64,000 bases of DNA from Leucothrix mucor DSM 2157 (GTDB lineage Bacteria > Pseudomonadota > Gammaproteobacteria > Thiotrichales > Thiotrichaceae). The stretch covers positions 2,216,655-2,280,654 of the forward strand of contig NZ_ATTE01000001.1 of assembly GCF_000419525.1 (NCBI RefSeq), read 5' to 3'. The position numbers were made by a program, and so were the translations under genes. Of this stretch, positions 1-64,000 are shown in pieces. The first letter of the stretch is position 1. The number at the start of each line of letters is the position of its first letter. Below the pieces are notes generated by a model, which had not been told where the DNA came from, ran no database searches, and saw only the letters and a program-made list of their open reading frames with translations.

Positions 1-454
1 CACTGCATAAAATGGTGAGCTTGATGGGCCACCACGGCGCAGTGAAAATACCGGGAATACCAAAGAAGTCCTTGCTTTCCCACATCTCGATAAACTCGGG
101 AAAGATGGCGATGGTGATCAATGCCATCACGCTGGCAGAGATGGTATGGATAACAAAATTCATCACAAAGGCGACGCGCGGAAAGTGATCTTTCATCATC
201 AACAGCAAGCCATCTGAGCGGGTTAAGCGCCCTACTTTAATCACGTCGGGCAGTTGCAAAAACACGATCAGCACCATCGCAAACTGGACGACTTCAACCG
301 CGCCGCGAAAAGGCATATTAAACAGTCCGCGGGCAAAAATATCGTAGTTAACAATCACAACCAAGCCCAATACCATCAGGGTTCCAACGACATTGGCCAG
401 GGTTGCTATATTGTTCGTGATCTTTGACAGACCCGAAAAAGCATTCGTCAGCAT
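1..454 (-). CDS. TRAP transporter small permease, DctQ family (partial, runs off left edge)
   Basis: The minus strand is open from an ATG at 454 to the window edge and encodes about 151 residues (MLTNAFSGLSKITNN...). Hydrophobic segments fit the four-helix DctQ fold, including NVVGTLMVLGLVVIVNYDIF near the start, VVQFAMVLIVFL, and two more after residue 95. The pattern F-R-G-A-V-E after the first helix is typical of DctQ. A GAGGA lies about 10 nt before the start. It follows the DctP-type binding protein gene by 62 bp, so a DctM large permease is expected just beyond the left edge. Role: inner-membrane small subunit of a sodium-driven substrate importer. The family is clear; the substrate cannot be read from sequence. 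Confidence 0.85.
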   Translation of the reverse strand, partial: MLTNAFSGLSKITNNIATLANVVGTLMVLGLVVIVNYDIFARGLFNMPFRGAVEVVQFAMVLIVFLQLPDVIKVGRLTRSDGLLLMMKDHFPRVAFVMNFVIHTISASVMALITIAIFPEFIEMWESKDFFGIPGIFTAPWWPIKLTILCS

Positions 455-516
455 TCGATTATTTTCCTCTTTTTCAGGTGTGTGAAGTGGTTCACGAAAT
501 GAGTTATTGATGGGCC

Positions 517-1596
517 TTACTTAACCGTCCAATCGCGCACGCCAACAAATCCGGCATCTTTTAGCTTGCCGATATAGGCGTTGAGCATTTCAGTGCCGGC
601 TTCGCCGCGCTTATCAAGATTGGCAGCCCACTCCGCCGCAAGGTTCGGCATGGCGTTCGCCCAAGCCGCACGCTCTTCGGCGCTGACTTCGATGATTTTT
701 CCGCCGGCAGCGACATAGGCTTGAAGGCTTTCTGCGGCGCGGTCCATGGCAATATTGGCGATGTGGTCACGGTAATCGACAGCCACTGCCTGCAAGACTG
801 TTTTGACTTCATCCGGCAGTTTTTTCCAGTAGGATTCGTTTACTGTTACGGTCTTGGTATTGACCGCGCCCAAGTTAGCGTTGAGCATAAAAGGGGCCAC
901 TTCGGCGATTTTGAAAGTCTTCGCCGCTTCCGGCCAAAGCATGGCGTAATCCACCAGACCCGTTTGCAACATATTGTAGAAGTCGGTCAGACCACCACGC
1001 ACTCCGGCGGCATCTTTGATCCCTTCGATATACCGCAAGTTAGTCCCCGCACCCGCGACTTTGCTGCCCTCCAAACTTTTGATCGAGGTGACATCTTCCT
1101 TGCCAAACATTTGATAAGTATCGAGTACTACGCCGGTGGCTAAGTACACTTGACCTTGCTTTTTGAACTCGTTTTGCATCGCTGGGTATTCTTTAGCAAT
1201 CTCATCAATGGCTTTAGCCACCACGCGAGCATCCGCCGCTACAAATGGCGTCACTGCCGATAAACTTTGGCTCGGTAGTTTGGAGGAATGGAAAATAGTG
1301 GTCACGATACCGATGTCGCCCAAGCCCAGCTTGATGCCTTCCAGTACGCCTTTTGGCTTAACGATGGAGCCGCCGTAATTCTCCCGCCACTCCATTTTAT
1401 AATTGCCGGTCACAGCCAGGCGCTTATCCACTTCCGGAATGAAAAAATCCGTAAATTCCTTAACCCACAACGCACGATCAGGATAGCCATCAATCACCGA
1501 TACTTTAATGGTCTCCGTTGCAAATGCCGGACTGATAGACAAGCAGGCAGTTACCACGCCCAGGCTCAGCATGGTCTTTTTAATCCATTGATTCAT
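517..1596 (-). CDS. TRAP transporter substrate-binding protein, DctP family
   Basis: 359 residues. It has a signal peptide with an A-F-A cleavage site near residues 24-26, then a DctP-like periplasmic binding domain. Features seen are a GILEGIKLGLGDIG-like early segment, LEGSKVAGAGTNLRYIEGIK in the middle, and a tail rich in TEMLNAYIGKLKDAG. GGAGGAAATACA precedes the ATG, giving a good ribosome site. It captures an organic acid or related anion in the periplasm and hands it to the DctQ/DctM permease encoded downstream. It is preceded by the RutE-like gene with an 86-bp gap, so the three minus-strand genes probably form one operon. The substrate is not known. Confidence 0.88.
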   Translation of the reverse strand: MNQWIKKTMLSLGVVTACLSISPAFATETIKVSVIDGYPDRALWVKEFTDFFIPEVDKRLAVTGNYKMEWRENYGGSIVKPKGVLEGIKLGLGDIGIVTTIFHSSKLPSQSLSAVTPFVAADARVVAKAIDEIAKEYPAMQNEFKKQGQVYLATGVVLDTYQMFGKEDVTSIKSLEGSKVAGAGTNLRYIEGIKDAAGVRGGLTDFYNMLQTGLVDYAMLWPEAAKTFKIAEVAPFMLNANLGAVNTKTVTVNESYWKKLPDEVKTVLQAVAVDYRDHIANIAMDRAAESLQAYVAAGGKIIEVSAEERAAWANAMPNLAAEWAANLDKRGEAGTEMLNAYIGKLKDAGFVGVRDWTVK

Positions 1597-1682
1597 TGTA
1601 TTTCCTCCAATGGGACGCAGGTCCCGTTTACATCAGGCGCCATTCAGGAGAAACCCGACAGCGAACTCTAGCCCTCATTGCC

Positions 1683-2345
1683 TCATAGAAAACTGCACAC
1701 TTTTTCAAACGGGAAACGCGGTAATTTCTGGAATAATGCGGTCTCATCGGCATAGCCGAGGTTGCAAAGAAAGTTTGATTTCCAACCATTCTCAGCGAAA
1801 AATTCTTGATCGACGATGGCATTGGAAAAGCCAGACATGGCTCCGACATCAAGCCCCATAGCGCGGGCGGCAATCATAAAATACGCGCCCTGCAAGGTTG
1901 AGTTGCGATACGCCGTGTCATGGCAATATTCTGGCTTGCCATCAAATAGTGGTGTGCGATCTTCATGCGGGAATAGGAAGCTTAATTCTCTCCAAAACTC
2001 AGGGTCCCAGGCGATAATGGCCGTGACTGGCGCATCCATCATCTTGTCGATATTCTTCGCTTTGAGTGACTTGGCTAGGCGCTGTTTACCTTCTTGACTG
2101 GTCACAAATACAAAGCGCGCGGGGCAAGTATTCATACTGGTCGGGCCAGCAATGGTGATGTCGTAGAGTGTTTTGAGTAATGCTTCAGAGACCGGCTTAT
2201 CGGTCCATGCATAGTGGGAGCGGGCATCTCTTAAAATCAGATCGATTGATGCATCGTCCAGTTGGGGTTTATTAGCGCGCACCTGCCGCACGGTTTCCTG
2301 TGCTGCTGCTCGTGCCTGTGCTAATGCTTCATCGCTTAAAGCCAT
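1683..2345 (-). CDS. Nitroreductase family protein, RutE-like (malonic semialdehyde reductase-like)
   Basis: 220 residues with FMN-dependent nitroreductase features: DARSHYAWTDKPVSEALL near residues 45-62, GPTSMNTCPARFVFV, PVTAIIAWDPEFW, RNSTLQGAYFMIAARAMGLD, GAMSGF and KSNFLCNLGY. The order and wording match RutE/YdfN-type proteins, which reduce malonic semialdehyde to 3-hydroxypropionate or act on other small carbonyls. Here there is an N-terminal extension of about 38 residues. GAGGGATACCA precedes the ATG. No other rut pyrimidine-catabolism genes are in view, so the pyrimidine role is not supported. It starts an operon with the TRAP binding protein and is divergent from the YciI-like gene. 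Confidence 0.8.
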   Translation of the reverse strand: MALSDEALAQARAAAQETVRQVRANKPQLDDASIDLILRDARSHYAWTDKPVSEALLKTLYDITIAGPTSMNTCPARFVFVTSQEGKQRLAKSLKAKNIDKMMDAPVTAIIAWDPEFWRELSFLFPHEDRTPLFDGKPEYCHDTAYRNSTLQGAYFMIAARAMGLDVGAMSGFSNAIVDQEFFAENGWKSNFLCNLGYADETALFQKLPRFPFEKVCSFL

Positions 2346-2512
2346 TGGTATCCCTCACTGACTATTTCAGGATGAGACGTTATTGCTTGGGTACCTGACT
2401 GAGCAGTGCCTGAAATAACCGCACCGCTCGTTCGTTATCTGCCTTAGTACTTTCTAACATTCCGCCTCTTGTTTGCTTTTTATTTTTGACGATTATCTGA
2501 TACATTGTCAAA

Positions 2513-2526
2513 TAAAATCGATTTTA
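2513..2526. promoter_or_regulatory. 14-bp perfect palindrome in a divergent promoter region
   Basis: TAAAATCGATTTTA is self-complementary. It lies in the 212-bp space between the divergently transcribed RutE-like and YciI-like genes, 31 bp before the YciI start codon. Its position suits an operator controlling one or both operons. The AT-rich composition makes chance palindromes more likely, so this is only a candidate. Confidence 0.35.
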
Positions 2527-2557
2527 ATTATTAAAACTTAAAAATGAGGACAAAATT

Positions 2558-2944
2558 ATGCCTAACTGGAATGAATACAAGCAAGGTGCAAAGCAACGTG
2601 GCGCATTAGCCTTAGAACTGTTTGTCGTGGAATCAACCGCTGCGCAGTCGCCAGAGCAAGTAAAAGCCACGCTGCCAGAACATTTAGCCTATCAACAAAC
2701 GCTGGAACGCGCAGGGAGATTAGCCTTCGCAGGCCCAACGTCTGATCTTTCAGGTGAGCTAATGGAAGGTTGCGGGTTGATCATTTATCGTGCCGATTCA
2801 ATGGAAGAAGCCCGACAACTAGCCGATGCAGACCCAATGCATAAAACCGGTGCCCGCAGCTATACCCTACGCAAGTGGCTGATTAATGAAGGCTCTTTGT
2901 CATTGACAGTTGGCTTATCAACTAATCAGGTCGATTTTAAGTAA
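2558..2944 (+). CDS. YciI-like protein (YCII-related domain)
   Basis: 128 residues. A ferredoxin-like YCII domain is recognisable: HLAYQQTLERAGRLAFAGP around residues 43-61, GLIIYRADSMEEARQLADAD and PMHKTGARSYTLRKWLINEG. The DPMH motif carries the histidine thought to matter in this family. Other YciI-type proteins include muconolactone isomerase-like and dehydrochlorinase-like enzymes. A GAGGAC ribosome site lies 6 nt before the ATG. It leads the plus-strand set of TAXI receptor, fused permease and cupin, from which it is separated by 128 bp. It probably processes the imported compound, but the reaction is unknown. Confidence 0.75.
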   Translation: MPNWNEYKQGAKQRGALALELFVVESTAAQSPEQVKATLPEHLAYQQTLERAGRLAFAGPTSDLSGELMEGCGLIIYRADSMEEARQLADADPMHKTGARSYTLRKWLINEGSLSLTVGLSTNQVDFK

Positions 2945-3072
2945 ATGCTTTACGGGCGACGGCTTTAAAATAACGACAATAATTAATATTTAATAAAAAT
3001 ATCGATAATTATTTGAAAAAGTCTTTCGCGTCGACTATTCTCAAGGCTCTACTTTTTGGAGGAGTCTTGAAA

Positions 3073-4005
3073 ATGAATAAGCTTATTAAGAATTTTTTGG
3101 CGATTACGAGTGTTGCAATGATCGCCAGTTCTGTTGCGATCGCAGAAGAGTACCGCATCGGTACTGCCAGCCTAGGCGGTGCCTTCTACCCTATCGGTCA
3201 GAGCATTTCCAACCTGGTTAGCAAGCACACCGATGGTGAGATTTCGATGGTTCCTGTGGTCACCGGTGGCTCGGTGCAAAACCCAAGATTAATTCACTCC
3301 GGCGAAGTTGAAATCGCCATCACCAATAACAACCTCAGCTTGTTAGCCACGAAAGGCCTTGGCCCTTACCAGAAAACCGGCAAGATCGAAATGAGCGCAG
3401 TGGCTGCACTTCACCCCAGCGTATTGCACATGATTGTGCTGGCTGATTCCGACATTAATACCATTGAAGATTTGAAAGGTAAGAAGGTTGCGGTTGGCCC
3501 AGCCGGTGGCGGAACCTTAGGCTTTATCAACTTCCTGCTGCCCCTGCACGACATGGAAATGGATGATATGACGCCAAGCTTCCTGTCGTATTCCGATGGC
3601 TTTAGCCAACTCACCGATGGCAATGTGGACGCTGCATTTGCACTGTCTGGCTATCCAGCAGGTGCCGTTATGCAGGCCAGTGCCGGTAACAAACTCAAGT
3701 TCATTTCATTCTCTGCTGGCATGCTCGATAAAGCCACTGAGGCGAATAAAGCGTTTAAAGCGGTCACCATTCCTGCTGAGGTTTATGGCACTGAAGGCGA
3801 TGCCACTGTGATCGGTGTTAACAACATGTTAATCGCCCCTAACTCAATGAGTGCCGATGTAGTTGAGAAGATTGTCGCGGCTGTATTTGATCATTTAGAT
3901 GAGTTCAAAGCGGAGAACTCCAACGCCAAGCAAATTGATCCGGCGGCTTCTTTAAGCTTAGCTATACCGCTACATGAAGGTGCTGCAAGATACTTCAACA
4001 AGTAA
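3073..4005 (+). CDS. TRAP transporter solute receptor, TAXI family
   Basis: About 310 residues from the ATG at 3073. This start was chosen because GGAGGAG sits 8 nt upstream and the protein then begins with a clean 24-residue signal peptide ending A-I-A. An upstream TTG at 3013 would add a non-signal leader. The mature start YRIGTASLGGAFYPIGQ is the TAXI hallmark (GTxxxGGxYYPxG). LKGKKVAVGPAGGGTLGF and FALSGYPAGAV also match the family. It binds a small acid in the periplasm for the fused permease that follows 24 bp later. TAXI receptors are unrelated in sequence to the DctP receptor encoded nearby. Confidence 0.88.
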   Translation: MNKLIKNFLAITSVAMIASSVAIAEEYRIGTASLGGAFYPIGQSISNLVSKHTDGEISMVPVVTGGSVQNPRLIHSGEVEIAITNNNLSLLATKGLGPYQKTGKIEMSAVAALHPSVLHMIVLADSDINTIEDLKGKKVAVGPAGGGTLGFINFLLPLHDMEMDDMTPSFLSYSDGFSQLTDGNVDAAFALSGYPAGAVMQASAGNKLKFISFSAGMLDKATEANKAFKAVTIPAEVYGTEGDATVIGVNNMLIAPNSMSADVVEKIVAAVFDHLDEFKAENSNAKQIDPAASLSLAIPLHEGAARYFNK

Positions 4006-4029
4006 TTTAACCACCACAGTCAAGCAGGC

Positions 4030-5928
4030 ATGAACATGTCAAATAACCAATCACTTAAAACCCTCGCGACCAAGGCTAACCTACTGTATGTAGTGGCCTT
4101 TGGCTTGGGGTTATTTCACTTACTCGTTGCCGCAGGTATGCTCAATATCTCGACAATGCCAATGCGCTTAACGCATATATTACTGGCCTTTTCGCTATTG
4201 TTTGCGATGAAGCCGGTCTCCAAACGTTTAGCCGGAACGCGCTTTAATGCGGCGCTCTCTGTCACGCTCATTGTGGCTGTGATTATCGCCAGCTTATGGC
4301 TGATCTCGCGCTGGAAGGAAATTGCCTTTAGCGGTGGCGAAACTGAAACGGCAGACTTCTACGCCGGAGCAGTGATCATTGCTTTGGTCTTTGAGGCGGC
4401 GCGTCGCGGTATCGGTTTAGTGCTGGCATCGATCACATTGTTATTCTTTAGCTATCCGTTTCTTAGCCCTTATTTACCGGGTGTGCTGAGTGGTCGTGGC
4501 TATAGCTTTGAGCGCATCGTAACCTTTCTCACCACCAATACGGAAGGTGTTTACGGCATCCCGATTGGGGTCGCGGCCAGCTATATTATTGTGTTCACCA
4601 TCTTTGGTGCATTGCTGTCGCGGTTTGGCGCGGGTGATTTTTTCTTTGAAATCTCGGTGCGCATTACGCGTGGATTGCGCGCGGCTAGTGCTAAATCGGC
4701 TGTATTGTTTTCGACTTTGATTGGTATGGTTTCCGGCTCTGCGGCCGGCAATGTGGCAGTCACCGGCACCGTGACCATCCCCATTATGAAGCGCGAAGGC
4801 TATGAGCCTCATCAGGCTGGAGCGATTGAAGCGGTGGCCTCTACGGGTGGGCAGCTCATGCCACCAGTCATGGGCGCTGCGGCTTTTATTATGGCTGAGA
4901 TTGTCGGCGTGCCTTATACCGAGGTGATGTCTACTGCCCTGCTACCTGCCCTGCTGTTCTTTGGCTCTGCGTTTTTTATTGTGCATTTACAGGCGGTGAA
5001 ATCAGGCATTAAGCCGGTCACCAAACGTCAGGATGATGGTCGTCCACTGCGCAGTGTGCTGTTACAGGGAATGCCATTTATAGCCACGTTTGCCACCTTG
5101 ATTATTTTGATGCTGATGGGGTATTCGCCGTTTAAAGCCTCGATGTGGGCCATGGTGGTATTGATTGGTTTGGATCTGTTGTGGAAGCGTGAGATCAACA
5201 AAGCCTTCTTCGAGAAATTGGTCGGAGGTATTAGTGAAGGGGCTAAAAGTGTTGTCACTATTTCAGCCGCTTGTGCGGCAGCGGGGATTATCTCCGGCAT
5301 CTTAGGCATTACCGGCTTAGGTTCCAAAATCGCCTTGTTAATCGATACGGCGGCGGGTGGCTCACTGGTGCTGGCACTGGTGTTTACCATGTTCACCTCG
5401 ATTATTTTGGGCATGGGATTACCCACCACAGCGGCTTATTTGATCTTGGCAACGGTTGTGGCACCGGCACTGGTTAAGCTCGGTATTCCTGCACTCACCG
5501 CTCACTTCTTCGTCTTTTACTACGGCTGTATTTCAACCATTACACCGCCGGTGGCACTCGCCTCCTATGTGGCGGGAGGCATCGCGGGAGCCGATATTAA
5601 TAAGGTCGGTTGGACCGCCGCCAGTTATGCAGTCACCAGCTTTGTATTGCCGTTCGCATTCTGTTTTGGCCCTGGATTATTGCTGCAAGGCGACACTCTC
5701 CAAAACGTCATGGCAGTGATGACAGGCTTTGCCGGTATCGCAGCGATTGCGGTGGCAGTTATCGGTTGTATGTTTACGCCGCTCTCCTGGCCGCTACGGA
5801 TTGCCGCCGGTATTGCTGGGTTCTGCTTGCTATTTCAAGGCTGGGCTACCGCGGTTATTGGCATCCTTGTGTTTGCCGCTCTCTTTTTATATCAGCGCAC
5901 TGCCAAAGTCGCGCAACCCTCATTTTAG
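4030..5928 (+). CDS. TRAP transporter fused permease (DctQM, 4TM/12TM fusion)
   Basis: 632 residues, strongly hydrophobic. The first ~140 residues form a DctQ-like four-helix unit; the rest is a DctM-like 12-helix transporter. Family features seen are GIPIGVAASYIIVFTIFGAL, SGSAAGNVAVTGTVTIPIMK, EAVASTGGQLMPPVMGAAAF and ILGMGLPTTAAYLILATVVA. The fused form is the usual partner of TAXI receptors, which fits the gene upstream. It carries out sodium-coupled import across the inner membrane. A second in-frame ATG two codons in is an alternative start. The cupin gene follows after 27 bp, so the three genes are likely co-transcribed. Confidence 0.9.
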   Translation: MNMSNNQSLKTLATKANLLYVVAFGLGLFHLLVAAGMLNISTMPMRLTHILLAFSLLFAMKPVSKRLAGTRFNAALSVTLIVAVIIASLWLISRWKEIAFSGGETETADFYAGAVIIALVFEAARRGIGLVLASITLLFFSYPFLSPYLPGVLSGRGYSFERIVTFLTTNTEGVYGIPIGVAASYIIVFTIFGALLSRFGAGDFFFEISVRITRGLRAASAKSAVLFSTLIGMVSGSAAGNVAVTGTVTIPIMKREGYEPHQAGAIEAVASTGGQLMPPVMGAAAFIMAEIVGVPYTEVMSTALLPALLFFGSAFFIVHLQAVKSGIKPVTKRQDDGRPLRSVLLQGMPFIATFATLIILMLMGYSPFKASMWAMVVLIGLDLLWKREINKAFFEKLVGGISEGAKSVVTISAACAAAGIISGILGITGLGSKIALLIDTAAGGSLVLALVFTMFTSIILGMGLPTTAAYLILATVVAPALVKLGIPALTAHFFVFYYGCISTITPPVALASYVAGGIAGADINKVGWTAASYAVTSFVLPFAFCFGPGLLLQGDTLQNVMAVMTGFAGIAAIAVAVIGCMFTPLSWPLRIAAGIAGFCLLFQGWATAVIGILVFAALFLYQRTAKVAQPSF

Positions 5929-5955
5929 AATCAGTTAGATAGGAGTTTATCTACT

Positions 5956-6534
5956 ATGCGTGAATTTAGACGCGTTGTTACCGGTCATGATGAAAATGGC
6001 CAAGCCGTAATCGAATCCGATCAAATTGCGACCCATATTCTGGAGCGCCCGAATCGCCCCGGAGTACGGCTAACTAACTTTTGGTTATCCAACAGCACAC
6101 CTGCCGAATACGATGGCGAGACTGAAACCTGCGAAGGCCCGTTCATTCTGCATCCGCCTAAAAATGGCAATGTGTTTCGCTGCGTAGAGTTCTTACCGGA
6201 AGACCCAGAAGTAATGGCGAAGCTGGACGGTAAAGCGGCATTTGCCGAAATGGGCGCTGGCGATAATATCGTTGAAAATGCCCGTCATCCTTGGATGCAT
6301 CGAACTGATTCGGTGGACTATGGCATCGTTGTATCCGGCGAAATTTATATGTTGATGGATGATGAGTCGGAAGATGTACTGCTGAAAGCGGGTGATATGG
6401 TGGTGCAGCGTGGGACTAATCATGCCTGGGCGAATCGTGGGACTGAGCCTTGTGTGATTGCCTTTGTATTGGTTGATGGCGTGACGCAATTGGATGCGCC
6501 GGAAGCACATCGCAAGGGTATTCCGGTTCGCTAA
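5956..6534 (+). CDS. Cupin-domain protein
   Basis: 192 residues, single cupin in the C-terminal half. Motif 1 is around HRTDSVDYGIVVSGEIYMLM (residues ~116-135) and motif 2 is GDMVVQRGTNHAWANRG, supplying histidines for a metal site. AGGAG lies 11 nt before the ATG. It ends the TAXI-TRAP operon, which suggests an enzyme acting on the transported compound, such as an isomerase, dioxygenase or decarboxylase, or a small-molecule sensor. The N-terminal ~80 residues (FWLSNSTPAEYDGE) are typical of small-acid-associated cupins but do not define the reaction. Confidence 0.75.
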   Translation: MREFRRVVTGHDENGQAVIESDQIATHILERPNRPGVRLTNFWLSNSTPAEYDGETETCEGPFILHPPKNGNVFRCVEFLPEDPEVMAKLDGKAAFAEMGAGDNIVENARHPWMHRTDSVDYGIVVSGEIYMLMDDESEDVLLKAGDMVVQRGTNHAWANRGTEPCVIAFVLVDGVTQLDAPEAHRKGIPVR

Positions 6535-6573
6535 ACACTACTTAGCAAGCCTCAGTTTTTAATGCTGAGATAT

Positions 6574-6604
6574 TTCGGGAGCCAGCTATTTATCGGCTCC
6601 CGAA
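6574..6604 (+). terminator. Terminator-like hairpin after the TAXI-TRAP operon
   Basis: TTCGGGAGCC pairs perfectly with GGCTCCCGAA across an 11-nt loop, 39 bp after the cupin stop codon. No run of T follows the stem, so it may be an mRNA 3'-stabilising or factor-assisted structure rather than an intrinsic terminator. A weaker CTCAG/CTGAG hairpin lies just before it. Confidence 0.5.
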
Positions 6605-6656
6605 TACTGCAAGTCTCTTTCCTTGATAGATACAAACCATGATCAAGTATGTAATA

Positions 6657-6678
6657 TCATCATCTACCATAATGATGA
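6657..6678. promoter_or_regulatory. Inverted repeat before the LysR gene
   Basis: TCATCAT, 8 nt, ATGATGA lies 12 bp before the LysR start codon. LysR proteins usually bind dyads with a T-N11-A core and repress their own gene, so this is a candidate autoregulatory site. A second dyad, CTTGAT...ATCAAG, lies about 20 bp further upstream. Confidence 0.35.
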
Positions 6679-6690
6679 GTACATTTTGTA

Positions 6691-7560
6691 ATGATCAATC
6701 CTGTCTGGTTACGCAGCTTTTGCACCTTAGTAGAGGTTGGCCATTTCACGCGAACCGCCGAGCGTTTACACATGACGCAATCCGGCGTCAGCCAACATGT
6801 ACGCAAACTTGAAGATCAAGTGGGACAAGACTTACTGATTCGCGAGGGTAAGCAATTCATTCTCACCGATGCAGGCGAGCGCTTATACCGCGAAGCACGG
6901 GTTATTATTCAATCTCTATCTAATCTTGAACAACGCGTCAGGGATGATCCCGCTGATGAGGGCTTAGTTCGGGTCATGTCGCCCGGTAGTGTGGGCCTCA
7001 AACTCTATCCGCACTTATTAGCGTTGCAACAACGCCATCCCAAGCTCGTTATTGATTTTCGCTTTGCGCCAAATGCCGATATCGAGCAATCGATTGCAGA
7101 GCATGAAGTCGATATTGGCTTGATGACCTGCCCTTCAAGTTTGGACTCGGTAAATGCAAAACCTGTTGCCGAAGAAGCTTTATTGCTAGTGACACCAAAG
7201 GCAATTGTTGAGCCGAGCTGGGAGCAATTATTGGAGCAGGGGTTTATTGACCATCCTGATGGCGCACATCATGCGGGTTTGCTGCTCAGTGCTAATTATC
7301 CAGAATTCCAACACAGTAATTTATTCAAACAACGTGGCTTTTCAAATCAGATTGCTTTGATTCTTGAGCCGGTTAGCATGGGTTTGGGTTTTACGGTACT
7401 GCCCGCTTATGCCGCGGAGGCATTCCAGAAACCTGAACTGATTAACACCCATCGGCTGACTAATCCGGTGAGTGAAACACTCTATCTTGGCACCAGCCGT
7501 GAGAAATTCATTCCTAATCGCGTGAAAACGGTCATTGTCGAAGCGAAAAAATGGTTATAA
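6691..7560 (+). CDS. LysR-family transcriptional regulator
   Basis: 289 residues. The N-terminal winged helix-turn-helix is clear ([20 protein letters not shown], residues ~17-36, then [15 protein letters not shown]), followed by a LysR substrate-binding domain. It is codirectional with and immediately downstream of the cupin gene, so it probably controls this uptake locus with an intermediate of the pathway as coinducer. No convincing Shine-Dalgarno sequence is seen before the ATG. The effector is unknown. Confidence 0.88.
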
Positions 7561-7699
7561 AAAGAACAATCTTAATTGAATTAGCTTAAATAAAAGACAA
7601 CAATGGCAGTAGTTTCAGTACAGGTTCAGGCTAATAGTGGATACTGTTCCATTTAAGCATTAGTCGTATTTATAATCACTCACACTTGGTCAAGCTTAA

Positions 7700-7728
7700 T
7701 TGACAGTCAACTATTTGAATTTCATAAT
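7700..7728 (+). promoter_or_regulatory. Sigma70-type promoter for the GGDEF/EAL gene
   Basis: TTGACA at 7700-7705 and CATAAT at 7723-7728 are separated by exactly 17 bp. The -35 is a perfect consensus match and the -10 matches 5 of 6. Transcription would begin near 7735, about 32 bp before the proposed ATG at 7767. No clear ribosome site lies before that ATG. Confidence 0.7.
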
Positions 7729-7766
7729 GAAGCCAATAAAAATTAAAAAGATTACAATCACTTAGA

Positions 7767-9860
7767 ATGCTTAAACACCTTACCGGTTTTAGTACTACGC
7801 TAAAAATAACATTGCTTGTCAGCTTACTGTTCTTACTGGTAGGTATTTCTGGTTACCTCTTGATGGTCAATCAAGAGAACATCATCATTAAAAATCAATC
7901 AGTTAGTGTCGCTGAAATCGTGGCTCGTCAAGCGTCGGCTGCGCGCTCAGTTTATTCAAAAGACGTGCTTGGCAAAGTCAAAGCAGACAAGATGGGCTTT
8001 TCTGATAGGGATTACCACAATAAGACGGGTGCCCTGCCAATCCCTGCTCAATTTCTAAAAGACATGGCGATAAGAGCCTCTGAAGACTCAGAAGGCTTGT
8101 ACAAGTACCGCGCTGTAAGTAAGTGGAACCTTGCCAATAATCAAGATTTAAATAATGACTTCCTGAAAAGCGCCTGGGCAGAGCTGGAACTGCAGGACCA
8201 AGCCAATCCAAAGCAAGCCATTGACTGGAAGCCAATTTACAAAGTTCAGAAGTTCGAAGGTCAGGAAACCCTGCTCTACTTAAGAGCGGACCCGGCATCC
8301 CATGCATCCTGCGTTAGTTGTCACAACGACTATGAGAAACGCCCGAATATTATGGCGCGTCGCGTCAGTCAAAATATACAAGCCGGAAAAACTTGGCAAC
8401 AGCATCAATTGCTGGGGGCTATTTTTGTACAGATCCCAGTGGAGTCAATGCAGATAGCGGCCTCAAGCCAGAGTAAATGGACTATCTTATGGATATTGAG
8501 CGTGCTGATCTTAGGTCTCGGCGCCCTCGCCTTTTTCTTCTCTAAAGACTTGATCAAAGCCAGAAGTGTAAGAAAGCAACTTTTCTGGCAAGCCAAGCAT
8601 GACTCGCTGACCAGCTTACCGAATCGAATCAATTTTGAAGAACGCGCTCAAGAGCTCATCACCGAAGCCTTTAAAGATAATGGCACGCACGCCATGTGCT
8701 TTTTAGATCTGGATCAATTCAAACTGGTTAACGACACCTGCGGCCATGCGGTGGGTGATGAGTTACTTTGCCAAATCACTGAAGAGCTACAAGAAGGCCT
8801 AGAAGGCAATGACTTGCTAGCGCGACTGGGTGGCGATGAGTTTGGAATACTACTGACTAATTGCAGCATCGAAGCTGCCACTGCAAAAGCCAATATGCTG
8901 TGTGACCAAGTAAAAAATTATCACTTTATCCGACAGGAATACTCTTTTGATATCGGCGTGAGCATTGGTGTGGTGGCGATTAATAAAGAGTCAATCAGCG
9001 TTGATCAGCTCATGCGCTGTGCCGATTTAGCCTGCTATGCCGCAAAAGAAGCCGGCCGAAATCGGGTGCAAACCTATTATGAAAATGATGAAAACCTCAA
9101 TAACCGCAAAGGTGAAATGTCGTGGGTTTCTGGCATTCTTCGCGCGCTAAAAGAAGACCGAATCATTATCTATAGCCAGAAAATCGGCTCAGTCGCTCCA
9201 GACAGCCAATACATGCACCATGAAATACTGGTGCGCTTAATTGATAGCAATGGCGATATTGTGTCGCCGGGTGAATTTATACCGGCAGCTGAGCGTTATA
9301 ACTTAATGACTAAGCTCGATTTGGCCGTTATCAATCGCTCTTTTGCAGCCTTGAGAAACCAGTACTTTAGTGACTTGGGAAAGAATGGATTTATTTCGAT
9401 AAACCTTTCCGGACAATCTCTAAGTGACCCCCACTTTCTGCTGAATGTAAAATTTCTGATGATGCAGTATCGGGTTAACCCTACGCAAATCTGCTTTGAA
9501 ATTACAGAGTCAGCTGCCATTGCTAATCAGATTTTAGTGCAACAGTTTATGGTTGAAATGAAGCGCATCGGTATCAAATTTGCGCTGGATGACTTTGGAA
9601 CTGGCCTCAGCTCACTGACCTACCTGAAGCAATTTCCGGTTGATTATCTGAAGATTGATGGCAGCTTTATCAAAGATATTGTCTCCGACCCAATTGATAG
9701 AACGCTGGTGGATGCAATCAATAAAATGGCGCATACCATGGGCTTAAAAACGGTTGCTGAGTACGTTGAGTCAGAAGAAATCTTAAAGCTACTCAACACC
9801 ATGAACATCGATTATGCACAAGGCTATTTCATTCAAAAGCCGACGAAGGTTGAGATGTAA
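7767..9860 (+). CDS. Membrane sensor with haem-binding DUF3365-like domain, GGDEF and EAL domains
   Basis: 697 residues. A membrane helix at ~12-34 is followed by a periplasmic domain of about 190 residues, similar to DUF3365 (Tll0287-type) sensors, carrying C-V-S-C-H at 182-186, a covalent c-type haem site. A second helix near 234-257 leads to a GGDEF domain (GGDEF near 355-359) and an EAL domain. The EAL signature reads E-I-L near residue 485, with DDFGTGLSSL later. Both turnover motifs look usable, so it may make or degrade cyclic di-GMP in response to redox state or a gas ligand sensed through haem. Attachment of haem requires export and Ccm-type machinery, not visible here. Confidence 0.85.
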   Translation: MLKHLTGFSTTLKITLLVSLLFLLVGISGYLLMVNQENIIIKNQSVSVAEIVARQASAARSVYSKDVLGKVKADKMGFSDRDYHNKTGALPIPAQFLKDMAIRASEDSEGLYKYRAVSKWNLANNQDLNNDFLKSAWAELELQDQANPKQAIDWKPIYKVQKFEGQETLLYLRADPASHASCVSCHNDYEKRPNIMARRVSQNIQAGKTWQQHQLLGAIFVQIPVESMQIAASSQSKWTILWILSVLILGLGALAFFFSKDLIKARSVRKQLFWQAKHDSLTSLPNRINFEERAQELITEAFKDNGTHAMCFLDLDQFKLVNDTCGHAVGDELLCQITEELQEGLEGNDLLARLGGDEFGILLTNCSIEAATAKANMLCDQVKNYHFIRQEYSFDIGVSIGVVAINKESISVDQLMRCADLACYAAKEAGRNRVQTYYENDENLNNRKGEMSWVSGILRALKEDRIIIYSQKIGSVAPDSQYMHHEILVRLIDSNGDIVSPGEFIPAAERYNLMTKLDLAVINRSFAALRNQYFSDLGKNGFISINLSGQSLSDPHFLLNVKFLMMQYRVNPTQICFEITESAAIANQILVQQFMVEMKRIGIKFALDDFGTGLSSLTYLKQFPVDYLKIDGSFIKDIVSDPIDRTLVDAINKMAHTMGLKTVAEYVESEEILKLLNTMNIDYAQGYFIQKPTKVEM

Positions 9861-9992
9861 TGTTGTACCTGATGGCATTATCGGGTTTTCAAGCTATGAT
9901 AAGCAGACGATTACCGACAATCGAAACGAGGAGATGAAAATGAAAACAATGACCTGTAAGCAACTCGGTGGTGCCTGCGACATGGAATTTTC

Positions 9993-11528
9993 GTAACCCT
10001 TCACGGGGTTGTATTTAAGCCATCATTCGTTATGATTAGATAATGAACAAACTTACCGAGGCACTTTTCAATCATCAACTACCCACTGAGCTTGCGGCTT
10101 CGCAGCAGCTCAATCGTCAGTTATTGGACTTAGTGGCTCAACTAGAGCAACGGGTGGCTGAGCTGGAAGACAACACGGGTAACGGGAGCTCTTCCAGAAA
10201 TTCATCCAAGCCGCCCTCTCAGGATTCGCCAGAACAGCGCGCTAAGCGCGAGAAAAAACCAAAGAGTCCTCGCAAGAAAGGGGCACAGCCCGGTCATCAG
10301 GGACATCAACGTGTGCGGGTCGAGCTTTCTGCTGCTGATGAGCAAATTCATTACTATCCGGATACTCAGTGCAGTTGTGGAGCCCTCTGTGATTTATCTC
10401 AGGAGCCTTACCAGCGGCATCAAGTCTTTGACCTTCCCGAAGTACGCAGCGAAATTACCGAGCATTGTCTTTATGATGCAATATGCCCTCGTTGCCAGAT
10501 GCGTCGGATTGCTCATTTACCAGACACGATACCCCGCGGACAAATGGGGCCAGGGTTAATCAGCTGGATTACGTTGATGAATGGGGCTTACGCCTTATCC
10601 ATTTCAAACATCCAACGATTACTGAACGATCAATGGCAACTCTCCTTCAGCACGGGTGCAGTGAGTCAAGCTACCCGTTCAGTAACGGAATGGTTATTGC
10701 CACTTTATCAGCAGGTCGGCCAAGCCGTCCGCGAGCTGCCCATCGCCCATGCGGATGAAACCAGTCATTACCGCAATAGCGAGCGGCGTTGGCTCTGGGT
10801 GCTTTGTTCGTCACAGGTCGTCTACTTTCTAGTTCACTATTCTCGGGGTAAAGGCGCAGCCAATGGCTTACTGGATGAATTTGATGGCATACTCGTGACC
10901 GATCAACATGGCGGTTACAACGATTACCCTATCGAAAAACGCCAACTTTGCTGGGCGCATATTATCCGTAAGTTCAAGAAAATATCAGAGCGCGTGGGAC
11001 GGTCGGGTGTGCTGGGAAAACAGCTCTGGCGATTATCCCGCTTGATTGTTCACTTCCGTAATCGTTGGCGATCTGACGGTTATTCTGATACCTGTTATCA
11101 CGCTCGAATGCTGCGATTTAAACAGTGGATGCACCGCTTACTCAACTTGGGTCTTGAAGTGGAATCAGCTAATGTGGAACAAAAAGCCAGCAAGACAGCC
11201 AATCAATGCAAACGTTTACTGATCGATGAATCCATGCTCTGGACGTTTTTACAGGGTCGTACGATTCCCATGACAAACAATGCAGCGGAACGCGCGATAC
11301 GCCCTTATGTGATCTGGCGTAAAACCAGCTTCTTCAGTCAATCGGCCCGAGGGGATCAGTTCCGTCCGGTGATTCTGACCCTGACTGAAACGTGTAAGCG
11401 CCTGGGCTTGGGTGTTTATGAGATATTGAGAAAAGTGTGTAAACAAGGCTTGCGTGGTGAAGCGATTACCGTACGGCTGCCATTAGGTCATCAAGCTATA
11501 TCGACCTAAGCCCCCCGTGAATGGTTAC
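9993..11528 (+). mobile_element. IS66-family insertion sequence, copy 1 (1536 bp)
   Basis: Ends are GTAACCCTTCACGGGG on the left and its inverted copy on the right, with one mismatch (CCCCGTGAATGGTTAC). The flanks carry the 9-bp direct repeat GGAATTTTC at 9984-9992 and 11529-11537. The element holds only a transposase gene, without the tnpA and tnpB accessory genes of classical IS66, as in the ISBst12-like subgroup. It disrupts a DUF1059-like gene. Its length is identical to copy 2 at 20805-22340. Confidence 0.92.
10043..11509 (+). CDS. IS66-family transposase, copy 1
   Basis: 488 residues. It has an N-terminal coiled-coil (LNRQLLDLVAQLEQRVAELE), the IS66 linker SSRNSSKPPSQDSP, a basic stretch, and a zinc-finger-like C-S-C-G...C-P-R-C region. 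A DDE catalytic core follows: D238 in HADETSHYRN, D287 in TDQHGGYNDY and E416 in NNAAERAIRP. The C-terminal IS66 tail (TCKRLGLGVYEILRKV) is present. It appears intact. It differs from the copy-2 protein at many scattered positions while keeping equal length, so the two are related but not recent duplicates. Confidence 0.93.
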   Translation: MNKLTEALFNHQLPTELAASQQLNRQLLDLVAQLEQRVAELEDNTGNGSSSRNSSKPPSQDSPEQRAKREKKPKSPRKKGAQPGHQGHQRVRVELSAADEQIHYYPDTQCSCGALCDLSQEPYQRHQVFDLPEVRSEITEHCLYDAICPRCQMRRIAHLPDTIPRGQMGPGLISWITLMNGAYALSISNIQRLLNDQWQLSFSTGAVSQATRSVTEWLLPLYQQVGQAVRELPIAHADETSHYRNSERRWLWVLCSSQVVYFLVHYSRGKGAANGLLDEFDGILVTDQHGGYNDYPIEKRQLCWAHIIRKFKKISERVGRSGVLGKQLWRLSRLIVHFRNRWRSDGYSDTCYHARMLRFKQWMHRLLNLGLEVESANVEQKASKTANQCKRLLIDESMLWTFLQGRTIPMTNNAAERAIRPYVIWRKTSFFSQSARGDQFRPVILTLTETCKRLGLGVYEILRKVCKQGLRGEAITVRLPLGHQAIST

Positions 11529-11712
11529 GGAATTTTCAGCGGATACCTTCGAGGAAATCGCCAAGCTGAGCCAGCAACATGGCACTGAAATGTTTAAGAA
11601 AAAAGACCCCAATCATCTGGTAGCTATGGCTGCCATGCAAAAGCTCATGCAGTCCCCAGATGAAATGAATCAATGGTTTGAATCCAAACGAAAAGAGTTC
11701 GAAGCGCTTTAA

Positions 11713-12034
11713 AACGCACAATCTGTTTTAGCTCGCAGCCAAGCCTACCTTTATACATAGCGCTAAATAATCGAAAATGTGGTAGGCTACGTGATCTTGT
11801 TGTTATCCCCACGTTGATCAACGAATAACCGTTGCATCAACCGCATCATTTTTATCGTAGCCACTGAAATGCTGGCTGCGCAGTTATCTAAACGCTCGTT
11901 TATTTCAGCTAACTCCTGAACCTGCCTTCCTATACGCAGCGATTTTGTCGTCTGCGGAGTCCGGTCCTGTGCCGGCAGTATTCCCATTTGCTTAGTATCA
12001 ATCAAGATTATTAAGTGTCACCTTCCGGATCACT
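11713..12034. other. Intergenic region, no supported gene
   Basis: 322 bp between the split DUF1059-like gene and the phosphatidyltransferase gene. The only open frame is a 72-codon minus-strand stretch (11787-12005) starting with TTG and lacking a good ribosome site; it matches no family I recognise. The promoter of the lipid-synthesis pair must lie here, but no consensus pair stands out. Confidence 0.5.
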
Positions 12035-12688
12035 ATGACTACGACCAACGCCGAATTTCGAGAGCCACAACCGACCATCCTGTCCTTTGTTAAAGACCTC
12101 CCCAATCTTTGCTCATTGGCAGGATTAGCCTGCACCATTTTATCCATCTACTTCAGTATTCTGGGTGTGTTTTACGCCGCGATGATTGGCATGGTTTGGG
12201 CGGTTGCCTTTGACTGGGCCGATGGATTGATTGCACGCAGAATGCAAGGTCGGACAGGCCATCAGCGCGTGTTTGGTGGTCAGCTGGATGTGCTTATCGA
12301 TATCGTGAGCTATGGCGTTGCACCGGCCGTTTTGCTGTTGAGCTATGGTCATTTCGAGCCGGTATTTCTGATTGGTGCCTTCATTATGCTCGCAGCAAGT
12401 GCGATTCGCTTGAGCTATTTCAGCACTTTCGGGCTTTCTGGTGAATCCAAATACACCGGGCTGGCGCTGGATAATAATAGCTTGATATTAGTCTCCGTTT
12501 TCCTACTCGAAGCCGTGTTTAGCCAAAGTGTTTTCACGGTTGTGCTATACGCTAGCGGCGTGACACTGGCGGTTCTTAATGTGTCGCAAATCAAAACCCC
12601 GAAGCTCTCCGGTAATCCACGCAATGTGTATATTCTGGCGTTTTATACGCTGGCAATAACAGCAATTTATGCCTGGAAACTCTTATGA
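12035..12688 (+). CDS. CDP-alcohol phosphatidyltransferase family protein (PssA-like)
   Basis: 217 residues, about six to seven membrane helices. The CDP-alcohol phosphotransferase signature is present: D-W-A-D-G-L-I-A-R, then FGGQLDVLID, supplying the conserved aspartates that bind metal and the CDP group. The spacer between AR and GGQLD is slightly longer than the textbook x8. The family moves a phospho-alcohol between a CDP-linked donor and an alcohol, as in phosphatidylserine synthase. Its stop overlaps the ATG of a cytidylyltransferase (ATGA), pointing to coupled translation and a shared pathway. The actual alcohol is unknown; serine, inositol, glycerol or ethanolamine-type substrates are possible. 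Confidence 0.82.
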   Translation: MTTTNAEFREPQPTILSFVKDLPNLCSLAGLACTILSIYFSILGVFYAAMIGMVWAVAFDWADGLIARRMQGRTGHQRVFGGQLDVLIDIVSYGVAPAVLLLSYGHFEPVFLIGAFIMLAASAIRLSYFSTFGLSGESKYTGLALDNNSLILVSVFLLEAVFSQSVFTVVLYASGVTLAVLNVSQIKTPKLSGNPRNVYILAFYTLAITAIYAWKLL

Positions 12689-13128
12689 TCGTTTATACGG
12701 TTGGCACCTTTGATTTACTGCATGTAGGACACTTGGCACTACTGGAATATTGCGGAACATTAGGCAATGTCGTCGCCGTTGGGGTCGCCTCTGATCGCGT
12801 GGTGAACTCTTACAAGCCCAATGTACCGGTTATTCCCCTTGATCAACGCACTGAAATGCTCAAAGCCTTACGCTGTGTTGATATTGTGCGCCCCTATCAT
12901 GATCTTGAATATGTTTCTGGCTGCAAAGAGCTGGACGTGGATATATTTGTTGTGGGAGAAGATTGGGGCAGCAAACCCCATAATATCGCAGTGGAGTCTT
13001 ACCTAAAAAGCAAAGGCAAAGAAATCATTCAGGTGCGCTATAACCCTCGAACCTCTTCTTCGAAGATCAAACGCAATACCATTGCGCAGACTCATAGAAG
13101 AAACCATATAGAGCAAATTGTTGCTTAA
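12685..13128 (+). CDS. Cytidylyltransferase-like protein (TagD/ECT type)
   Basis: 147 residues. The nucleotidyltransferase motif H-V-G-H at 13-16 follows GTFDLLHVGH, and R-T-S-S-S-K-I-K at ~122-129 is the second binding motif (RTxxxSxxI-like) of glycerol-3-phosphate, choline- or ethanolamine-phosphate cytidylyltransferases. VVGEDWGSK is also family-typical. It should convert CTP and a phospho-alcohol to a CDP-alcohol. It overlaps the phosphatidyltransferase gene by 4 bp. Together the two could activate a head group and attach it to a lipid, as in a Kennedy-type route. Single-domain length matches bacterial TagD. Confidence 0.82.
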   Translation: MIVYTVGTFDLLHVGHLALLEYCGTLGNVVAVGVASDRVVNSYKPNVPVIPLDQRTEMLKALRCVDIVRPYHDLEYVSGCKELDVDIFVVGEDWGSKPHNIAVESYLKSKGKEIIQVRYNPRTSSSKIKRNTIAQTHRRNHIEQIVA

Positions 13129-13227
13129 CATTAGGTAATCAGCAGAAACTAATGCGCTCGATGTGTGAACTGAATCGGTGATTTGAGTCTAACTAAGGAA
13201 TTAGATTCCCTTCAGGAGAGACTCAAA

Positions 13228-14028
13228 GTGAAATCACACACCGCTGCGCGAAGAGATTTGCTCAAAGTTTTTGGTGCCGCCTCATTAGGTAGCTTAGTTG
13301 GTTATACTGGCCAGCAAAATCTAGCCACAGCAGCCGGTAACGGCCAATGGCTGGCGGGAGGCACCAATCTTATTAAAGCCGCTTACCCTGCCACTGATAT
13401 TTTCAATAGCCAGAATGCCTGCCAAGTCGCACTCACTCAATCGACCACCCGAGGTCCTTGTTATTTCTCAGATGATAAAGGTGAAGATATTTCACTGGGA
13501 TTACGTGGCCTACCGATGCAACTCTGCTTGCAACTGATTGATCGCCAGTGCCGCCCTTTACGTGGTTACCAGATTGAAGTCTGGCATTGCGATACACGGG
13601 GTGTGTATTCGGCCGATACCCGCAATAGTACCAGTAGCAATCGCTTCTCAGCACGATTTTGCAGTGCCGGTGATGCCGCCGCTCAAAACAGCGCGTGGTT
13701 TCGGGGTGTCTTAACCACCGATGCGGATGGGCGCGTAAACTTCAAAACGATTTTTCCGGGTTGGTATCCGGGGCGCACGATTCATATCCATTTTGCGGTC
13801 AGCAATGGCCAGCACTCATCCCTTGTCTCGCAATTTTGCTTTAGTGATGCCATGGCCAAAGCCATTTGCACGGGTCATCCGGATTATCGCCAACGCGGTG
13901 AACAAGACACACCTCACGAAAATGGTGGCGATGGCGTGTATAGATCGCGCTCCGCAGACTTCTTGTTCAACACCCAAAACAATGCGGATGGCTCACTTCT
14001 AGCCTACCGAACCATCCAAGTTTCCTGA
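13228..14028 (+). CDS. Exported intradiol ring-cleavage dioxygenase-like protein
   Basis: About 266 residues from GTG at 13228, chosen because AGGAG lies about 10 nt upstream and the protein then opens with a twin-arginine signal (ARRDLLKVFGAASLGSL). A TTG at 13183 is a less likely start. The catalytic core keeps the four Fe(III) ligands expected of protocatechuate/catechol dioxygenases: Tyr in RGVYSAD and Tyr-His-His in GWYPGRTIHIHF. An early TRGPCYFSDD segment matches family members annotated as secreted dioxygenase-like proteins. Tat export would fit folding with iron before export. The substrate is unknown; it lies 100 bp after the lipid-synthesis pair. Confidence 0.8.
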   Translation: MKSHTAARRDLLKVFGAASLGSLVGYTGQQNLATAAGNGQWLAGGTNLIKAAYPATDIFNSQNACQVALTQSTTRGPCYFSDDKGEDISLGLRGLPMQLCLQLIDRQCRPLRGYQIEVWHCDTRGVYSADTRNSTSSNRFSARFCSAGDAAAQNSAWFRGVLTTDADGRVNFKTIFPGWYPGRTIHIHFAVSNGQHSSLVSQFCFSDAMAKAICTGHPDYRQRGEQDTPHENGGDGVYRSRSADFLFNTQNNADGSLLAYRTIQVS

Positions 14029-14039
14029 TTCGCAAGCAC

Positions 14040-14077
14040 AAAAAAATCCGGCCAACTCATTACAAGTAGGCCGGATT
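14040..14077 (-). terminator. Rho-independent terminator (possibly bidirectional)
   Basis: AATCCGGCC (14045-14053) pairs perfectly with GGCCGGATT (14069-14077). Read on the minus strand the stem is followed by a run of seven T, terminating the TVP38-flavoprotein gene. On the plus strand the T-tract is weak, but it also lies 16 bp after the dioxygenase stop. Confidence 0.8.
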
Positions 14078-14121
14078 GATTTAGCTTAGTGTGTCAGCTA
14101 TCGGATTCACTCAATCCGCGA

Positions 14122-16254
14122 TTAGCCTCGACGCCATGTGTGGAACTTCTCAACATAGCTCAGCAGCTTCTCAGGTGCATGAGTACGCTTCCAGTTACCG
14201 GCAGCGGCCTTGTTAGACTCAGACATGGTTGGGTAGATATGAATCGTGCCCAAAATCTTATTCAAGCCAAGGTTGTACTTCATCGCCAGAATAAACTCAG
14301 GAATCAAGTCACCTGCGCCTTTACCCACAATCGTTACACCCAAAATCTTATCTTTGCCCGGAACGGTCAGAACTTTTACCGAACCTTCATCGCTGCTATC
14401 GGCAATGGCACGGTCAGAATCATCCAGACCGTAAGTGGTTACTTCATAAGCGATGCCTTGATCTTTAGCATCTTTCTCATTCAGGCCAACACGTGCCACT
14501 TCAGGGTCAGTAAATGTCGCCCAAGGAATCACTCGGTAATCCACTTTGAAGCGTTTGAATGTACCAAACAAGGCATTCACACTGGCATACCATGCTTGAT
14601 GTGAAGCGGTATGGGTAAACTGGTATGGACCAGCCACATCACCTACGGCATAGATATTCGGGAAGTTAGTCGTTAGGAACGCATCCGTACCTACCGTACC
14701 GCGCTTGCTGATCTCAACGCCCAGCTCCTGCAAACCAAATCCTTCGATATTTGGCTTACGACCTAGTGCCAGTAATACGCGATCGAATGGAATCTTACGG
14801 CTATTGCCATCATGTTCACACACGATGTACTGCTGACCATCTTCAACCACAAACTCGGTTGCACGGTGTGAAGTCAGTACTTCGATGCCATCATCCTGGA
14901 AGCGCTGATTCATCAGGCTAGCCACTTCATCATCTTCACGAATCATGATCTGTGGTGCCATTTCAATTAGCGATACTTTAGAACCTAAGCGTGCAAATGA
15001 CTGCGCCAACTCACAACCGATCGGTCCACCACCCAGCACAACCAGGCGCTCAGGCTGCTCTTCGATTTCCCACAAGTTGTCACTGGTTAGGTAATCAATC
15101 TGATCCAGGCCTTTAATGGGCGGAACTAAAGGACGTGCGCCCGTGGCAATAATAATGTTCTTACTAGTCAGTACTTCGCCGTTTACTTCAACGCGGTATG
15201 GGTCGATGATTTTGGCTTCGCCAGTAATCACATCCACACCCAGTTTAGTGTAACGCTCAACCGAGTCATGTGGCTCAATCGCTTTAATCACGCCATGTAC
15301 CCGCTGCATGACTTCTTTGAAATCAAACTCAGGCTGCATGTTTTTCAGGCCGTATTTATCAGCGTGCTTCGCTTCATGAACGGCTTTAGCAGTACGAATC
15401 AGCGCTTTACTTGGCACACAGCCGGTATTCAAACAATCACCGCCCATTTTATGCTTTTCAATAAGACCAACTTTAGCTTTTACGGCAGCAGCGATATAAG
15501 CAGAAACTAATCCACCAGAACCTGCACCAATTACTAATAAGTTAAAATCAAACTTTTCAGGTTTATTATAAGCAGCAAGGACTTTATTCCCGCGAATCTT
15601 ATCCATTACTTTTTTGGCAATCATTGGGAATACTCCGAGTAAGGCAAATGCAATTATTAAACCAGGTGACAAAATACCTGATAGTGAATCAATTTTAGCA
15701 AGCTGAGTACCGGCATACACAAACACCGCCGTACCCGCTAACATTCCAATCTGGCTAACCCAAGCGAAGGTTATAGTTTTGATATGGGTAAAACCCATCA
15801 ACAGATTGACTAAGAAAAATGGGAACAAAGGCACCAGGCGCATCGCAAATAAGTACAGCGGGCCTTCTTTTTCAACGCCTTCGTTAATGACGCGTAGCTT
15901 GTCGGCATAACGTTGTTGCAGCGTATCGCGGAACAAGTAACGCGCCACCAGAAATGCCAGCGTAGCACCAAGAGTACTAGCAAACGATACAATGATCAGA
16001 CCCGTTAGCAGGCCAAATAAGGCACCGGCCAGTACCGTCATAATCGCAGCGCCCGGTAACGATAAAGCCGCCATCACTACGTAAATTGCAAAGAACAAAA
16101 GCAACGTCAGCAGCGTATTGTTCTGGTAAAAGTCGTTAAAGTCTTCTTGTTTTGCCTTAATGAATTCCAGCGAAAAATATTGCTGTAAATCAAATAAGAA
16201 AAATGCCGCAATTAATACTGCGATCACTCCGACTATTATCAGTTTTTTATTCAT
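14122..16254 (-). CDS. TVP38/TMEM64-family membrane domain fused to FAD-dependent disulfide oxidoreductase
   Basis: 710 residues. Residues ~1-220 are hydrophobic and contain the VTT/DedA-like motif (LPGAAIMTVLAGALFGLLTG, then FPFFLVNLLMGFTHI). From ~235 a class I flavin disulfide reductase follows: FAD-binding GAGSGGLVSAYIAA, redox pair in GGDCLNTGCVPSK (~273-278), NAD(P)-binding GGGPIGCELAQSF, FAD motif YAVGDVAG, and a dimerisation domain (TFTDPEVARVGL). The final H-x-x-x-x-E of lipoamide reductases reads IHIYPTMSESN, as in mercuric-reductase-like relatives. AAAGGTAAGCC precedes the ATG. The membrane anchor suggests electron transfer to a membrane or envelope thiol. The partner is unknown. 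Confidence 0.88.
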   Translation of the reverse strand: MNKKLIIVGVIAVLIAAFFLFDLQQYFSLEFIKAKQEDFNDFYQNNTLLTLLLFFAIYVVMAALSLPGAAIMTVLAGALFGLLTGLIIVSFASTLGATLAFLVARYLFRDTLQQRYADKLRVINEGVEKEGPLYLFAMRLVPLFPFFLVNLLMGFTHIKTITFAWVSQIGMLAGTAVFVYAGTQLAKIDSLSGILSPGLIIAFALLGVFPMIAKKVMDKIRGNKVLAAYNKPEKFDFNLLVIGAGSGGLVSAYIAAAVKAKVGLIEKHKMGGDCLNTGCVPSKALIRTAKAVHEAKHADKYGLKNMQPEFDFKEVMQRVHGVIKAIEPHDSVERYTKLGVDVITGEAKIIDPYRVEVNGEVLTSKNIIIATGARPLVPPIKGLDQIDYLTSDNLWEIEEQPERLVVLGGGPIGCELAQSFARLGSKVSLIEMAPQIMIREDDEVASLMNQRFQDDGIEVLTSHRATEFVVEDGQQYIVCEHDGNSRKIPFDRVLLALGRKPNIEGFGLQELGVEISKRGTVGTDAFLTTNFPNIYAVGDVAGPYQFTHTASHQAWYASVNALFGTFKRFKVDYRVIPWATFTDPEVARVGLNEKDAKDQGIAYEVTTYGLDDSDRAIADSSDEGSVKVLTVPGKDKILGVTIVGKGAGDLIPEFILAMKYNLGLNKILGTIHIYPTMSESNKAAAGNWKRTHAPEKLLSYVEKFHTWRRG

Positions 16255-16392
16255 GGCTTACCTTTGTAGGTTTATAAATGTGTAATTAGCTTATTTTACG
16301 CAGCAGATACATGCTTGGATGCTGAACGGATGAAATGAATTAATTTTTTTGCTGCACTTGCACTACGAAACACTAGCGGAGTCAGGCTTTCT

Positions 16393-17328
16393 GTGGGACT
16401 CTGCGGTTTTCTTAAAGTCGAGATACTTGCGGTGTCAAACGCTCTTAAAGCGGACTTACTTCTGGTCTGCGCCACTTTGCTGGCCGGCTTCGGCTGGCTG
16501 TTTTCCAAAGAAGTTCTGGAATCCATGAGCCCTATCCTGTTCATTGGCATACGCTTTTTTTTAGCAGGGCTGATCTTGTTGCCCTTTAGCTGGGCCGTGT
16601 TGCGCAAGCTTGAATGGCTGGATATTCGACAGATTCTTATCTCCAGCCTGTTTTTCACCACCGCGATTATTTTCTGGGTGCTTGGCCTACATCATGTCAC
16701 ACATTTGGGTGTTGGTGCATTTATCAACAATTTGGCGATTGTGATGGTGCCGGTCATTGCCCTGTTCTTTTTTAAAGAGAAAGTGAATGGTTTGTTGTGG
16801 GGTTCATTGCCGCTGACCATTGCTGGATTAGCTTTGCTGTTTCTAGAAACCGACCTCAGTGCAGGATCCGGTGAGCTGATTTTTGCAGTAGGTGCCATTT
16901 TCTTCGCGATCTTCTTTAATCTGAATACGCGATTGGCGCAGCGACTGCCCGCTATGGTGCTGGTCACCATGCAAATGTTAGTGACGGGTATTGTCGCCCT
17001 GCCTATCTCTGCGATGTTTGAGACTTGGAGCTTTCAGCATGCAACGGGTATCTGGGGATTTCTTATAGCATCCGTCGTGCTTTCGACTTGTGGCCGCTTT
17101 GTACTCCAGACTTGGGGGCAAGGCATGTCATCTGCCAGCCATGCTTCGCTATTAATGACTTTGGAGCCGGTCTGGGTTGCGCTGATTAGTATGGTTTGGC
17201 TTAGTGAGCGCATGAGTACGATGCAGGCGGTTGGCTGTGGTTTGTTGTTCTCAGCTATTTTATTGAGTCGCTCAGGCTTTTTATGGCGTCGTTTTAGACG
17301 ACCCAAAGCGGTTCAGCCCTTAAGTTAG
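16393..17328 (+). CDS. EamA-family (DMT) transporter
   Basis: 311 residues from GTG at 16393, preceded by an AGG 6 nt away. GTG at 16432, giving MSNALKADLLL..., is an alternative start. Ten hydrophobic helices are arranged as two EamA repeats (ATLLAGFGWLFSKEVLESMS; later GQGMSSASHASLLMTLEPVW, the characteristic E-P-V-W near helix 9). Members export or import metabolites such as amino acids or nucleotides. It is monocistronic and convergent with tctA across a shared terminator. The substrate is not inferable. Confidence 0.85.
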   Translation: MGLCGFLKVEILAVSNALKADLLLVCATLLAGFGWLFSKEVLESMSPILFIGIRFFLAGLILLPFSWAVLRKLEWLDIRQILISSLFFTTAIIFWVLGLHHVTHLGVGAFINNLAIVMVPVIALFFFKEKVNGLLWGSLPLTIAGLALLFLETDLSAGSGELIFAVGAIFFAIFFNLNTRLAQRLPAMVLVTMQMLVTGIVALPISAMFETWSFQHATGIWGFLIASVVLSTCGRFVLQTWGQGMSSASHASLLMTLEPVWVALISMVWLSERMSTMQAVGCGLLFSAILLSRSGFLWRRFRRPKAVQPLS

Positions 17329-17450
17329 TTGCTTTTCCATTGATGGCCACTAAGTTGGCTACCTTGCACTATGCATTAGCCGCTGAACTAAGCCCTGTTA
17401 GGCGCTATGCATACGTTACGGCTAGCAAGCTGAGCATACATCACAACACA

Positions 17451-17478
17451 AAAAAGGGAGCCACAAAGCTCCCTTTTT
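17451..17478. terminator. Bidirectional rho-independent terminator
   Basis: AAAAAGGGAGC, 6-nt loop, GCTCCCTTTTT: a perfect 11-bp stem with T-tracts on both strands. It sits between the convergent EamA transporter and tctA genes and can terminate both. Confidence 0.9.
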
Positions 17479-17497
17479 ATTTAAGCAGCAAAACACA

Positions 17498-18997
17498 TTA
17501 AGCCGCTGGTTTATTTCCTACCCGCTTGCGTATCATCTTAAGTAATGGGAATAGCCAAATCATAATGGTCAGCACACCCAGCGACGCGGCAATTGGCCTT
17601 GAGAAGAAGGCAAGTAATTCACCATCTGCCTTAATCATGGATGATAAGAACATCTCCTCCAGCATCGCACCCAATACAATTCCAAGAATCGTCGGGGCAA
17701 TCGGGAAGCCATTCTCTTCCATAATATAAGCCAGTACGCCCATCGCCAGCATAATCACGACACCAAAGATCGAGTTAGTAATGGCAAATGAGCCCACCAA
17801 ACAGAAAATCAAAATCGCCGGCATCAACATTCGCGATGGGATTTTCAATAGCTGCGTGGATAAGCGAATTGCCAGATAGCCCAGCGGCAGCAATAACAGA
17901 TTCGCCACAAAAAATACGATAAACACCGCATTCAGCATCTGTGGGTTTTCCTGAAAAATCATCGGACCGGGGTTCATCCCCTTCATATACAACACGCCGA
18001 TGGCAATCGCTGTAATCGAATCCCCCGGAATACCAAATACCAAAGCAGGCACCCAAGCACCGGCTAAGCCAGCATTATTCGCCGAACTGGCATCGACCAA
18101 TCCTTCCACATTACCTTTACCGTAGGACTCCTTATCCTTAGATGCCCGCTTTGACACGCCATAAGCAACCCATGCCGCAATATCAGCCCCCGCTCCCGGT
18201 AAGACTCCGGTTACCGCACCAATTGAACTACCACGCGCCACATTGAATTTGTACTTGTAAAGCACGCCACCGACACCCTTAAACAGGCTGTTCATGGACT
18301 GCTTTGGCACGCTCGGGCGACCTTTATCTGAAGAAGCGACATAACGCAGCACTTCAGAGATCGCGAACATTCCAATCATGGCTGGGATAAAGCTAATCCC
18401 CGCCAGCAGCTCCGTGCTACCAAAGGTAAAGCGCGGATGCCCTGAGATCAGATCGATACCAATCGTGGAAATAAACAAACCGATTAATAGCGACACAAAG
18501 CCTTTTAAGGTCGAACCGCTCGATACCACGACCGCACTGGAAAGCCCCAAACACGCCAACCAAAAGTATTCAAATGATGAGAATTTAAACGCAAACTCAG
18601 CCAATGCAGAGGTCGCCATCATCAGCACCACCGCGCCAACCAAGCCACCAATCACCGAGCTCATTAGCCCAACACCCAGCGCCAATTGGGCTTTACCTTT
18701 GCGAGTTAAGGCAAACGCCTCATCGCAATACGCCGCTGATGCGGGCGTTCCGGGAATTCGTAATAGCGCGCCGGGAATATCACCCGCAAAAATCGCCGTC
18801 GCCACCGTGGTGACAATCGCCGCAATCGCGGGCACCGGGTCCATAAAAAAGGTCACCGGAATCAGCAATGCGGTTGCCATGGTGGCGGTTAAACCTGGGA
18901 TCGAGCCTACCAGCAAACCAAACGCCGCCGCACCAACCATCACCATCAGTACGTAGGGATCAAAGACCAAATAAAGTCCTGCTATAAATGCATCCAT
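17498..18997 (-). CDS. tctA: Tripartite tricarboxylate transporter large permease TctA
   Basis: 499 residues with about 11-12 membrane helices. Hallmarks are GSIPGLTATMATALLIPVTF near residue 30, FAGDIPGALLRIPGTPASAA, GVLPGAGADIAAWVAYGVSK, and NAGLAGAWVPALVFGIPGDS. AGAGG precedes the ATG. With TctB and TctC it imports citrate-type or other carboxylates using an ion gradient. It is the last gene of the tctC-tctB-tctA operon, 9 bp after tctB. The substrate is uncertain because this family is broad. Confidence 0.92.
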   Translation of the reverse strand: MDAFIAGLYLVFDPYVLMVMVGAAAFGLLVGSIPGLTATMATALLIPVTFFMDPVPAIAAIVTTVATAIFAGDIPGALLRIPGTPASAAYCDEAFALTRKGKAQLALGVGLMSSVIGGLVGAVVLMMATSALAEFAFKFSSFEYFWLACLGLSSAVVVSSGSTLKGFVSLLIGLFISTIGIDLISGHPRFTFGSTELLAGISFIPAMIGMFAISEVLRYVASSDKGRPSVPKQSMNSLFKGVGGVLYKYKFNVARGSSIGAVTGVLPGAGADIAAWVAYGVSKRASKDKESYGKGNVEGLVDASSANNAGLAGAWVPALVFGIPGDSITAIAIGVLYMKGMNPGPMIFQENPQMLNAVFIVFFVANLLLLPLGYLAIRLSTQLLKIPSRMLMPAILIFCLVGSFAITNSIFGVVIMLAMGVLAYIMEENGFPIAPTILGIVLGAMLEEMFLSSMIKADGELLAFFSRPIAASLGVLTIMIWLFPLLKMIRKRVGNKPAA

Positions 18998-19006
18998 AAT
19001 AAACCT

Positions 19007-19495
19007 CTAAATACCGAGTGGGCCAATTGGAAGCGGTACCAGTAGCCATACCCCAAATAGCATTTTTGTAATCACCGTCATTAGTAGCGCGCCAAGCAAC
19101 GACGTCACCACCCCATTGCCGAGCCGGTAAAACAGTACCAGTAACAGCAAAAACGCGACGATTACAAAACCCAAAACATCGACAAAGCCAATGAAAAATA
19201 AAATGCAGAGCAATACCGCAAAGAAATTGATCACCGAAGGCCGCTTCTCAGCCCAACCTCTCAGTGATAATAAGTTAGATTCGCTGGGTGCTTCATCAGT
19301 CGCCACCGCTCGCTTTCGATAAGCGCTGAACAACAAAAGACAACCACAGATAATAAAGCCAACACCGATCAATACCGGAAAGTCGGATGCGCCAAAGCGC
19401 TGGCCGTGAAGGGATGGAAACGTACGGGTATATGCTATTTCTGCGATCGCAAAAATAATCAGAAAAATGCCAAAGACTGCATCATTAAATTTCAT
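19007..19495 (-). CDS. tctB: Tripartite tricarboxylate transporter small permease TctB
   Basis: 162 residues with four predicted helices: DAVFGIFLIIFAIAEIAY, FPVLIGVGFIICGCLLLFSA, INFFAVLLCILFFIGFVDVLGFVI and the C-terminal SLLGALLMTVITKMLFGVWL followed by LVPLPIGPLGI. The ending W-L-x-V-P-L-P-x-G is characteristic of TctB. GAGGGAG lies about 10 nt before the ATG. It is between tctC and tctA. Confidence 0.88.
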   Translation of the reverse strand: MKFNDAVFGIFLIIFAIAEIAYTRTFPSLHGQRFGASDFPVLIGVGFIICGCLLLFSAYRKRAVATDEAPSESNLLSLRGWAEKRPSVINFFAVLLCILFFIGFVDVLGFVIVAFLLLLVLFYRLGNGVVTSLLGALLMTVITKMLFGVWLLVPLPIGPLGI

Positions 19496-19533
19496 GATTG
19501 CCTGACTCCCTCAATGTGTAAGTGCGTAACAAC

Positions 19534-19579
19534 AAATACCCCCGCTACCGATTAGCCACCAGTAACGAGGGTATTTTTT
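19534..19579. promoter_or_regulatory. Hairpin between tctC and tctB
   Basis: AAATACCC pairs with GGGTATTT, extended inward through CCGCTAC/GTAACGA with wobble pairs. It sits in the 102-bp gap between the binding-protein gene and the permease genes. Such intercistronic stems often stabilise the upstream message or partly terminate, giving more binding protein than permease. Confidence 0.6.
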
Positions 19580-19597
19580 ACAGCAAAGCAGACAAAC

Positions 19598-20584
19598 TTA
19601 TTTGGCTAAACCAACTGCTTTCATAACCACGCCAAGGGATGCATCACTCTTTTCCATCCACTTTTCAAACGCGTCATTACCCAGATACGTGATACCAAAA
19701 CCACGACCATCCATGAACTCTTTGAATTCATCAGACTTTACAACTTTATCCAGTGCAGTGCGCAGTACTTCAGCTTCAGCATCTGGCAATCCGGCCGGTG
19801 CGACCAGACCACGCCATGAAGCCATCTCCCACTCAGGGCCGCCCACTTCAGTCAGTGCAGGAACATCCGGGAATGCCGCTTGACGCTCAGGTGCCATGAC
19901 GCCAATCGCTTTGACTTTACCAGCGGATAACAAACCAGAGGCTTCTACGATAGATGACGTCACGATATCCACGCCTTCAGCAACGAGCTCCTGAAGTCCA
20001 CCTGCGGAGCCTTTTGAAGGTACCCATGGGATTACGTTGGGATCAAGTCCATCAGCGTTGAGCATGCCGGCTAGCGCAAGGTGCCAAATACCACCTTGAC
20101 CTGTACCAGAGGCTTTGTATTCGCCTGGCTTCGCTTTAGCATCGGCCAGCAATTCGCCAACAGTGGTCCAAGGTGAGTCAGCACGCACAATAACGCCAGA
20201 ATGGTCGCTGTTAAAGAGTCCGATTGGAGTGTATTGTTTGTAGGTTAGATCGGTGAGTCCGGCCCAGTGCATCATGCCGATTTCAACGGTTGCCACGCCA
20301 ATGGTGTAGCCATCTGGCTTTGCGGTTGCAATGGCCGAGTGACCGATAACGCCACTACCGCCGGTGCGGTTGATGACATTAACGGGTTGTCCTAATTCTT
20401 TTTGCAGCAGGCTACCGATGATTCTTCCGGTTGCATCTGTTCCGCCACCAGCGCCCCAAGGCACGATCAATGAGATAGGACGTTCAGGGTATGCCGCCAT
20501 AGCAGGCGTTGCGATACCAGCGATAAAAGTAGCGGCAGCCACGACGCCAGCAGTTGTCTGAACGATCTTACGTAATGATTTCAT
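19598..20584 (-). CDS. tctC: Tripartite tricarboxylate transporter receptor TctC (Bug family)
   Basis: 328 residues from ATG at 20584, chosen because GGAAGGAATTTT precedes it and a signal peptide follows directly (MKSLRKIVQTTAGVVAAATF, cleavage after A-M-A). An upstream in-frame ATG at 20680 would add a non-signal leader. Family features are YPERPISLIVPWGAGGGTDA, LGQPVNVINRTGGSGVIGHS and KPDGYTIGVATVE. It binds a carboxylate in the periplasm for TctAB. The IS66 copy 2 ends 220 bp upstream, within or near its promoter region. Confidence 0.9.
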   Translation of the reverse strand: MKSLRKIVQTTAGVVAAATFIAGIATPAMAAYPERPISLIVPWGAGGGTDATGRIIGSLLQKELGQPVNVINRTGGSGVIGHSAIATAKPDGYTIGVATVEIGMMHWAGLTDLTYKQYTPIGLFNSDHSGVIVRADSPWTTVGELLADAKAKPGEYKASGTGQGGIWHLALAGMLNADGLDPNVIPWVPSKGSAGGLQELVAEGVDIVTSSIVEASGLLSAGKVKAIGVMAPERQAAFPDVPALTEVGGPEWEMASWRGLVAPAGLPDAEAEVLRTALDKVVKSDEFKEFMDGRGFGITYLGNDAFEKWMEKSDASLGVVMKAVGLAK

Positions 20585-20804
20585 AAAATTCCTTCCAATT
20601 GTGATTTCCTCGAAGTTGTAAATTAGTTTTACAACCTTAAAACAATTATGAACTACTTTCTGCTTGCAAGACAAGTACATTCACCATCATATATTTGTAT
20701 GCACTTGTAAATTCATATTGCTTCGAGGAATAACAATAGCCCATCAGCATCGGTTCGCACAGTAATATAAAATCCCCAATTGATTAAAATCAATGCTCCT
20801 TAGC

Positions 20805-22340
20805 GTAACCCTTCACGGGGTTGCATTTAGGCCACAATTCGTTATGATTAAACAATGAACAAACTAACTGAGGCGCTTTTCAATCACCAACTGCCCGCGG
20901 ATCTGGCGGCGTCGCAGCGTCTCAATCGTCAGTTATTGGATTTAGTGACCCAACTGGAACAGCGTGTCGCTGAGCTGGAAGACATCGCAGGCAGCGGGAG
21001 TTCTTCCAGAAACTCCTCCAGACCACCGTCCCAGGATTCACCGGAACAACGGGCTAAGCGCGAGAAGAAGCCTAAGAGTCCTCGCAAGCAAGGAGCCCAG
21101 CCGGGTCATCAGGGTCATCAACGCGTTCGGGTAGAGCTGTCTGCGACGGATGAGCAAGTTCATTACTACCCAGGCACTCAATGCACCTGTGGTGCGGTGT
21201 GTGATGTCGCTCAGGAGCCTTATCAGCGACATCAGGTCTTTGACCTGCCTGAGGTTCGCAGTCAAGTCACTGAACATTGTCTTTATGAGGCAATCTGTCC
21301 GGGTTGCCGCAAGCGTCAGGTGGCTCGCTTGCCAGACACGGTTCCCTGTGGGCAAATGGGGCCGGGACTGGTCAGCTGGATTACGCTGATGAATGGCGCT
21401 TATGCCTTATCGGTGTCAAACATTCAACGCTTACTGAAAGATCACTGGCAACTCGCCTTCAGTACCGGTGCCGTGAGCCAGGCCACCCGCTCGGTCACGG
21501 GATGGTTGCTGCCGCTGTATCAGCAAGTGGGTCAGGCGGTACGGAATTTACCCGTTGCTCATGCGGATGAAACCAGTCATTACCGCAATAATGAGCAGCG
21601 TTGGCTTTGGGTGCTGTGTTCCTCGCAAGTCGTCTACTTTCTAACGCATCATTCTCGGGGTAAAGGTGCCGCGAAGGGTTTACTGGATAATTTTGAGGGT
21701 ATACTGGTCACTGACCAACATGGCGGCTACAACGATTATCCGGTCGAAAAGCGCCAGCTTTGCTGGGCGCATATTATCCGTAAGTTTCGGAAAATATCAG
21801 AACGTGTGGGACGGGCCGGGGTGCTGGGGAAACAACTCTGGCGATTATCCCGCTTGATTGTACACTGTCGTAATCGTTGGCGATCGGGCGGCTATTCTGA
21901 TGCTGGCTACCACACACGAATGCGACGATTCAAACAGGCGATCCATACGCTACTGTGCCTGGGGTGTGAGACCGCGCCCGCTGACCCGTTAAAAAAAGCC
22001 AGCAAAACAGCCAATCAGTGCAAACGACTGCTGGCGGATGAATCGATGCTCTGGACGTTTTTGCAGGATCGCGCGATTCCCATGACCAACAATGAAGCAG
22101 AACGTGCGATACGTCCTTATGTGATCTGGCGTAAAACCAGTTTCTTCAGTCAGTCTGCCAGAGGAGATCAGTTCCGTCCGGTGATTCTGACTCTGACTGA
22201 AACCTGTAAGCGGTTGGGCTTAGGCGTTTATGGACTATTGAGAAAAGTCTGTGAACAAGGCCTGTGTGGTGAGGCTATTACCGTACGGCTACCCTTAGGT
22301 CAGCACGCTATATCAGCGTAAGCCCCCCGTGAAGGGTTAC
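20805..22340 (+). mobile_element. IS66-family insertion sequence, copy 2 (1536 bp)
   Basis: Perfect 16-bp terminal inverted repeats (GTAACCCTTCACGGGG) and a perfect 8-bp direct repeat TCCTTAGC at 20797-20804 and 22341-22348, the target duplication length expected for IS66. It carries a single transposase gene. It inserted in the space between tctC and the NifX-like gene, so no coding sequence is visibly broken. Confidence 0.94.
20855..22321 (+). CDS. IS66-family transposase, copy 2
   Basis: 488 residues, collinear with the copy-1 protein and with the same coiled-coil, SSRNSSRPPSQDSP linker, cysteine region (C-T-C-G...C-P-G-C) and DDE residues (HADETSHYRN, TDQHGGYNDY, NNEAERAIRP). Substitutions are dispersed, most strikingly around residues 360-395. 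It appears intact. Confidence 0.93.
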   Translation: MNKLTEALFNHQLPADLAASQRLNRQLLDLVTQLEQRVAELEDIAGSGSSSRNSSRPPSQDSPEQRAKREKKPKSPRKQGAQPGHQGHQRVRVELSATDEQVHYYPGTQCTCGAVCDVAQEPYQRHQVFDLPEVRSQVTEHCLYEAICPGCRKRQVARLPDTVPCGQMGPGLVSWITLMNGAYALSVSNIQRLLKDHWQLAFSTGAVSQATRSVTGWLLPLYQQVGQAVRNLPVAHADETSHYRNNEQRWLWVLCSSQVVYFLTHHSRGKGAAKGLLDNFEGILVTDQHGGYNDYPVEKRQLCWAHIIRKFRKISERVGRAGVLGKQLWRLSRLIVHCRNRWRSGGYSDAGYHTRMRRFKQAIHTLLCLGCETAPADPLKKASKTANQCKRLLADESMLWTFLQDRAIPMTNNEAERAIRPYVIWRKTSFFSQSARGDQFRPVILTLTETCKRLGLGVYGLLRKVCEQGLCGEAITVRLPLGQHAISA

Positions 22341-22394
22341 TCCTTAGCCGGCTGGTTTTTATAGTGGCTAGCTAAAATCACTCAGGTAGCTCTT

Positions 22395-22769
22395 ATGAAA
22401 ATCGGTATCACTAGTCAGAATTTCCGCACCATCACCGGTCATGCCGGTAAAGGCCGACGCTTCCTTATTTTTACCGTACAGGAAGGTCAACCAATTACTG
22501 CCAGCGATCGTTTGGATCTCCCGCTCAATATGTCGATGCATGCCTGGGATGGTCTCGGCAAGCACCCTCTGTTTGAGTTGGACTACTTAATTACTGCGGG
22601 CTGTGGTGAAGGCTTTATTCAAAGGCTGGCGCGCTCAGGTGTACAAGTAAAAGTGACCTCCGAAACTGATCCTGTTGCTGCAGTTGAAGCATTACTTGCG
22701 GGAAACCTTCCTGCTGGTGAGGCGCATAGCCATGCACCCGATCACCAACCTAGGCACAGAAATCAGTAG
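22395..22769 (+). CDS. NifX/NifB-like (dinitrogenase iron-molybdenum cofactor domain) protein
   Basis: 124 residues. The fold signature is MKIGITSQNFRTITGHAGKG at the start and FELDYLITAGCGEGFIQRLARSGVQVKVTSETDPVAAVEALLAGNL at the end, as in stand-alone NifX/MTH1175-like proteins. The C-terminal tail is histidine-rich (HSHAPDHQPRHRNQ). No nif genes are present, so a role in nitrogenase is not implied; related stand-alone proteins bind or carry metal clusters. It starts 46 bp after the IS66 target repeat, so its native promoter may have been displaced. Confidence 0.75.
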   Translation: MKIGITSQNFRTITGHAGKGRRFLIFTVQEGQPITASDRLDLPLNMSMHAWDGLGKHPLFELDYLITAGCGEGFIQRLARSGVQVKVTSETDPVAAVEALLAGNLPAGEAHSHAPDHQPRHRNQ

Positions 22770-22966
22770 TAGCAAAACAGATCAAACTCTATGCCGCACT
22801 CGCAATGTTTCGGGCTGGTAAATTATCGGCTGGAGGAGCTTGTGAGTTCGCCGATATCGATCGTTATACCTTTATGGAAGAATGCTTCAAACAAAAAATA
22901 CCGGTCCTTGACTATGAATCTGAAGAGTTGAAAGCAGAGCTCAGTAACTTACAAAACACCCTATAA
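22754..22966 (+). pseudogene. Remnant of a UPF0175-like antitoxin gene
   Basis: The frame is open from a stop at 22751 to TAA at 22964 with no ATG, GTG or TTG before ATG at 22805. The product KQIKLYAALAMFRAGKLSAG...DYESEELKAELSNL resembles the C-terminal two-thirds of UPF0175 proteins (KLYE-x-GKLS-x-G-x-A, then PV-x-DY-x-x-EEL). The N-terminal ~20-25 residues are missing. It could be translated from 22805 as a 53-residue piece, but more likely it is a decayed gene. No toxin partner follows. Confidence 0.6.
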
Positions 22967-23071
22967 TCATAGTAGCTCCTACAAAGTATGGCTTGTATTG
23001 AATCGCTTTCTTAGTGCTTAAATAGAATTAAAGCCTCATCAAATCAATACACAATAAAAGCCATGATGCTT

Positions 23072-23908
23072 TTAGAAGTGCGTTGTTTTCAATAATGCTT
23101 TACCAACTTTGTGAGCATTGAAACAAGCTTTTATCAAACCTGTAAATTCTTGTGATGGATTTTTCAAAAAAACAGTCAAACGCCCAAAAATCTGCTTTGC
23201 TTTACCCCTACTTTCGATACAATTTTCTTCTTTATACTTTTGATAGTATTTAGCATATTCATCGAACTGAGCAAATAAAGATACCCACAGCTCCTTTCTC
23301 TCATTACACAATTCATAATTATCTAGGCCATAAAAACTGATTGAAAATTTAATTCTCTGCCTATCCCACTCATCCAAGTCAAAAACGGGCTCTGAACATG
23401 GCTCAGGTTCACCTAAAGCATTGAAACTAATCAGATCGACATCTAACTGGTTTGTCGGATCTAGAAACATTGGAACTTCACGACTTAAAGCAATACCAGG
23501 TCTAAGAACTGCTTGAGATCGTTCTTTAAGAGGAAAGTAAGCACTTTTTTTAGTATTAGGAACTGGCTTCGAAAGGCGGTAGTTCTCAAGATCAAAAGCA
23601 AGCCACCAATAGCCATCATGTCGTATATTTCGACTCTCATCGAAAGCACAACTTTTCGGTCGAAAATGCTCTAGGTGTGGATATTCAGCAGTAAATTTTG
23701 CCTCTGAATACCAACACTTACCATCAGATAAACCTTTTAAAAATGATAGTAATACTGGCTCTCTCCAGTGAGAACTACACCGTTTGATAATTACTTTTCT
23801 CTTCTTTTTATCAGGTTCATTTTTAAGCTCATCAAGTATCTGTAATGACCTCTCTTTCCAATCCTTCAATGATTCTTGATCTGCATCTCCCAGAGGAATA
23901 TATCTCAC
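23072..23908 (-). CDS. PtuB-like HNH-domain protein with degenerate zinc site
   Basis: 278 residues. The HNH region resembles PtuB/TIGR02646-type proteins: GKCWYSEAK (~63-71), HLEHFRPKS (~77-85), YWWLAFDLENYRLSKPVPN, and FPL. In typical members the first block reads C-x-x-C and the third reads S-C-x-x-C-N; here they read C-W-Y-S and S-K-P-V-P-N, so three of four zinc cysteines are lost while H, the N and the following lysines remain. It overlaps the ATPase gene by 4 bp (ATGA), the arrangement of PtuA/PtuB in Septu and in some retrons. No reverse transcriptase is nearby. Likely the effector of the ATPase, cleaving nucleic acid or acting non-catalytically. The gene is visibly AT-rich. Confidence 0.7.
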   Translation of the reverse strand: MRYIPLGDADQESLKDWKERSLQILDELKNEPDKKKRKVIIKRCSSHWREPVLLSFLKGLSDGKCWYSEAKFTAEYPHLEHFRPKSCAFDESRNIRHDGYWWLAFDLENYRLSKPVPNTKKSAYFPLKERSQAVLRPGIALSREVPMFLDPTNQLDVDLISFNALGEPEPCSEPVFDLDEWDRQRIKFSISFYGLDNYELCNERKELWVSLFAQFDEYAKYYQKYKEENCIESRGKAKQIFGRLTVFLKNPSQEFTGLIKACFNAHKVGKALLKTTHF

Positions 23909-25491
23909 GAATTTCCCCCCTCGTTTGATTCATCCATAATTTCCTGAAGTAATTCTTTTGTAAAGTCTTCGAGATCCTTCATCTCTTCAGGTGAATATTG
24001 GCTCTTGCTCATGATTGGATTTTTGGCTAGTGCTTTTGAAAACTTATCAAAATATGGATGAGGGAAAGAAGTCGCAACACCCAAACTTTCTAACTCTCGG
24101 GTTAATCGTTCAAACTCTTCCGACATTTCTGGTGTTTTTCCACTCAACCCAAGTAGCTGATACCGTCGCGTAAGAGCTTCAACGACACTCGGAGAAAGAA
24201 CTGATTGCAAACCAAATATCTCAGATTGCAGCAACCCATCTACGCCCATTCCTATAGGATCTTCATCTGGTATATCTGCGCTAACAACAGACCCAGTTTC
24301 TGTTGTTTTTCGATTCAACAATCTTACTTGTTCTTTCTTGAGGCCTCCTATCATCAATGGATTGTGAGATGCTATGAATAATTGTGACGTACTATCTACA
24401 ACCTGACTTTCAAGCAAATTCAAATACTCATACGTCCAAGCTGGATTTAAGTGAGTATCAGGCTCATCCAATAGAAACAATGATTCTTCGCCCTTCGTAA
24501 AATGAAGTAACCCCAGAACGGTAAGAAGTTGCTGCTCACCTTCAGATAGTTGATCAAAACGAATATAACCAGCATCACTATGCTTTACCGTAACCCGAAC
24601 CTCATCAATTAAGTCACAGAGGCTTAAACCCTCTAAATGTGCAAAAAAATGGGTTTCATCTTCTCCAGGATAAACCAACTCCTTTAAGGTCGCTTTATCT
24701 TTTATAAATAGATACAGCCTTTCTTGATCCTCTTTTCTATCCCTAAAATCCTTGGTGACAGATTCATCATTTCGAATAGGTGCTAGAGAGTGACGCCAAA
24801 GCCGATCTGTAAACGTTTGAAAAGCTCCTTTGGCATACCAAAAGGTTGGGTCACCATTTTCAAGGTCATTCTTATTAGGCTTTCCAGTTCGCCAAAAAGG
24901 CCTGTGCATTACGAATAGTGCTGACTCGAAGTCGCTAATTTTAAGATATTTTAACAAAAAATCTTTAATCTTGGGGCCTTCGTCCATTAAGAAAAATGCC
25001 AGTAAAACCAATTGACTATAATCTTTACGGCAATAGAACAAACGACGCAATGGAATATTCTCGGAAGTACTACCACCCTTCCAAGCTTTATATAAATTTT
25101 TAGTTGGCTTGTCGAATAGCTGCTCTAGTCTTTGATTCCAGCCAGAATAGTACGAAAAAACATATTTTGGTAAATACATCTCTGCATTATCGGCAAAAGC
25201 TTTAACAGCAACCTTTTTTTCCCCAACCTCTATCCTAAGCTTAGGCCGGGAGTCTGGATTACAGCAGACCTTTACCTTCTTATCTCGTATAACATAATCC
25301 AACTCATAGCAAAAACTTGAAGCCACACTCATTTCAAGATCACGAAAAATTTCCACTAAGACTTCAATAAGGTTGGACTTTCCTGCCCCATTCCTGCCTA
25401 AAACAACCGTCGTTTGCTCGACTGCATCCGGACAAATTTCAAAATTCTGAAGGTTGTTATAATCTTTTACAAAGAGACGTGTTATTCGCAT
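23905..25491 (-). CDS. PtuA-like AAA/ABC-type ATPase
   Basis: 528 residues. SMC/Rad50-type ATPase motifs are complete: Walker A GRNGAGKS (~31-38), signature LSEGEQQLLTVLGLL (~315), Walker B FLLDEPDTHLNPAW (~338) and the H-loop ASHNP (~372). The N-terminal MRITRLFVKDYNNLQNFEI and the long middle insertion fit the AAA_21/OLD-like proteins that partner PtuB nucleases. It begins 5 bp after the hsdS stop and overlaps the HNH gene by 4 bp, so it is expected to be co-expressed with the modification genes. Inferred role: sensing phage infection and activating the HNH partner. Confidence 0.78.
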   Translation of the reverse strand: MRITRLFVKDYNNLQNFEICPDAVEQTTVVLGRNGAGKSNLIEVLVEIFRDLEMSVASSFCYELDYVIRDKKVKVCCNPDSRPKLRIEVGEKKVAVKAFADNAEMYLPKYVFSYYSGWNQRLEQLFDKPTKNLYKAWKGGSTSENIPLRRLFYCRKDYSQLVLLAFFLMDEGPKIKDFLLKYLKISDFESALFVMHRPFWRTGKPNKNDLENGDPTFWYAKGAFQTFTDRLWRHSLAPIRNDESVTKDFRDRKEDQERLYLFIKDKATLKELVYPGEDETHFFAHLEGLSLCDLIDEVRVTVKHSDAGYIRFDQLSEGEQQLLTVLGLLHFTKGEESLFLLDEPDTHLNPAWTYEYLNLLESQVVDSTSQLFIASHNPLMIGGLKKEQVRLLNRKTTETGSVVSADIPDEDPIGMGVDGLLQSEIFGLQSVLSPSVVEALTRRYQLLGLSGKTPEMSEEFERLTRELESLGVATSFPHPYFDKFSKALAKNPIMSKSQYSPEEMKDLEDFTKELLQEIMDESNEGGNS

Positions 25492-25496
25492 TTCTA

Positions 25497-27032
25497 CTAT
25501 GCTCCAATAAGATTGGGATTAGTAATTTTTAGCAGCCTAAAGCTTGGATCAGCTGACTCATTATCTTCATCTATATTTTGCTCCTTGAGTTCTTGCTTAA
25601 GCTTCGCATAAAAGTCATCAATTGGAAGGCCTGACAACTTCCATAAAACATCAGGGTGAGCTTCACCACCATTATTTTCCAAAAGTCTAAATAAGTAATC
25701 TTTTGGCGCTTCATCTAGTCTCATAACATGTACCTTTGTTTTTACCACTCTTTTCTGTACTGCTTTTTTGCTATTCTTTGATTCCGCAATTTTTAGTTCT
25801 TGAGTCCGCTTTAACAACTCCGCAGCTGGCTCATCGTTTGGATCTTGCGGAACCAATGCACCACGAAATGCCTTGGCAATAATGGATTGAGTTAAGCGGT
25901 CTACTCGGGCTTTAGAGGTTTGATATTGCTTCTCGACGGAATCGGCTAGGGCAAATAGGGATTCTACTCGGCGGACTATTTCTTGTTGTTCTTCAATAGG
26001 AGGTAAATCAACATTTGCCTCTTTGATAACGCCAAGCGTAATACGCTGGTGACCCGCAGAAGACTTAATACTTTCAATAATGTATCTCTTAAATTTTCTT
26101 GAAGAAAAAAACAGCTCTAAGTATGATGCATACTCAGGTTCTTTAAGTTTTGCGCAAAAAAGCCTATCGGGATATTGAAAGACCTCTGTTTCTTCTAGCC
26201 CAACAACACAAGCACAGTTACCAACATACTCAGTGGAACCGCTAAGTCTTGTAAATAACAAGTCGCCATTAGCTAAAGTATTAGCTGATTTCAACAAGTC
26301 ATCACCCTTCAGATATCGATGATCCGTAAAATCTATCGTCATGTCTCTTACAGCACTAGATCTTAGAATTTTGGTTTCACTCACCTCATCCAAAGCCTTA
26401 CCTCCCGAGCCGCTTCTAATCTTATTAACCAAAGTTAAAAATGAAACCGAACTCCAACCTGTTTCTTCTGTACCCCGCCACTCCCGCGTCAACTCCCCCG
26501 AAGTCGCAGCCGCCAAAACAGACTGCCGAAAACGTTTCAACTGAACAGGTATTTTTTCCAGCCGAGCCTGAGCCTTATCAACTTTGGCAAGAAGACTATC
26601 GAGTTTATTGGCTATGCGGACTTGTTCGCTTAAAGGAGGAAGTAAAATATCTGCCTCCTTCAAAAACTTAAAGTGCCGCGCATAACCTTTATCTAAAATA
26701 TTCAGACTACACAGCTGGTAATAAAAAAATTTAGGTGCCAAATAGGCCTTCGGGTTTAACACTTTTGTTCCATCAGCTCCCGGCACAAAAGAAAAATCCA
26801 CCCACTTTATAATTCTTGTGTGATCTCCAAAGATACAGACAGGTGTGTTTATCTCTATTACTTTCTCCTCATCATTCACATAACCCGCAATGAAGTTCAA
26901 GCCTTGGTCAATTACCGGGAAAAGACCCTCAACCATTGTATCTTTAGTCTTCACTTTTAATTTTGTAGTTGAGATCTGCTCGAAGGTTTCACCGCATTTG
27001 AGAGACTCCCACCCAATCGGCAACCCACTCAC
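25497..27032 (-). CDS. hsdS: Type I restriction-modification specificity subunit HsdS
   Basis: 511 residues starting at GTG inside the hsdM stop (GTGA overlap), with GAGGTG upstream. Two target-recognition domains are separated by conserved helical spacers: LPPLSEQVRIANKLDSLLAK with ARLEKIPVQLKRFRQSVLAA, and LPPIEEQQEIVRRVESLFAL with KARVDRLTQSIIAKAFRG. A C-terminal extension of ~110 residues (from DPNDEPAAELLKRT) resembles a winged-helix module (DVLWKLSGLPIDDFYAKLKQ) seen on EcoEI-type subunits. It sets the DNA sequence methylated or cut by the complex. Confidence 0.92.
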   Translation of the reverse strand: MSGLPIGWESLKCGETFEQISTTKLKVKTKDTMVEGLFPVIDQGLNFIAGYVNDEEKVIEINTPVCIFGDHTRIIKWVDFSFVPGADGTKVLNPKAYLAPKFFYYQLCSLNILDKGYARHFKFLKEADILLPPLSEQVRIANKLDSLLAKVDKAQARLEKIPVQLKRFRQSVLAAATSGELTREWRGTEETGWSSVSFLTLVNKIRSGSGGKALDEVSETKILRSSAVRDMTIDFTDHRYLKGDDLLKSANTLANGDLLFTRLSGSTEYVGNCACVVGLEETEVFQYPDRLFCAKLKEPEYASYLELFFSSRKFKRYIIESIKSSAGHQRITLGVIKEANVDLPPIEEQQEIVRRVESLFALADSVEKQYQTSKARVDRLTQSIIAKAFRGALVPQDPNDEPAAELLKRTQELKIAESKNSKKAVQKRVVKTKVHVMRLDEAPKDYLFRLLENNGGEAHPDVLWKLSGLPIDDFYAKLKQELKEQNIDEDNESADPSFRLLKITNPNLIGA

Positions 27033-28528
27033 AAAGCCACCTCTTCACCTTCACCTTCTTCTGCCACATCCAACTCAACCAAAATCGATCTCAATTCCGT
27101 CATCGCGCCCGCCAGATCCTCCAACGCGCCATTAATCAATACATCCGGCTCTGGCAAGTCAGCACTGTCTTCGGTGCTGTCATCACGAATCCATGACAAA
27201 TCCAATGAGTCATCTTTTGCCGCAATCGTTTCACGGCTAAAACAACGCAAACGGCTGCTGTCAGCACCATCGGCACACCCGTCAACGAACTTCTGGCGCG
27301 CTGCCTCATCGACGGTTGTTAGGTCGCCTCCTACCGCTTGGTAGAAGTCACTCAAATGGCTAGTGTTAAACACTGTGCGCTTGCCAAATTGTGGCATATT
27401 CGAGCGCAGGTCATACACCCACACATTTTTGGTATTACCTTTGTCTTGCCTCAAATCGTTAGGTTTGGAGAAAAACAGCACATTGGTTTTTACGCCAGCC
27501 GCATAAAAGATGCCGGTCGGTAGCCGTAAAATGGTGTGCAGATTGCATTTTTCCATCAAATCATTTCGGATGGTTTTACCCATACCGCTTTCAAACAGCA
27601 CATTGTCTGGTAGGACAATCGCTGCGCGTCCACCGGGCTTCAGCATGCGCAAATACATCAAGTGTAAAAACGCTAATTGCTTGTTGCTGGTGTATTGCAC
27701 AAGGTCATCACGGGTTGGTATGCCGCCGCCCTGCTTGGTGCCAAACGGTGGGTTCGCAAGGATTAAGCTGGCTGGTGGCAGCGCTTTGCCTTCATTAGAG
27801 AGTGTGTCGCCAAACAGGATGCCTGCATTGTCATCATCCACCGCCAAATCATGCAGCATAAGATTCATCATCGCCAGTCGGCGCGTATCTGGTACCAATT
27901 CCATGCCGAAAAAGGTTTTGTGCTGATACTTGTCGTAGGCGATTTCGTCCAGAGCCTCAACGTCGTTGTGCTTAATAATATGGTGATGCGCGCTGATCAG
28001 AAAACCACCGGTACCCGCTGTTGGGTCAACGATCACATCATCCAGCGTCGGATTCATTAATTCGACCATGGCATTGATCAGCACGCGTGGCGTGAAATAT
28101 TGCCCCGCGCCAGATTTCTTTTCACCCGCGTTAATTTCCAGCAGGCCTTCGTACATATCGCCAAGCCCTTCTTCTTTGGCGCTGTACCAATCGAGTTTAT
28201 CGATTTCAGAGACTAGCCTGCTGAGCGTGGTGGGCTTGCGAATCACCGAGCTGGCATTGGCGTAAATAGCTTTGGTAATTAGCGAGCCGTGTGTACCCAA
28301 ATGGATCAGCAATTTTTTATATTCTTCTAAGCGCGTCGCAGCGTTGTAAGCTTCCAGATCAGACCAGCGATAACCCTCGGGAATATGCTCTTCCTGTCCG
28401 GTTTCATCCACCATTTTTAGAAACACTAAGTAGGTCAGTTCGTTGATATATTCGTGGTAAGTAACGCCATCATCGCGCAGCAGATTACACAGGTTCCAGA
28501 GTTTGGCAACGAGGTCTTGAGTGCTCAT
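27029..28528 (-). CDS. hsdM: Type I restriction-modification methyltransferase subunit HsdM
   Basis: 499 residues from ATG at 28528, chosen because AAGGA lies 5 nt upstream and MSTQDLVAKLWNLCNLLRDD is the usual start. An upstream in-frame ATG at 28603 lacks support. It has an N-terminal HsdM_N helical domain, SAM-binding VDPTAGTGGFLISAHHH and catalytic NPPFGTKQGGG. It methylates adenine with HsdS and uses S-adenosylmethionine. The C-terminal acidic tail reads VAEEGEGEEVAL. First gene of the hsdM-hsdS-ATPase-HNH operon. Confidence 0.94.
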   Translation of the reverse strand: MSTQDLVAKLWNLCNLLRDDGVTYHEYINELTYLVFLKMVDETGQEEHIPEGYRWSDLEAYNAATRLEEYKKLLIHLGTHGSLITKAIYANASSVIRKPTTLSRLVSEIDKLDWYSAKEEGLGDMYEGLLEINAGEKKSGAGQYFTPRVLINAMVELMNPTLDDVIVDPTAGTGGFLISAHHHIIKHNDVEALDEIAYDKYQHKTFFGMELVPDTRRLAMMNLMLHDLAVDDDNAGILFGDTLSNEGKALPPASLILANPPFGTKQGGGIPTRDDLVQYTSNKQLAFLHLMYLRMLKPGGRAAIVLPDNVLFESGMGKTIRNDLMEKCNLHTILRLPTGIFYAAGVKTNVLFFSKPNDLRQDKGNTKNVWVYDLRSNMPQFGKRTVFNTSHLSDFYQAVGGDLTTVDEAARQKFVDGCADGADSSRLRCFSRETIAAKDDSLDLSWIRDDSTEDSADLPEPDVLINGALEDLAGAMTELRSILVELDVAEEGEGEEVAL

Positions 28529-28651
28529 TTGTGTCCTTAAAGTTGGGGGTTTCAGGCTTTGTATCGTTTCTAATCGCTGTGCAATTCTACGCCTCAAATT
28601 CAAAAACTCACAGTGCTAGCCGCTATAAACTGGCAATGTTACTGTCGTTAA

Positions 28652-28852
28652 ATATCTCAACAAACGTTACAGAGGCTAGCCATCTCAGGTATACACTTAG
28701 ATGAAGTATGTAAACAACATGAGAACGAGCTAACCGTCACTCGCTGGCAAGAGTATCAAGAGATACAGGAAACCATTAGCAACGATAAAATGACGGAGTG
28801 GTTAGAGTCTTGGGGGGAGCTGATCAGGAGAAGCCATGCCCAGCGAAGATAG
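28652..28852 (+). pseudogene. Remnant resembling a CopG-type antitoxin
   Basis: A plus-strand frame opens after a TAA at 28649 and ends at TAG 28850, 66 codons, with no plausible start codon. The product LDEVCKQHENELTVTRWQEY...TISNDKMTEWLESWGE resembles the C-terminal part of small ribbon-helix-helix antitoxins that end in a TRW-x-x-Y/F...WL-x-SWG motif. The N-terminal DNA-binding strand is absent. It sits between hsdM and hsdR on the opposite strand. Family assignment is from memory of the motif and is tentative. Confidence 0.4.
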
Positions 28853-28875
28853 TGAGAAATGTATAGTTCGTATCA

Positions 28876-31800
28876 TCACTGCCAAAGCGCCTGATTAAAG
28901 GTTTGAAGCAAGTCATTTGCCGCGTTATCAAATAGCTTATTCGCGCGGCTAATGCCGCCATTTTGCTTGAATACACCTTGGTTTAGCGCGGCTTCATCCA
29001 CAACAATCATCGCTTTCATTTGCTTGGCAACACGCTCCAGCCATTGCCGTTGTGGGGTGCTCCAGTTTTTTAGAGCTAGCATTTTGACTAAAGCCTGATC
29101 GACGCGTTGCTCCCATGGAATCAGCGCTTCGCCAAGTGCTGCCTGGCGAATAAAGCCAATAATCCGCGCGGCGATGTCTTCACTTTTGACTTCGTTCCAA
29201 GCAATCTGTAAATCCTGCTCCCGAAATTGGTTGCGATCTAACTCAACGGCTAGCTCCTTGAGGCTTTGGCGGCTCAACTCCCATGGACGCTGCACCACTA
29301 CTTGCAAAGCAGCCATGCGGTTGCTGTTGGCATTGATAAATTGCGTGAAGGCTTGCAGATAATCCTCTGGCTTCTGTCCGTCGCCATAGCCTGTGGTGGT
29401 TTGTGTAAATTCATCCTCATGATGAGATATCACTAAATCTGGACGTTTACTGCCTCCCTGTGCTTTGGCATCTAGTATTTCACCCAAGCCAGGGTGTTCT
29501 TTAAACCATTCCGCTACTGCCTCCAGAGGCATGTTCTTTAGAGTTTTAGCGAACTCCTCTGCAGTTTCGCCAGCCACCGTTTCAAATTGGCTGGCTTGGT
29601 TGTCGCTGAGGTAGTTTTTCTTTACCTGTAACTTAGCGATGAACTGATCCTTGGCCAGCTGTTGTAACTGTGGTTCATCACTTCGAATCATTTCATTGCT
29701 AAGATCGGTAAAGCCAACATCCACCCTTGTCACAACAGGCTTCATGGTATTGACGTTTTCCAACTGCTCGTAAATATTGACTGCGTCATAAATACGGAAT
29801 GGCCCTTTGCCGATTTCAGGACATAAGCGCGTGGCACGCCCAAGCATTTGCTCAAATAGAATCCGGCTGTTTACGCGGCGCAAAAACACCAGATTACTAA
29901 TTGGACGCACGTCGATTCCGGTTGTCAGCAAATCAACAGTGACCGCGACATTGGGGAGCCGGTCGTTTTTGTAGGCGATTATTTTATCCAGCGGCTTGTC
30001 AGATGTACCGGTTATTTTCTGGATGGCATCATCTTCAACTTCACCATGAAAGGCCTCACAGGCTGACTTCAGCGCTTCAACCACCTGATCTGCATGTTGA
30101 TCAGTCACGCAAAAAATTAGCGTTTTCGCCGGTAAATACGGATCAATCGAGCCACTCTCGATCAGCCATTTACACACAGTTTTGGTAAATGAAATCGAAC
30201 GCACTTTGCGGTTAAAGTCAGCAACGTCAAACTCTAGCTCATCCGGTGTATTAAAGGTTTCGAGTGTGCTGGTATCTCTTTTTAACACCTGAACCTCATC
30301 ATTCACCTCGTAGCGAATCCCCTGCTCAGAAAGCTTGGTATGTATGCGAATCGGTGGCAAATGATCGTTTAACCATCCATCCAGCACTGCTTCTGGGTAG
30401 CTGTAAGTAAACACCGGCTTGCCAAAAATATCGGTGGTGTGCAGTGCAGGCGTAGCAGTCAGCCCGACCTTAAATGCATCAAAGTAATCGATCACTGCAC
30501 GGTATTTGGATTGGTAGTCTTTTTGGTTACGAAACAAGATTTCAGTCTCGCTAAGATCTTTATCCAACAAGTAACCACGGTGACATTCATCCACCACAAT
30601 GCAGTCGTATTGACCAACGCCAGGCTTGCTATCGTTATCGTTGGGGTAAAGGATGCGCTGAACTAAGCCTTGTACGGTCGCCACATGGACCTTGGTGTTG
30701 TCATCAGGCTGCTTATCGCCAAGTTCTTTTAACTCAAAAGTGTCGGCGAAGGTTTGAAGGTTTTCCAACCGTACTTCCTGAAAGTCAACAGTGGCTTGCT
30801 TGCCCAGCGCGGCCCGATCCACCAAAAACAAAACGCGTCGGAAGCGTTCAGCTTTAAGCAGTCGGTAAATGAGTGCGATACAGGTTTTGGTTTTTCCGGT
30901 GCCGGTGGCCATAGCGACTAAAGCACTGTCCTTACCATCGCGAATCGATTGCTCGACGGCTCGAATGGCAGTGACTTGGTAGTCGCGCAGCTTCAAATCA
31001 TAGTTGAAATCCATCGATTCCAGCTCGTCTTCTGCTTGCTGTGGCGTTTGGCGTAAATACGTTTTGATTTCGTGTGGGGTGTACCAGCCTTGCAGGGCTT
31101 TGCGGCGGTTAGTGGTGTTACGGACATCTAAAAACCAGATGCCACTTTCCTGCTCCAACTGTTTTAGGTATGGGCGACCATTGGTGGCAAATACCAACGG
31201 CACTTTAAATTCGCCATAGCTGGTCTCAATGGTAAATAGGCCATTTTCTTTTAAGCCTTTGGCATAGCGCTTGGATTGATCAAGTGCACTGTACACATTT
31301 TTGGCGTGCTTTTTAGCTTCTACCACCGCAACCGGTGTTAGCCCCATAAATAACACGTAGTCGGTTGGCCCTGAGTCAGTTGGCCACTCAGCAATAGCAC
31401 GATTTTGGTTGGCTAGCGGGTGAGAGCCATTGGCGTAGCGCAAGTTTTTGGTATCGGCTTCCCAGCCTGCTTCATTGAGCTGTAGATCGATAATGACGCG
31501 AGTCTCAGCTTCGCTCAGCTGAAATGGAAATTTCTCAACACGGGCTATCTCTTCGGCTTTCGCTTGCTGGTTTTTCTGTTCAAACTGTTCACGCTTAGCC
31601 GTATTAGCTGCATCCATTTCTGCGCGGAAAGCTTCGAGCTTCGCTTCGGTCTCTAGTGCCAGTGCTTCCCATATCTTGCTTTCTTCAGCCATGGTTTGAG
31701 CACGTTTGCGTTCGGCTTCTGCTTTGCTTGCTTCTATCTTCTTTAGCTGTTCAGCGGTTGCCAAACGTTCGGAGGCTGTTTTTTGCTGACGCTGTAACTC

Positions 31801-32262
31801 AGTGATGGTTTCTTCTAATTGGCGAACATCATCGGAAGGGTCTTTTGGTTTTTTATAAGCACCAGGCTTGAAGTTTTTGGCGCTATCGCCACCGAAAGTT
31901 TGGTGGTACCACGCGCTGAGTGAGAATCCGACTTGTAGCGACTCCAGCGCTTTGCGGTGTGTACTGGAGATAATGTCATGGCTGGCATCATTCCCTAGCT
32001 TGCGCAAACTGTGGAAAGCATCTTTGATATTCCTATCGAGCCTGAGCGTGTAATCCAGATCGCGTAACAACTCGTACTGAGTCACTTCCGACCCAAACGC
32101 AATACCAACACGCGCAGCAATCGCCTTAGCCAAAGCCTCACCGAGCTGTCGCATTTTGATGAGCGTGGTATTCGGGTCAGGGACAAAACAATGCTCGGCG
32201 GTTTCGGCTAGTCGCACCAGCAATTCATCGTGATGTTTCAGAAAATCAAAGTTGCTGCTCAT
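28876..32262 (-). CDS. hsdR: Type I restriction endonuclease subunit HsdR (EcoEI/type IB-like)
   Basis: 1128 residues. The N-terminus is a DUF4145-like helical domain (~1-140), followed by a charged coiled-coil rich in A/E/K (~150-245). The nuclease domain carries the PD-(D/E)xK element VVEAKKH near 312. The superfamily 2 motor has Walker A ATGTGKT (~452), motif II VVDECHRG (~555), LTATPAL, and motif VI QMLGRATRLCPE. An EcoEI-type C-terminal domain that contacts HsdM completes it. It translocates and cuts unmethylated DNA. It is transcribed apart from hsdM with a 272-bp gap between the genes. Confidence 0.94.
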   Translation of the reverse strand: MSSNFDFLKHHDELLVRLAETAEHCFVPDPNTTLIKMRQLGEALAKAIAARVGIAFGSEVTQYELLRDLDYTLRLDRNIKDAFHSLRKLGNDASHDIISSTHRKALESLQVGFSLSAWYHQTFGGDSAKNFKPGAYKKPKDPSDDVRQLEETITELQRQQKTASERLATAEQLKKIEASKAEAERKRAQTMAEESKIWEALALETEAKLEAFRAEMDAANTAKREQFEQKNQQAKAEEIARVEKFPFQLSEAETRVIIDLQLNEAGWEADTKNLRYANGSHPLANQNRAIAEWPTDSGPTDYVLFMGLTPVAVVEAKKHAKNVYSALDQSKRYAKGLKENGLFTIETSYGEFKVPLVFATNGRPYLKQLEQESGIWFLDVRNTTNRRKALQGWYTPHEIKTYLRQTPQQAEDELESMDFNYDLKLRDYQVTAIRAVEQSIRDGKDSALVAMATGTGKTKTCIALIYRLLKAERFRRVLFLVDRAALGKQATVDFQEVRLENLQTFADTFELKELGDKQPDDNTKVHVATVQGLVQRILYPNDNDSKPGVGQYDCIVVDECHRGYLLDKDLSETEILFRNQKDYQSKYRAVIDYFDAFKVGLTATPALHTTDIFGKPVFTYSYPEAVLDGWLNDHLPPIRIHTKLSEQGIRYEVNDEVQVLKRDTSTLETFNTPDELEFDVADFNRKVRSISFTKTVCKWLIESGSIDPYLPAKTLIFCVTDQHADQVVEALKSACEAFHGEVEDDAIQKITGTSDKPLDKIIAYKNDRLPNVAVTVDLLTTGIDVRPISNLVFLRRVNSRILFEQMLGRATRLCPEIGKGPFRIYDAVNIYEQLENVNTMKPVVTRVDVGFTDLSNEMIRSDEPQLQQLAKDQFIAKLQVKKNYLSDNQASQFETVAGETAEEFAKTLKNMPLEAVAEWFKEHPGLGEILDAKAQGGSKRPDLVISHHEDEFTQTTTGYGDGQKPEDYLQAFTQFINANSNRMAALQVVVQRPWELSRQSLKELAVELDRNQFREQDLQIAWNEVKSEDIAARIIGFIRQAALGEALIPWEQRVDQALVKMLALKNWSTPQRQWLERVAKQMKAMIVVDEAALNQGVFKQNGGISRANKLFDNAANDLLQTFNQALWQ

Positions 32263-32638
32263 CGGTAATTATTGCCTTTTCTGCCAAGCCGGATAGATAG
32301 AGGCTATTTTTGGCACAAAGCACAAAGTTATGTCCAGTTATTATTCATTACACCGAGTTTTAACTCTGCTCAGTCACATCTTTTACAAGGTATGTCTGTC
32401 AAAAAGACGAACAAACAAAATTAGCATATTAATTTATACTGATATTCAACGAAGGTTCAGCTAAAAAAGTTACACTGACTGTTGATTTGCTCCCGCTGGC
32501 TATTCCCCCAAATAGTGTATGCCTGTTCACTTCATTCTATTGTTTTTACATAAACCCCTTGAGTGTCACTCAGTTGTTACGCCGCTAATTATAAAAATAA
32601 GCCTCTGCTTGCTGTACCGCTCCACCGGAGACAATCCA
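32263..32638. other. Divergent promoter region between hsdR and the GH26-like gene
   Basis: 376 bp. It must hold the hsdR promoter (minus strand) and the hydrolase promoter (plus strand). A small in-frame extension of the hydrolase frame reaches back to 32519 but lacks a ribosome site. No further gene or clear repeat is seen; the stretch is AT-rich near 32400-32450. Confidence 0.5.
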
Positions 32639-33961
32639 ATGAATAACAAGAAAACCCTGCTTTCTATTGCTTTATCGTCCTGCCTGCTATTTTCAGGCCA
32701 TGCCTCTGCTGATACATCAGTTGGTGCATATGTTGATTATGATGGATGGAGTTTAACAACCATCGATCAGTTCAATGCGGACACGGCTAGAAACGCAACC
32801 AATATCAATATCTTTTCAAGTTTCAGTTCAAACTGGGACAGCCTTTCCGTACAAGCTTCAAACATTGTGTCACGCGACTCTGTGCCACTCATCACTTGGA
32901 TGCCTTACAACAACGCCGCACCAGATTCTAATGTGATAGTAGAGATCGCGTCTGGTCAATGGGATGCTTACATTGACAGCTGGATCGAAGGCTTAACAAA
33001 CTGGCGTAACACGTATCCAGCAGGCACTGAACCATCCATCTTACTGCGTTTTGGCCATGAGTTTAACGGCAATTGGTACCCTTGGGGCAACCAGCCGGAC
33101 GCTTTAAAAACAGCTTGGCGTCATGTGCATCAGCGCTTTGCCGATGCCGGTCTTAACGACGTAGTTGGCTGGGTTTGGTGCGCCAATAATGTCGATGTTG
33201 ATAGCGTTAACGATGTAACCGCTTATTACCCAGGTGACGATGTGGTCGATTGGTTATCCATCGACGGTTATAACTGGGGCAGCAACTACTCATTTAGTCG
33301 CTGGAAGTCTTTTGACGAAACCTTTAGCCAGCAGTACGTAAAAATGGTGACTGCATTCCCCGGTAAGCCAATGATGTTGGCTGAGGTTAGTTCTGCCGAG
33401 CCGCATGATGTTCCAGATCCAACTTGGGGTCAGGATGGTGATGATAGCGATTCGGTACAAAGTAAAGCGGCTTGGATCACTGACATGATGCAGAGCGTTC
33501 AAAACAACTACCCGGCCATCAAGTCCATTGTTTGGTTTAATACCAATAAGGAATTGGACTGGGCACTGAACTTGTCTGGCAATACTGGCTTGAACGAGTA
33601 CAACGACTCAGTTAGCACTGATTACTTTAGTGGCAAGTTACAGATCAAATCTCAGCCTGCAGTTGAGCCAGTTGAAGAGCCGGTCGTTGAGCCTGTTGAG
33701 GAAGAAGTGGTTGTTGAAGCACCTACTACTAAAACCAAAGGAAAGTCAGGCAATAAAAAGAAGACCGACAGCTTACGTATTGCAAGCACTGAGGCCGACA
33801 CTGAAACAGCACCTGTCACAGGTATTGCGAAAGCGATGGCAGTGAGCAAAATGCCGACTGTAGTGGGTGAGCGCTTGTTAGCCAGAGAAGCAGAAGGTTT
33901 ACGCAATATGCCAAAGGCTGAACTCAGCAAATGGCGTTTAGGCCGTGTTTTAGGCGAGTAA
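32639..33961 (+). CDS. Secreted glycoside hydrolase, GH26-like
   Basis: 440 residues from ATG at 32639; GGAG lies 8 nt upstream and a signal peptide follows (MNNKKTLLSIALSSCLLFSG, cleavage near A-S-A). The catalytic domain spans ~25-335 with the acid/base candidate E141 in RFGHEFNGNWYPWG and the nucleophile candidate E249 in MLAEVSS, matching clan GH-A family 26 (mannanases and relatives). A repetitive acidic linker (VEPVEEPVVEPVEEE) and a basic TKTKGKSGNKKK stretch lead to a short tail (KAELSKWRLGRVLGE) of unknown role. It may trim a mannan- or glucan-like exopolysaccharide. Confidence 0.8.
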   Translation: MNNKKTLLSIALSSCLLFSGHASADTSVGAYVDYDGWSLTTIDQFNADTARNATNINIFSSFSSNWDSLSVQASNIVSRDSVPLITWMPYNNAAPDSNVIVEIASGQWDAYIDSWIEGLTNWRNTYPAGTEPSILLRFGHEFNGNWYPWGNQPDALKTAWRHVHQRFADAGLNDVVGWVWCANNVDVDSVNDVTAYYPGDDVVDWLSIDGYNWGSNYSFSRWKSFDETFSQQYVKMVTAFPGKPMMLAEVSSAEPHDVPDPTWGQDGDDSDSVQSKAAWITDMMQSVQNNYPAIKSIVWFNTNKELDWALNLSGNTGLNEYNDSVSTDYFSGKLQIKSQPAVEPVEEPVVEPVEEEVVVEAPTTKTKGKSGNKKKTDSLRIASTEADTETAPVTGIAKAMAVSKMPTVVGERLLAREAEGLRNMPKAELSKWRLGRVLGE

Positions 33962-33996
33962 ATATTTAACGCTTAAAATCAGTAAACGCAACACTC

Positions 33997-34045
33997 GCCC
34001 GCAAGTTTTGAACGATTTAATGTTCAAAGTTTGCGGGCCTTTTTT
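33997..34045 (+). terminator. Rho-independent terminator after the GH26-like gene
   Basis: GCCCGCAAGTTTTGAAC pairs with GTTCAAAGTTTGCGGGC (two internal mismatches) across an 8-nt loop and is followed by CTTTTTT. It ends 35-80 bp after the hydrolase stop codon. Confidence 0.85.
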
Positions 34046-34103
34046 GTGTCTATCAAAATGTTTTAATCACTGCCTTCTTCGATATATTTCCACATACCGC
34101 ACA

Positions 34104-36074
34104 TTACGAGGTGCTGGTCTGGTTGGAAAGGTAGTAAAAACCACAGGCCGGAATCGATAACAAATGCGGTTCCGGCAGCACTAATTGCTCACCGCTTTTA
34201 ACATCATAAATTGCCGTGCCGTGTAAGTAGCCTTGCGCGCGCAGATCATCCAAATTCAGAAAATGATCCTGCTCATCGAAATTGGCAACTACCACAACCG
34301 GTGCCAGTTTGCCTGCGGGGTCATAGCGGGCAAAGCTGAACAGGTGTTGGTTATCATTCCCGAGTAACTCACGATTATTAAAGTCAGCAAACACTTCGGT
34401 GCGCTTGCGCAAAGCAATCAACTCTTGAAGCCCTGAAAAGATTCGTTGCTCCTTAGTGCCGTCAATATGACGTTGTTCCGCGCGCTGCCAATCAATTTTC
34501 GGGCGATGTACCCAACGATTATCCGGCGCTTTTTCAGGCTCGTTTTCATAGCTGTAATCATTGAGCGTTGCGAGCTCGTCGCTGTAGTACAGCAAGGTGA
34601 TTCCGCCATAAGCCATGGTCAGTGCATGCAAGGTGAGAATGCGCTGTAAGGCCAGCTCGGTCGCGCGGCTGTCCTGATAAAGCACGGCTGCTTCAAGCCC
34701 TGCCAGTGATGCTAGCGAGCCTGAAATTCGAGCATCACCGGTCTTTTCATTGGTAGCAAAGGCCAAGCCACGTGAGCTGCTGTGCTCGTGCTGTCCGGTT
34801 AAATATTGCATCAAGTAACGGCGATGATCGTACGGAGTAAGACCTGCTGCAGTGATATCTGCATCCTCAAAGCCCAAACCAATGTCATCATGGCAACGCA
34901 CATAGTTTAACCACGTGGTGCGCTCAGGCTTAGCTGGCAAACTGTGCAACGCCTGATTTAACACCTTCGTATTGCGTGTCGCAACCGCATCCCAAAGCAA
35001 TGCCATAAAGGTAGCATTGTAGGCAATTTCACACTCGCGCCCTGCGACCGGATCTGGACCAAAATATTTAATGATTTCTTTAGGTGCGACGATGGCTTCC
35101 GCAATAAACAACACGCCAGGGCAAACAATTTGCGCGCAATCTTTAAATAATTGCAAAATCAAATGGGCTTCTGGCAAGTTCTGGCAGTCAGTACCCAATT
35201 GCTTCCAGATGAAAGCCGGTGCATCCAAGCGCAGAATATCCGCCCCTTGATTGGCCCAGAACAGGATGATTTCAATCATCTCTCTAAACACATCGGGGTT
35301 ACGGTAGTTCAAATCCCATTGATAGTTATTGAAAACCGTCATCACCCATTGCTGCAGCTCATCATCCCAGGTAAAGCTTCCCGGTGCTGTTTCCGGAAAG
35401 ATCTCTGGCAGTGTTTGTTCAAACTGATCAGGCAGCTGCCGGTCAGGATAGAGGTAATAGTAGTCGCGGTATTTGGGATCACCTTCGCGCGCCTTTTGTG
35501 CCCACTGGTGCTCATCTGAGGTGTGATTAATCACCACATCCAGTGTTAGCAGCATTTCTTTGCTGCGTAGCGTGTCGCTCAGCGTGGTGATGTCGCTTAG
35601 CGTACCAAAGCGTGAGTCCACTTGCCTAAAGTCACTAATGGCATAACCACCGTCATTCGCGCCAGTCGGGGCTTGCATCATGGGCATAATATGCACCATA
35701 TTCACACCCAGCTCATCCAGATAATCAATGCGCTGATTGACGCCTGCCAGCCCGCCAGCAAAGCGGTCGCAATACAGCGCCATACCCACCCAGTTTTGGC
35801 TCAGAAACCAATCAGGGTTTTGCTCGCGCTGCGCATCTTTCTCACGCAACTCAGCAGGCCGCTGTTGATAGCTATTGGCCAGCGCCGCAATTAACTCCGT
35901 CAGTTTTGCTTCAGCGTCCGCTCGATTCCCATACAACTGCTGAAACAATGTATGCATTGAGTAGAAGTTAGCCCCCAGCCGTGAATGAAAGACTTGTGAA
36001 GTGTGATCATCAGACTCAGAATTAACTGAATTCAGGATGCGCTGAAGCAGCGCTTGAGTGTGGGATTCATACAT
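34104..36074 (-). CDS. Amylosucrase-like GH13 enzyme
   Basis: 656 residues, close to the 636 of Neisseria polysaccharea amylosucrase. An N-terminal helical domain (~1-90) precedes the (beta/alpha)8 barrel. Catalytic residues line up closely: nucleophile D284 in DILRLDAPAF, acid/base E326 in FIAEAIVAP, and D396 in NYVRCHDDIGLGF; DVVINHTSDEH and SSRGLAFATN are also typical. The family builds alpha-1,4-glucan from sucrose, releasing fructose. No signal peptide is present. A convincing Shine-Dalgarno sequence is lacking. Sucrose hydrolase activity is the main alternative. Confidence 0.88.
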   Translation of the reverse strand: MYESHTQALLQRILNSVNSESDDHTSQVFHSRLGANFYSMHTLFQQLYGNRADAEAKLTELIAALANSYQQRPAELREKDAQREQNPDWFLSQNWVGMALYCDRFAGGLAGVNQRIDYLDELGVNMVHIMPMMQAPTGANDGGYAISDFRQVDSRFGTLSDITTLSDTLRSKEMLLTLDVVINHTSDEHQWAQKAREGDPKYRDYYYLYPDRQLPDQFEQTLPEIFPETAPGSFTWDDELQQWVMTVFNNYQWDLNYRNPDVFREMIEIILFWANQGADILRLDAPAFIWKQLGTDCQNLPEAHLILQLFKDCAQIVCPGVLFIAEAIVAPKEIIKYFGPDPVAGRECEIAYNATFMALLWDAVATRNTKVLNQALHSLPAKPERTTWLNYVRCHDDIGLGFEDADITAAGLTPYDHRRYLMQYLTGQHEHSSSRGLAFATNEKTGDARISGSLASLAGLEAAVLYQDSRATELALQRILTLHALTMAYGGITLLYYSDELATLNDYSYENEPEKAPDNRWVHRPKIDWQRAEQRHIDGTKEQRIFSGLQELIALRKRTEVFADFNNRELLGNDNQHLFSFARYDPAGKLAPVVVVANFDEQDHFLNLDDLRAQGYLHGTAIYDVKSGEQLVLPEPHLLSIPACGFYYLSNQTSTS

Positions 36075-36259
36075 AATTTTATAATATTTTATTTACTGCA
36101 AACGTTTTGGATATAGATTCTACGCGGGTCTAGCTTAACACAGCAAGTATTTGAGAAAATATTCTGATAAATTAGGCCAATCCACTAAAAAGGTGCCCGC
36201 AATCGAAATAAAGTGTGGCGGGTAGCACGATTGTTTACTTCTAATGACAGGAAAAACGG

Positions 36260-36862
36260 ATGAACTTTGATCAATACAAATCACTGCTGGCGACCGATAT
36301 TTCAGATGCTCAGTCGGCTGGGCAGGCCATGGATATCGGCATTAAGTCGTTACTACCCCAGGCACCTCAGATTATGGGGCCAGCGTTTACCGTTAAATGT
36401 ACCAACCGCAGCAACACCTATCTGCACGATGCCATTTACCGTGCACCAGCGGGCTCTATTATCGTGGCTGAAACCGATGCGAATGATTACGCAGTAGCCG
36501 GTGGGAATGTTTGTGCCGTGGCTCAGCAAAATGGCATCGCAGGTTTTGTGATTGATGGCGTGATTCGAGATGTGGGTGAATTAAAGTCTTTAAACTTTCC
36601 GGTATTTGCGCGCGGTGTCTTCCCTAAGCCCGGCGGCAAATCAAATGATGGCGCCTCGCAAGTTGAGATCACTTGTGGTGGCGTCACGGTAAATACCGGC
36701 GATTGGATCGTCGCGGATGAAGAAGGCATTGTCGTCATCCCTAAAGCGGAGATTGAGGAAACCTTAAAAACAGCATTATCCAAGCAGCAAAAAGCCGAAG
36801 CGCAGTCGCTAGCTGACTGGAGAGAAAACCATGAAAAGACAATCAAGGGGATCTTAAGTTAG
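36260..36862 (+). CDS. RraA-like protein (HMG/CHA aldolase family)
   Basis: 200 residues. The RraA/4-hydroxy-4-methyl-2-oxoglutarate aldolase fold is shown by GPAFTVKCTNRSN, VAVAGGNVCAVAQQNG-like AGGNVCAVAQQNGIAGFVID, GVIRDVGELKSLNFPVFARG and ADEEGIVVIPK. The arginine and aspartate of G-V-I-R-D are the metal/substrate residues of the aldolases. AGGA precedes the ATG by 9 nt. Neighbours do not reveal a pathway; it may split a 2-keto acid to pyruvate. The RNase E inhibitor role of RraA proper is less likely at this divergence. Confidence 0.75.
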   Translation: MNFDQYKSLLATDISDAQSAGQAMDIGIKSLLPQAPQIMGPAFTVKCTNRSNTYLHDAIYRAPAGSIIVAETDANDYAVAGGNVCAVAQQNGIAGFVIDGVIRDVGELKSLNFPVFARGVFPKPGGKSNDGASQVEITCGGVTVNTGDWIVADEEGIVVIPKAEIEETLKTALSKQQKAEAQSLADWRENHEKTIKGILS

Positions 36863-36941
36863 GTCATTTTCATACACCATATAGTGACCATTAAGACAGC
36901 AAGGTAGTTACATAAGTCCTGTAGTGTGTAAGAATGGCTCC

Positions 36942-36960
36942 CCGCTGAAATAGCGGCTTT
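36942..36960 (+). terminator. Weak terminator-like hairpin after the RraA-like gene
   Basis: CCGCT, 5-nt loop, AGCGG followed by CTTTT. The short stem and T-run make it a weak candidate, 80 bp after the stop codon. Confidence 0.4.
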
Positions 36961-37075
36961 TGCATCCTGTGTCGCGCAGGTGATCATTCAGCCGCTAGTT
37001 TCATATAAAAACCGTACCACAAGAATGAACCTGCTAACCCAGCGAGGGGTATATTAAGCAGGCGCGTTGTGGTGT

Positions 37076-37113
37076 CGACTCCTATATCAATCCACTAAAC
37101 TAAATAGGAGTCG
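37076..37113 (+). promoter_or_regulatory. 10-bp inverted repeat upstream of the outer-membrane protein gene
   Basis: CGACTCCTAT and ATAGGAGTCG are perfectly complementary across an 18-nt loop, ending 34 bp before the start codon. It could be an operator or a 5'-leader hairpin. The right arm contains AGGAG, but the gene's own AAGGAA ribosome site lies downstream. Confidence 0.45.
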
Positions 37114-37146
37114 GGAGAACCATAAAAATACTGAAGGAATCTACCG

Positions 37147-37929
37147 ATGAAATCCCGCCATCACACGCTCACCAGCGCCCTTATTTTGTCCAGTCTGATA
37201 CCTGGCCTACTTATTTCACAGGCCGCCTTGGCTAACGATCAAAACCGCTTTGAATTTAAGAAAACCGGCATTGCCCTATCCGTCTATTCGCAAAAGCAAG
37301 ACTACAAACTGAACTCACTGTCATTTGATAATCCGGCACTGGCTCCATTGGCCGCGGCTAAAGATCAGGTGGTGGTTAAAAGCGATGTTAAAGCCACGAC
37401 GCTAAAGTTGGACTACCAAATCCTGCCTAGCCTAAACGTGTTTGGTTCTGTCGTCAGAACACGTGGTGATGCGCTGGTTAAGCTATCAAATATCCCACTC
37501 CAGACAGGCCCATTACCCGATATGACGCTGGATGTCGGTGGCACGATTTACCACCTTGGCGGCACTGCAATCGCGCGCCATAAGGACTACTTTGCCACCC
37601 TGAGCTATATCCATTCGATCACTAAACTGGAATCCAGCTCAGAAGATGGCAAGGCCAACACCTGGATACCGAGCATTGGGAAGAAAACCAAGCTGGGTGC
37701 ATTTAGTTTAGGTGTTATCTATCAAGAAGCGGAAGGTGGCCTCACGGGTACCTACGATGTTCCGCAATTGGGTGGTCCGGTTAAGGTCACGGTAGAAGCT
37801 GAAAACTCGCATAAACTAAGCTACAGCGCAGGCTATTTCGTGCCAGTGGCAAAAAACACTTTTTTCCGTGCGAATGTGGAATTTGGTGACCGTGAAGGTA
37901 TGAATCTGGAGCTCAACCACCGCTTTTAA
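37147..37929 (+). CDS. Predicted outer-membrane beta-barrel protein
   Basis: 260 residues with a signal peptide (~1-29, cleavage after A-L-A) and alternating amphipathic strands ending in a terminal phenylalanine (GMNLELNHRF), the sorting signal of outer-membrane barrels. Strand-like stretches include ATTLKLDYQILPSLNVFGSV, YFATLSYIHSIT, AFSLGVIYQEA and FFRANVEFGD, giving perhaps 8-10 strands. AAGGAA lies 7 nt before the ATG. I recognise no specific family; it may be a small porin or structural barrel. Confidence 0.7.
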   Translation: MKSRHHTLTSALILSSLIPGLLISQAALANDQNRFEFKKTGIALSVYSQKQDYKLNSLSFDNPALAPLAAAKDQVVVKSDVKATTLKLDYQILPSLNVFGSVVRTRGDALVKLSNIPLQTGPLPDMTLDVGGTIYHLGGTAIARHKDYFATLSYIHSITKLESSSEDGKANTWIPSIGKKTKLGAFSLGVIYQEAEGGLTGTYDVPQLGGPVKVTVEAENSHKLSYSAGYFVPVAKNTFFRANVEFGDREGMNLELNHRF

Positions 37930-37963
37930 GTTTCTCAACGCTTGATGATTAGCAAGGACGCTA

Positions 37964-40294
37964 TCATCCAGTTTGCTTTAACAACTTCTGAATCAGGGCA
38001 TACAGTTCTTCGTACTCAAACGGCTTAGATAGCACCTCATTCATTCCTGCCTCCCGACTCTCTTTAATCACTCGTTCTTTCAAGTGTGCCGTCAGTGCAA
38101 TAATCGGCAGATCAGGGTTTTTCCCATGCTCACGTAACCAGCGAGCCACTTGGTAACCGTCGACCTCGGGCATACTAATATCCAATAGCATCAGATCAAA
38201 GTCGTGCTGTTGAAGCTGAAGGATCGCCTCCTCACCACCGGGCGCAAACTCAACCGCATCAATCCCCATATTATTGAGCATTTCACCGCCGACAAAGCAG
38301 TTAATCTCCGAATCATCCACCAGCAGTACCCGCAAGCCTTTGGGTAAGGATAGTGAGGTCACGGCTGACTCGTCGATCTCCTCGCTATTGATCACACTAC
38401 GCTGTAAATGCAGGGAAAATGAGAACTGACTGCCCTCACCTAATTGACTGCTAACTGTCAAATTACCGCCCATGGCTTCCACTATGCCCTTACTAATCGC
38501 CAGCCCTAAACCGACGCCACTTTGAGGAAAACTCCCTTCATGATTTAATTGCGAGAATGGCTCAAACAGGCTGTCTAACTCGACCTTTGTAATACCCGGA
38601 CCCGTATCGATCACATCAAAGTGGCAGCTATAGCTCCCGTCAATCAGAGATTTGATGTCAACACTCAGCGTCACCACTCCAAAGCGCGTGTATTTAATAG
38701 CATTACTCAACAGATTAATCAGTACTTGAGATAAACGAACCCGATCACCCAAGACTGTAATCTCAGGTTTAGCGCCGCTAAAGACCAGTTCCAACTCCAA
38801 ACCTTTCTGAATGGCCGACTGCTTCATCAGCCCGACAACCGAATTCACCGCGATATCTAATCGAAAGGCTTGTTGATCGAGATCGAAAGAACGGCTATTT
38901 ACTTTGGCAAAATCTAACACGCTGCCAACTAATTGCAGTTGGTGTTGCGCCGCGCTATTAAGTTGGTCGATATAAGCTGATTGTTTGTTATCAAGCTTAC
39001 CCAGTCGCAATAAACCGCCCAGCCCGATAATGGCATGCAGCGGCGTTCGTAGCTCATGGCTCATATTGGCTAGGAACTCATCTTTAGCCTGATGCTTTGC
39101 CTCTGTCTTAAGCACCTCGGTACGCATGATGCGCACACGCTCTGCCTGCAACCAAGTCATTGGCAAGATCAGGATCAGCTCCGAAAAGAACAGACTCAGC
39201 TCAACCGTGGTATGCCATTGCTCAGGGCGAAACAGAATTAACCACCAATTAGTACTCTGCGCCGAAATCGATGCCACATGAATTAAAAAGTAATACAGGG
39301 CAATTCGGCTGCCCTTGAGCATGATGTAAAAACTACAGCATGAGACCGCAAAGAAGAGCACGGTTCCCAGATACATTTGAACGACGGTACCACCGGGGAT
39401 TAAGCCCACCACGGCAATTAAACCAACACTCAGCACTGTTAAAAACTGAAATAATCGGCTCCAGGTTCGCGAGTATTTGGGGATATCCAGCATGTTATGC
39501 GCAAACCAAAAGGCGCTGGCAATACCTAAAAAAGTAGGCGCGGTATAGAAGTAGCCTGCAGTGCCACCGACTAACTCTGGCCAATGAAACACCGGATTTA
39601 CCCGATGAATACTGATCACCATCATAATGATATGAAACGCCAGAATCAGGTAACTGCTTTCCCTCAGGCTTAAATACATCAGCAGCTGAAATGCCGCCAG
39701 CATTAGCAATGAACTGTACAGCGCACTAAGCAACCAGTAACTGGCAATAGAGTTGTCTAGAAATTCCTGCTCAGTGAGAAACTTAATCGGTACATCCACC
39801 ACCGCATCGCCATTACTCACCCGCATATAGACTTGCAGCGGCGTATTCTCCGGTAAGGATAAGCGCCACGCCCGACGCCGGTAATCTTCGACAGGGGCAG
39901 CATAAGTTTGAGTGACAGCGTTCAGATCACTCGGGATGGAATTGCCTTCAGGGAAAATGTATAAATCAAACTGGTCGGATAAATTGGCATCGATCAACAA
40001 ATACCAATCTAATTCAGATTGATTGACCAGATTAAATCGCAGCCACCAGATGGAGCGGCTACGGCCAAAATTTAGTCTATTGCTTTGATTGCGCTGAAAA
40101 CGTTCAGCAGTGCTAGCCGAAAATACTTGTTCGGGAGTGAGTTCACCGGTGGTATCTTCCAGAAAAGCAACGGATGAGGTAGCCATTACCGTTTGCGACT
40201 GCATGCCTAAGGTAACCGGATCATTTTTCGCGAATGCGTGATCGGCCAAACAGCACAGGAGTAGCACTCTCAGCCACAGCCACATTAAATCCAC
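37964..40294 (-). CDS. Hybrid sensor histidine kinase (7TMR-DISM sensor, HisKA, HATPase, REC)
   Basis: 776 residues. A signal-like start leads to a 7TMR-DISM extracellular domain (~35-170), seven membrane helices (~185-385), HisKA with phospho-acceptor His near 412 in ANMSHELRTPLHAII, and HATPase with NLLSNAIKYT, DTGPGI and GVGLGLAI. A receiver domain follows with the LLVDD acidic pair and Asp near 705 in LLLDISMPE. Start is GTG at 40294; an ATG three codons in is an alternative. The kinase has no Hpt domain, but a free Hpt protein is encoded divergently 172 bp away, so a phosphorelay is likely. The DISM ligand may be a carbohydrate or other small molecule. Confidence 0.88.
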   Translation of the reverse strand: MDLMWLWLRVLLLCCLADHAFAKNDPVTLGMQSQTVMATSSVAFLEDTTGELTPEQVFSASTAERFQRNQSNRLNFGRSRSIWWLRFNLVNQSELDWYLLIDANLSDQFDLYIFPEGNSIPSDLNAVTQTYAAPVEDYRRRAWRLSLPENTPLQVYMRVSNGDAVVDVPIKFLTEQEFLDNSIASYWLLSALYSSLLMLAAFQLLMYLSLRESSYLILAFHIIMMVISIHRVNPVFHWPELVGGTAGYFYTAPTFLGIASAFWFAHNMLDIPKYSRTWSRLFQFLTVLSVGLIAVVGLIPGGTVVQMYLGTVLFFAVSCCSFYIMLKGSRIALYYFLIHVASISAQSTNWWLILFRPEQWHTTVELSLFFSELILILPMTWLQAERVRIMRTEVLKTEAKHQAKDEFLANMSHELRTPLHAIIGLGGLLRLGKLDNKQSAYIDQLNSAAQHQLQLVGSVLDFAKVNSRSFDLDQQAFRLDIAVNSVVGLMKQSAIQKGLELELVFSGAKPEITVLGDRVRLSQVLINLLSNAIKYTRFGVVTLSVDIKSLIDGSYSCHFDVIDTGPGITKVELDSLFEPFSQLNHEGSFPQSGVGLGLAISKGIVEAMGGNLTVSSQLGEGSQFSFSLHLQRSVINSEEIDESAVTSLSLPKGLRVLLVDDSEINCFVGGEMLNNMGIDAVEFAPGGEEAILQLQQHDFDLMLLDISMPEVDGYQVARWLREHGKNPDLPIIALTAHLKERVIKESREAGMNEVLSKPFEYEELYALIQKLLKQTG

Positions 40295-40466
40295 AGTGCC
40301 CCTAAATTATAGATTCTCATTATTTTAAGTGTAGCCGAGGCCCTAAATAGAGTAAATCTGAACTGTACTAAAGCCACTCACATGATTATAAATTAATCGA
40401 AACAAACAGTATTTATACATTTTACCTTGAGCAATTATCCGGCATAATAGAGATTCCCCCATTAAA

Positions 40467-40802
40467 ATGACTAAAATGATGAAAAATCAATCAAGTAATT
40501 TAGCTGGTAAGATCAGACCCGACCGCATGGCTATGTTTATGCGCAAAGCCTACGGAGAGCTCAGTTTCGATTACGAGAAGCTGGATAGGTTACTTCAGGA
40601 TGAGTGTTGGCCCGAAGCCTCAAAGCTGGCGCACAAGCTCAAATCAGTAGTCGTACTCGTCGATCTAAATGGTCTTTTACCGCCCTTGCGCACGATCGAA
40701 GCCATTGAGCTTGCAGAAATCAGCAGTTCAGATTTTCAGAGCAACTTTAGAAACCAGTACCGTGAAAGCCTGCAACAATTCAGACAAAGCATCGGCGAAT
40801 GA
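40467..40802 (+). CDS. Stand-alone Hpt (histidine phosphotransfer) protein
   Basis: 111 residues, helical. EASKLAHKLKSVVVLVDLNG contains the Hpt motif A-H-x-L-K-S with the phosphorylatable histidine near residue 57. It is divergent from the hybrid kinase that lacks this domain, so it would carry phosphate from that kinase's receiver to a response regulator not in this window. Several nearby ATGs (40467, 40476, 40479) make the exact start uncertain. Confidence 0.72.
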   Translation: MTKMMKNQSSNLAGKIRPDRMAMFMRKAYGELSFDYEKLDRLLQDECWPEASKLAHKLKSVVVLVDLNGLLPPLRTIEAIELAEISSSDFQSNFRNQYRESLQQFRQSIGE

Positions 40803-40921
40803 TCCCCCCACCAAAGTTTTTGCTAAAATCTTACGATAAATTTGACAAAATAAATAAACCGCATAGTTTTCCTATATTTGCTATTATCCGCCTTTAATTC
40901 AGAATTATCGCAAGTACCTCT

Positions 40922-42349
40922 ATGAGACCCGTAATCGCACTCGTTGGCCGGCCAAATGTTGGCAAATCTACTCTTTTTAATCGCATCACCAAATCACGGG
41001 ATGCACTGGTTGCAGACTTTCCAGGTTTAACCCGCGACCGTAAGTATGGCGCTGGTTTTGTAGGCATTAGCGAGCGCGAATATCTGGTGATCGACACCGG
41101 CGGCTTAAGTGGCGACGATGTCGGCATCGACGAGTACATGGCGAAACAAACGTGGATGGCGGTTGATGAAGCCAATATCGTGCTGTTTTTGGTAGATGGC
41201 CGCCAAGGCTTGACCCCAGCCGATGAGTTGGTGGCAAATCGCTTGCGTCGCGCAGGTAAAGCGGTTTATCTCGCGATCAACAAGACAGATTCCGTTGATC
41301 CTGATCAGGCGCGTGCAGAGTTTTTCAGCATGGGCTTTGAAGGTATGTTTGCAATTGCGGCCAGTCAAGGCCGTGGTGTTACGCAGATGATTGATCAGAT
41401 TCTGGCTGACTTTCCAGAAACGGATGATGAAGAGGTGCCTGATGAGAATGACGATAGCATCCGCATCGCCTTCATTGGTCGCCCTAACGTGGGTAAATCA
41501 ACACTAATCAATCGTATTTTGGGTGAAGAGCGCGTTATCGCCTTTGACCAGCCGGGTACGACTCGCGACAGTATTTTCATTCCGTTTGAACGTGATGAAC
41601 AACGCTATACCCTGATTGATACAGCGGGTATTCGTCGTCGCGGTAAGGTGAATGAAGCGGTTGAGAAGTTCAGTGTCGTTAAAACACTGCAAGCCATTGA
41701 AGCGGCTCACGTCGTTATTATGGTAATCGACGCTCAAGATACCATTACTGATCAGGATGCGCATTTGTTAGGTCTGATTCTGGACTCTGGTCGCGCACTG
41801 GTTGTGGCCATTAACAAATGGGATGGACTGGATGCCTACGAACGCGAGCAGATTCAGAACAAGCTGGAACTTAAGCTGCCATTTATTGATTTTGCGGAAA
41901 AGCACTTTATCTCAGCATTGCATGGTACCGGTGTTGGTCATCTGTACAAATCAGTATTGGACGCCCATGCCTCCTCCATGATTAAGGTGGCGACTCCTCG
42001 TCTGACACGGATGCTAGAGACCGCGTTGACGGAGCATCAGCCACCGCTGGTAAATGGTTTCCGTATCAAGCTGCGTTATGCGCACCAAGGTGGGAATAAT
42101 CCCTTTATCGTGGTGATCCACGGTAATCAGGTGAATAAAATCCCACCAAGCTATAAACGCTACCTGATGAATTATTTCCGCATTACGCTGAAGCTGAAAG
42201 GAACACAGGTTCGGGTTGAGTTCCGTGGAAATGAGAACCCATTCGGCGATAAAGTTAAAAAACGTGCGTCGCTGTCTCCAAGCCAGCAGTACCGTTTGGA
42301 CAAGAAAACGCCAGATTATAAGAAGACGAAAAAACCCAAAAAGGATTAA
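40922..42349 (+). CDS. der: Ribosome assembly GTPase Der (EngA)
   Basis: 475 residues with the two tandem GTPase domains unique to Der: G1 motifs [14 protein letters not shown] at the start and [14 protein letters not shown] near 186, G3 DTGG and DTAG, and G4 NKTD and NKWD. The C-terminal KH-like domain (from ~365) and a basic tail ([11 protein letters not shown]) contact rRNA. It acts in 50S subunit maturation. It is upstream of a secreted GH-like gene rather than the usual bam/his neighbours. Confidence 0.97.
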
Positions 42350-42378
42350 TAAAATAACCGATACACGGAGGTATAAGC

Positions 42379-43980
42379 ATGCGAACTCTTACTGCTCGCG
42401 GGTCACTTAGTCATTATCTATTGGGGCTCCTGATAGTATTTCTCAGCTTACCGGCTGTGGCTAAAATGCCCATTGGTATTAATACCAATGAAGTTACACA
42501 GATGGATTCCAGCGTACCCTTCGTGGACTTATTTAAGATGTCCCTGCCCTTTGATGAGTCTAAAAAGCTCACCAAAGGCTATATTGAATACGATGAAAAC
42601 GGCTGGCCAACCAACCTCAAAGGTGGGGAGGCTGGCGCGAATGTCATTCATTGGCTGCCAGCAGGCGCTCTGCCTGAGGGTAACTACACCGTACTATATG
42701 ATGGCGAAGGCCAAATTACCTATGGTGATGATGCGCGTGCCGTGCATAGTGCACCCGGCAAAGATATTGTGCAGATCCGTTCAGGAAAGGATCAGTGGTT
42801 TAAAGTCACGATGAAAATTGTGCGCAGTGACCCACAAAACTATATCCGCAATATTCGCTTTCTAATGCCCGGCGGTATCTGCGCAAACAATCCGTTTAAG
42901 CGAGTGAATAGCCCGAAGCAATGCCCCGGCAATTTCCAGTCCTTTGAGCAATACCACGAACATATTCTGTTCAACCCTGATTATCTGAACTTTATGCGCC
43001 CGTTTAAGATTATTCGAATGATGAATATCAGCGGAATTACGCGCAATCACGTAAGCCAATGGGACAAGCTGCCACGCATGTCGCAAGCGACCTGGGCCGG
43101 TGCCGAAGGCCGACGCGGAGCACCACTTGAAGTTCAGGTGAAGCTGGCGAATAAGCTGAATGCAACGCCTTGGTTTAATATCCCTCAGGAAGCCGACGAC
43201 AATCTGATTCGCAATTATGCACAGTATGTAAAACAACACCTGCGCCCTCACCTGAAGCCTTATATTGAGTACACCAACGAGGCGTGGAATAGCGCATTCA
43301 CCAGTGCGGCGTATACCAAGAAAATGGGATTGGCACAGCGCTTAGATACTGACCGCGCACAGGCTGGTCATAAGTTTTACGTTAAGCGCTCTTTGGAAAT
43401 GTATCTCATTTGGCAACAAGTGTATGGCGGTACTAATCGTTTCACCCGTGTACTGGGTGGCTGGTCAGCTAATCCTCGTTTAACGCCCATCTTACTGAGC
43501 TATATGAATGCGTATCAGCAAGTGGATGCTTTTGCCATTGCGCCCTATTTCTTTGTACACCAGCGCAATTTACATGAGATTAAAACCGTACCGGATGTGT
43601 TCCGTTTGTTAAGAGATCCAAAAAACCCGTACTCTCTGGATAATGTTTACAACATGCTGGAGCGACAGAAAGTTGAGGCAGATAAGTACAAGGTTAAGTT
43701 GATTGCTTATGAAGGTGGGCAGCATTTGGTAGCTTCGGGGACTCGTTCGACTAAGGATCACCCGAATCCGCAACTGATTGGTGCCAACCGTGCACACCCA
43801 ATGGAAACGATGTACGTAGAGTTTCTAACAAATTGGGCACGGATCACGGGCAACCAGCCTTTTGTCACATTCTCAGCACCACGTACCTATCAATTTTTTG
43901 GCAGCTGGGGCATTAAAGAACATATTAATCAACCGGCGGCTAAAGCCCCTAAATATCGCGGCATTGCCCGCTTCTTTTAA
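42379..43980 (+). CDS. Secreted GH-A-like protein, probable polysaccharide-active
   Basis: 533 residues; GGAGG lies 7 nt before the ATG and a signal peptide ends near A-V-A (residue ~28). After an N-terminal beta-rich region (~30-175), a barrel-like region follows with N-E in YIEYTNEAWNS (E301, candidate acid/base) and E445 in LIAYEGGQH (candidate nucleophile), the spacing and wording expected for clan GH-A hydrolases. Similar proteins are often labelled cellulose-binding or hypothetical. Start is 29 bp after der and the arsC-like gene follows by 12 bp. No glycan specificity can be given. Confidence 0.65.
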   Translation: MRTLTARGSLSHYLLGLLIVFLSLPAVAKMPIGINTNEVTQMDSSVPFVDLFKMSLPFDESKKLTKGYIEYDENGWPTNLKGGEAGANVIHWLPAGALPEGNYTVLYDGEGQITYGDDARAVHSAPGKDIVQIRSGKDQWFKVTMKIVRSDPQNYIRNIRFLMPGGICANNPFKRVNSPKQCPGNFQSFEQYHEHILFNPDYLNFMRPFKIIRMMNISGITRNHVSQWDKLPRMSQATWAGAEGRRGAPLEVQVKLANKLNATPWFNIPQEADDNLIRNYAQYVKQHLRPHLKPYIEYTNEAWNSAFTSAAYTKKMGLAQRLDTDRAQAGHKFYVKRSLEMYLIWQQVYGGTNRFTRVLGGWSANPRLTPILLSYMNAYQQVDAFAIAPYFFVHQRNLHEIKTVPDVFRLLRDPKNPYSLDNVYNMLERQKVEADKYKVKLIAYEGGQHLVASGTRSTKDHPNPQLIGANRAHPMETMYVEFLTNWARITGNQPFVTFSAPRTYQFFGSWGIKEHINQPAAKAPKYRGIARFF

Positions 43981-43992
43981 GGAAATACGCTC

Positions 43993-44340
43993 ATGACTGT
44001 AATGCTTTATGGTATTAAAAACTGCGATACCGTGAAGAAAGCTCGCAAGTTTTTGGATCAACATCAGGTTGCTTACGAATTTCACGACTATCGTGAAGAA
44101 GGTGTCAACCCGATCCAACTTGCCGCTTGGGCTAAGGAACTGGGCTGGGAAGCGCTGCTGAATAAACGCAGCACGACCTGGCGTCAGCTTCCGGATGAAA
44201 CTAAAGACAATATCAATGAAGTACTGGCGATGATGGTAATGGAAGACCAACCTACCCTTATTAAGCGCCCAGTACTGGAACTGCCTGATCGCGTGTTAGT
44301 GGGCTTCAATGAAGCCACTTACACAGAAATTTTTAACTGA
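43993..44340 (+). CDS. yffB: ArsC/Spx-family protein YffB
   Basis: 115 residues with a thioredoxin-like fold: MLYGIKNCDTVKKARKFLDQ (Cys near 11), FHDYREEGV and LIKRPVLE. The single cysteine in GIKNCDTVK matches YffB, which lacks the second redox cysteine of Spx. AAGGAA precedes the ATG. It sits directly upstream of dapE, as in E. coli. Its reductase role is not established. Confidence 0.88.
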   Translation: MTVMLYGIKNCDTVKKARKFLDQHQVAYEFHDYREEGVNPIQLAAWAKELGWEALLNKRSTTWRQLPDETKDNINEVLAMMVMEDQPTLIKRPVLELPDRVLVGFNEATYTEIFN

Positions 44341-44376
44341 ACGTCGTACACCTGTACTACCCGGATAGACAATAAT

Positions 44377-45507
44377 ATGAATGAAACGCTCGCACTGACT
44401 CAAGACCTGATCAACCGAAACTCTGTCACACCGGAGGATGCAGGCTGTCAGCCACTGCTTTGCAAACGTCTGGAACCATTGGGCTTTACCGCAGAGCATA
44501 TGCGCTTTGAAGAAGTGGATAATCTCTGGTTACGTCGCGGTACTGAAGCGCCGGTATTCTGCTTTGCAGGCCATACCGATGTCGTGCCGGTTGGCCCAAT
44601 CGAGCGTTGGAATAGCAACCCGTTTGAAGCTGAAATTCGTGATGGCATGCTGTACGGACGTGGCGCGGCGGATATGAAAGCCAGTATTGCGGCATTTACT
44701 GTGGCTACTGAGCGCTTTATTAAAGACTATCCAGACCATAACGGCTCACTCGCGTATTTGATCACTAGTGATGAAGAAGGCCCGTCGGTTAACGGCACGG
44801 TTAAAGTCATTGAAACACTCGAAGCGCGTAATGAAAAAATCGACTGGTGTTTAGTTGGCGAGCCATCCAGCACTAACAAGCTGGGCGATATGGTCAAAAA
44901 CGGCCGTCGTGGTTCGCTCAATGGCTACCTGACCATCAATGGCTTACAAGGCCATGTAGCCTACCCTCAGCGTGGCCGCAATGCGGTACACCTGACGACA
45001 CCCATGCTGGCTGAGCTACTGGAAATGCAGTGGGATAATGGAAACGACTTCTTCCCACCGACCACTTTTCAGGTCTCCAATATCAATTCAGGCACCGGCG
45101 CGACCAATATCATTCCGGGACACCTTGATCTGATTATCAACTTCCGTTTTTCAACTGAGGTCACTGCTGATCAATTAATGGAACGTGTTGAAAACCTGCT
45201 GAAAAAACACGAGCTGGACTATGAGCTGAAGTGGATACTCTCAGGAAATCCATTTCTGACGGCTGAAGGCAAGCTACTCACTGCTGCACAAGCTGCGATC
45301 TTGGAAGTCACTGGCACAGAAACTGAGCTATCGACCTCTGGAGGCACTTCAGATGGTCGCTTTATCGCCCCTACTGGCGCGCAGGTGCTGGAACTTGGAC
45401 CTTGCAATGCCACCATTCACCAAATCAATGAATGTGTGGCTGTAGCCGATCTGGAGCCACTGGAAGAAATCTACTACCAGATGATGAAAAAGCTGCTAGT
45501 TGATTAG
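44377..45507 (+). CDS. dapE: Succinyl-diaminopimelate desuccinylase DapE
   Basis: 376 residues. Metal and catalytic residues are present: [12 protein letters not shown] (metal His and catalytic Asp), [21 protein letters not shown] (catalytic Glu-Glu), and late [12 protein letters not shown] plus [10 protein letters not shown] (metal His). It removes succinate in lysine and meso-diaminopimelate synthesis. It is 36 bp after yffB and ends 3 bp from the convergent truA stop. Confidence 0.96.
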
Positions 45508-45510
45508 TTT

Positions 45511-46293
45511 CTAGATAGCCAGCCGTGGTAAGTGGTATTCCGTTGGCAGTCCAAACTCTGCTGGATAATCCACATGCACAAAATACAAACCGCCGGCAGG
45601 TGCTGTAGCACCGGCAAACCGGCGGTTTTTTTGTGCCATCAATTCAGGAATCCAGCTTGTAGGCTGCTTACCCTCACCCACCAAAAACAAGGTGCCTGCG
45701 ATATTGCGCACCATGTGATACAAAAAGGCATTCGCCTTTACATCCAGATAAATCATATCGGCTTCACGTGTTACGGAAATATCCAGCAATTCACGCACTG
45801 CATGCTTGGCTTGGCAACCTGCCGCGCGCAAGCTGGTAAAATCCTGACGCCCCATAAGGTGCTGTGCTGCTTCATGCATCGCCTCGTGATCCAGAGGGTT
45901 TCGATACCAAGAGACTCGATTAAACAATACCGCTGGACGTGTATCCCGATTCAGTACGATATAGCGATAACGGCGCGCGCCTGCTGAAAAACGAGCATGG
46001 AAGCTATCATCAGTCTCTTGCACCCAACGCAAGGTGACGGTATCTGGCAAATTGCTATTAATCCCCAGTTTCCAGCTATGCAGCGAGCGAGGCGCTTCGC
46101 TTTCAAAATGAATAATCTGACCAATGCCGTGTACGCCAGTATCGGTTCTGCCCGCACAAATCACCTTAACAGGATGATTAGCGACGCGCGAGATCGCTTC
46201 TTCAACGGCGGCCTGCACCGAGACGCCATGCTTGAGAAACTGCCAGCCCATAAAGGCGCTACCGTCATATTCTATGCAAGCTGCATACTTCAT
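45511..46293 (-). CDS. truA: tRNA pseudouridine38-40 synthase TruA
   Basis: 260 residues from ATG at 46293; a TTG two codons upstream is less likely. The catalytic Asp is in CAGRTDTGVHGIGQ (~51-64); YDGSAFMGWQ and FLYHMVRNIAGT are signature segments. It modifies uridines in the tRNA anticodon arm. It is downstream of fimV as in Pseudomonas, separated by a terminator. Confidence 0.96.
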   Translation of the reverse strand: MKYAACIEYDGSAFMGWQFLKHGVSVQAAVEEAISRVANHPVKVICAGRTDTGVHGIGQIIHFESEAPRSLHSWKLGINSNLPDTVTLRWVQETDDSFHARFSAGARRYRYIVLNRDTRPAVLFNRVSWYRNPLDHEAMHEAAQHLMGRQDFTSLRAAGCQAKHAVRELLDISVTREADMIYLDVKANAFLYHMVRNIAGTLFLVGEGKQPTSWIPELMAQKNRRFAGATAPAGGLYFVHVDYPAEFGLPTEYHLPRLAI

Positions 46294-46342
46294 AAACAAA
46301 TTCTGTGGGGTTTAAAAGGCGCTATTCTAACAGGCTAAACGC

Positions 46343-46367
46343 AAAAAGGCCGGACTATTGTCCGGCC
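46343..46367 (-). terminator. Rho-independent terminator after fimV
   Basis: On the minus strand GGCCGGAC, 4-nt loop, GTCCGGCC is followed by TTTTT. It separates fimV from truA. Confidence 0.92.
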
Positions 46368-46394
46368 TCTGTATTGGCGTACTACGGCTAGGTA

Positions 46395-49300
46395 TTAACC
46401 CGCCTGATGTAGCATCTCTTCAGCTTCGCGTCGCTGATCATCATTACCTTCATTGATCACTTCTTCCAGCGTGCTGCGAGCACCTTCGACATCACCCATA
46501 TCCATGTAAGCACGTGCTAAGTCCAGCTTAGTACTGATCTGTGCTTCCACCAGGTCATCGTCGCTATCGGTTTCTAAGTCTAGAAAAGATAGGTCATCAT
46601 CAATTTCACCAAGCATGTCGTGGTTAGTTGCCACTTCTGCTTTTGGTGCCATTTTGTAAACGCTGTTCTCTGGCAGAATCTTACCAACACCTTCACTAGA
46701 ACCATCCAGTGCCAGATTCAGATTAGCCATGCTCAGGTCATTGTTATCCAAGTCGCTTAGCAGCTCAGTGTTGCTTTCGCCCAGATCAAGGTCATTGAAA
46801 TCATCAAAATCGAAGTTATCAATGTCAAAGTCAGTCGTCAGCTCTTCTTCTTTTTTATCGGCGGCATCAGGTGAAGCTGCAACTGGCGCCTCATCTTCGA
46901 TATCGTCATCTAACTCAAAGTCGCTGAAGTCGAAATCCATATTGTCTAGATCAGCATCTGGCAACTCATCAGTTACTTGCTCTGCTTTAGTATCCAAGTC
47001 CAGACCATCAAGATCCAAATCGTCTAAGCCATCCAAGTCAGCAGTGGTTTCTTCTTTGATGTCACCAGACGCTAATAAGCTATCCAGATCCATCTCATCA
47101 AAATCCAGTGACTCAGGAGTCTCTACCTTTGGCATCTCAAGATCATCAGTCAGATCGCCAACGGTATCGGCAGCACTGTCTTTCAAATCCCCCAGACCGG
47201 CATTCAGATCGTCAAGACCGTTACCAGCCATGTCACCTAAATCATCCAGCTTGTCTTTGCCTGAGTCTGCAATCGCTTTACCCGCAGTGACTGCAATGCC
47301 ACCTGCGACCGCTGCAGCACCCGCAGCTTTAGCAACGCCACCCATTCCGCCTGAAATATCAGACTTTAAGCTGTCTGGTACGCCACCGGTTGAGAACAAA
47401 GAGTTACCTGGCAGCATCTTACGACCCCAGCCACTCACTTTATCCCACAGTGCATCTTTATTCGGACCTTCAAGCTGTGCGAACTCTGCCGCTTCGGTAG
47501 CAAAGGCATCTTTGTTATCTGAAGCGTGGTAGTTTTCAAGCAACTTAGCACGGTACTCAAGGTTATCTGGTTGGCTAGCAATCGCCTTCTTCAGCTCAAC
47601 TTCTGCCTGCTCGTGCAAACCATATACGATGTAAACATCGGCTTCCTGAAGAATGTCATCTTCGCTCTGATCCTGATCTTGTACTGGTGCCGCAGCTGCT
47701 GCTTTTGGCGCAGCCGGTGTCGGAGTCGGTGCAGCAACTTCGTTGTTCAGCTCATCCATTGGATCAGCACTGAAGTCTGCTTTAGGGTTCTTGGTGTCGC
47801 CTAAGCCAGCAAACGGATCGCTGCTATTTGCATCACCTGATGGCTCATTTGGCTCATCACCGAATGTACTAGTACCCGGAGAGAACGTCGGATCATCAAA
47901 ATCGATCGGACTGTAATCTTCGTATTCTTCTTTGGCATTGCGACGACGCATGAACAAGAAGCCTGCCAGTAATGCCAGCAGAGATCCTGCACCCAGTCCC
48001 ATCACCAAAGGAGAGCTCAGCATGCTCAACAAGCCATCATCTTCTTCAACGGCAGCTGGTGCGTTCAGAGCGCTATCAATCTGACTATCCAACTGATCGG
48101 TAACCGGCGGCTGGAAGATTTCAGGTTGCGTGGTATCAGTAATGATCGCCATTGGATCTTCTGATTCACGAACGATGGTACCTTCTGGCGCATCTGCTTC
48201 AGCGAGTTGCTGCTGAATGCCCATGCCCTGCTCAAGTGCCGGATCGCTGGCAATGATATCTGTTTCCAGCTCATCATCGCTAATTGGGAGTGGCGGCTTG
48301 CCTAAGCTTGCCTGAAGTTCCGCTAACTGCTCATTCTTCAGTGTAATCAGACGATTCTTCTTACGTAACAGCGACTCAAGCTCGGTAACCCGGGATTGCA
48401 GTTCGTTGTTTTCCTGAGTTCTAGCCGTCAAAGACTCACTCGCTAGCGTCAACTGGCGATTCAAGTCATCAAGCTTAGCCTGACCTGCCAGATTCCCGCT
48501 ATTAGCTGAGTTATTGTTCGTTGAGCCCAGAACTTCCATTCTAGCTTCGCTAGTGGTTGGAGCCGTGCTACGAGGTGTCGGTGTATTATTAGTCGCCGCC
48601 GCTTTAGGCGCACTAGCAACTCTGGTTGGTGCTGCACGAGACTTCCAATCAGACGTCTGAGATTTAATTTCCTGACGAGCCTGTGAAATCGTAATGCGTC
48701 GCGCTTCATCAACTGAAGGACGACGTAAATCAACACCAGCTTTTAAGTTATTAATGTTACGACGACGGAAAGCAGTCGGGTTCGCTTCAAACAGAGCAAT
48801 CATCATCTGTTCGGTACGTACGCCGTTATAACCCACTTTCTTCGCTACTTTATAAAGTGTGTCACCGCTTCTTACGCGGTAAGTACGACCAACACCTGTA
48901 CGGCTCTTAGTGGCGGCTGCCTGAGCAAGCGGCGCACTTGGACGTCTCAAGCCATCATTAACCGGCGCGGCGGCCTGTTGCTGACGAGCTTGCTGCTGTT
49001 GCGCAATAATGCGTTGGCGCTGTTGCTCACGTGCTGCAGTCTGATTAGCAATCGCTTGTTGCTGGCGTTGCTGTTGTGATTGCAGAGTATTGACAGGATC
49101 AGGACGTACACCGGCCGTGTTACTGGCAATGGAGGTACCTGGCTGCATCAATACAGGTGGGTCTAATAGCACCGTGTATTCTTTTAACAACTGACCGTTA
49201 GGCCAGCTCACTTCCAATAGGAAGTTAATGAAAGGCTCTTTAATCGCTTCAGCAGAACTGACCAGAATAACTGGCTTGCCGTTCTGAATCGTGGAACGAA

Positions 49301-49541
49301 AACGTAGACTGTTTAAATAGTTCGGACGGTCAATACCGACTCGACTAAACACTGATGGCGAAGCAACTTTGACACGAAGTTGACTTGGGTCAGTGCCATT
49401 AGTAGAGAGTAAGTCTATTTTAGCGTTAAAAGGTTGGTTAAGGTGTGAAGCAGACTCAATCTCACCTAAGCCTAGTGCAAGCGTTACTCCTGGGTAGGTA
49501 ATAGCCATGCAGATAGCTAAACTTAAGGTCTTTTTATTCAC
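46395..49541 (-). CDS. fimV: Peptidoglycan-binding pole-organising protein FimV
   Basis: 1048 residues from GTG at 49541 with AAGGGG upstream. It has a signal peptide, the FimV N-terminal domain (LGEIESASHLNQPFNAKIDL), a LysM motif (YRVRSGDTLYKVAKKVGYNG, ~218-237), coiled-coil (~355-410), one membrane helix (SPLVMGLGAGSLLALLAGFL, ~505-525), a long acidic low-complexity region rich in DLD/DDLD, and the conserved C-terminal TPR-like domain (KLDLARAYMDMGDVEGARST). It organises type IV pilus and polar assemblies. A notable acidic run near 760-920 contributes many Asp-Leu repeats. Confidence 0.94.
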   Translation of the reverse strand: MNKKTLSLAICMAITYPGVTLALGLGEIESASHLNQPFNAKIDLLSTNGTDPSQLRVKVASPSVFSRVGIDRPNYLNSLRFRSTIQNGKPVILVSSAEAIKEPFINFLLEVSWPNGQLLKEYTVLLDPPVLMQPGTSIASNTAGVRPDPVNTLQSQQQRQQQAIANQTAAREQQRQRIIAQQQQARQQQAAAPVNDGLRRPSAPLAQAAATKSRTGVGRTYRVRSGDTLYKVAKKVGYNGVRTEQMMIALFEANPTAFRRRNINNLKAGVDLRRPSVDEARRITISQARQEIKSQTSDWKSRAAPTRVASAPKAAATNNTPTPRSTAPTTSEARMEVLGSTNNNSANSGNLAGQAKLDDLNRQLTLASESLTARTQENNELQSRVTELESLLRKKNRLITLKNEQLAELQASLGKPPLPISDDELETDIIASDPALEQGMGIQQQLAEADAPEGTIVRESEDPMAIITDTTQPEIFQPPVTDQLDSQIDSALNAPAAVEEDDGLLSMLSSPLVMGLGAGSLLALLAGFLFMRRRNAKEEYEDYSPIDFDDPTFSPGTSTFGDEPNEPSGDANSSDPFAGLGDTKNPKADFSADPMDELNNEVAAPTPTPAAPKAAAAAPVQDQDQSEDDILQEADVYIVYGLHEQAEVELKKAIASQPDNLEYRAKLLENYHASDNKDAFATEAAEFAQLEGPNKDALWDKVSGWGRKMLPGNSLFSTGGVPDSLKSDISGGMGGVAKAAGAAAVAGGIAVTAGKAIADSGKDKLDDLGDMAGNGLDDLNAGLGDLKDSAADTVGDLTDDLEMPKVETPESLDFDEMDLDSLLASGDIKEETTADLDGLDDLDLDGLDLDTKAEQVTDELPDADLDNMDFDFSDFELDDDIEDEAPVAASPDAADKKEEELTTDFDIDNFDFDDFNDLDLGESNTELLSDLDNNDLSMANLNLALDGSSEGVGKILPENSVYKMAPKAEVATNHDMLGEIDDDLSFLDLETDSDDDLVEAQISTKLDLARAYMDMGDVEGARSTLEEVINEGNDDQRREAEEMLHQAG

Positions 49542-49859
49542 TTGTTAATCCCCTTCTTAAGCAATAACGCTCTATCCATTCCATATGTATCACAAGACTT
49601 TGTCTTTCTCGTATTGGCTGTTCGAATCATGAGCGGTGCTTTGTTGTTATTTTATTTATATTCAAGAGTGTGTTACGTATACAAGTTGAGAACATTTGTT
49701 CATTCTGAACTCACCGGAATCAACACGCTTTCCGACCGTGTGTAATTAATAGCAACATACCAATGAATAGTACCTTAATAATTCAATTTAACTGTCAATA
49801 TCTGACGAGTGATTGTCATAATGTGACAATTCACTGTCAGCTTTCAAGCTTTACTAGGA
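49542..49859. other. fimV upstream region, no gene
   Basis: 318 bp between usg and fimV. A 67-codon plus-strand frame here lacks a ribosome site and family features. The notable content is the phased TGTCA array at 49793-49839 (separate entry). Confidence 0.6.
49793..49839. promoter_or_regulatory. Phased operator array: three TGTCA half-sites 21 bp apart
   Basis: TGTCA begins at 49793, 49814 and 49835, exactly 21 bp apart, two turns of the helix. The first two are paired with TGACG and TGACA after a 5-nt spacer (TGTCA-N5-TGAC), the second extended to ATTGTCA/TGACAAT. Same-face spacing suggests cooperative binding of a dimeric regulator, presumably for fimV (starts 252 bp downstream on the minus strand) or read-through from usg. 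The regulator is unidentified. Confidence 0.6.
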
Positions 49860-50882
49860 CTAAAGGTAATCAGTGATTAAAATTTCTGCGATCTGAATAC
49901 TATTTAAAGCAGCACCTTTTCGTACATTATCAGCAACAACCCATAGATTCAAACCATTTGAATAAGACACATCTTCTCTGATTCGACTAACGAAAACGGC
50001 GTCATTATTGACTCCTTCCGTCACTGGCGTCGGATAAACTTTGCCTGCAATGTCATCCATTAGTGTCACTCCGGCCGCTGACATCAGCAATTCTTGTGCC
50101 ACTTCAGCCGTAATTTTCTCACGGGTTTCAATGTGCAGTGACATAGCATGACCAAAGAACACAGGAACCTGTACCGCAGTCGGGTTAACTAAGACCTCTT
50201 CATCCTCCCAAATCTTCTGCGTTTCGGTGAGCATTCTCATTTCTTCGCGGGTATAGCCATTCTCTTCAGCTTCATCAATCTGTGGCAATACGTTGAAAGC
50301 GATTTGTTTGGCGAACACAGAATGCTTAGCCTCACGACCATTCAACAGTTGTGCTGTCTGCGATGCCAACTCCTGAACACCATTCTTACCTGCACCAGAG
50401 ACTGACTGATAGGTCGACGCATTAACTCGCATGACCTTCACTTGCTCGTGAATAGCCTGCAGGGCAACCAGCATCGCAATAGTATTACTGGATGGGGTCG
50501 AGATAATGCCACGGTTGCTGTACTCGGCAATTGCGTGAGCATTTACTTCAGGAATTACCAACGGCACATCGTAGTCAGTGCGGAACTGTGCGGAATGATC
50601 AATTGCCACACAGCCCGCCAAGGCCGCAATCGGTACAAAAGTAGCGGAGACTTCTTCTGAAGTTGCGAAAAAGGCAATTTGTACCTGACTAAAGTCGAAA
50701 TCCTCAAGGCGCGCCACTTTGATGTAAGACCCACCAAACTCCAGTCGGGTGCCCGCTAAGTCATCCGTATCTAAGAGGTGCAGTGTGCCGATCGGGAAAT
50801 CGCGTTCTGCCAGAATGGACAGTAACGTCTCACCGACCGTACCTGTTGCTCCGACTATTGCGATATCGTAAGTGTTGCGCAT
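49860..50882 (-). CDS. usg: Usg-like protein, aspartate-semialdehyde dehydrogenase paralogue lacking the catalytic cysteine
   Basis: 340 residues. NAD(P)-binding GATGTVGETLLSIL and the overall order match Asd. However, the active-site segment reads GIISTPSSNTIAMLVALQ near 122-139, where active enzymes have N-C-S/T; the nucleophile Cys is replaced by Ser and the preceding Asn-Pro-Asn is altered. This matches Usg proteins, which sit before fimV or truA in other gammaproteobacteria. Activity as a dehydrogenase is therefore unlikely; function of Usg is unknown. It is downstream of leuD (51 bp). Confidence 0.82.
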   Translation of the reverse strand: MRNTYDIAIVGATGTVGETLLSILAERDFPIGTLHLLDTDDLAGTRLEFGGSYIKVARLEDFDFSQVQIAFFATSEEVSATFVPIAALAGCVAIDHSAQFRTDYDVPLVIPEVNAHAIAEYSNRGIISTPSSNTIAMLVALQAIHEQVKVMRVNASTYQSVSGAGKNGVQELASQTAQLLNGREAKHSVFAKQIAFNVLPQIDEAEENGYTREEMRMLTETQKIWEDEEVLVNPTAVQVPVFFGHAMSLHIETREKITAEVAQELLMSAAGVTLMDDIAGKVYPTPVTEGVNNDAVFVSRIREDVSYSNGLNLWVVADNVRKGAALNSIQIAEILITDYL

Positions 50883-50933
50883 TTCAAATTCCTTTATTAA
50901 CTTTAGGTGTTACGTGTAAATGATTGATTAGTA

Positions 50934-51572
50934 TTAATTAAACAACCATGGGGTTTTACTTTTTTGTGAGGTTTCGTAGGCTTTAATGCTATTGGCATGC
51001 TGTAAAGTCAAGGCGATATCATCTAATCCATTGATCAGACAATACTTACGAAACTCATCAATATCAAAGGCATAGCGCTCACCATCTGGTGTTTCAACGC
51101 ACTGCTCTTCAAGGTTAATGGTTAGCTCATAACCTTCGTTCGCTTCTACTTTCTCAAATAAAGAAGAAACAATATCTTCATTTAAAACAATAGGTAAGAA
51201 ACCATTCTTAAAGCTATTATTGAAGAATATATCAGCAAAGCTTGGCGCAATTACGGCTCTGAAGCCCGCATCATCCAGTGCCCAGACCGCATGTTCACGT
51301 GATGAGCCACAGCCGAAGTTACGGCGTGCTAGTAATACTGAGCCGCCTTTATAACGAGGCTTGTTTAAAACGAAGTCTGGATTCGGTGTACGCTTGGTGT
51401 GGTCCATGCCCGGCTCGCCAGGTTCCAGATAACGCCAGTCATCAAACAGCGTCGGGCCAAAACCGCTACGCTTAATCGACTTCAGGTATTGCTTAGGAAT
51501 GATGGCATCGGTATCCACATTTGAGCGGTCCAATGGCACGACTAAGCCGGTGTGTACTGTAAACTTTTCCAT
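50934..51572 (-). CDS. leuD: 3-isopropylmalate dehydratase small subunit LeuD
   Basis: 212 residues. Signature segments are [20 protein letters not shown] and [17 protein letters not shown]. With LeuC it isomerises isopropylmalate in leucine synthesis. Its ATG overlaps the leuC stop by one base (TAATG), with AAGGAG inside the end of leuC. Confidence 0.97.
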
Positions 51573-52990
51573 TATAAACTCCTTACATCCGTGAAGTGAC
51601 CCATCACTGCAGCTGCTGCAGCCATCGCCGGACTTACCAAGTGCGTGCGTCCGCCCTGACCCTGACGACCTTCAAAGTTACGGTTTGAAGTGGAAGCACA
51701 ACGCTCACCGGGCTCAAGGCGATCAGCATTCATCGCTAAACACATGGAGCAACCTGGCTCACGCCACTCAAATCCGGCATCACGGAAAATTTGATCCAAT
51801 CCTTCTTCTTCAGCTTGCTTCTTAACCAAACCAGAACCTGCAACCACCATCGCTAGCGTCACATTGTCAGCCACTTTACGACCTTTGGCCACGTCTGCCG
51901 CTGCCCGTAAATCTTCAATACGTGAGTTGGTGCAAGAACCAATAAACACTTTATCAATCTTAATTTCATTGATCGGCTGACCTGCGCTCAAGCCCATGTA
52001 GTTCAACGCGGATTGGATACCGCTACTTTTAACGGCATCGCTCTCAGCGGCTGGGTCTGGCACATTAGCCGTCACTGGCAACACCATTTCTGGTGACGTT
52101 CCCCAAGTAACCTGAGGCATAATATCGCTGGCATTTAAGCGCACAACCACATCAAACTCTGCATCATCATCAGACTTTAAGTCGGACCACGCTTCAACTG
52201 CCGCATCCCACTGCTCGCCTTTTGGTGCATATGGGCGACCGTTGACATAATCAATAGTCGTTTGATCAACTGCGATCATGCCTGCACGCGCACCACCTTC
52301 AATAGCCATATTACAGACTGTCATACGGCCTTCCATGCTGAGGTCGCGAATTGCTTCACCAGCAAACTCAATTGCACAACCCGTACCACCTGCGGTACCG
52401 ATCTCGCCAATAATAGCCAACACGATATCTTTAGCGGTAACGCCAGGGCCGACTTTGCCATCCACGCTAACCAGCATGTTTTTCATTTTCTTCTGGATCA
52501 GACACTGAGTTGCCATCACGTGCTCAACTTCAGAAGTCCCGATACCATGCGCCAATGCGCCAAAGGCACCGTGAGTCGAGGTATGTGAATCACCACAAAC
52601 GACCGTCATGCCAGGCAATGTAGCGCCCTGCTCAGGCCCAATCACGTGAACGATACCCTGACGGATATCATCCATCATGAATTCGATTACTTTGAAATCA
52701 GCACAGTTTTGATTCAACGTTTCGATCTGAATTTTAGAAACGGGATCACTAATACCCGCCGTACCATTGCCACGATCCGCTTGGGTGGTTGGTACATTGT
52801 GATCAGGCACTGCCAAAATCGAATCTGCACGCCATAAAGGGCGATTCGCGATGCGCAAACCTTCAAAAGCCTGCGGCGATGTCACTTCATGCACCAAATG
52901 ACGATCGATGTACAATAAAGCCGTACCATCTTCTTCCTGACGCACCACATGGGCATCCCAAAGTTTGTCGTATAACGTTTTTCCAGCCAT
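51572..52990 (-). CDS. leuC: 3-isopropylmalate dehydratase large subunit LeuC
   Basis: 472 residues, aconitase family. The three 4Fe-4S cysteines are in [14 protein letters not shown] (one) and [11 protein letters not shown] (two); [20 protein letters not shown] is the substrate loop. First gene of leuC-leuD, divergent from a LysR gene. leuB and asd, which often follow, are absent. Confidence 0.97.
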
Positions 52991-53020
52991 TACTTCACTC
53001 CTTAGTAATTTCCCAACATC

Positions 53021-53033
53021 TTATGCTTGCATA
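53021..53033. promoter_or_regulatory. LysR-type T-N11-A dyad between leuC and its divergent regulator
   Basis: TATGC-TT-GCATA, read with the preceding T, fits the T-N11-A box bound by LysR proteins. It lies in the 93-bp divergent promoter, 51 bp before the LysR start and 31 bp before leuC. It is a candidate site for control of leuCD and autoregulation. Confidence 0.5.
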
Positions 53034-53083
53034 CCCGATAACTCAAATTCATAATCTTCATTTATTTAAGTCGCAGTAGGAAT

Positions 53084-53947
53084 ATGGATACCCGTAACTA
53101 TCAAGCTTTTCTAGCCGTTGCCGAATTGGGTTCCTTCTCCAAAGCGGCAGAAACCTTATTCATTACGCAACCGGCTGTAAGTAAGCGCATTGCTACGCTT
53201 GAATCCTTATTGGGTAGTCCAGTATTTGATCGAGCGGGCCACAGCATCCTGTTAAATGAGGCTGGCCGCGCCCTGCTACCCATTGCGCAGCGCATTATAC
53301 GCGATATTGAAGAATCGCGTCGGGTTTTGGCTAATCTGAATGGCAAAATCAGCGGGCAATTATCCTTAGTCACATCACACCACATTGGCCTGCGGCGGCT
53401 GCCTGAAACCTTGCGGCGTTTTGGCCAGCAATACGCTGGCGTAAAACTGGATCTGGCCTTTATGGACTCGGAAGAAGCTTGTCATCGAATTGAACAAGGC
53501 GAGTTTGAAATGGGGGTTGTCACCTTGCCATTAAGAGCCTCCGGACAGCTGAAACTCACCCCAATTTGGCAAGACCCGTTATGCATTGCCGTGGCACCCG
53601 ATCATCCGTTATTGGAGTTAGACACGGTCACGCTGGCAGACCTTGCGACGCATCGAGCTATTCTTCCGGCACGTGGTACTTACACCCGATCCATTATCGA
53701 AGGCCAACTAGTGCAACAGCAAAGAGCTTTGGATGTGGTACTGGAAACTAACTACATGGAAACCATTCGAATGATGGTAGCGGTGGGTCTTGGCTGGAGC
53801 GCACTCCCTAAAACCATGCTAAGCAATGACTTACGAGAGATTCCTATTAATGAGTTGAAGATGGTGCGCACTTTGGGGCTAGTCCAGCACGCTCAGCGCA
53901 GTGTCTCAAATGCCAGCGCCGCCTTTATTAAGCTACTGCCAATCTAA
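53084..53947 (+). CDS. LysR-family regulator divergent from leuC
   Basis: 287 residues. The helix-turn-helix is clear (GSFSKAAETLFITQPAVSKR, ~15-35) with a LysR effector domain after. A LysR gene also lies beside leuC in Pseudomonas, so leucine-pathway control is plausible. AGGAAT is close to the ATG. Effector unknown; an isopropylmalate-type intermediate would be natural. Confidence 0.88.
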   Translation: MDTRNYQAFLAVAELGSFSKAAETLFITQPAVSKRIATLESLLGSPVFDRAGHSILLNEAGRALLPIAQRIIRDIEESRRVLANLNGKISGQLSLVTSHHIGLRRLPETLRRFGQQYAGVKLDLAFMDSEEACHRIEQGEFEMGVVTLPLRASGQLKLTPIWQDPLCIAVAPDHPLLELDTVTLADLATHRAILPARGTYTRSIIEGQLVQQQRALDVVLETNYMETIRMMVAVGLGWSALPKTMLSNDLREIPINELKMVRTLGLVQHAQRSVSNASAAFIKLLPI

Positions 53948-53952
53948 GAAAT

Positions 53953-53967
53953 TGTCACAATTTGACA
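53953..53967. promoter_or_regulatory. TGTCA-N5-TGACA site upstream of the DUF11-like gene
   Basis: The same half-sites and 5-nt spacing as the array before fimV, here as a single copy, 95 bp before the start codon. It suggests a shared regulator. Confidence 0.4.
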
Positions 53968-54062
53968 CAAATATGAGTGAAAGCCCGAGATATTCAGTAC
54001 CGATTCATGGCAGCCATCTACCATAAGCCCTGCAACTCGCATTAATACTCCAAGGTAAACTC

Positions 54063-54581
54063 ATGAACACAATCCATAAAAATAATCGGGCGTTCTTTTT
54101 AATCTGCATTTCACTCTTACTCGTGCTGGGTATTCTCAGCTCAGTGACTATGGCGGCAGAAGATCAAATCAAAGTATGGTCAAAAGCGGAAACGAAAGAG
54201 AAAGTAAAAGAAAACGGTAAAGACGTTGAAAAGAAAGTGCCGGCCGTTAAGGCGCTACCAGGCACTATCATTTATTACACGACGGAATTTAAAAACATCA
54301 GCCCAAAATCAGTTGATGGCATCAATATCATCAATCCAATTCCGAAGTTAACCAGCTACATCGACAAATCTGCCTATGGCGATAACACGGACATTACCTT
54401 CTCAGTCGACGGCGGCAAAAGCTGGAATACAGCCGATAAGCTCAAGGTCAAAGGTAAAGACGGCAAGATGACTACGGCTAAAAGTACTAGCTACACTCAC
54501 ATTCGCTGGAAGCATAAAGGACCACTAGCGTCCGGTAAAACAGGTAAGGCTTTGTTTCAGGTTAAGCTGCTAAAGCCCTGA
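54063..54581 (+). CDS. Exported protein with DUF11-like domain
   Basis: 172 residues; AAGGTAAACTC precedes the ATG. A signal peptide or membrane anchor (~10-32, LICISLLLVLGILSSVTMAA) is followed by a lysine-rich stretch and a domain with PGTIIYYTTEFKNISPKSVDGINIINPIP and FSVDGGKSWN, as in conserved DUF11 repeats that occur in surface and envelope proteins. It is alone on the plus strand and abuts the transglycosylase stop. Function unknown; possible envelope structural role. Confidence 0.65.
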   Translation: MNTIHKNNRAFFLICISLLLVLGILSSVTMAAEDQIKVWSKAETKEKVKENGKDVEKKVPAVKALPGTIIYYTTEFKNISPKSVDGINIINPIPKLTSYIDKSAYGDNTDITFSVDGGKSWNTADKLKVKGKDGKMTTAKSTSYTHIRWKHKGPLASGKTGKALFQVKLLKP

Positions 54582-55310
54582 TTATTGTTTCTTAAACAAT
54601 TCGGGGGCTTGGCTACGCATAAAGTCTAAACCTTGGCGACCAGGTTTTGCGGTTAGCGGTTTTGGTGGCTCTGGAACAGGGGGAATATACACTCCCGAAA
54701 CTCTTCCGGAGCCGCTCTGCGCATCAGATTTAACCAGTCGCTTATACGGGAAATACACAGCACCATTAGCAATTGTATTGGTAGGATAAACAGACTTACC
54801 CGGTGCTAGTTTAGAGTAGATAGACAGAACATTACGTACGTAGTTTTGCGTTTCGCGATAAGGAGGTATGCCGTTATATTGATCAACCCGCCCTTCACCT
54901 GCGTTGTAGCCAGCTAATGCAAACTGCACATTGCCATTAAAACGCGCTAACAACCATTTCAGATAACGTGAGCCCGCCAGAATATTCTGCTTTGGGTTAA
55001 AGCTATCAGATACCCCGAAACGGTCCGCCGTATCCGGCATCAACTGCATTAGCCCTTCAGCCCCTGCTGGAGACACAGCACGTGCATTAAAGCAGGACTC
55101 GACAGCAATTACCGCCTGAATCAGTTCAGCGTCTACACCGTGTGTTTTAGCGGCTTGCGTTATGATAGCAGCATGAGCGGCCGATTTTTGTAGTAGCGTA
55201 CCAGGTTGAGCGGTTAAACAGCTTGCGGCTAACACTGGTTGCGCCAGCACTAACCCACCGCACAGCAGGCTAAGCGCTAGTCTTCGCCTTATTATCGTCG
55301 GAATGTTCAT
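54582..55310 (-). CDS. Lytic transglycosylase (SLT domain)
   Basis: 242 residues with a signal peptide (~1-28). The SLT core has the catalytic Glu in IQAVIAVESCFNARAVSPAG, then GLMQLMPDTADRFGV and ALAGYNAGEG, ending near 175; the last 60 residues are proline-rich. It cleaves peptidoglycan glycan strands. No ribosome site is obvious. It is convergent with the DUF11-like gene with no gap. Confidence 0.9.
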   Translation of the reverse strand: MNIPTIIRRRLALSLLCGGLVLAQPVLAASCLTAQPGTLLQKSAAHAAIITQAAKTHGVDAELIQAVIAVESCFNARAVSPAGAEGLMQLMPDTADRFGVSDSFNPKQNILAGSRYLKWLLARFNGNVQFALAGYNAGEGRVDQYNGIPPYRETQNYVRNVLSIYSKLAPGKSVYPTNTIANGAVYFPYKRLVKSDAQSGSGRVSGVYIPPVPEPPKPLTAKPGRQGLDFMRSQAPELFKKQ

Positions 55311-55359
55311 AAAACTATTAGTTTGGCCCGATGTACTTGTCTTCTAAAAAGACTTAGTC

Positions 55360-56400
55360 CTAGGTTTCGGTCGGAAGTTCAGTCGCATCCCGAAACTCAC
55401 CTAGCTCCTGCAGCACACTCGTGGCATAACTTCCTGGCGGTAATGAAAAGCTCAATTCCAGGCAATCATCACTTAACCATTGGTGCTCAAGCTCACCCAC
55501 CATCACTCGTAGCGAGCGGCGCTCTTGCTTTAAACCATGCTTTTCAAGACCCGCACACAGCACCGGAAACACCTCAGTCATTGAGGACTCCAATGCGGCA
55601 ACTTCGCCCTGAGAAACCAGCTCACCAGCACCCCACAATGGACCTGTTGGATGCAAATCAAGCTCAGTAACCCGTTGGATCAAGGTGTCATTTAACGGCT
55701 CATAGAAACAACTATTGGTTCCATCAAGCTTAAAGACATCACCATCAACTGCCGAACTCCACTGCCCCTGTGCCACACGTTGTGACAAGCAGTGGTTATA
55801 AATCAAGGATCTAGCCGCAGAAAGATACATTCCACGTTGCTTGCTAGCCTTTGGTTTACTGTGACCTTCAAACCACGAAGTCGCGCGGACAATGTTTTGC
55901 TGATCGTGACCAAAGCGCTGCACACCAAAATAGTTAGGTACACCATCTTTACGAATGGCTGCGAGACAGGATTCTAACTGAGTTTTATCACCTTCACAGT
56001 TACGGATTACTAACTTAAAGCGATTGCCTTTAAGAGTACCAATTCGCAATTTACGGTTATGGCGCACTTGCTCAATAATTTGAATGGATTCTGGTAATTG
56101 TGGCTGCCAATCCGGTGCTTCTTTGCCCGGCAACCAGACGCTATACCACTGCGTTGTAATCGCATGACGATCTTTTAATCCGGCATACGACACATCACGG
56201 CGCGCAATACCTGCGATATCAGCGAGCTGGCGGCCAGTCCATTCGGTATTCTGCCCGTCCTTACGAATTTTCACACAGACATGTTCACCTTCACCACTGG
56301 GTTCAAAATCAGGAATTTCATCAACCTGAAAGTCGGCGTGAGTAGTACGAATGTCGCCACGAAAATTGGCAGCGTTCGCTGTCCGTTGAAGATCCATCAT
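55360..56400 (-). CDS. truD: tRNA pseudouridine13 synthase TruD
   Basis: 346 residues. The catalytic Asp is in VSYAGLKDRHAITTQWYSV (~71-89); NYFGVQRFG and RSLIYNHCLSQRV are typical. It modifies U13 of tRNA. It begins immediately after the tsaB stop, so it belongs to the tsaB-containing operon. Confidence 0.95.
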   Translation of the reverse strand: MMDLQRTANAANFRGDIRTTHADFQVDEIPDFEPSGEGEHVCVKIRKDGQNTEWTGRQLADIAGIARRDVSYAGLKDRHAITTQWYSVWLPGKEAPDWQPQLPESIQIIEQVRHNRKLRIGTLKGNRFKLVIRNCEGDKTQLESCLAAIRKDGVPNYFGVQRFGHDQQNIVRATSWFEGHSKPKASKQRGMYLSAARSLIYNHCLSQRVAQGQWSSAVDGDVFKLDGTNSCFYEPLNDTLIQRVTELDLHPTGPLWGAGELVSQGEVAALESSMTEVFPVLCAGLEKHGLKQERRSLRVMVGELEHQWLSDDCLELSFSLPPGSYATSVLQELGEFRDATELPTET

Positions 56401-57096
56401 TTAAGTCTTACCCTGCTCGCCTTTTTTCAAGGCAACGTTATTACGCAAATAAACCGGTTCAGCGTCTGCTGCATCGATGGTTTCACCACGCAGCCATGCG
56501 GCAGCCGCAAGCTTCGCAACATAGTAGGCACTTGGGAATACTTCACGGATAATCCCTTTAATCCAAGGTGGAGGATTCTGCAGGAAGGTCTCTTGATAAG
56601 CCTCCCAACCGCTACCAAACACAATGGCGGGCTTACCATATTCAGTTAAAACTTCAGGTGCAGAGACTTGCTCTTCACCAATCAGCACTAGCTCATCACC
56701 TTGCTTTGCGTATTCACCCCAATAAACCTCACCCATACGAGCATCTAAGGCTGCAATATAATTACCTTCAGCATCGGGTTGATTTTCCAGCACTAACTCA
56801 GCCATAGTGGCTAGGGTTGAAATTGGAATCAGTGGCTTGTTCAACGCCAAGCCTAAGCCCTGAGCAATGCCCACAGCAATTCGCAAGCCCGTAAAAGCAC
56901 CGGGTCCACAGCCAAAAGCAATCGCATCGAGCTCTTCACGTGTGACGCCAGCGTCTTCCAGTACATCATCCAGCATCGGAAGAATCAGCTGTGTATGCTC
57001 GCGAGGTGCAAACTCAAAACGCGCTGTAATCTCGCCATCATTGTAGACAGCCGCAGAACAGGCTTCGGTGGCGGTTTCAATTGCCAGAATTTTCAT
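56401..57096 (-). CDS. tsaB: tRNA threonylcarbamoyladenosine partner protein TsaB
   Basis: 231 residues. KILAIETATEACSAAVYNDG, REHTQLILPMLDDVL and GCGPGAFTGLRIAVGIAQG are TsaB signatures. It stabilises TsaD and TsaE in making t6A of tRNA. It overlaps the YoaA-type helicase gene by 4 bp (ATGA), a common gammaproteobacterial pairing. Confidence 0.95.
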   Translation of the reverse strand: MKILAIETATEACSAAVYNDGEITARFEFAPREHTQLILPMLDDVLEDAGVTREELDAIAFGCGPGAFTGLRIAVGIAQGLGLALNKPLIPISTLATMAELVLENQPDAEGNYIAALDARMGEVYWGEYAKQGDELVLIGEEQVSAPEVLTEYGKPAIVFGSGWEAYQETFLQNPPPWIKGIIREVFPSAYYVAKLAAAAWLRGETIDAADAEPVYLRNNVALKKGEQGKT

Positions 57097-59012
57097 TTAC
57101 TGATACTCGTAAAGAATCGTTCAACCACTTCCCGCTTACTGGTGCGCGGTACACGTGGAATACTTTCAAGGAAGGTACGGCCATAAGATTTAGTTCGCAA
57201 GCGTGGGTCGCAAATCATTAATACCCCTTTATCTGCCTCATCACGGATCAGACGTCCAACACCCTGCTTCATGGCAATAATTGCCTGCGGGAGCTGATAT
57301 TCATTAAAGGGATTACGACCCTGCTCGCGAATCGATTTAATCCGCGCTTCCAGCACCGGATCACCTGGGGATGCAAAGGGAAACTTATCGATAATGACGC
57401 AACTCAGCGCATCACCACGCACATCCACACCTTCCCAGAACGTGCTGGTGCCAAGTAATACGGCATTGCCCAGCTCTTTGAACTGTTTAATCATTTCAGC
57501 CTGAGAGGTATCACCTTGTACCAAAATCGGATAATCAATCTCTGACTTCAGCAGTTCGGCCGCCTGATTGAGCGCACGGTAACTGGTGAATAGCATAAAG
57601 GTTCGACCTTTAGCCGCTTTAATCACCGGAATCGCTTCTTCCACAACCCGAGGAGTGAAGTCAGCGTGTTGTGGCTCTGGCATATTAGGTGGCGCATACA
57701 GCAGCGCATTATTCCAATAATCAAAGGGACTATCCAATAGCAATGATTTGGGGTTTTCTAGCCCAATGCGTTGAGTGAAATGCTCAAAGGAATGACCAAC
57801 GGCCAGAGTTGCTGAGGTTAAAACCCAAGCACAGGGATAGGCATCAAGCTGTTTACGGAACGGCTCTGCTATTTCCAATGGGGTTGAGATAAGCGAGAAA
57901 GAGCGAGTATAGGTCTCATACCACTGCACGGTTTCTGGCTTGGGCGACTGGAAGTTTTGCAGACGTTGGGATTGTACAAATAAACGCTCATAGCAGGATT
58001 GCAGGCCTTTACTTCGCTCGCTAGCGATTTGTAACTGACCTAGCAACAAGTCCATTACATCGCTAAGATTTTGCAGCTCGCGTTGAATTGGCTCGTTATC
58101 GCGGATTTTATACCATGGCTCACGCAGGCCAGGCTTATCCATTGCCAAGCGTAGGTCTAAGACGGTTTTATCCAGCTTAGCCAACTGCTCGCGCAAGTCA
58201 CCCATATCAGAAGCAGACTCTAAACACTCCGCTAAAGTATCGCGACTCCAATCCTGTAACTGACGGCTACTTAAGGTATCGCTGAAAAAGGTTGATGCAA
58301 TTTCCGGAAGCTGATGCGCCTCATCTAAAATCACCGCATTGGCACTTGGTAGTAACTCACCAAAGCCTTCTTCTTTCAGCGCCAGATCAGCAAAGAACAG
58401 ATGATGGTTGACCACCACAATGTCAGCTTCTTGCGCATTACGCCGGGCAGTCACAACATGACATTCTTGGTAGTCGCCACACTCTGCGCCAAGGCAGTTA
58501 TCCGTTGTGGAAGTCACACTCGGCCAGATTTCAGCATCGCGTGGTACAGTGATCAGCTCGGCAACGTCACCTGATTTGGTAGCAAATGCCCAATCATCAA
58601 CACGACGCAAATGCGAGATGGATTTTTTATCTTTAAAACGCCCTTCCAGCTGTACTAAGCGCAAACGGTGCTTACACAAGTAGTTAGCGCGGCCCTTCAG
58701 CAAAGCAGTTTTCGCAGTCGACTTCAGAGCCTTTTTTACCAGTGGTAAATCCTTCAGAAACAGCTGATCCTGCAAGGTTTTACTACCGGTGGACACAATC
58801 ACTTTGCCGCCGCTTAAAAACGCGGGCAGCAGGTACGCGAAGGTCTTACCGACACCGGTACCCGCTTCAATCACGACGGAGCTATTCGTTTCGATGGCTT
58901 CAGAAACCGCTTCCAGCATCTCTTGCTGTTGAGGTCGCACCTGAAAGCCGGAAATGACCTGCGCTATTGGTCCATCATCGGCCAATAAGGTTTTCCAATC
59001 TGTTTTCGCCAT
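57093..59012 (-). CDS. yoaA: DinG-family helicase YoaA
   Basis: 639 residues, XPD-like. Walker A EAGTGVGKTFAYLLPA (~47), iron-sulfur cysteines in KGRANYLCKHRL and NCLGAECGDYQEC (four Cys), DEAH in ILDEAHQLPEI, and a late QGVGRLIRDEADKG motif VI. It unwinds DNA and, with HolC in E. coli, aids repair of replication damage. It overlaps the TPR lipoprotein gene by one base. Confidence 0.92.
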   Translation of the reverse strand: MAKTDWKTLLADDGPIAQVISGFQVRPQQQEMLEAVSEAIETNSSVVIEAGTGVGKTFAYLLPAFLSGGKVIVSTGSKTLQDQLFLKDLPLVKKALKSTAKTALLKGRANYLCKHRLRLVQLEGRFKDKKSISHLRRVDDWAFATKSGDVAELITVPRDAEIWPSVTSTTDNCLGAECGDYQECHVVTARRNAQEADIVVVNHHLFFADLALKEEGFGELLPSANAVILDEAHQLPEIASTFFSDTLSSRQLQDWSRDTLAECLESASDMGDLREQLAKLDKTVLDLRLAMDKPGLREPWYKIRDNEPIQRELQNLSDVMDLLLGQLQIASERSKGLQSCYERLFVQSQRLQNFQSPKPETVQWYETYTRSFSLISTPLEIAEPFRKQLDAYPCAWVLTSATLAVGHSFEHFTQRIGLENPKSLLLDSPFDYWNNALLYAPPNMPEPQHADFTPRVVEEAIPVIKAAKGRTFMLFTSYRALNQAAELLKSEIDYPILVQGDTSQAEMIKQFKELGNAVLLGTSTFWEGVDVRGDALSCVIIDKFPFASPGDPVLEARIKSIREQGRNPFNEYQLPQAIIAMKQGVGRLIRDEADKGVLMICDPRLRTKSYGRTFLESIPRVPRTSKREVVERFFTSISK

Positions 59013-59845
59013 TAGAGATTCATTTTCTTATAATCAAGCACTTCTTTGAACACGCGAGTGTTATCTGTTTTGGTCGCTGCGCGATTCATTAAATCCAGAC
59101 TCTTTTCGGTCAGATCACGATTGCCAGAGGCTAAAGGCAGCGCCTTACGCGCAAGGCTGATTGCCTGATCATAAATACCTTTATCATAGTTTAGCGAGGC
59201 CAGCTGATACCAAAGCTCAGGGCTTTGCGGCTCAATGCGTAGCGCACGCTCTACTTTGTTAATCGCCGCATCTTGACGGCCCACAGCCGCTTCCGCCTTA
59301 GCTGATAACAGCAGTGCGTTAGCCGCCGCAGATAATGGCTTAGTCGCTCGCGCTGGTGCTGGTTCAGCAGTTGACTTATTAGGACGCGTCGCAGTTAACA
59401 CTTCGCGATCAGGTACGCTAGCAAAAGGGTCAATATCCAGCTCACTTTTACGGCGCTCTGCCGCTAAATCCGCCGCAGTCACTACCGGAGCAGGCTCAGG
59501 CTCTACTGCAACCAATGGCTCAGGCTTTAGTGTTTCCACGACCACCGGCGCATCCGGCTCAATCGTAGAGGTGTAGGCATCTTGATAGTCTTTTTCCGGC
59601 GCGTAAGTATCATCGTACTGCGGCTCAGAATAACTTTGAGGCTTGTACTCCTCAAACGCTGGCGTTTCATACTGACTACGAGCAGGTGCAGGCGGCTGCA
59701 CTCTCGGCTGAGGCGGCTCAGAGATTGGAATCGGTGGCAGCTGATTAACCGGACGAGAGTCCCGTATATCCTGATTAGAACAAGCCGCACTCCCCAGCGC
59801 AATAACTGCTAATAACGCATATCTTAAATCGGTGTTTCTGAACAT
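59012..59845 (-). CDS. TPR-containing lipoprotein
   Basis: 277 residues. A lipobox is visible (ALGSAACSNQ, Cys ~22). A long proline/glutamate-rich linker (~30-150) leads to TPR-like repeats (ANALLLSAKAEAAVGRQDAA, then PELWYQLASLNYDKGIYDQA). GGAAATATA precedes the ATG. It is probably an outer-membrane-anchored scaffold with a link to cell-wall genes, given mrcB upstream by 48 bp; no direct function is known. Confidence 0.78.
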   Translation of the reverse strand: MFRNTDLRYALLAVIALGSAACSNQDIRDSRPVNQLPPIPISEPPQPRVQPPAPARSQYETPAFEEYKPQSYSEPQYDDTYAPEKDYQDAYTSTIEPDAPVVVETLKPEPLVAVEPEPAPVVTAADLAAERRKSELDIDPFASVPDREVLTATRPNKSTAEPAPARATKPLSAAANALLLSAKAEAAVGRQDAAINKVERALRIEPQSPELWYQLASLNYDKGIYDQAISLARKALPLASGNRDLTEKSLDLMNRAATKTDNTRVFKEVLDYKKMNL

Positions 59846-59893
59846 TATATTTCCAAAAAAATCTGTTTAATCGAGTGTATTATTATTGTTTAA

Positions 59894-62179
59894 CTACTCT
59901 TCCACGGCTGCTGGTGCATCTACAACACAAACCCGATACTTGGTTGGCTGAGTGCCACGCAAAAACGGTAAGGTCTGGCTTTTTCCGCAGCTTGGGTTGT
60001 AAAGTAACCCCGTCTCCGCATCAACCTTCACAAAGCGTACATTACCCGGACGCACTGGTTTCAGGGGCCTTGTTGGCAGCACTTTAAACAGATCCCCCCA
60101 GACTTTAATCGCGCCAGTTCCACCCGTTAAGCCGGTTTCTTTATTATCATCCCGACCAACCCAAACAGAAGCAACATGCTGACCGGTAAATCCGGCATAC
60201 CAGCTATCTCGCTTGTTATTGGTGGTTCCGGTTTTACCCGCTGAGTTTTTCCAGGCTGGCAATACTCTGGATAGGTAACTTGCCGTTCCACGCTTGGTGA
60301 CTTGATTCATTGCATAGGTCAGCAGATAGTTTGCTTCTGGCGTAGTCACTTGCTGAATATTCAGCGGGTAACGACGCAAGGTACGGCCGAATGAATCCAT
60401 CACACTGCGAATAGATTTTAATGGCGTGTAGCTACCACCCGAGGCAATCGTTTGATACATCTGCTGCACTTCTAGCGGTGATAATTCTAATGCACCAAGC
60501 AGCACTGAAGGATATGGCGGAATATCAGCAACAACCCCCATCGCATGTAGCTTTTCAACGATCTTAGGCATCCCCAAAGTCACACCGATTCGCACGGTTG
60601 GCGTATTGCGGGACTTAACTAACGCTTCTTCAAGCGTCACTAAGCCACGATCACGATTATCGTAGTTTCCAGGCTCCCACACTTCACCATTAGATAGACG
60701 CACTTTAACCGGCCCATCACTAATCAGGCTCGACAACGTATATTGATCAGGGTTTTCCAAAGCCGCCAGATAGACACCCGGCTTAACCAAAGAACCAATT
60801 TGTCGCTTAGCATCAATCGCACGATTATAGCCAGCATAGCGCACATCACGTCCGCCAACCATCGCCAGTACTTCGCCATCCTGCACGCTACTCACAACGA
60901 TTGCGCCGTTTAACTTACCAGCGGGAATGCGTTCTTGTTTCTCAAGCTGCTCAACTCGCTTGCTTAACACCTTCTCAGAAGTCAGCTGTACAATCGGGTC
61001 CATCGCAGTGAAAATCAGCAAGCCTTCGCTGCGCAGATCTTCTTCCTGATAGTCACGCTGCAACTGGGATTTCACCAGCTCTAAATAAGCGGGGAATGGG
61101 CTAACACTCGGTGGGGCATTGGCTGTGATATGCAATGGGCGAGTCTTATACAACTCAGCATCTGCATCGCTAATCACGCCCTCACGAGCCATGACATCCA
61201 GAACCAGATTACGACGTTCGATAGCACGGTCAGGGAAGCGACGCGGGTCATAATACGAAGCACCCTTCGCCATACCAATCAACAAAGCCACCTGATCCGT
61301 TTCCAGCTCACGAATCGGTCGGCTAAAGTAAAACTGTGAGGCCAAACCAAAACCATGAATCGCACGCTTTTTATTCTGCCCAAGATAAATCTCGTTCAGA
61401 TAGGTCTCTAAAATTTTGTCTTTGGAATAGTGTAATTCCAATAGCAACGCCATGGTTGCCTCATTCACTTTACGCTTGAGACTACGTTCATTGGTCAGGT
61501 AAAAGTTCTTAACCAACTGCTGGGTAAGTGTACTACCACCTTGCACCGTTTGACCGGCTTTAGCATTCGCCAGCATCGCCCGTAAAATCGACTTGGGATT
61601 AACCCCAACATGGTCGTAATAGTTTTTATCCTCAACCGCAATCAGGCCCTTAATCAACATGGGAGACACTTCATCCAACTGGACCAAAACCCGATCTTCA
61701 TTATGACTTGGGTAAAAATTACCAATCAGTAGCGGTTCAAGGCGCATCAGACTAAGCGGGCCAGTGTCATCAACATGGCGCAAGGAGGTTACTTGTCCTT
61801 TGCTGATTTTTAACTCAAGGCTGCGTTTAGGTTCGGTATCTTCCGCGAACTGGAATCCACGCGAATGAATGACAAATGTATTGCCATTACGCTTAAATGA
61901 GCCGGTGCTATTACTGTCAGTTCCCTGTGTGTAATTAAGCAGCTGTAATTCTTTTTCCAGGTTCTCTGCAAGCAAAGTTTGCCCTTCATACAACTCTAAC
62001 GGTCGTGCAAAGACGCGTGCAGGGAGTGCCCAGAGCTTGCCGGCAAATTGTGTTTTAACCTGGTCATCCAGCTTAAGCACGTAGGCGGCAGCCACTACAG
62101 CTCCGATGACAATCGAAACTAAGAGCGTAATTCTGAAGATACGCCAGATAATTTTGATAAAAGACCAGAGAAAACTCAC
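59894..62179 (-). CDS. mrcB: Penicillin-binding protein 1B (bifunctional peptidoglycan synthase)
   Basis: 761 residues from GTG at 62179, with AAAGGGG upstream. A membrane anchor (~10-33), UB2H-like linker, transglycosylase motifs (EDKNYYDHVGVNPKSI near 178; GGSTLTQQLVKNFYL; KILETYLNEIYLG) and a transpeptidase with S-L-V-K near 460, S-R-N and KTGTTNNKRD. It polymerises and cross-links peptidoglycan at the inner membrane. Confidence 0.95.
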   Translation of the reverse strand: MSFLWSFIKIIWRIFRITLLVSIVIGAVVAAAYVLKLDDQVKTQFAGKLWALPARVFARPLELYEGQTLLAENLEKELQLLNYTQGTDSNSTGSFKRNGNTFVIHSRGFQFAEDTEPKRSLELKISKGQVTSLRHVDDTGPLSLMRLEPLLIGNFYPSHNEDRVLVQLDEVSPMLIKGLIAVEDKNYYDHVGVNPKSILRAMLANAKAGQTVQGGSTLTQQLVKNFYLTNERSLKRKVNEATMALLLELHYSKDKILETYLNEIYLGQNKKRAIHGFGLASQFYFSRPIRELETDQVALLIGMAKGASYYDPRRFPDRAIERRNLVLDVMAREGVISDADAELYKTRPLHITANAPPSVSPFPAYLELVKSQLQRDYQEEDLRSEGLLIFTAMDPIVQLTSEKVLSKRVEQLEKQERIPAGKLNGAIVVSSVQDGEVLAMVGGRDVRYAGYNRAIDAKRQIGSLVKPGVYLAALENPDQYTLSSLISDGPVKVRLSNGEVWEPGNYDNRDRGLVTLEEALVKSRNTPTVRIGVTLGMPKIVEKLHAMGVVADIPPYPSVLLGALELSPLEVQQMYQTIASGGSYTPLKSIRSVMDSFGRTLRRYPLNIQQVTTPEANYLLTYAMNQVTKRGTASYLSRVLPAWKNSAGKTGTTNNKRDSWYAGFTGQHVASVWVGRDDNKETGLTGGTGAIKVWGDLFKVLPTRPLKPVRPGNVRFVKVDAETGLLYNPSCGKSQTLPFLRGTQPTKYRVCVVDAPAAVEE

Positions 62180-62447
62180 AATTCAGCCCCTTTAGGTTGC
62201 TTTGTAGTTAAATATTCGCAGGGATATGACAAAGTAATTTCCGTGTGCCTGTGTTTTTTATTGATACCCGACAGCAAACACTGCCCAGCTAGTGAAGAAT
62301 ACCGCAGATTCTATATGAATTTGTGAAAAAATAGTATCTACCAAAATACCTCCAGTCAGCTATTCAGCATGGACTAAGGAATTTAGAGTAAGCTTTTCCA
62401 AAAACACTCCCAATCACATCGCTTAATAAATAAGAAGAACATGAGCC

Positions 62448-63182
62448 ATGCTGAAAAAAACGACTTGTCTATTGCTCCCTCTCGCCCTTGCCTGTGCAAC
62501 AACTGCGCAAGCTCAATACACGCAAATGATTGTTGATGACCGCAATCAATTAATGCCAATTTTCTTTGATGATCCAGCCATGCAGCAGCAGGTATTGGCT
62601 CCGACTCCGGTCAGCATTCCCTCAAATATGGGTGGCCAGCAACGCTATCCGGGTTCATCGCCATCGATAGTTCGCGCGCCACCGCCACAACCAAGCATAC
62701 GGCCCGTTTCATTTAATCGCCCCGTTGCTCCACCGGTGCGCACCGCTTCACGACCCGCTCAAAGAAAACCAAGCAATCCACTGACCGGCCCCTATTTTAT
62801 TAGCAGTGAACGCCATCGCATTATGGATGCCGCGTATGCAGCACTTGGAATCCCTTATAAGTATGGCGGCAACAATCCTGCACGGGGACTGGACTGCAGC
62901 AGCTTGATGCAATTTATTTACAAGCGCGCACTAAACACCAAACTGCCCCGCACCGCCGCTCAACAACGCGATAATAGTAAAACACTGGCTTTCCAAAACT
63001 TGCAGCCAGGCGACATGCTATTTTTCAAAATTAACCCACGCACCAACCATGTTGGGGTGTATATCGGTAATGGGAAATTTATCCACGCATCATCTGGTAG
63101 TCGCAAGGCGGTGATTGCCTCCATGAACTTGCCTTACTGGAAAAAGCGCTTTGTTAAATTCGGGAGTTATTTAGAGAGCTAA
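62448..63182 (+). CDS. NlpC/P60-family peptidoglycan hydrolase
   Basis: 244 residues. A signal peptide (~1-22, ends A-Q-A) and proline-rich linker (~60-115) precede the NlpC/P60 domain with catalytic Cys in GLDCSSLMQFIYKR (~147), His in RTNHVGVYIGNGKFIH and a downstream His in HASS. It cleaves stem peptides in the cell wall. It is monocistronic and divergent from mrcB. Confidence 0.9.
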   Translation: MLKKTTCLLLPLALACATTAQAQYTQMIVDDRNQLMPIFFDDPAMQQQVLAPTPVSIPSNMGGQQRYPGSSPSIVRAPPPQPSIRPVSFNRPVAPPVRTASRPAQRKPSNPLTGPYFISSERHRIMDAAYAALGIPYKYGGNNPARGLDCSSLMQFIYKRALNTKLPRTAAQQRDNSKTLAFQNLQPGDMLFFKINPRTNHVGVYIGNGKFIHASSGSRKAVIASMNLPYWKKRFVKFGSYLES

Positions 63183-63274
63183 AGCAAAACCGCGTGTTTA
63201 ATACTTGAATAGTCCCGCAATTCCCCTATTATGAATATGCTATAACTTAATAATTCAAATTCAGGAGTGGAAAC

Positions 63275-63715
63275 ATGGGATTGTTTGATTTTGCCCGCAA
63301 TATCGGTAAGAAAATTTTCGGCAGTGATGACGATGACGCCTCAGAAAAACTACAGGCACATATCGAAGAGGACAACCCTGGAGTCGATGACCTTAAAGTA
63401 GTGGTAAAAGACGGTGTCGCAACCATTAAGGGGACCGCAAAAACCGCCTCGGCCTATGAAAAAGCAATACTAATGGCGGGGAATGCATTAGGCGTTGAAG
63501 AAGTACGCGCTGATGAATTCGTTGCCCCGGCTCAAACGGTAGAAGTGACGTATTACGAAATCATCAAAGGCGATAGCCTTTGGAAAATTGCTGAGAAATT
63601 CTACGGAAACGGCAGCAAGTACACTGGCATTTTTGAAGAGAACCGCGAAGTCATTAAAGACCCTGACTTGATCTTCCCTGGCCAGAAAATCCGTATCCCA
63701 ATGGATCACAAGTAA
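63275..63715 (+). CDS. kbp: BON/LysM protein, Kbp (YgaU)
   Basis: 146 residues. MGLFDFARNIGKKIFG, a BON domain (~25-88, VVVKDGVATIKGTAKTA) and a LysM domain (~97-143, YYEIIKGDSLWKIAEKFYGN). The layout and length match the potassium-binding protein Kbp of E. coli (149 residues). AGGAG lies 8 nt before the ATG. Confidence 0.92.
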   Translation: MGLFDFARNIGKKIFGSDDDDASEKLQAHIEEDNPGVDDLKVVVKDGVATIKGTAKTASAYEKAILMAGNALGVEEVRADEFVAPAQTVEVTYYEIIKGDSLWKIAEKFYGNGSKYTGIFEENREVIKDPDLIFPGQKIRIPMDHK

Positions 63716-63750
63716 TTGATTCTCAGAATAATCTGATATCAATCGCTACA

Positions 63751-63780
63751 AAAAAGCCACCTGAAAAGGTGGCTTTTTTT
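63751..63780. terminator. Bidirectional rho-independent terminator between kbp and lysS
   Basis: AAAAAGCCACCT, GAAA loop, AGGTGGCTTTTT with T-runs on both strands. It serves the convergent kbp and lysS genes. Confidence 0.93.
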
Positions 63781-63802
63781 ATACCCTGTTTTCCTTAAGC
63801 AA

Positions 63803-64000
<198 letters not shown>

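Follow-up and report, generated by a model that had tools for sequence, protein, structure and literature searches.

fimV of Leucothrix mucor is probably under the control of the pilin regulator PilR. The window (the whole stretch of 64,000 nucleotides that was analysed) contains, in the gap between fimV and an asd/usg-type gene, an array of five half-sites that we assign with good confidence, on its letters and spacing, to the PilR-type enhancers of the NtrC family. Taken as a whole, the explanation that we favour, with somewhat more belief than doubt, is that this array ties fimV to the pilin regulon and that its likely partner is an intragenic sigma-54 promoter. In our reading, the novelty would lie in the place of the array, downstream of an intragenic sigma-54 promoter; such a promoter with its enhancer in the leader would be an unusual and testable case of activation from downstream. 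FimV/HubP has an organising role at the cell pole and in the assembly of type IV pili, and if fimV answers to the pilin regulator, one switch would serve both pole building and pilin supply. The features are listed in Table 1.

Table 1. Features of the fimV region, in window positions, and loci of the small-RNA family, in genome or locus designations.
Feature	Position	Strand	Basis or remark
fimV, GTG start, FimV/HubP polar landmark protein	46395..49541	-	TIGR03504 and TIGR03505 over cut-off
TATTAAT (candidate -10 element), lying about 12 nt downstream of the box	49745..49751	-	consensus reading only
Box resembling TTCAGTTNNGATTCAT (here TTAAGGTACTATTCATTG), which may be an activator box in the -35 region of a sigma-70-type promoter	49761..49778	-	conserved upstream of fimV in g1, g5 and g8
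Putative PilR-type five-half-site array	49793..49839	-	sequence, shuffles, genus conservation
Half-sites in fimV direction	TGACA 49839-49835, TGTCA 49828-49824, TGACA 49818-49814, CGTCA 49807-49803, TGACA 49797-49793	-	
Aspartate-semialdehyde-dehydrogenase/usg-type gene, host of the sigma-54 site, upstream of fimV	49860..50882	-	profile search
Predicted sigma-54 (-24/-12) promoter TGGCACAAGAATTGCT inside asd/usg	50086..50101	-	predicted start near 50075; consensus match
Small-RNA loci	G000:C1:4071550-4071817, 4050069-4050185, 3159628-3159743	+, -, -	
Small-RNA loci in relatives	L151, L155, L159, L163, L166, L173, L176, L180, L182, L186, L294-L313		

On the plus strand, TGTCA begins at 49793, 49814 and 49835, an exact spacing of 21 bp, as the initial annotation had noticed. 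Of the two inverted partners after 5 nt that it had described, the one at 49814 is perfect (TGTCA-TAATG-TGACA) and the one at 49793 is imperfect, with 4/5 letters (TGTCA-ATATC-TGACG); the TGTCA at 49835 is without an inverted partner. Read on the minus strand towards fimV, the whole becomes TGACA-N6-TGTCA-N5-TGACA-N6-CGTCA-N5-TGACA, that is, five half-sites of alternating orientation that follow each other at about 10.5 bp, or about one helical turn, with intervals of 10, 11 and 21 bp. A helically phased, protein-binding array next to fimV is thus supported by sequence and conservation; of the cooperative binding to one DNA face that had also been proposed, the phasing stands, and cooperativity is suggested by the spacing.

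Phylogenetic footprinting, which had been put forward as a check, found the array with identical spacing at all six genus loci (G000, G002-G006), with the first half-site lost in one species (G002). Within the genus block, 21/25 half-site columns are invariant vs 11/25 of the other columns, and the block as a whole is 64% invariant vs 45% for the rest of the gap; the gap has better conserved stretches, 28 of 311 of equal length scoring higher. Among the 24 readable fimV upstream regions of the family, the core pair TGTCA-N5-TGACA was present in 19, a count that contains one duplicate (L051 and L052 are apparently identical upstream). These 24 come from 30 loci, with L042, L049, L055, L056, L057 and L064 left out for an incomplete locus or no recognised start. 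By genus group, counted manually from a listing, the pair occurs in 6/6 (g1), 7/9 (g5), 5/7 (g8) and 1/2 (g3) regions, and it is absent from the g2, g7 and remaining g3 loci that were read. In two g8 genomes (L044 of G053 and L046 of G056), fimV is immediately preceded by a short fimV-like ORF that looks like a partial tandem copy.

The initial annotation knew of no assigned regulator and considered a new operator type. This part did not hold: the enhancers of pilA promoters that depend on sigma-54 show the same half-site and the same 10-bp pairing, both within the family and class-wide, which points to PilR. A pilin gene with a sigma-54 promoter was recovered from 13 of 18 family genomes (none was found in the other five), and all 13 have at least three exact half-sites above the promoter. 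In 30 pilA regions from across the gammaproteobacteria, picked without regard to TGTCA, the most enriched 6-mer is GTGACA/TGTCAC (24 vs 2.6 expected), and TGACA/TGTCA occurs 42 times vs 11.7 expected. We used 26 of these regions, all from outside the family, for a spacing test (excluded were L235, L255 and L257, of the own family or incomplete, and L256, a duplicate) and found GTCA/TGAC core pairs 10 bp apart 16 times vs 0.05 expected in the order TGACA..TGTCA and 5 times vs 0.06 expected in the order TGTCA..TGACA. The dominant order is the first in the class and the second in the family, which counts against a PilR-type reading. Otherwise the fimV array follows the pilA enhancers: it shares their half-site, TGTCA(C)/(G)TGACA, their pairs at 10 bp and their further half-sites 20-22 bp on. 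It differs from them in its target, fimV, and in that no sigma-54 promoter lies below the array, the candidate being intragenic and some 250 bp above it. Given this half-site, the 10 and 20-21 bp phasing and the conservation, all of them visible in the sequence, PilR would bind the array. The exact pair TGTCA-N5-TGACA occurs 55 times in 12 relatives, vs 22 for a reversed-pattern control, and 12 of the 55 are the fimV site. Of the 43 others we read 40, half of them intergenic and half coding (20 each); an outward sigma-54 site at 30-200 bp accompanies 14/20 intergenic vs 3/20 coding sites. One of the 14 belongs to pilA of G018 (L169), and the other 13 appear to precede non-coding transcripts.

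Because a pilS-pilR-pilA neighbourhood, with a gene encoding an L192-like helix-turn-helix within 1.5 kb of pilA, appears in 17 of the 28 genomes of the class that come from outside the family (manual reading of listings), we call L192 PilR; its gene is preceded by a PilS-like kinase gene, and RpoN is encoded in the genome. NCBIfam gave no match over cut-off for L192 or for the orphan regulator L194, and a structure search returned no chain named PilR, so that we infer the identity of L192 from synteny and helix-turn-helix similarity. The PilR consensus of P. aeruginosa is (N)4-6(C/G)TGTC. The hallmarks of PilR sites are given as TGT-N11-AGA with nearby GTCT elements in passages of PMC6058289 that do not mention fimV, and pilAB of Azoarcus is controlled by PilR and sigma-54 (PMC3262810). 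Titles and the beginnings of abstracts, a scope beyond which most subscription papers lie, contained no report of fimV under PilR or of the small RNAs described below. A site grammar derived from pilA could make PilR regulons readable from sequence in many gammaproteobacteria.

The sole exact match to TGGCAY-N5-YTGCW in the window lies at 50101-50086, on the strand of fimV and some 250 bp ahead of the array; when one mismatch is allowed, the window holds 7 matches, fewer than the shuffled mean of 12.8. At the same place, a sigma-54 site was found in 6/6 genus loci with scores of 19.9-21.1 and in 0/8 of the non-genus loci scored, and none of the 24 fimV upstream regions has a correctly oriented site scoring at least 17.5 between array and fimV. 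The protein reads [VM]A[RQ]ELL at this site, which itself favours sigma-54 letters; given the residues and codon usage, the chance of obtaining these letters in the six species is 0.0086, 0.158, 0.039, 0.096, 0.034 and 0.091. Where two genus species have the same residue in asd/usg, the fraction that also has the same codon is only 0.40-0.51, so that synonymous sites are near saturation. Leucine is invariant in 16 columns, and just 2 of these keep a single codon throughout the six species, the leucine of the sigma-54 site being among them, and no other place in asd/usg, on either strand, scores at least 17 in five of the six species. The intragenic promoter is likely to be real on this sequence evidence. 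From its predicted start, fimV would have a leader of about 534 nt with the array at about +236 to +282.

We propose that PilR, or another activator that shares its DNA specificity, reads the array and thereby ties fimV to the type IV pilin regulon. RNA polymerase with sigma-54 would wait at the promoter inside asd/usg, and phosphorylated PilR bound downstream would loop back to it and drive a fimV mRNA whose leader measures about 530 nt. That the array acts through this promoter we regard as a nearly even call. Intragenic sigma-54 promoters of E. coli have leaders of 360-760 nt (PMC4591121), and the candidate resembles them in being a conserved -24/-12 consensus in sense orientation inside the upstream gene, at a distance from the start codon that falls within this range; it differs in being predicted from sequence, in having PilR instead of NtrC as its putative partner and in the downstream location of the activator sites. 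For the latter, the downstream activating sequence of RocR in Bacillus offers a likeness, an NtrC-family activator working from downstream of a sigma-54 promoter (PMC4941409). The RocR enhancer, however, lies 1.5 kb downstream of its promoter and beyond the gene, whereas the fimV array would lie in the leader of the gene that it controls.

Could the array be a chance arrangement within an AT-rich gap? The single pair TGTCA-N5-TGACA would allow this, since it is at chance level genome-wide, with 5 sites in 5.19 Mb, close to the number that 4^-10 predicts, and we rejected it as a regulon marker within this genome; of the three sites outside the window, two fall inside long ORFs (L033, L034), and the third is part of a terminator-like stem behind nadC (L035). 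The window is likewise ordinary when one mismatch is allowed, its 4 matches being reached in 19/100 shuffles. What is unusual is the array, not the single pair: at least four exact half-sites within 52 bp were reached in 0/300 window shuffles and 7/20,000 intergenic-gap shuffles, and TGTCA three times at exactly 21 bp in 0/20,000 gap shuffles, although some equally spaced 5-mer triple of any kind appears in 1.8% of 500 gap shuffles. The genome scan and shuffles that the initial annotation had called for thus divide: the single pair is unremarkable, the three-half-site pattern has its only mismatch-free place in the genome at fimV, and the array is not equally frequent in shuffled sequence. Chance is already contradicted by the conservation of the sequence in all six genus loci despite saturated synonymous divergence, and we find it scarcely credible. 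It is also very unlikely that the palindromic stretch is an RNA hairpin of the asd/usg transcript, a terminator or processing stem with the DNA phasing as a by-product. The minus-strand RNA does fold well (-18.7 kcal/mol, z -2.8, with 3/200 shuffles as good), and in g5 several of the TGTCA pairs form part of terminator-like stems with T runs behind them. Against this, the six genus sequences show no covariation (89.6% of cells paired vs 89.4% when shuffled, with the covariation score reached by 426/500 shuffles), the fifth half-site is invariant outside the stem, and neither a T run nor a terminator call was found at the array, so that an intrinsic terminator of asd/usg was rejected for this genus.

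Among DNA-binding alternatives, another NtrC-family activator of similar specificity, such as L194 or a GlrR/QseF-like protein, might read the array and the small-RNA promoters, with PilR reading pilA. Several sigma-54 activators are present in G000, and the GlrR/QseF sites on the small-RNA gene glmY are, like ours, TGTC/GACA dyads, placed there upstream of a sigma-54 promoter (PMC8745638). They have the form TGTC-N10-GACA, however, vs TGTC-N7-GACA in the fimV array, and the letters and phasing of the array equal those of the pilA enhancers; we consider this alternative improbable. PhoB, AraC/XylS, CRP and LysR sites were dropped for unfitting spacing or letters. Less improbable, if still on the unlikely side, is that PilR binds the array and acts, as activator or repressor in the manner of FleQ at biofilm promoters, on a sigma-70-type promoter just downstream, the match in asd/usg being incidental or separate. 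We know of no experimental case of PilR at a sigma-70 promoter. The array may nevertheless act at one because the sister genera g5 and g8, which lack the intragenic sigma-54 site, retain the core pair, because the box TTCAGTTNNGATTCAT and a TATA-like element adjoin the array, conserved in g5 and g8 and recognisable in g1, and because FleQ, of the NtrC family like PilR, represses and activates the sigma-70-dependent pel (PMC10723142). FleQ boxes also share with the array a GTCA/TGAC dyad and a tandem layout, but the 14-bp box GTCAAT-N2-ATTGAC has N6 between GTCA and TGAC and the array N5, so that the array is not a FleQ box (PMC10723142). Moreover, a sigma-70 promoter would leave the sigma-54 site that is conserved in 6/6 genus loci without a role.

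The g5 and g8 fimV upstream regions (L043-L063) show the box TTCAGTTNNGATTCAT, whose TTCA repeat has the 11-bp period of OmpR-type regulator sites; a TTTGATATAAAT element follows about 12 nt below it, and conservation is strong. Elsewhere in the window (53953-54010, plus strand), a perfect TGTCA-N5-TGACA (53953-53967) is followed 25 bp later by TTCAGTACCGATTCATGG (at 53993), upstream of a gene for a DUF11-repeat protein (54063-54581); this site and the fimV array are both trailed by the same kind of TTCAG box. We rejected it as a twin promoter because the two relatives that were read (L003, L006) show no TGTCA pair upstream of the orthologue. The TTCAG box was also rejected as a regulon marker: 52 matches with up to two mismatches vs 22 for the reversed control were obtained, and most of those read lie inside long ORFs.

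Returning to PilR-type arrays paired with sigma-54 promoters, we found a structured small-RNA family of about 118 nt that sits, often as tandem copies, behind sigma-54 promoters with TGTCA arrays; it has the A-rich loop AATAAAAATAA and a second hairpin whose loop is CCCC. An alignment of 11 modules located downstream of other arrays showed changes on both sides in 15 of 22 predicted pairs. The model matched in 56/63 family genomes, with four matches in the genome of the window; Rfam gave no match of note for the family and, at gathering thresholds, nothing in the 64-kb window. Of 20 loci from the model search, 19 had enough upstream sequence, and in 18 of these the 200 bp above the best sigma-54 site hold at least three half-sites, a count reached by 7/1271 window stretches away from the array; the model alignment was built from TGTCA-chosen loci and some of the 20 are mutual orthologues, so that the 19 do not count as independent events. 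The distance from the half-sites down to the -24 element is 65-185 bp at the small-RNA genes and falls in a similar range at pilA; at both, unlike at fimV, the array is upstream of the sigma-54 promoter. We tentatively suggest PilSR as a wider master circuit, in which TGTCA arrays with sigma-54 would drive the pilin, FimV (from the asd/usg promoter, with a downstream enhancer) and multicopy structured small RNAs with A-rich and C-rich loops, thereby linking the supply of pili to the building of the pole and to post-transcriptional control.

Behind nadC (L035 1220-1545, minus strand; L181, L184, L190) lies another A-rich non-coding transcript, of a different kind, which has its own sigma-54 promoter (TGGCACGACGATTGCA in L035), with a TGTCA stem just above this promoter and a terminator-like hairpin. 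We take it to resemble the CrcZ-type RNAs.
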